DNA from: Alistipes sp. CAG:268 | GTDB lineage: Bacteria; Bacteroidota; Bacteroidia; Bacteroidales; Rikenellaceae | DNA: 9,958 nucleotides | Reading direction: 5' to 3' | NCBI GenBank assembly: GCA_000434235.1 | Contig: FR892007.1 | Location: 48,680-58,637, forward strand | Shown here: positions 1-9,958 of the stretch, piece by piece | Layout of the letters: every line of letters starts with the position of its first letter | Numbering within the stretch: the first letter of the stretch is position 1 | Made by a program: the position numbers and the translations under genes | Notes under the pieces: generated by a model | What the model saw: the letters and a program-made list of their open reading frames with translations, nothing else | The model's database searches: none | What the model was told of the DNA's origin: nothing

Positions 1-485
1 TGGTGGGGCAGGATACGGTGCTCTTCAACGACACGATCGAGGGCAACATCGCCATGGGACGGCCCTCGGCCACGCACGAGGAGATCGTCGAGGCGGCCAA
101 GGTGGCCAATGCCGACAGTTTCATCCGCGAATGCCCGGAGGGCTACGGCACCAATATCGGCGACCGCGGCGTGAAACTCTCCGGCGGACAGCGGCAGCGT
201 CTCTCGATCGCCCGCGCCGTGCTGAAAAACCCCGACATCCTGATCCTCGACGAGGCCACCTCGGCCCTCGACACCGAGAGCGAGAAACTCGTGCAGGACG
301 CCCTGAACAACCTGCTCAAGGGCCGCACCTCGGTGGTCATCGCCCACCGTCTCTCGACGATCCACAATGCCGACAAGATCATTGTCGTGGACCACGGCCG
401 CATCGCCGAGCAGGGCACGCACGCCGAACTGATGGCCCGCAACGGCATCTACGCCAAGTTGATCGAAATGCAGTCGTTCGACTGA
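1..485 (+). CDS. ABC exporter, ATP-binding domain (3' end only)
   Basis: This is the C-terminal end of an ABC transporter whose start lies before the window; the reading frame is open from base 3. What remains is most of the second half of a nucleotide-binding domain in the usual order: Q-loop ([16 protein letters not shown], right at the edge), signature motif LSGGQRQR, Walker B with catalytic Glu ([12 protein letters not shown]) and the H-loop His (IAHRLST), then the normal short tail ending EMQSFD. The Walker A motif and any membrane part are out of view. The closeness of the Q-loop, signature and D-loop to MsbA/multidrug half-transporters (membrane domain fused in front, acting as a homodimer in the inner membrane) makes an exporter of lipid or drug type the best call. 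The substrate cannot be told from this fragment. All visible catalytic residues are intact. The ileS promoter lies in the 152-nt gap that follows. Confidence 0.93.
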
Positions 486-592
486 TCCCGCCCCGGCCGC
501 AGCGCCGAGGCACACACCGCAGCCATCCCGCGACTTCGCGCCACCGGGCCGAGGATTCGCGGGATTGTTGCATCATTTCCAAAACTTTTTAC

Positions 593-600
593 TATCTTTG
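593..600 (+). promoter_or_regulatory. Putative ileS promoter, -7 box TATCTTTG
   Basis: TATCTTTG matches the Bacteroidota sigma-ABfr -7 consensus TAnnTTTG exactly and sits 37 nt before the ileS ATG, in an AT-rich patch of an otherwise GC-rich gap. The best -33 candidate is TTG at 568-570, which gives a 22-nt spacer, a little longer than the usual 19-20. The leader would be about 30 nt. It contains no T-box-like structure and no Shine-Dalgarno sequence. Confidence 0.6.
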
Positions 601-637
601 CGAGTTGTCAGAAAATCAGTAAAAACACCATACCGAC

Positions 638-3600
638 ATGAAGTTCAAGGAGTACAAAGGGCTCGACCTGGCAGGCCTCGCCACCGAGGTGCTGAACGAG
701 TGGGACGCCCACGACACATTCCACAAAAGCATCTCGACCCGCGAAGGGCACCCGACCTTCGTCTTCTACGAAGGCCCCCCTTCGGCAAACGGCATGCCGG
801 GCATCCACCACGTCATGGCCCGCACGATCAAGGACGTCTTCTGCCGCTACAAGACCCAGCAGGGATACCTCGTGCACCGCAAGGCCGGATGGGACACGCA
901 CGGACTCCCGGTGGAGCTGGGCGTCGAGAAGAAGCTCGGCATCACGAAGGAGGACATCGGGCGGAAGATCTCGATCGAGGAGTACAACCGCGCCTGCCGC
1001 GAGGCCGTCATGGAGTTCACGGGCATGTGGGAGGAGCTCACGCGCAAGATGGGATACTGGGTCAATATGGATGACCCCTACATCACCTACGACAACAAAT
1101 ACATCGAGTCGCTGTGGTGGCTGCTCAAGCAGCTCTTCGACAAGGGGCTGCTCTACAAGGGCTACACGATCCAGCCCTACTCGCCGGCCGCCGGCACGGG
1201 GCTCTCGACCCACGAGTTGAACCAGCCGGGCTGCTACCGCGACGTGAAGGACACGACCGTCGTGGGCCAGTTCCGCATCACGGACCCCAAACCCGAGATG
1301 GAGGGTTGGGGCACCCCCTACTTCCTGGCATGGACCACCACGCCGTGGACCCTGCCGTCGAATACGGCGCTCTGCGTCGGCCCGAAGATCGACTACGTGG
1401 CCGTCCGCACCTGGAACGCATACACGGGTGAGAAGATGACCGCCGTACTGGCCAAGCCGCTGCTCTACGCCCATTTCAACAAGAAGGCCGAAGGTCTCGC
1501 CCTCGAGGAGTACAAGGCCGGCGACAAGCTCGTTCCGTTCCAGGTTGTCGGCGAATACAAGGGAACCGACCTCGTAGGCATGCACTACGAGCAGCTGCTG
1601 CCGTGGGTGAAGCCCGTCGAGACGGATGCCGAAGGCAACTGGCACGACGCCTCCGACAAGGCCTTCCGGGTCATTCCGGGCGACTACGTCACCGTCGAGG
1701 ACGGTACGGGTATCGTACACATCGCGCCGACGTTCGGTGCCGACGACGCCTTCGTGGCCCGCGCCGCAGGCATTCCCTCGCTCTTCATGATCAACCGCAA
1801 GGGCGAGACGCGCCCGATGGTCGATCTGCAGGGCAAGTTCTACCTGCTTGACGAACTCGACGAGCGTTTCGTCAGCGAGTGCGTCGATGTCGATCGCTAC
1901 AGGGAATACGAGGGCCGCTGGGTGAAGAACGCCTACGACCCGCAGTTTACCGTGGACGGCCGGTACGACGAGAAGGCCGCCGCTGCGGCCGAGTCGCTCG
2001 ACATCTACATCTGCATGAAGATGAAGGCCGCCTCGAAGGCCTTCAAGATCGAGAAGCACGTACACAACTACCCCCACTGCTGGCGTACGGACAAACCCGT
2101 GCTCTACTACCCGCTCGACTCGTGGTTCATCCGCACCACAGCGCTCAAGGAGCGGATGATCGAGCTCAACCGCACGATCCGCTGGAAACCCGAATCGACC
2201 GGTACGGGCCGCTTCGGCAAGTGGCTCGAGAACCTCAACGACTGGAACCTCTCGCGTTCGCGCTTCTGGGGCACGCCGCTGCCGATCTGGGCCACGGAGG
2301 ACCGTTCGGAGCTCAAGTGCATCGGCTCGGTCGAAGAGCTCGTCGCCGAGATCGAGAAGTCGGTGGCAGCAGGCTTCATGAAGGAGAACCCCTACAGGAG
2401 TTTCAAGGTGGGCGACATGTCGAAGGAGAACTACTCGACCGCGCACATCGACCTGCACCGCCCCTATGTCGATTCGATCGTACTCGTCTCGTCGAAGGGC
2501 GAGCCGATGCGCCGCGAACCCGACCTGATCGACGTGTGGTTCGACTCGGGAGCCATGCCCTACGCCCAGGTGCACTACCCCTTCGAGCACAAGGAGGACT
2601 TCGCGGAGGTCTACCCCGCCGACTTCATCGCCGAGGGTGTGGACCAGACGCGCGGCTGGTTCTTCACGCTGCACGCCATCGCCACGATGCTCTTCGATTC
2701 GGTGGCCTTCAAGAACATCATCTCGAACGGCCTGGTGCTCGACAAGAACGGCAACAAGATGTCGAAGCGCCTGGGCAACGCCGTCGATCCGTTCGAGGTG
2801 CTCGCCACCTACGGGCCCGACGCCACGCGTTGGTACATGATCTCCAACTCGCAGCCGTGGGACAACCTGAAGTTCGACCGCGACGGCGTGGACGAGGTGC
2901 GCCGCAAGTTCTTCGGTACGCTCTACAACACCTACTCGTTCTTCGCACTCTACGCCAACGTGGACGGATTCACCGGACGCGAGGCCGAGGTGCCGATGGA
3001 GCGGCGCCCGGAGATCGACCGCTGGATCATCTCGCTCCTGAACACGCTCGTCCGGGAGGTGACCGACTCGCTCGAGAACTACGACCCGACGCCGGCCGCA
3101 CGCGCCATCCAGGAGTTCGTAGGCGAAAATCTCTCGAACTGGTACGTCCGCCTGAACCGCAAGCGTTTCTGGGGCGGCGGCATGACCGAGGACAAGCTTG
3201 CCGCCTACCAGACGCTCTACACCTGTCTGGAGACCGTGGCCCTGCTCTCGGCGCCCTTCGCACCGTTCATCTCCGACCGCATCTTCACGGACCTGAATGC
3301 CGTAAGCGGCCGCCACACGGACGAATCGGTACACCTCGCAGCCTTCCCGAAGGCCGACGGGACGCTGATCGACTCGCACCTCGAGGAGATGATGTCGCTG
3401 GCACAGAAGGTCTCGTCGATGGTCCTCGCCCTGCGCCGCAAGGTGTCGATCAAGGTGCGCCAGCCGCTCATGAAGATCCTCATCCCGGTTCTCGACCGAC
3501 AGACCGCCGACTGCATCGCCGCCGTCAGAAACCTGATCATGAACGAGGTGAATGTCAAGCAGGTGGAGCTCATCAAAGATACCACGGGCATCATCACCAA

Positions 3601-4123
3601 GCGCATCAAGCCCAATTTCAAGACCCTCGGGCCGCGCTACGGCAAATACATGAAGCAGATCGCCGCCATGACCGCCGAATTCTCGCAGGAGCGCATCGCG
3701 CAGATCGAGGCGGCTCCCGAGACGGTGCTTGACCTCGGATCGGAACAGATCACCGTTACACCGGCCGACTTCGAGATCTCGTCGGAAGACATGCCCGGAT
3801 GGCTCGTGGCCTCGGAGGGCAAGCTCACCGTGGCGCTCGACATCACCGTGACGGACGAGCTCCGCGCCGAGGGTGTGGCACGCGAGTTGATCAACCGCAT
3901 CCAGAATATCCGCAAGGAGTCGGGATTCGAGGTGACAGACAAGATCCGCATCGAGATCGAGAACAAGCCGTGCGTGGCCGAAGGCATCGCCCGCTACGCC
4001 GACTACATCGCCTCGCAGACGCTGGCCGTCGAGGTCCGCAGCTCGGACGATCCGCAGGGCGAAGCCGTAGTGGCTTCGGACGTGGACGAGGAGCCGATCC
4101 GCATCGCCGTGACGCGCGTGTAG
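638..4123 (+). CDS. ileS: Isoleucyl-tRNA synthetase, type 2 (eukaryote-like)
   Basis: Charges tRNA-Ile with isoleucine in the cytoplasm (class Ia synthetase). At 1161 residues it is longer than the roughly 940-residue E. coli type and lacks that type's C-terminal Cys4 zinc site, which fits the IleRS2 form. Visible parts: N-terminal catalytic half with the HIGH-type motif written GIHH (residues 55-58, in PSANGMPGIHHVMAR) and GWDTHGLPVE; the CP1 editing domain with WTTTPWTLPSN (232-242) and HIAPTFGADD (361-370), the second carrying the editing Asp; WFDSG and GVDQTRGWFF in the second half of the Rossmann fold; KMSKR at 707-711; then the helical anticodon-binding domain with NWYVRLNRKRFW and a long C-terminal extension. 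Editing looks intact. The start at 638 is chosen because MKFKEYKGLDL is the normal family N-terminus and follows the TATCTTTG box at a sensible distance. The swapped signature motif is discussed under findings. Confidence 0.98.
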   Translation: MKFKEYKGLDLAGLATEVLNEWDAHDTFHKSISTREGHPTFVFYEGPPSANGMPGIHHVMARTIKDVFCRYKTQQGYLVHRKAGWDTHGLPVELGVEKKLGITKEDIGRKISIEEYNRACREAVMEFTGMWEELTRKMGYWVNMDDPYITYDNKYIESLWWLLKQLFDKGLLYKGYTIQPYSPAAGTGLSTHELNQPGCYRDVKDTTVVGQFRITDPKPEMEGWGTPYFLAWTTTPWTLPSNTALCVGPKIDYVAVRTWNAYTGEKMTAVLAKPLLYAHFNKKAEGLALEEYKAGDKLVPFQVVGEYKGTDLVGMHYEQLLPWVKPVETDAEGNWHDASDKAFRVIPGDYVTVEDGTGIVHIAPTFGADDAFVARAAGIPSLFMINRKGETRPMVDLQGKFYLLDELDERFVSECVDVDRYREYEGRWVKNAYDPQFTVDGRYDEKAAAAAESLDIYICMKMKAASKAFKIEKHVHNYPHCWRTDKPVLYYPLDSWFIRTTALKERMIELNRTIRWKPESTGTGRFGKWLENLNDWNLSRSRFWGTPLPIWATEDRSELKCIGSVEELVAEIEKSVAAGFMKENPYRSFKVGDMSKENYSTAHIDLHRPYVDSIVLVSSKGEPMRREPDLIDVWFDSGAMPYAQVHYPFEHKEDFAEVYPADFIAEGVDQTRGWFFTLHAIATMLFDSVAFKNIISNGLVLDKNGNKMSKRLGNAVDPFEVLATYGPDATRWYMISNSQPWDNLKFDRDGVDEVRRKFFGTLYNTYSFFALYANVDGFTGREAEVPMERRPEIDRWIISLLNTLVREVTDSLENYDPTPAARAIQEFVGENLSNWYVRLNRKRFWGGGMTEDKLAAYQTLYTCLETVALLSAPFAPFISDRIFTDLNAVSGRHTDESVHLAAFPKADGTLIDSHLEEMMSLAQKVSSMVLALRRKVSIKVRQPLMKILIPVLDRQTADCIAAVRNLIMNEVNVKQVELIKDTTGIITKRIKPNFKTLGPRYGKYMKQIAAMTAEFSQERIAQIEAAPETVLDLGSEQITVTPADFEISSEDMPGWLVASEGKLTVALDITVTDELRAEGVARELINRIQNIRKESGFEVTDKIRIEIENKPCVAEGIARYADYIASQTLAVEVRSSDDPQGEAVVASDVDEEPIRIAVTRV

Positions 4124-4155
4124 CCGGACTGCGGCGCCGATTCCGGGTTGCAGAT

Positions 4156-4186
4156 TTGGTATTTTCGGAATATTTGCTTAATTTTA
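4156..4186 (+). promoter_or_regulatory. Possible promoter for the dksA-like gene
   Basis: TTG at 4156-4158 and TAATTTTA at 4179-4186, 20 nt apart, resemble a Bacteroidota -33/-7 pair. The last base of the -7 box departs from TAnnTTTG. It lies in the AT-rich 90-nt gap between ileS and the next gene and would give a leader of about 20 nt. Read-through from ileS is equally possible, since no terminator hairpin is visible in this gap. Confidence 0.35.
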
Positions 4187-4213
4187 CATAAAACCTAAAG
4201 CAACAGACGAACT

Positions 4214-4594
4214 ATGGCAGACGAAAGAACCCGATACAGCGACGCCGAACTCGAAGAGTTCAAGCAGTTGATTCTGAAAAAGCTCGAGAATGCGCGTGCG
4301 GATTACGAACTGTTGCGTTCCACCATCACGCATACGGCAGACAACGATACGGAGGATACCTCGCCGACATTCAAGGTGCTCGAGGAAGGCGCCACGACAC
4401 TCTCGAAGGAGGAGAGCGGACGTCTGGCTGCCCATCAGATGAAGTTCATCCGCAACCTCGAAATGGCCCTCGTGCGTATCGAGAACAAGACGTACGGCAT
4501 CTGCAAGACGACCGGGAAGCTCATTCCGAAGGAGCGGCTGATGAAGGTTCCCCACGCCACCGAGTGCATCGAGGCCAAGGAGGCCCGCAAATAA
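4214..4594 (+). CDS. TraR/DksA-family transcription regulator, incomplete zinc finger
   Basis: A 126-residue DksA-like protein. Members bind the secondary channel of RNA polymerase through a coiled-coil hairpin and, with ppGpp, adjust transcription of growth genes. Residues 8-95 are predicted mostly helical with a central turn (HTADNDTEDTSP, 40-51) that would be the coiled-coil tip. The C-terminal globular part reads YGICKTTGKLIPKERLMKVP. Classical DksA has four zinc cysteines as two CxxC pairs. Here only C97 and C118 remain, so normal Cys4 zinc binding is unlikely. The GKLIPKERL segment is otherwise typical of the Bacteroidota branch of the family. The acidic DxxDxA tip of E. coli DksA is not clearly present, so the same activity cannot be assumed. 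It follows ileS on the same strand by 90 nt, a neighbourhood common in Bacteroidota. The gene name dksA would be a family-level guess. Confidence 0.9.
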   Translation: MADERTRYSDAELEEFKQLILKKLENARADYELLRSTITHTADNDTEDTSPTFKVLEEGATTLSKEESGRLAAHQMKFIRNLEMALVRIENKTYGICKTTGKLIPKERLMKVPHATECIEAKEARK

Positions 4595-4614
4595 GCCGCG
4601 TCCGAAGCCCCGCA

Positions 4615-4645
4615 GGTCGGGAGTTTTCCACACAACCTCCCGGCC
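4615..4645 (+). other. GC-rich hairpin after the dksA-like gene
   Basis: Bases 4615-4623 (GGTCGGGAG) can pair with 4637-4645 (CTCCCGGCC), giving a 9-bp stem with one G-T pair and a 13-nt loop. No T-run follows, so it is not a standard intrinsic terminator. It starts 20 nt after the stop codon and could protect the mRNA 3' end. This is a structural observation only. Confidence 0.35.
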
Positions 4646-4770
4646 GGGATGCCCACAGGCTGATCGTATGCCTGACGCACACCTCCAACCGGATAACCGG
4701 GGAGGAGCAGGCAGGCGGAAGAGCGGGTCTTACCCATAAAGAACAGACGGTTCTTCGACGCAAAACGACA

Positions 4771-4800
4771 AAAAAAGCCCGCATGATGCGGGCTTTTTTT
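4771..4800 (+). terminator. Intrinsic terminator (possibly bidirectional)
   Basis: Stem GCCCGCA (4777-4783), loop TGA, stem TGCGGGC (4787-4793), followed by seven T (4794-4800) and preceded by seven A (4770-4776). This is a textbook rho-independent terminator for the ileS/dksA-like transcript on the plus strand. The A-run would make it work on the minus strand too. It lies about 180 nt after the stop codon at 4594, so the transcript has a long 3' untranslated region. Confidence 0.9.
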
Positions 4801-4855
4801 GTCATCCGCCACATTCGGATACCGACCATCCATACTTTTTCGGCGAAAAATACGT

Positions 4856-4863
4856 TATCTTTG
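4856..4863 (+). promoter_or_regulatory. TATCTTTG -7-like box immediately before the outer-membrane gene
   Basis: A perfect TAnnTTTG match ends 5 nt before the ATG at 4869, with no clear TTG at the expected -33 position (about 4834). If used, transcription would begin at or within a few bases of the start codon, giving a leaderless mRNA. If not used, the true promoter must lie between the terminator (ends 4800) and here; I see no other good match in that 55-nt stretch. Confidence 0.45.
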
Positions 4864-4868
4864 AACCG

Positions 4869-6743
4869 ATGTTTACCCGGTTCTGCATATCCGCATTGAC
4901 CTTGCTCGCTGTGGCGTCCGTCTCCTTTGCCCGCGTCGCGGGTCCCGATATGCGCTCACCGAAACGGCCTCATTCCGACAGCATACGGATCCGGCCTACG
5001 GCCCTCTTCACCCCGGACAGCGCCCGCATCTCGAACCCCGAAGCGGCTGAACGCAACAAAAGGCTCTACGACAGCATACGCTCGAAGACCACCCGCCGGC
5101 GTGTCCCCCGCATGCTTTACCGCATGCTTTTCGTCCGCCCGGTGCTGGACACGACGTCGAACGGAACCGTCAGGGATGAGAGCCGCCAGCTCGAACCCTA
5201 TGCCGGCAAAACGATCGGATCGATCTCCATCGAACGCTCACAGGTCTTCGACGAAAACGGCAACTGGCTCGAACGCGCCGGCAACAACACCCACATGCTG
5301 ACCCGCGAGCGGGTCATCCGCCGCGACCTGCTCTTCCGCACGGGCGATACCCTCGACCCGCAACTCGTCGTGCGCAACAAGCAACTGCTGCGCTCGCGCA
5401 GCTACATCGCCGACGTGGACATCGCCATACAGACCGACACGCTCGACACCACACAGGTACACCTCACCGTAAAGACGCGCGACAGCTGGACCATCTCCGT
5501 AGACGGAGCGCTCCACTCCGAAGGGCGCACGATGGTCGGGATCTCCGACGCCAACATCTTCGGATGGGGCAACAGTCTGAAGGTGATGACCAACTTCAGC
5601 CGCAAGGACTTCTCCTACGGCGGCAACATGGTCGAATACGAAATCCCCAACCTGCTGGGTACCTTCTACACGGCCGATTTCGCCGCCGGGCGCGACTTCT
5701 ACAACTCGACCCTCGAACTGGGCATGCGCAAGGAGTTCCTCCGCCCGACAGACTACGAGTTGGGCATTACCTACAGCGACAACAAGGCCAAACGATACAT
5801 GATCGAGGAGGACTCGTCGGAACTGGTCAAGGAGCGCAACCTCGACGTATGGGGAGGCTACTCGCACTACCTGCGGGGAATCCGCTCAAGCGTCTATCTC
5901 ACCGGGCGCTACAACTACCGCCGCGTCAGCCTCCGCCCGCCCGTGGCCGTCGATTACAACCCTGCCCTGCACGACCAGGACGTCCTGCTCCTCGGCGCCG
6001 GTCTCTACCGCGAGCGGTTCTATACGGCCAACATGGTCTATGGGTTCGGTTCGCGCGAGTACCTGGCGACAGGCTACAAGGCGGAGTTGGTAAGCGGCTA
6101 TTCATGGGGCGAGTTCAAGGATGCCATGTATCTGGGAATGAGCTACGAAACGGGCGGATTCTCCCGTTTGGGCTACATCATGGGCGGAGTGACGCTCGGA
6201 AGCTACATCGACCTGCAGTCGGGCATGTGGCGGCAGAGCGCCGTGGATGTCGATCTGAGGTGGTTCTCGAATCTGTTCCTGTTCCGCCGGAGCCGCATCC
6301 GCCAGTTCCTCTCGTTCAACTACACCCAAGGATGGAACCGTGTCGGGGGCAGCGACGAAAGCATCCGGTTCACCAGTGAAAACGGACTGCAGGCCCTCAA
6401 CGAATACGTCATCGGCACCAACCGGATGATCATCAACACCGAGACCGTCGTCTTCACCCCCTACCAGCCGCTGGGATTCCGCATCGCCTTCTTCGGATTC
6501 GCCGACTTCGGCCTGCTGGGATACTCACCCAACATCTTCAAGAACGACTTCTTCACCTCGTTCGGATTCGGCGTAAGGCTGCGCAACGAGCGCCTCGTGT
6601 TCAACACGATCCAGATCCGGCTGGGGCTGGCACTGGGCAAACACGGACTGGTCGAGAGCGAATACTTCCGGCTGTCGAACGCCACACGGCTCGAGCAATA
6701 CCGTTACCGCCCGACACGACCCGAGATCGTAGGTTTCGAATAA
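4869..6743 (+). CDS. Outer-membrane beta-barrel protein with POTRA-like domain (BamA/TamA-like)
   Basis: A 624-residue predicted outer-membrane protein. Residues 1-21 form a clear signal peptide (MFTRF, hydrophobic core ALTLLAVASVSFA, cleavage probably after SFA); no lipobox Cys follows. Residues 22-110 are a basic, low-order linker. Residues about 115-205 look like a single POTRA domain: KTIGSISIERSQVFDENG, then helices RERVIRRDLLFRTGDTLD and PQLVVRNKQLLRSRSYI, then DVDIAIQTDT and QVHLTVKTRDSW. The rest (206-624) is rich in alternating aromatic/Gly strands such as GWGNSLKVMTNFSRKDF and FGFADFGLLGYSP, as in Omp85-type barrels. It is shorter than BamA (five POTRAs), so it is not the main assembly factor; a specialised export or assembly role is possible but not shown. 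The start at 4869 is required for the signal peptide; the next in-frame ATG (residue 28) would lose it. It converges with the protease gene downstream. Confidence 0.85.
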   Translation: MFTRFCISALTLLAVASVSFARVAGPDMRSPKRPHSDSIRIRPTALFTPDSARISNPEAAERNKRLYDSIRSKTTRRRVPRMLYRMLFVRPVLDTTSNGTVRDESRQLEPYAGKTIGSISIERSQVFDENGNWLERAGNNTHMLTRERVIRRDLLFRTGDTLDPQLVVRNKQLLRSRSYIADVDIAIQTDTLDTTQVHLTVKTRDSWTISVDGALHSEGRTMVGISDANIFGWGNSLKVMTNFSRKDFSYGGNMVEYEIPNLLGTFYTADFAAGRDFYNSTLELGMRKEFLRPTDYELGITYSDNKAKRYMIEEDSSELVKERNLDVWGGYSHYLRGIRSSVYLTGRYNYRRVSLRPPVAVDYNPALHDQDVLLLGAGLYRERFYTANMVYGFGSREYLATGYKAELVSGYSWGEFKDAMYLGMSYETGGFSRLGYIMGGVTLGSYIDLQSGMWRQSAVDVDLRWFSNLFLFRRSRIRQFLSFNYTQGWNRVGGSDESIRFTSENGLQALNEYVIGTNRMIINTETVVFTPYQPLGFRIAFFGFADFGLLGYSPNIFKNDFFTSFGFGVRLRNERLVFNTIQIRLGLALGKHGLVESEYFRLSNATRLEQYRYRPTRPEIVGFE

Positions 6744-6764
6744 GGGGCTCGCGGAAAAACAGGA

Positions 6765-6792
6765 AGCGGGGCCGCTGACCGACGCCCCCGCT
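6765..6792 (-). terminator. Hairpin between converging genes, likely terminator
   Basis: AGCGGGG (6765-6771) pairs with CCCCGCT (6786-6792), a 7-bp GC-rich stem with a 14-nt loop. On the minus strand it is followed after a few bases by TGTTTTT (complement of 6755-6761), which suits a terminator for the protease operon. On the plus strand a T-run at 6806-6810 is further off, so it may also serve the outer-membrane gene, more weakly. Confidence 0.55.
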
Positions 6793-6824
6793 CCCGAACA
6801 TGAACTTTTTATTTCGTATCCGGT

Positions 6825-8775
6825 CTATTTGCGTGTCTTGATCTCCACCACACCCTCGCTTGCCTGCTCGCCATAGCGGCGCACGGCCTTCTTGCCCGTG
6901 AGAACCTCCATGTGGCGGATCTTCTCGGGATCGAGCCGATCGACCTCTTCCGACGAAGCCTCGCGGCCGTCGATGTAGACTTTCATCCCGGCAAAGGCAC
7001 CCTTCCCGATCGAGGCATTCCGGATCACGATGCCCAACCCGTCTTCCGATCCGAGCCGGTCCGAAAGTTTGTCCCGATCCGAGCCGGTCGGAAAGTTTGT
7101 CCAGTTCCTTGAGCCGAAGCTGGGCCTCCTTCCATTCGTCGCTGTTGAAATACTCGCCGGATGCCTCCATCTTGCGCAGAGCCTCCTGCCACTCATCGCT
7201 CTTGAAATAGGCATCCATCTTACGCTGGGTCTCCTTCCATTCGTCACTGTTGAAATACTCGCCGGATGCCTCCATCTTGCGCTGGGCCTCCTTCCACTCG
7301 TCGCTCTTGAAATACTCCTCCATTCGGTCGAGGCTGCGCAACACCTCCTTTCCCTCCTTACTTTCAAAATAGGCCCGGGCCTCCTCCGGCGAAAGGACGC
7401 GCACACCGTCCGACTTCTTCTTGGTCCGGATCTCAATGACACCCTCGTACCCCTGACCGGCATATTCCGAGGGAATATTGTCTTTACCCTTGAGGACCGA
7501 GACGGATTCGATCCGCCCGGGATCCAGCGAACCGATCTCCGGCACACGCTCCCCGTCCACCAGGTAGAGCACATGCTCCGGCAGGGCCCCTTCTTTACCT
7601 CCAATGTGGATTGGAGCATCGTCCGAGGAAGCATAGCCGACAACGGTAACATCGTCCGCATCAGATTGTGGCGTCCCATTTCCCTCTTTCTTGAGTTCGA
7701 CCAGAACCACCCCGTTGCGACCCTTGTCGCCGTACATCCGGATTGCAGTAGAATCCTTCAATACCGTGATCGACTGAATCCGCTCGGGAGTGATATCGTT
7801 GATCGAGGATGCAGGCTGCTCCCGGCCATCGACCAGGACCAACGGATCGGCACCATCGGGGGCCGATGTACGGATTTTCAGATTTTCTTTCTTACCTTTG
7901 TCCTCCGGAAAGAGATAGACGGTTTCGGCAAAGGCCCCGAGAGCCAGCGCCGTGAGCGGCAGGAGCAAAAGCACGCGGGCTCCGGTCCACCGAGACGATT
8001 TTTTTCGCAACATCATGGTAATACGGTTTTTAAGTTTACTGTGATTGAAGCTGTTGGCAATTGAGTACCACCTCCCGCCAACAGCTTTCCTTATAAGAAG
8101 CAACTGGTAACTTTTCGCATCGATACCGCTCGAAATCACCGCCTCGTCGGCCTCGTATTCGTGGATATCGCGCAATTCGCGCCGCAGGAGCCACATGGCC
8201 GGATTGAACCACTGGAGGCACCCGCAGAGATCCGTGAGCAGCAGGTCGGCCGAATGGTGCATGCGGACATGGGCCCGCTCGTGGAGCAGGATCGCCTCGC
8301 CGCAAACCGCCCGGTCGCGGTCGGAGAGCACGATGAAGCGCCCCCAGCTGAACGGCCGTACCGAATCGCCGGCATGTACCAGGACGGTCCCGTCATCGAG
8401 CCGCTCGCGGCGGTCGCAACGGCTGATCTGCCGGGCCACACCGCCCAACGACCAGCAGAGCCGCACGAACGCCCCTGCCACTCCCACGGCAAAGAGTCCT
8501 CCGAGCAGCCGCTCCCACGGGAACGCATGGCCTTCAGCCGGAAGGTCCGCCGCGGTGGAAACGGCCGGTAAAGCCGAAACGGGCAGCGCAGGCAGCGTCC
8601 GGTAGACCGTGATGACGCAGAGCGGCAGCACGAACGAGAGCACGATGGCCCCCAGTACCACGATGCGGTTGAACCGATGGAAGGTCTCGCGGCTCAGCAG
8701 CAGTTTGAAGAAGAGGTAGAAAACCGCCAGGCAGGCCCCGACCTTCAGGCTGTATATCGCCAGATCGTACCACAT
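6825..8775 (-). CDS. M56 (BlaR1-type) membrane metalloprotease with plug-like repeats, frameshifted near its 3' end
   Basis: Membrane zinc protease that in BlaR1/MecR1 systems senses a signal and inactivates the partner repressor. Membrane segments are near residues 4-27, 35-58, 88-110 and 265-283. The zinc motif HERAH is at 165-169 (in AILLHERAHVRMHH), and the third ligand is probably E206 in IHEYEADEAV. There is no penicillin-binding sensor domain. The periplasmic part instead has TonB-plug-like repeats (residues 309-362 and 400-454, each with VDG, I.S..VLK, YG or YAG, and GV) and helices built from YF[K/N]SDEW units (488-557). After LSDRLGS (residue 567) the frame is broken by a 28-bp duplication. 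Read on, this frame adds about 157 unrelated residues and stops at 6601, inside the opposite gene. The other frame gives a third plug-like repeat (6828-6989) ending at TAG 6825. Without one copy the protein is 640 residues. It starts 2 nt after the repressor stop, so the two are surely co-transcribed. Confidence 0.85.
6828..7046 (-). other. Out-of-frame 3' part of the M56 gene (third plug-like repeat)
   Basis: This stretch continues the protease in the -28 frame: it begins EDGLGIVIRNAS and ends VVEIKTRK before TAG. Residues MKVYIDG, LDPEKIRHMEVL, RRYGEQASEGVVEIK align by eye with the two in-frame plug-like repeats. Its good preservation means the frame was lost recently, or is lost only in part of the population, or the break is a sequence error. 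Confidence 0.8.
7047..7102 (-). repeat. 28-bp direct tandem duplication causing a frameshift
   Basis: Two adjoining 28-bp copies, 7047-7074 and 7075-7102, differ at one base (C at 7062, G at 7090). Because 28 is not a multiple of 3, the second copy shifts the M56 frame. Each copy, read in its own correct frame, encodes DKLSDRLGS, and the one difference is silent there (Ser TCC against TCG). Confidence 0.95.
7105..7314 (-). repeat. 105-bp tandem repeat, two copies, within the M56 gene
   Basis: Residues 488-522 and 523-557 are two 35-residue copies (7210-7314 and 7105-7209). Each is a K-type unit (YFKSDEW...RKMEASGE) followed by an N-type unit (YFNSDEWKE). They are near-identical in DNA over most of their length, showing recent duplication, and diverge at the end of the second copy. 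The units are short, charged and amphipathic, probably helical. Confidence 0.9.
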
Positions 8776-8777
8776 GG

Positions 8778-9149
8778 CTACCGTTGGTTCTGGTTTTCGA
8801 TGCGGTCGATCAACTCGCGCAGCTCATCGACCGAGATCTTCTCCTCCTCGACAAGCGCCGAGACGGCCCCCAGGTAGGAATTCTCGAAATAGCGGCTGAT
8901 GACGCTGCCGAGCGTCTGCCGCGAAAACTCCTCCTCGCTCACCAGCGGATAGTATTGGTAGGTCGCACCATAGGCCTTGTGCCCCACATAGCCCTTCGAT
9001 TCGAGGGCCCGAACCATGGTGGACAGGGTGTTGAAATGGGGTTTGGGCTCGGGCGCCATCTCCACCAGCTCGCGCACGAACAGCGGTCCCCGCTCCCAGA
9101 AGCAGCGCATCAGCTCCTCCTCGCGCCGTGTCAGTTTTTCCATCGTCAT
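8778..9149 (-). CDS. BlaI/MecI/CopY-family transcriptional repressor
   Basis: A 123-residue winged-helix repressor. Residues 5-70 form the DNA-binding domain: LTRREEELMRCFWERGPLFVREL, recognition helix in HFNTLSTMVRALESKGYV (38-55), and the beta-wing HKAYGATYQYYPLVS. Residues 72-121 form the helical dimerisation part. The family binds operator dyads as a dimer and is removed when its M56 partner is activated. The Asn-Phe cleavage site known from staphylococcal BlaI/MecI is not visible at the matching place (VSALVEEEKIS), so cleavage, if any, is elsewhere. The ATG at 9149 is used; an ATG two codons later (9143) is an equally good start. It lies 2 nt before the protease gene, and two AACTA/TAGTT dyads at its promoter suggest autoregulation. 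No beta-lactamase gene is in view, so the target beyond itself is unknown; the blaI name is avoided for that reason. Confidence 0.95.
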   Translation of the reverse strand: MTMEKLTRREEELMRCFWERGPLFVRELVEMAPEPKPHFNTLSTMVRALESKGYVGHKAYGATYQYYPLVSEEEFSRQTLGSVISRYFENSYLGAVSALVEEEKISVDELRELIDRIENQNQR

Positions 9150-9192
9150 CGGTTTTCAGATCCGCCCCGGATCTGTTCCGGGGCTCCGACAA

Positions 9193-9222
9193 CAAAGGTA
9201 AACAAAAAACCGGAGGATGCAA
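9193..9222 (-). promoter_or_regulatory. Promoter of the repressor-protease operon
   Basis: On the minus strand, TTG (complement of 9220-9222) is followed after exactly 19 nt by TACCTTTG (complement of 9193-9200). This is the Bacteroidota -33/-7 arrangement. Transcription would start near 9185-9188, leaving a leader of about 37 nt before the ATG at 9149, with no Shine-Dalgarno sequence. The -33 element touches the first operator dyad. Confidence 0.8.
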
Positions 9223-9237
9223 CTATTTCACATAGTT
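9221..9237. promoter_or_regulatory. Operator dyad 1 for the BlaI-type repressor
   Basis: AACTATTTCACATAGTT is a perfect 6-bp inverted repeat (AACTAT / ATAGTT) around a 5-bp spacer, centred at 9229. It overlaps the -33 element, so a bound repressor dimer would block RNA polymerase. Assignment to this repressor is inferred from position and symmetry. Confidence 0.75.
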
Positions 9238-9240
9238 TTT

Positions 9241-9259
9241 TAACTATATTTTTTAGTTA
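9241..9259. promoter_or_regulatory. Operator dyad 2 for the BlaI-type repressor
   Basis: TAACTATATTTTTTAGTTA has 6-bp arms (TAACTA / TAGTTA) around 7 bp, centred at 9250. Its centre is 21 bp, two helical turns, from that of dyad 1, so two dimers would sit on the same DNA face and could bind cooperatively. Confidence 0.7.
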
Positions 9260-9268
9260 CACCTCCCC

Positions 9269-9308
9269 GAAAAAGAAAAAACGGGGTTCGGATCGGATCC
9301 GAACCCCG
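9269..9308 (-). terminator. Intrinsic terminator of rpsU
   Basis: CGGGGTTCGGAT (9282-9293) pairs perfectly with ATCCGAACCCCG (9297-9308): a 12-bp stem with a 3-nt loop. On the minus strand it is followed by TTTTTTCTTTTT (complement of 9270-9281). It lies 23 nt after the rpsU stop and separates rpsU from the repressor operon. Confidence 0.93.
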
Positions 9309-9331
9309 CTCGTATCGTATCGGCGCAGGTA

Positions 9332-9523
9332 CTACTCCTCGTCGCGGTACATGTGCTCCACGTAGATGGCGTGCATCATGGCCTCGCGCTTTGCAACGGA
9401 GGGCTTCGTGAAGTACTGACGACGGCGGAGCTCCTTCAGGACACCCGTACGCTCGTATTTACGCTTGAACTTCTTTAGGGCGCGCTCGATGTTTTCGCCC
9501 TCTTTTACCGGCATGATAATCAT
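9332..9523 (-). CDS. rpsU: 30S ribosomal protein bS21
   Basis: A 63-residue basic protein of the small ribosomal subunit, with the typical bS21 sequence: MIIMPVKEGENIERALKKF at the N-terminus, KRKYERTGVLKELRRRQYFTKPS in the middle and a C-terminal helix REAMMHAIYVEHMYRDEE. Length is normal for Bacteroidota. In this phylum bS21, with bS18 and bS6, helps hide the anti-Shine-Dalgarno tail of 16S rRNA. The first ATG is used; an ATG at codon 4 is an alternative and would start at PVKEG as in many relatives. The upstream 27 nt are A-rich with no Shine-Dalgarno sequence. It follows the helix-hairpin-helix gene closely and may share its transcript, or use a promoter inside that gene. Its own terminator follows. 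Confidence 0.97.
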   Translation of the reverse strand: MIIMPVKEGENIERALKKFKRKYERTGVLKELRRRQYFTKPSVAKREAMMHAIYVEHMYRDEE

Positions 9524-9550
9524 GATATTCTGTGTTTTTTGTTGTTTGAC

Positions 9551-9958
9551 TTATTCTGTTTCGAGTTGAAATTCTGCCGGGCATGCATCTTCCGGTGCAT
9601 CATCCCGTCGGGTAGTTGTCTTTTCGTCGGCCGTTCCGCCCGCAGACCCGAATTCGATATACGGAGCCAGCCGTGCTGCCTCCTCGCGGGTCAATATGTG
9701 GTCATCGATCAATTCCTGGGCGGTGCTCCAACCTCCTTTCAACTGTCTTGCTTTCAACAAACGCCTCAAGGTGCGCGGCGCCATGTAGGGATGGCGTCCC
9801 AACTCTTTCGGGCTTGCAAAGTTAATATCTATTTTCCGAATTTTGCAACTGTCGAGGCAAATTTGTTTCAAAATTTTTTCGTAGTTGCTCTCCGTGACTC
9901 CCGGAACCTCTGCAAGTTGGGCCGCGGAGACGAAACCGCCGAGGCGGGCGCGGGAGGC
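9551..9958 (-). CDS. Helix-hairpin-helix (ComEA-like) protein, 3' part
   Basis: The frame is open to the window edge, so the N-terminus is missing; a short version starting at a TTG (9871) would cut through a conserved motif and is unlikely. The visible 135 residues begin RARLGGFVSAAQLAEVPGVTESNYEKI, then CKIRKIDINFASPKELGRHPYM, then a further hairpin TLRRLLKARQLKGGWSTAQELIDDHILTREEAARLAPYIEF. These repeated 'I.IN.A...EL..HPY' and 'G.....QL..V' elements are the helix-hairpin-helix pattern of the Bacteroidota ComEA-like family, which binds DNA without sequence specificity; the cellular role in this phylum is not well established. After the last hairpin there is an unusual polar tail of about 34 residues (GSAGGTADEKTTTRRDD...ETE). 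It is 27 nt upstream of rpsU on the same strand. Confidence 0.87.
   Translation of the reverse strand, partial: ASRARLGGFVSAAQLAEVPGVTESNYEKILKQICLDSCKIRKIDINFASPKELGRHPYMAPRTLRRLLKARQLKGGWSTAQELIDDHILTREEAARLAPYIEFGSAGGTADEKTTTRRDDAPEDACPAEFQLETE
9817..9848 (-). promoter_or_regulatory. Possible internal promoter upstream of rpsU
   Basis: Inside the helix-hairpin-helix gene, the minus strand reads TAACTTTG (complement of 9817-9824) with TTG 21 nt before it (complement of 9846-9848). It matches the -7 consensus and could give rpsU its own transcript with a leader of nearly 290 nt. The same bases encode the conserved INFA residues, so the match may be chance. Confidence 0.3.

Follow-up and report, generated by a model that had tools for sequence, protein, structure and literature searches.

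The systems described to date that come closest to the locus considered here are the BlaR1/MecR1 sensor-proteases of Staphylococcus, which are paired with the BlaI/MecI repressors, and the plug domains of the SusC/RagA-type TonB-dependent receptors. The sensor of BlaR1 is a penicillin-binding domain, and passages of a study on Staphylococcus aureus BlaR1 (PMC9834060) describe both a self-cleavage in the loop before the last membrane helix and the freeing of the sensor by signal peptidase behind that helix. The window, i.e., the whole stretch of 9,958 nucleotides that was analyzed, carries on its minus strand a gene pair with the same elements: an M56 domain with the HExxH motif, which is preceded by membrane helices and followed by one more, and, immediately upstream of the gene, a repressor gene of the BlaI type. 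In place of the penicillin-binding domain, however, the M56 gene has plug-like domains and helical repeats. These plug-like domains are similar in sequence to those of SusC homologs and RagA; unlike the receptors, the M56 protein is without an outer-membrane barrel, and its plug-like units are repeated behind the membrane helix. The generic BlaR1 model of NCBIfam (blaR1_generic) gives 24.7 bits against a cut-off of 400, which places the gene outside the curated model, and the MecI models give 35.2 and 31.2 bits against a cut-off of 250. Judged from sequence, the layout resembles that of BlaR1–BlaI, and no role in beta-lactam sensing or drug resistance is claimed for it. An equation of part of this protein with the self-cleavage loop of S. 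aureus BlaR1 was considered and dropped, as the alignment ends before the loop region. The parts of the gene pair, in the order in which they are read, are as follows:

8778–9149, minus strand: repressor gene of the BlaI/MecI type, lying upstream of the M56 gene (Pfam PF03965, 97.5 bits, cut-off 22.6)
6601–8775, minus strand: M56 gene in its present form, an open reading frame of 724 codons
8011–8298, minus strand: M56 peptidase domain, residues 160–255, with HERAH at 165–169 (Pfam PF05569, 49.2 bits, cut-off 31)
7708–7899, minus strand: first plug-like domain, residues 293–356 (Pfam PF07715)
7423–7572, minus strand: second plug-like domain, residues 402–451 (from secondary structure in the model of the relative P0003)
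7090–7389, minus strand: helical repeats with SDEW motifs, residues 463–562, containing the 105-bp array at 7119–7314
7074–7101, minus strand: the 28-bp copy reached first by the ribosome, in frame, with the serine codon TCC
7046–7073, minus strand: the 28-bp copy reached second, not in the frame set by the start codon, with the serine codon TCG in its own frame
6825–7070, minus strand: third plug-like domain together with the native stop codon, in a different frame from the start codon

In the linker that leads to the third plug-like domain of this BlaR1-like gene, two 28-mers stand head to tail at 7046–7073 and 7074–7101, with 27 of their 28 bases identical. The tandem duplication that an earlier note had described is thus present in the sequence as given; its former placement at 7047–7102 caught the same repeat but slid by one base, position 7102 being the first base of the unit. 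Tandem Repeats Finder returns the same 28-bp array, and the repeat is not a product of chance, since in 20 mononucleotide shuffles of the window adjoining 28-mers agreed, at best, in 15–18 of 28 bases. The breakpoints have a single base in common. The sole difference between the copies, TCC versus TCG, leaves serine in each copy's own frame and is silent in just the manner previously pointed out; TCC, as in the copy met first, is also the codon of all three sister species described below, those of loci L102 and L104 among them.

The frame that begins at the start codon is open past the repeat down to 6601, so that about 157 of its 724 codons are out of frame, with the last of these lying antisense to the neighboring gene. 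Because it stays open for this long behind the first copy, the expected product of the sequence as it stands is mis-tailed rather than short; of the truncated sensor that had been proposed, therefore, the broken frame stands and the truncation does not. The third plug-like domain behind the break is well kept, as had been recognized: taken as a separate piece in its own frame, it matches the Pfam Plug family at 6849–7043 with 26.8 bits against a cut-off of 23.9. The continuous frame of 640 codons that had been predicted upon removal of one copy agrees with the relative P0003, which has 640 residues and one linker copy. This protein, the best match in a first search of which the best 120 of 7710 matches were listed, represents 193 member sequences and equals the window in 557 of 557 residues before the break and in 80 of 81 after it. 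Its predicted model (mean pLDDT 63, pTM 0.37) served for domain borders only: the helices stop at residue 562, the third plug-like domain lies at 589–638, and the linker around the duplication, behind the helical-repeat block, has a pLDDT below 50 at residues 558–579. Going by these modeled borders, the frame break takes away one whole terminal domain. Length changes are common in this part of the gene, since the adjoining 105-bp array varies between close proteins in its count of SDEW motifs, with values between 2 and 6 in the 16 full-length ones.

The linker was counted in 205 proteins returned by the first and third searches, among the matches listed. It is found in 35 of these, in one copy every time, and 34 of the 35 have the native C-terminal end. 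Among the 30 closest proteins, 27 have one linker copy with the native end and three (P0025, P0029, and P0093) are without the linker; two copies were seen in none of these 30 and in none of the 35, in a database clustered at 90%, where two-copy members could hide behind one-copy representatives. The out-of-frame tail (residues 560–724 of the frame) was likewise sought among 863 candidates and found in none at E 0.001. Three sister species, which by ileS DNA are the nearest (93, 92, and 92% identity) among 180 genomes from the genus to which G002, the Alistipes montrealensis genome with locus L035, belongs, have the M56 gene in an open frame with one linker each. In the M56 search, Alistipes accounts for most of the nearest named loci. 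By these comparisons the window is Alistipes-like, and none of the genomes found belongs to its own species. No close relatives of the M56 protein were found in viral contigs and no high-identity copy of its gene in plasmids, and the 28-mer was absent from viral contigs and from the 114 loci searched. Frame breaks of other kinds were observed in P0025, P0093, and P0128, in the SDEW repeats, in an A run behind the conserved stretch described below, and behind the linker.

The relatives also differ in which part of the gene they resemble. The first half is 53–56% identical to the three sister species and up to 71% identical to other Alistipes loci, whereas the third plug-like domain is 72–75% identical to the sisters and at most 52% identical to the other genome loci listed. 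Since the kinship of the two halves disagrees, parts of the M56 gene have been exchanged or replaced between species. Set against 6601–8775, the sister loci L102, L104, and L107 are nearest in the third plug-like domain and far in the protease half.

As the linker is single-copy in all relatives found, the duplication would be private to one strain, and as these relatives are intact and the third domain is undecayed, the comparison indicates that the break is recent or not real. This is the opposite of relatives sharing the broken frame and decaying further, the pattern that the earlier note had named as telling against its own proposal of a switch. We lean, at about even strength, toward a private and recent duplication by slippage in one strain, as distinct from a reversible switch. 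Slippage would have copied the 28 bp in a real cell, and the last periplasmic plug-like domain would be missing from the mis-tailed protein, with the protease and the first two plug-like domains still readable. It sits less easily with this reading that the copies already differ by one base though the gene is otherwise nearly unchanged, a difference that fits an assembler's join of two strain variants at least as well, and the single base shared by the breakpoints offers little for slippage. Such a join, in which contig ends of two co-occurring strains were put together without merging a 28-bp overlap, is a serious contender, to which we give a little under an even chance. It would account for one silent difference between the copies in a gene without decay elsewhere, and the window fits a metagenome record. 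Moreover, the gene looks hard to assemble: in six returned proteins a foreign-looking first half is joined on at a conserved 45-bp stretch, 28 of the 205 returned proteins start exactly at MMLR behind that stretch, mostly on short contigs, and there are the other frame breaks in P0025, P0093, and P0128. Nevertheless, a 56-bp tandem is short enough to be spanned by ordinary reads, the chimera-like joins are separated from the repeat by 0.9 kb, with two of them occurring on contigs of 57 and 234 kb. The earlier note was right to have kept simple decay or assembly error as options, misassembly being nearly as likely as slippage.

The tandem layout of a unit whose length is not divisible by three, next to an in-frame array that varies in copy number between relatives, speaks for a reversible on/off switch, wherein the unit is gained and lost by slippage and full-length and mis-tailed sensors coexist. 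The relatives argue strongly against it, for the linker-bearing proteins are single-copy in 35 of 35 cases and no representative has the off-frame tail (863 candidates, E 0.001); with just two imperfect copies and one shared breakpoint base besides, a switch is improbable. Even less should be expected of a 30-bp, ten-residue in-frame repeat that lost 2 bp and left the present remnant. The idea drew on the copy difference being silent in each copy's own frame; a single silent change within 28 bp does not count as evidence that both copies were selected, and the single linker unit in 35 of 35 proteins and three of three sister species makes such an ancestry very improbable. The duplication itself is an ordinary event, and its main lesson is a caution against inferring switches from single assemblies.

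The six joined proteins (P0018, P0022, P0023, P0024, P0025, and P0027) have a first half unlike that of the window and a second half nearly equal to it, and in all of them the junction falls at or near the residues NSFNHSKLKNRITMM. They are recombinants or assembly chimeras. Species have the DNA of this stretch nearly base for base alike, and it is for this reason that assemblies break and misjoin there. The features of this part of the gene are the following:

8011–8055, minus strand: 45-bp stretch with conserved silent positions, ending in ATGATG, in the same gene at 0.9 kb from the repeat
8048–8087, minus strand: predicted RNA hairpin, upstream of the 45-bp stretch and overlapping it (from folding and alignment)
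8011–8016, minus strand: ATGATG, proposed internal start codons, residues 254–255, in frame
7927–8016, minus strand: signal-peptide-like stretch MMLRKKSSRW...GAFA, residues 254–283 (from sequence)

Together, the constrained silent sites, the predicted hairpin, and ATGATG occupy a wider region at 8005–8091 of the minus strand. With up to three mismatches allowed, the 45-bp stretch is found once each in 48 of the 180 genomes of the genus, and in 27 of these 48 it matches at every base; the stretch written backwards, as a control, is found in none of the 180. Among 295 genomes drawn from the order, it is present in one, the center genome itself. Across 56 distinct M56 genes, the codons AAC, AGT, and AAA are each fixed (56 of 56), whereas equally conserved protein motifs elsewhere in these genes vary at their silent sites. 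When scored over 45 Alistipes-type genes, with Prevotella-type and short rows dropped and only a part of the gene scored, the silent sites reach 0.78 over 21 sites at the stretch versus 0.26 over 89 other sites, a contrast with a Mann–Whitney p of 2e-8 that ignores kinship and neighboring sites. A control in the same loci points the same way, with the best ten-site window at 0.88 in M56 (25 sequences) as against 0.58 in ileS (26), 0.54 in dksA (33), 0.51 in the outer-membrane gene (59), and 0.34 in blaI (61). The constraint on silent sites is the firm result of these alignments. Exchange at the joint between the gene halves is a possible cause of the stretch, but alone it would not explain the covarying bases of the hairpin. 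No Rfam family was found at the conserved element, and a literature search with partial coverage returned no report of such an intragenic element.

The hairpin in the window folds with −26.1 kcal/mol for 91 nt (z −2.6), and 2 of 200 shuffles are as good. Its core of 11 pairs is kept in 94.5% of the cells in 46 aligned sequences, and controls with the core slid along the alignment are far worse. Double-sided changes in the core fill 26 cells compared to 6.9 in shuffles (0 of 500 as many), and just two pairs carry them; counted by pairs with double changes (2 versus 1.7) or by pair types (10 versus 10.4), there is no excess over shuffles. On a tree of 62 rows, the pair with the best covariation is formed in 58 of them, and its A–U and C–G forms give 5 and 1 independent contrasts, too few for significance. 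The 13-bp hairpin that the window has is not conserved over its full length, two pairs in its middle failing in 27 of the 46 sequences. An RNA structure at the element is plausible from these alignments and foldings. A second candidate hairpin, pairing alignment columns 47–56 with 71–80, was set aside as weaker, two of its pairs failing in 9 and 12 of the 46 sequences.

Elsewhere in the window, another hairpin-like stretch lies between genes at 4751–4894, before the outer-membrane gene. It draws seven Rfam family matches (up to E 1), all of them below gathering scores, and is probably a terminator.

ATGATG is present in 46 of 46 aligned sequences. Behind it follow, in this order, MMLRKKSSRW, a hydrophobic run, and GAFA, of which A281, F282, and A283 are invariant in 50 aligned relatives; the stretch from MMLR to GAFA looks like a signal peptide. 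Among 30 loci from the order, a motif filter that allowed only M, I, or L at the start site recovered 10 hinges in 9 loci, all 10 with ATGATG and a similar stretch behind it, the 21 unmatched loci being uninformative. Ribosome profiling of Flavobacterium johnsoniae is reported to show that initiation in Bacteroidetes, which are without Shine–Dalgarno sites, is favored by adenines at −3, −6, −12, and −13 (PMC6847099). Upstream of the first of the two ATGs, adenines occupy positions −3 and −6, and AAAAA fills −15 to −11. A start-context matrix, for which 155 predicted starts from 36 loci were used, gives this first ATG a score of 5.29 in 27 of 30 loci, 4.67 in one, and 3.24 in two. Of 1007 other internal ATGs, a background that included ATGs of M56 genes, 0.4% reach such a score, and the predicted starts themselves, which are noisy, have 2.5 as their median and 5.26 as their upper quartile. 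The second ATG has a poor context score. The 28 returned proteins that begin at MMLR count as weak support for an internal start, since contigs may simply break at a stretch common to the species.

Also on the minus strand of the window, at 9332–9523, is a gene for ribosomal protein S21 (Pfam PF01165, 69.9 bits); its start region is A-rich, and no Shine–Dalgarno-like site was seen there.

Taken together, we consider it a tentative possibility, less probable than its absence, that in Alistipes and related Bacteroidales the genes for M56 sensors each encode two proteins, the second being secreted and competing with or tuning the first. Under this proposal, the RNA hairpin and the A-rich stretch inside the coding sequence would drive translation from the internal ATGATG. 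The second product would be a free, secreted sensor with a signal peptide of its own, composed of the plug-like domains and the helical repeats and made besides the full protease-sensor, and it would compete with the membrane-bound sensor or tune it. In such a gene, neither product would keep an intact end in the presence of the 28-bp duplication. The same residues can, however, be read as a membrane helix followed by a cleavage site, with the sensor released from the full-length protein instead, as signal peptidase does with S. aureus BlaR1 (per the passages of PMC9834060), or the Met-Met pair may have been kept for protein reasons. Both of these readings leave the constraint on silent sites without an explanation.

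If two products are indeed made, this might represent a mode of tuning sensors in commensals, and annotation would miss a product in many genomes. Gut Bacteroidales commonly carry BlaI–M56 pairs, for few of which the signal is known. It is the intragenic element, rather than the duplication, that deserves follow-up.

With respect to other known systems, a parallel might be struck for the duplication with the phase-variable tandem-repeat (contingency) genes, which likewise have within their coding sequence a repeat unit that is not a multiple of three. The M56 repeat differs from these in having two imperfect copies and no length variants among the relatives found (35 of 35 single in the 90%-clustered database). 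The intragenic element may instead be compared with the bacterial genes that have an internal in-frame start. The M56 case is distinct from these in that its evidence is comparative only, drawn from aligned sequences; it parallels them in that ATGATG at 8011–8016 combines a start-like context with conserved silent positions.
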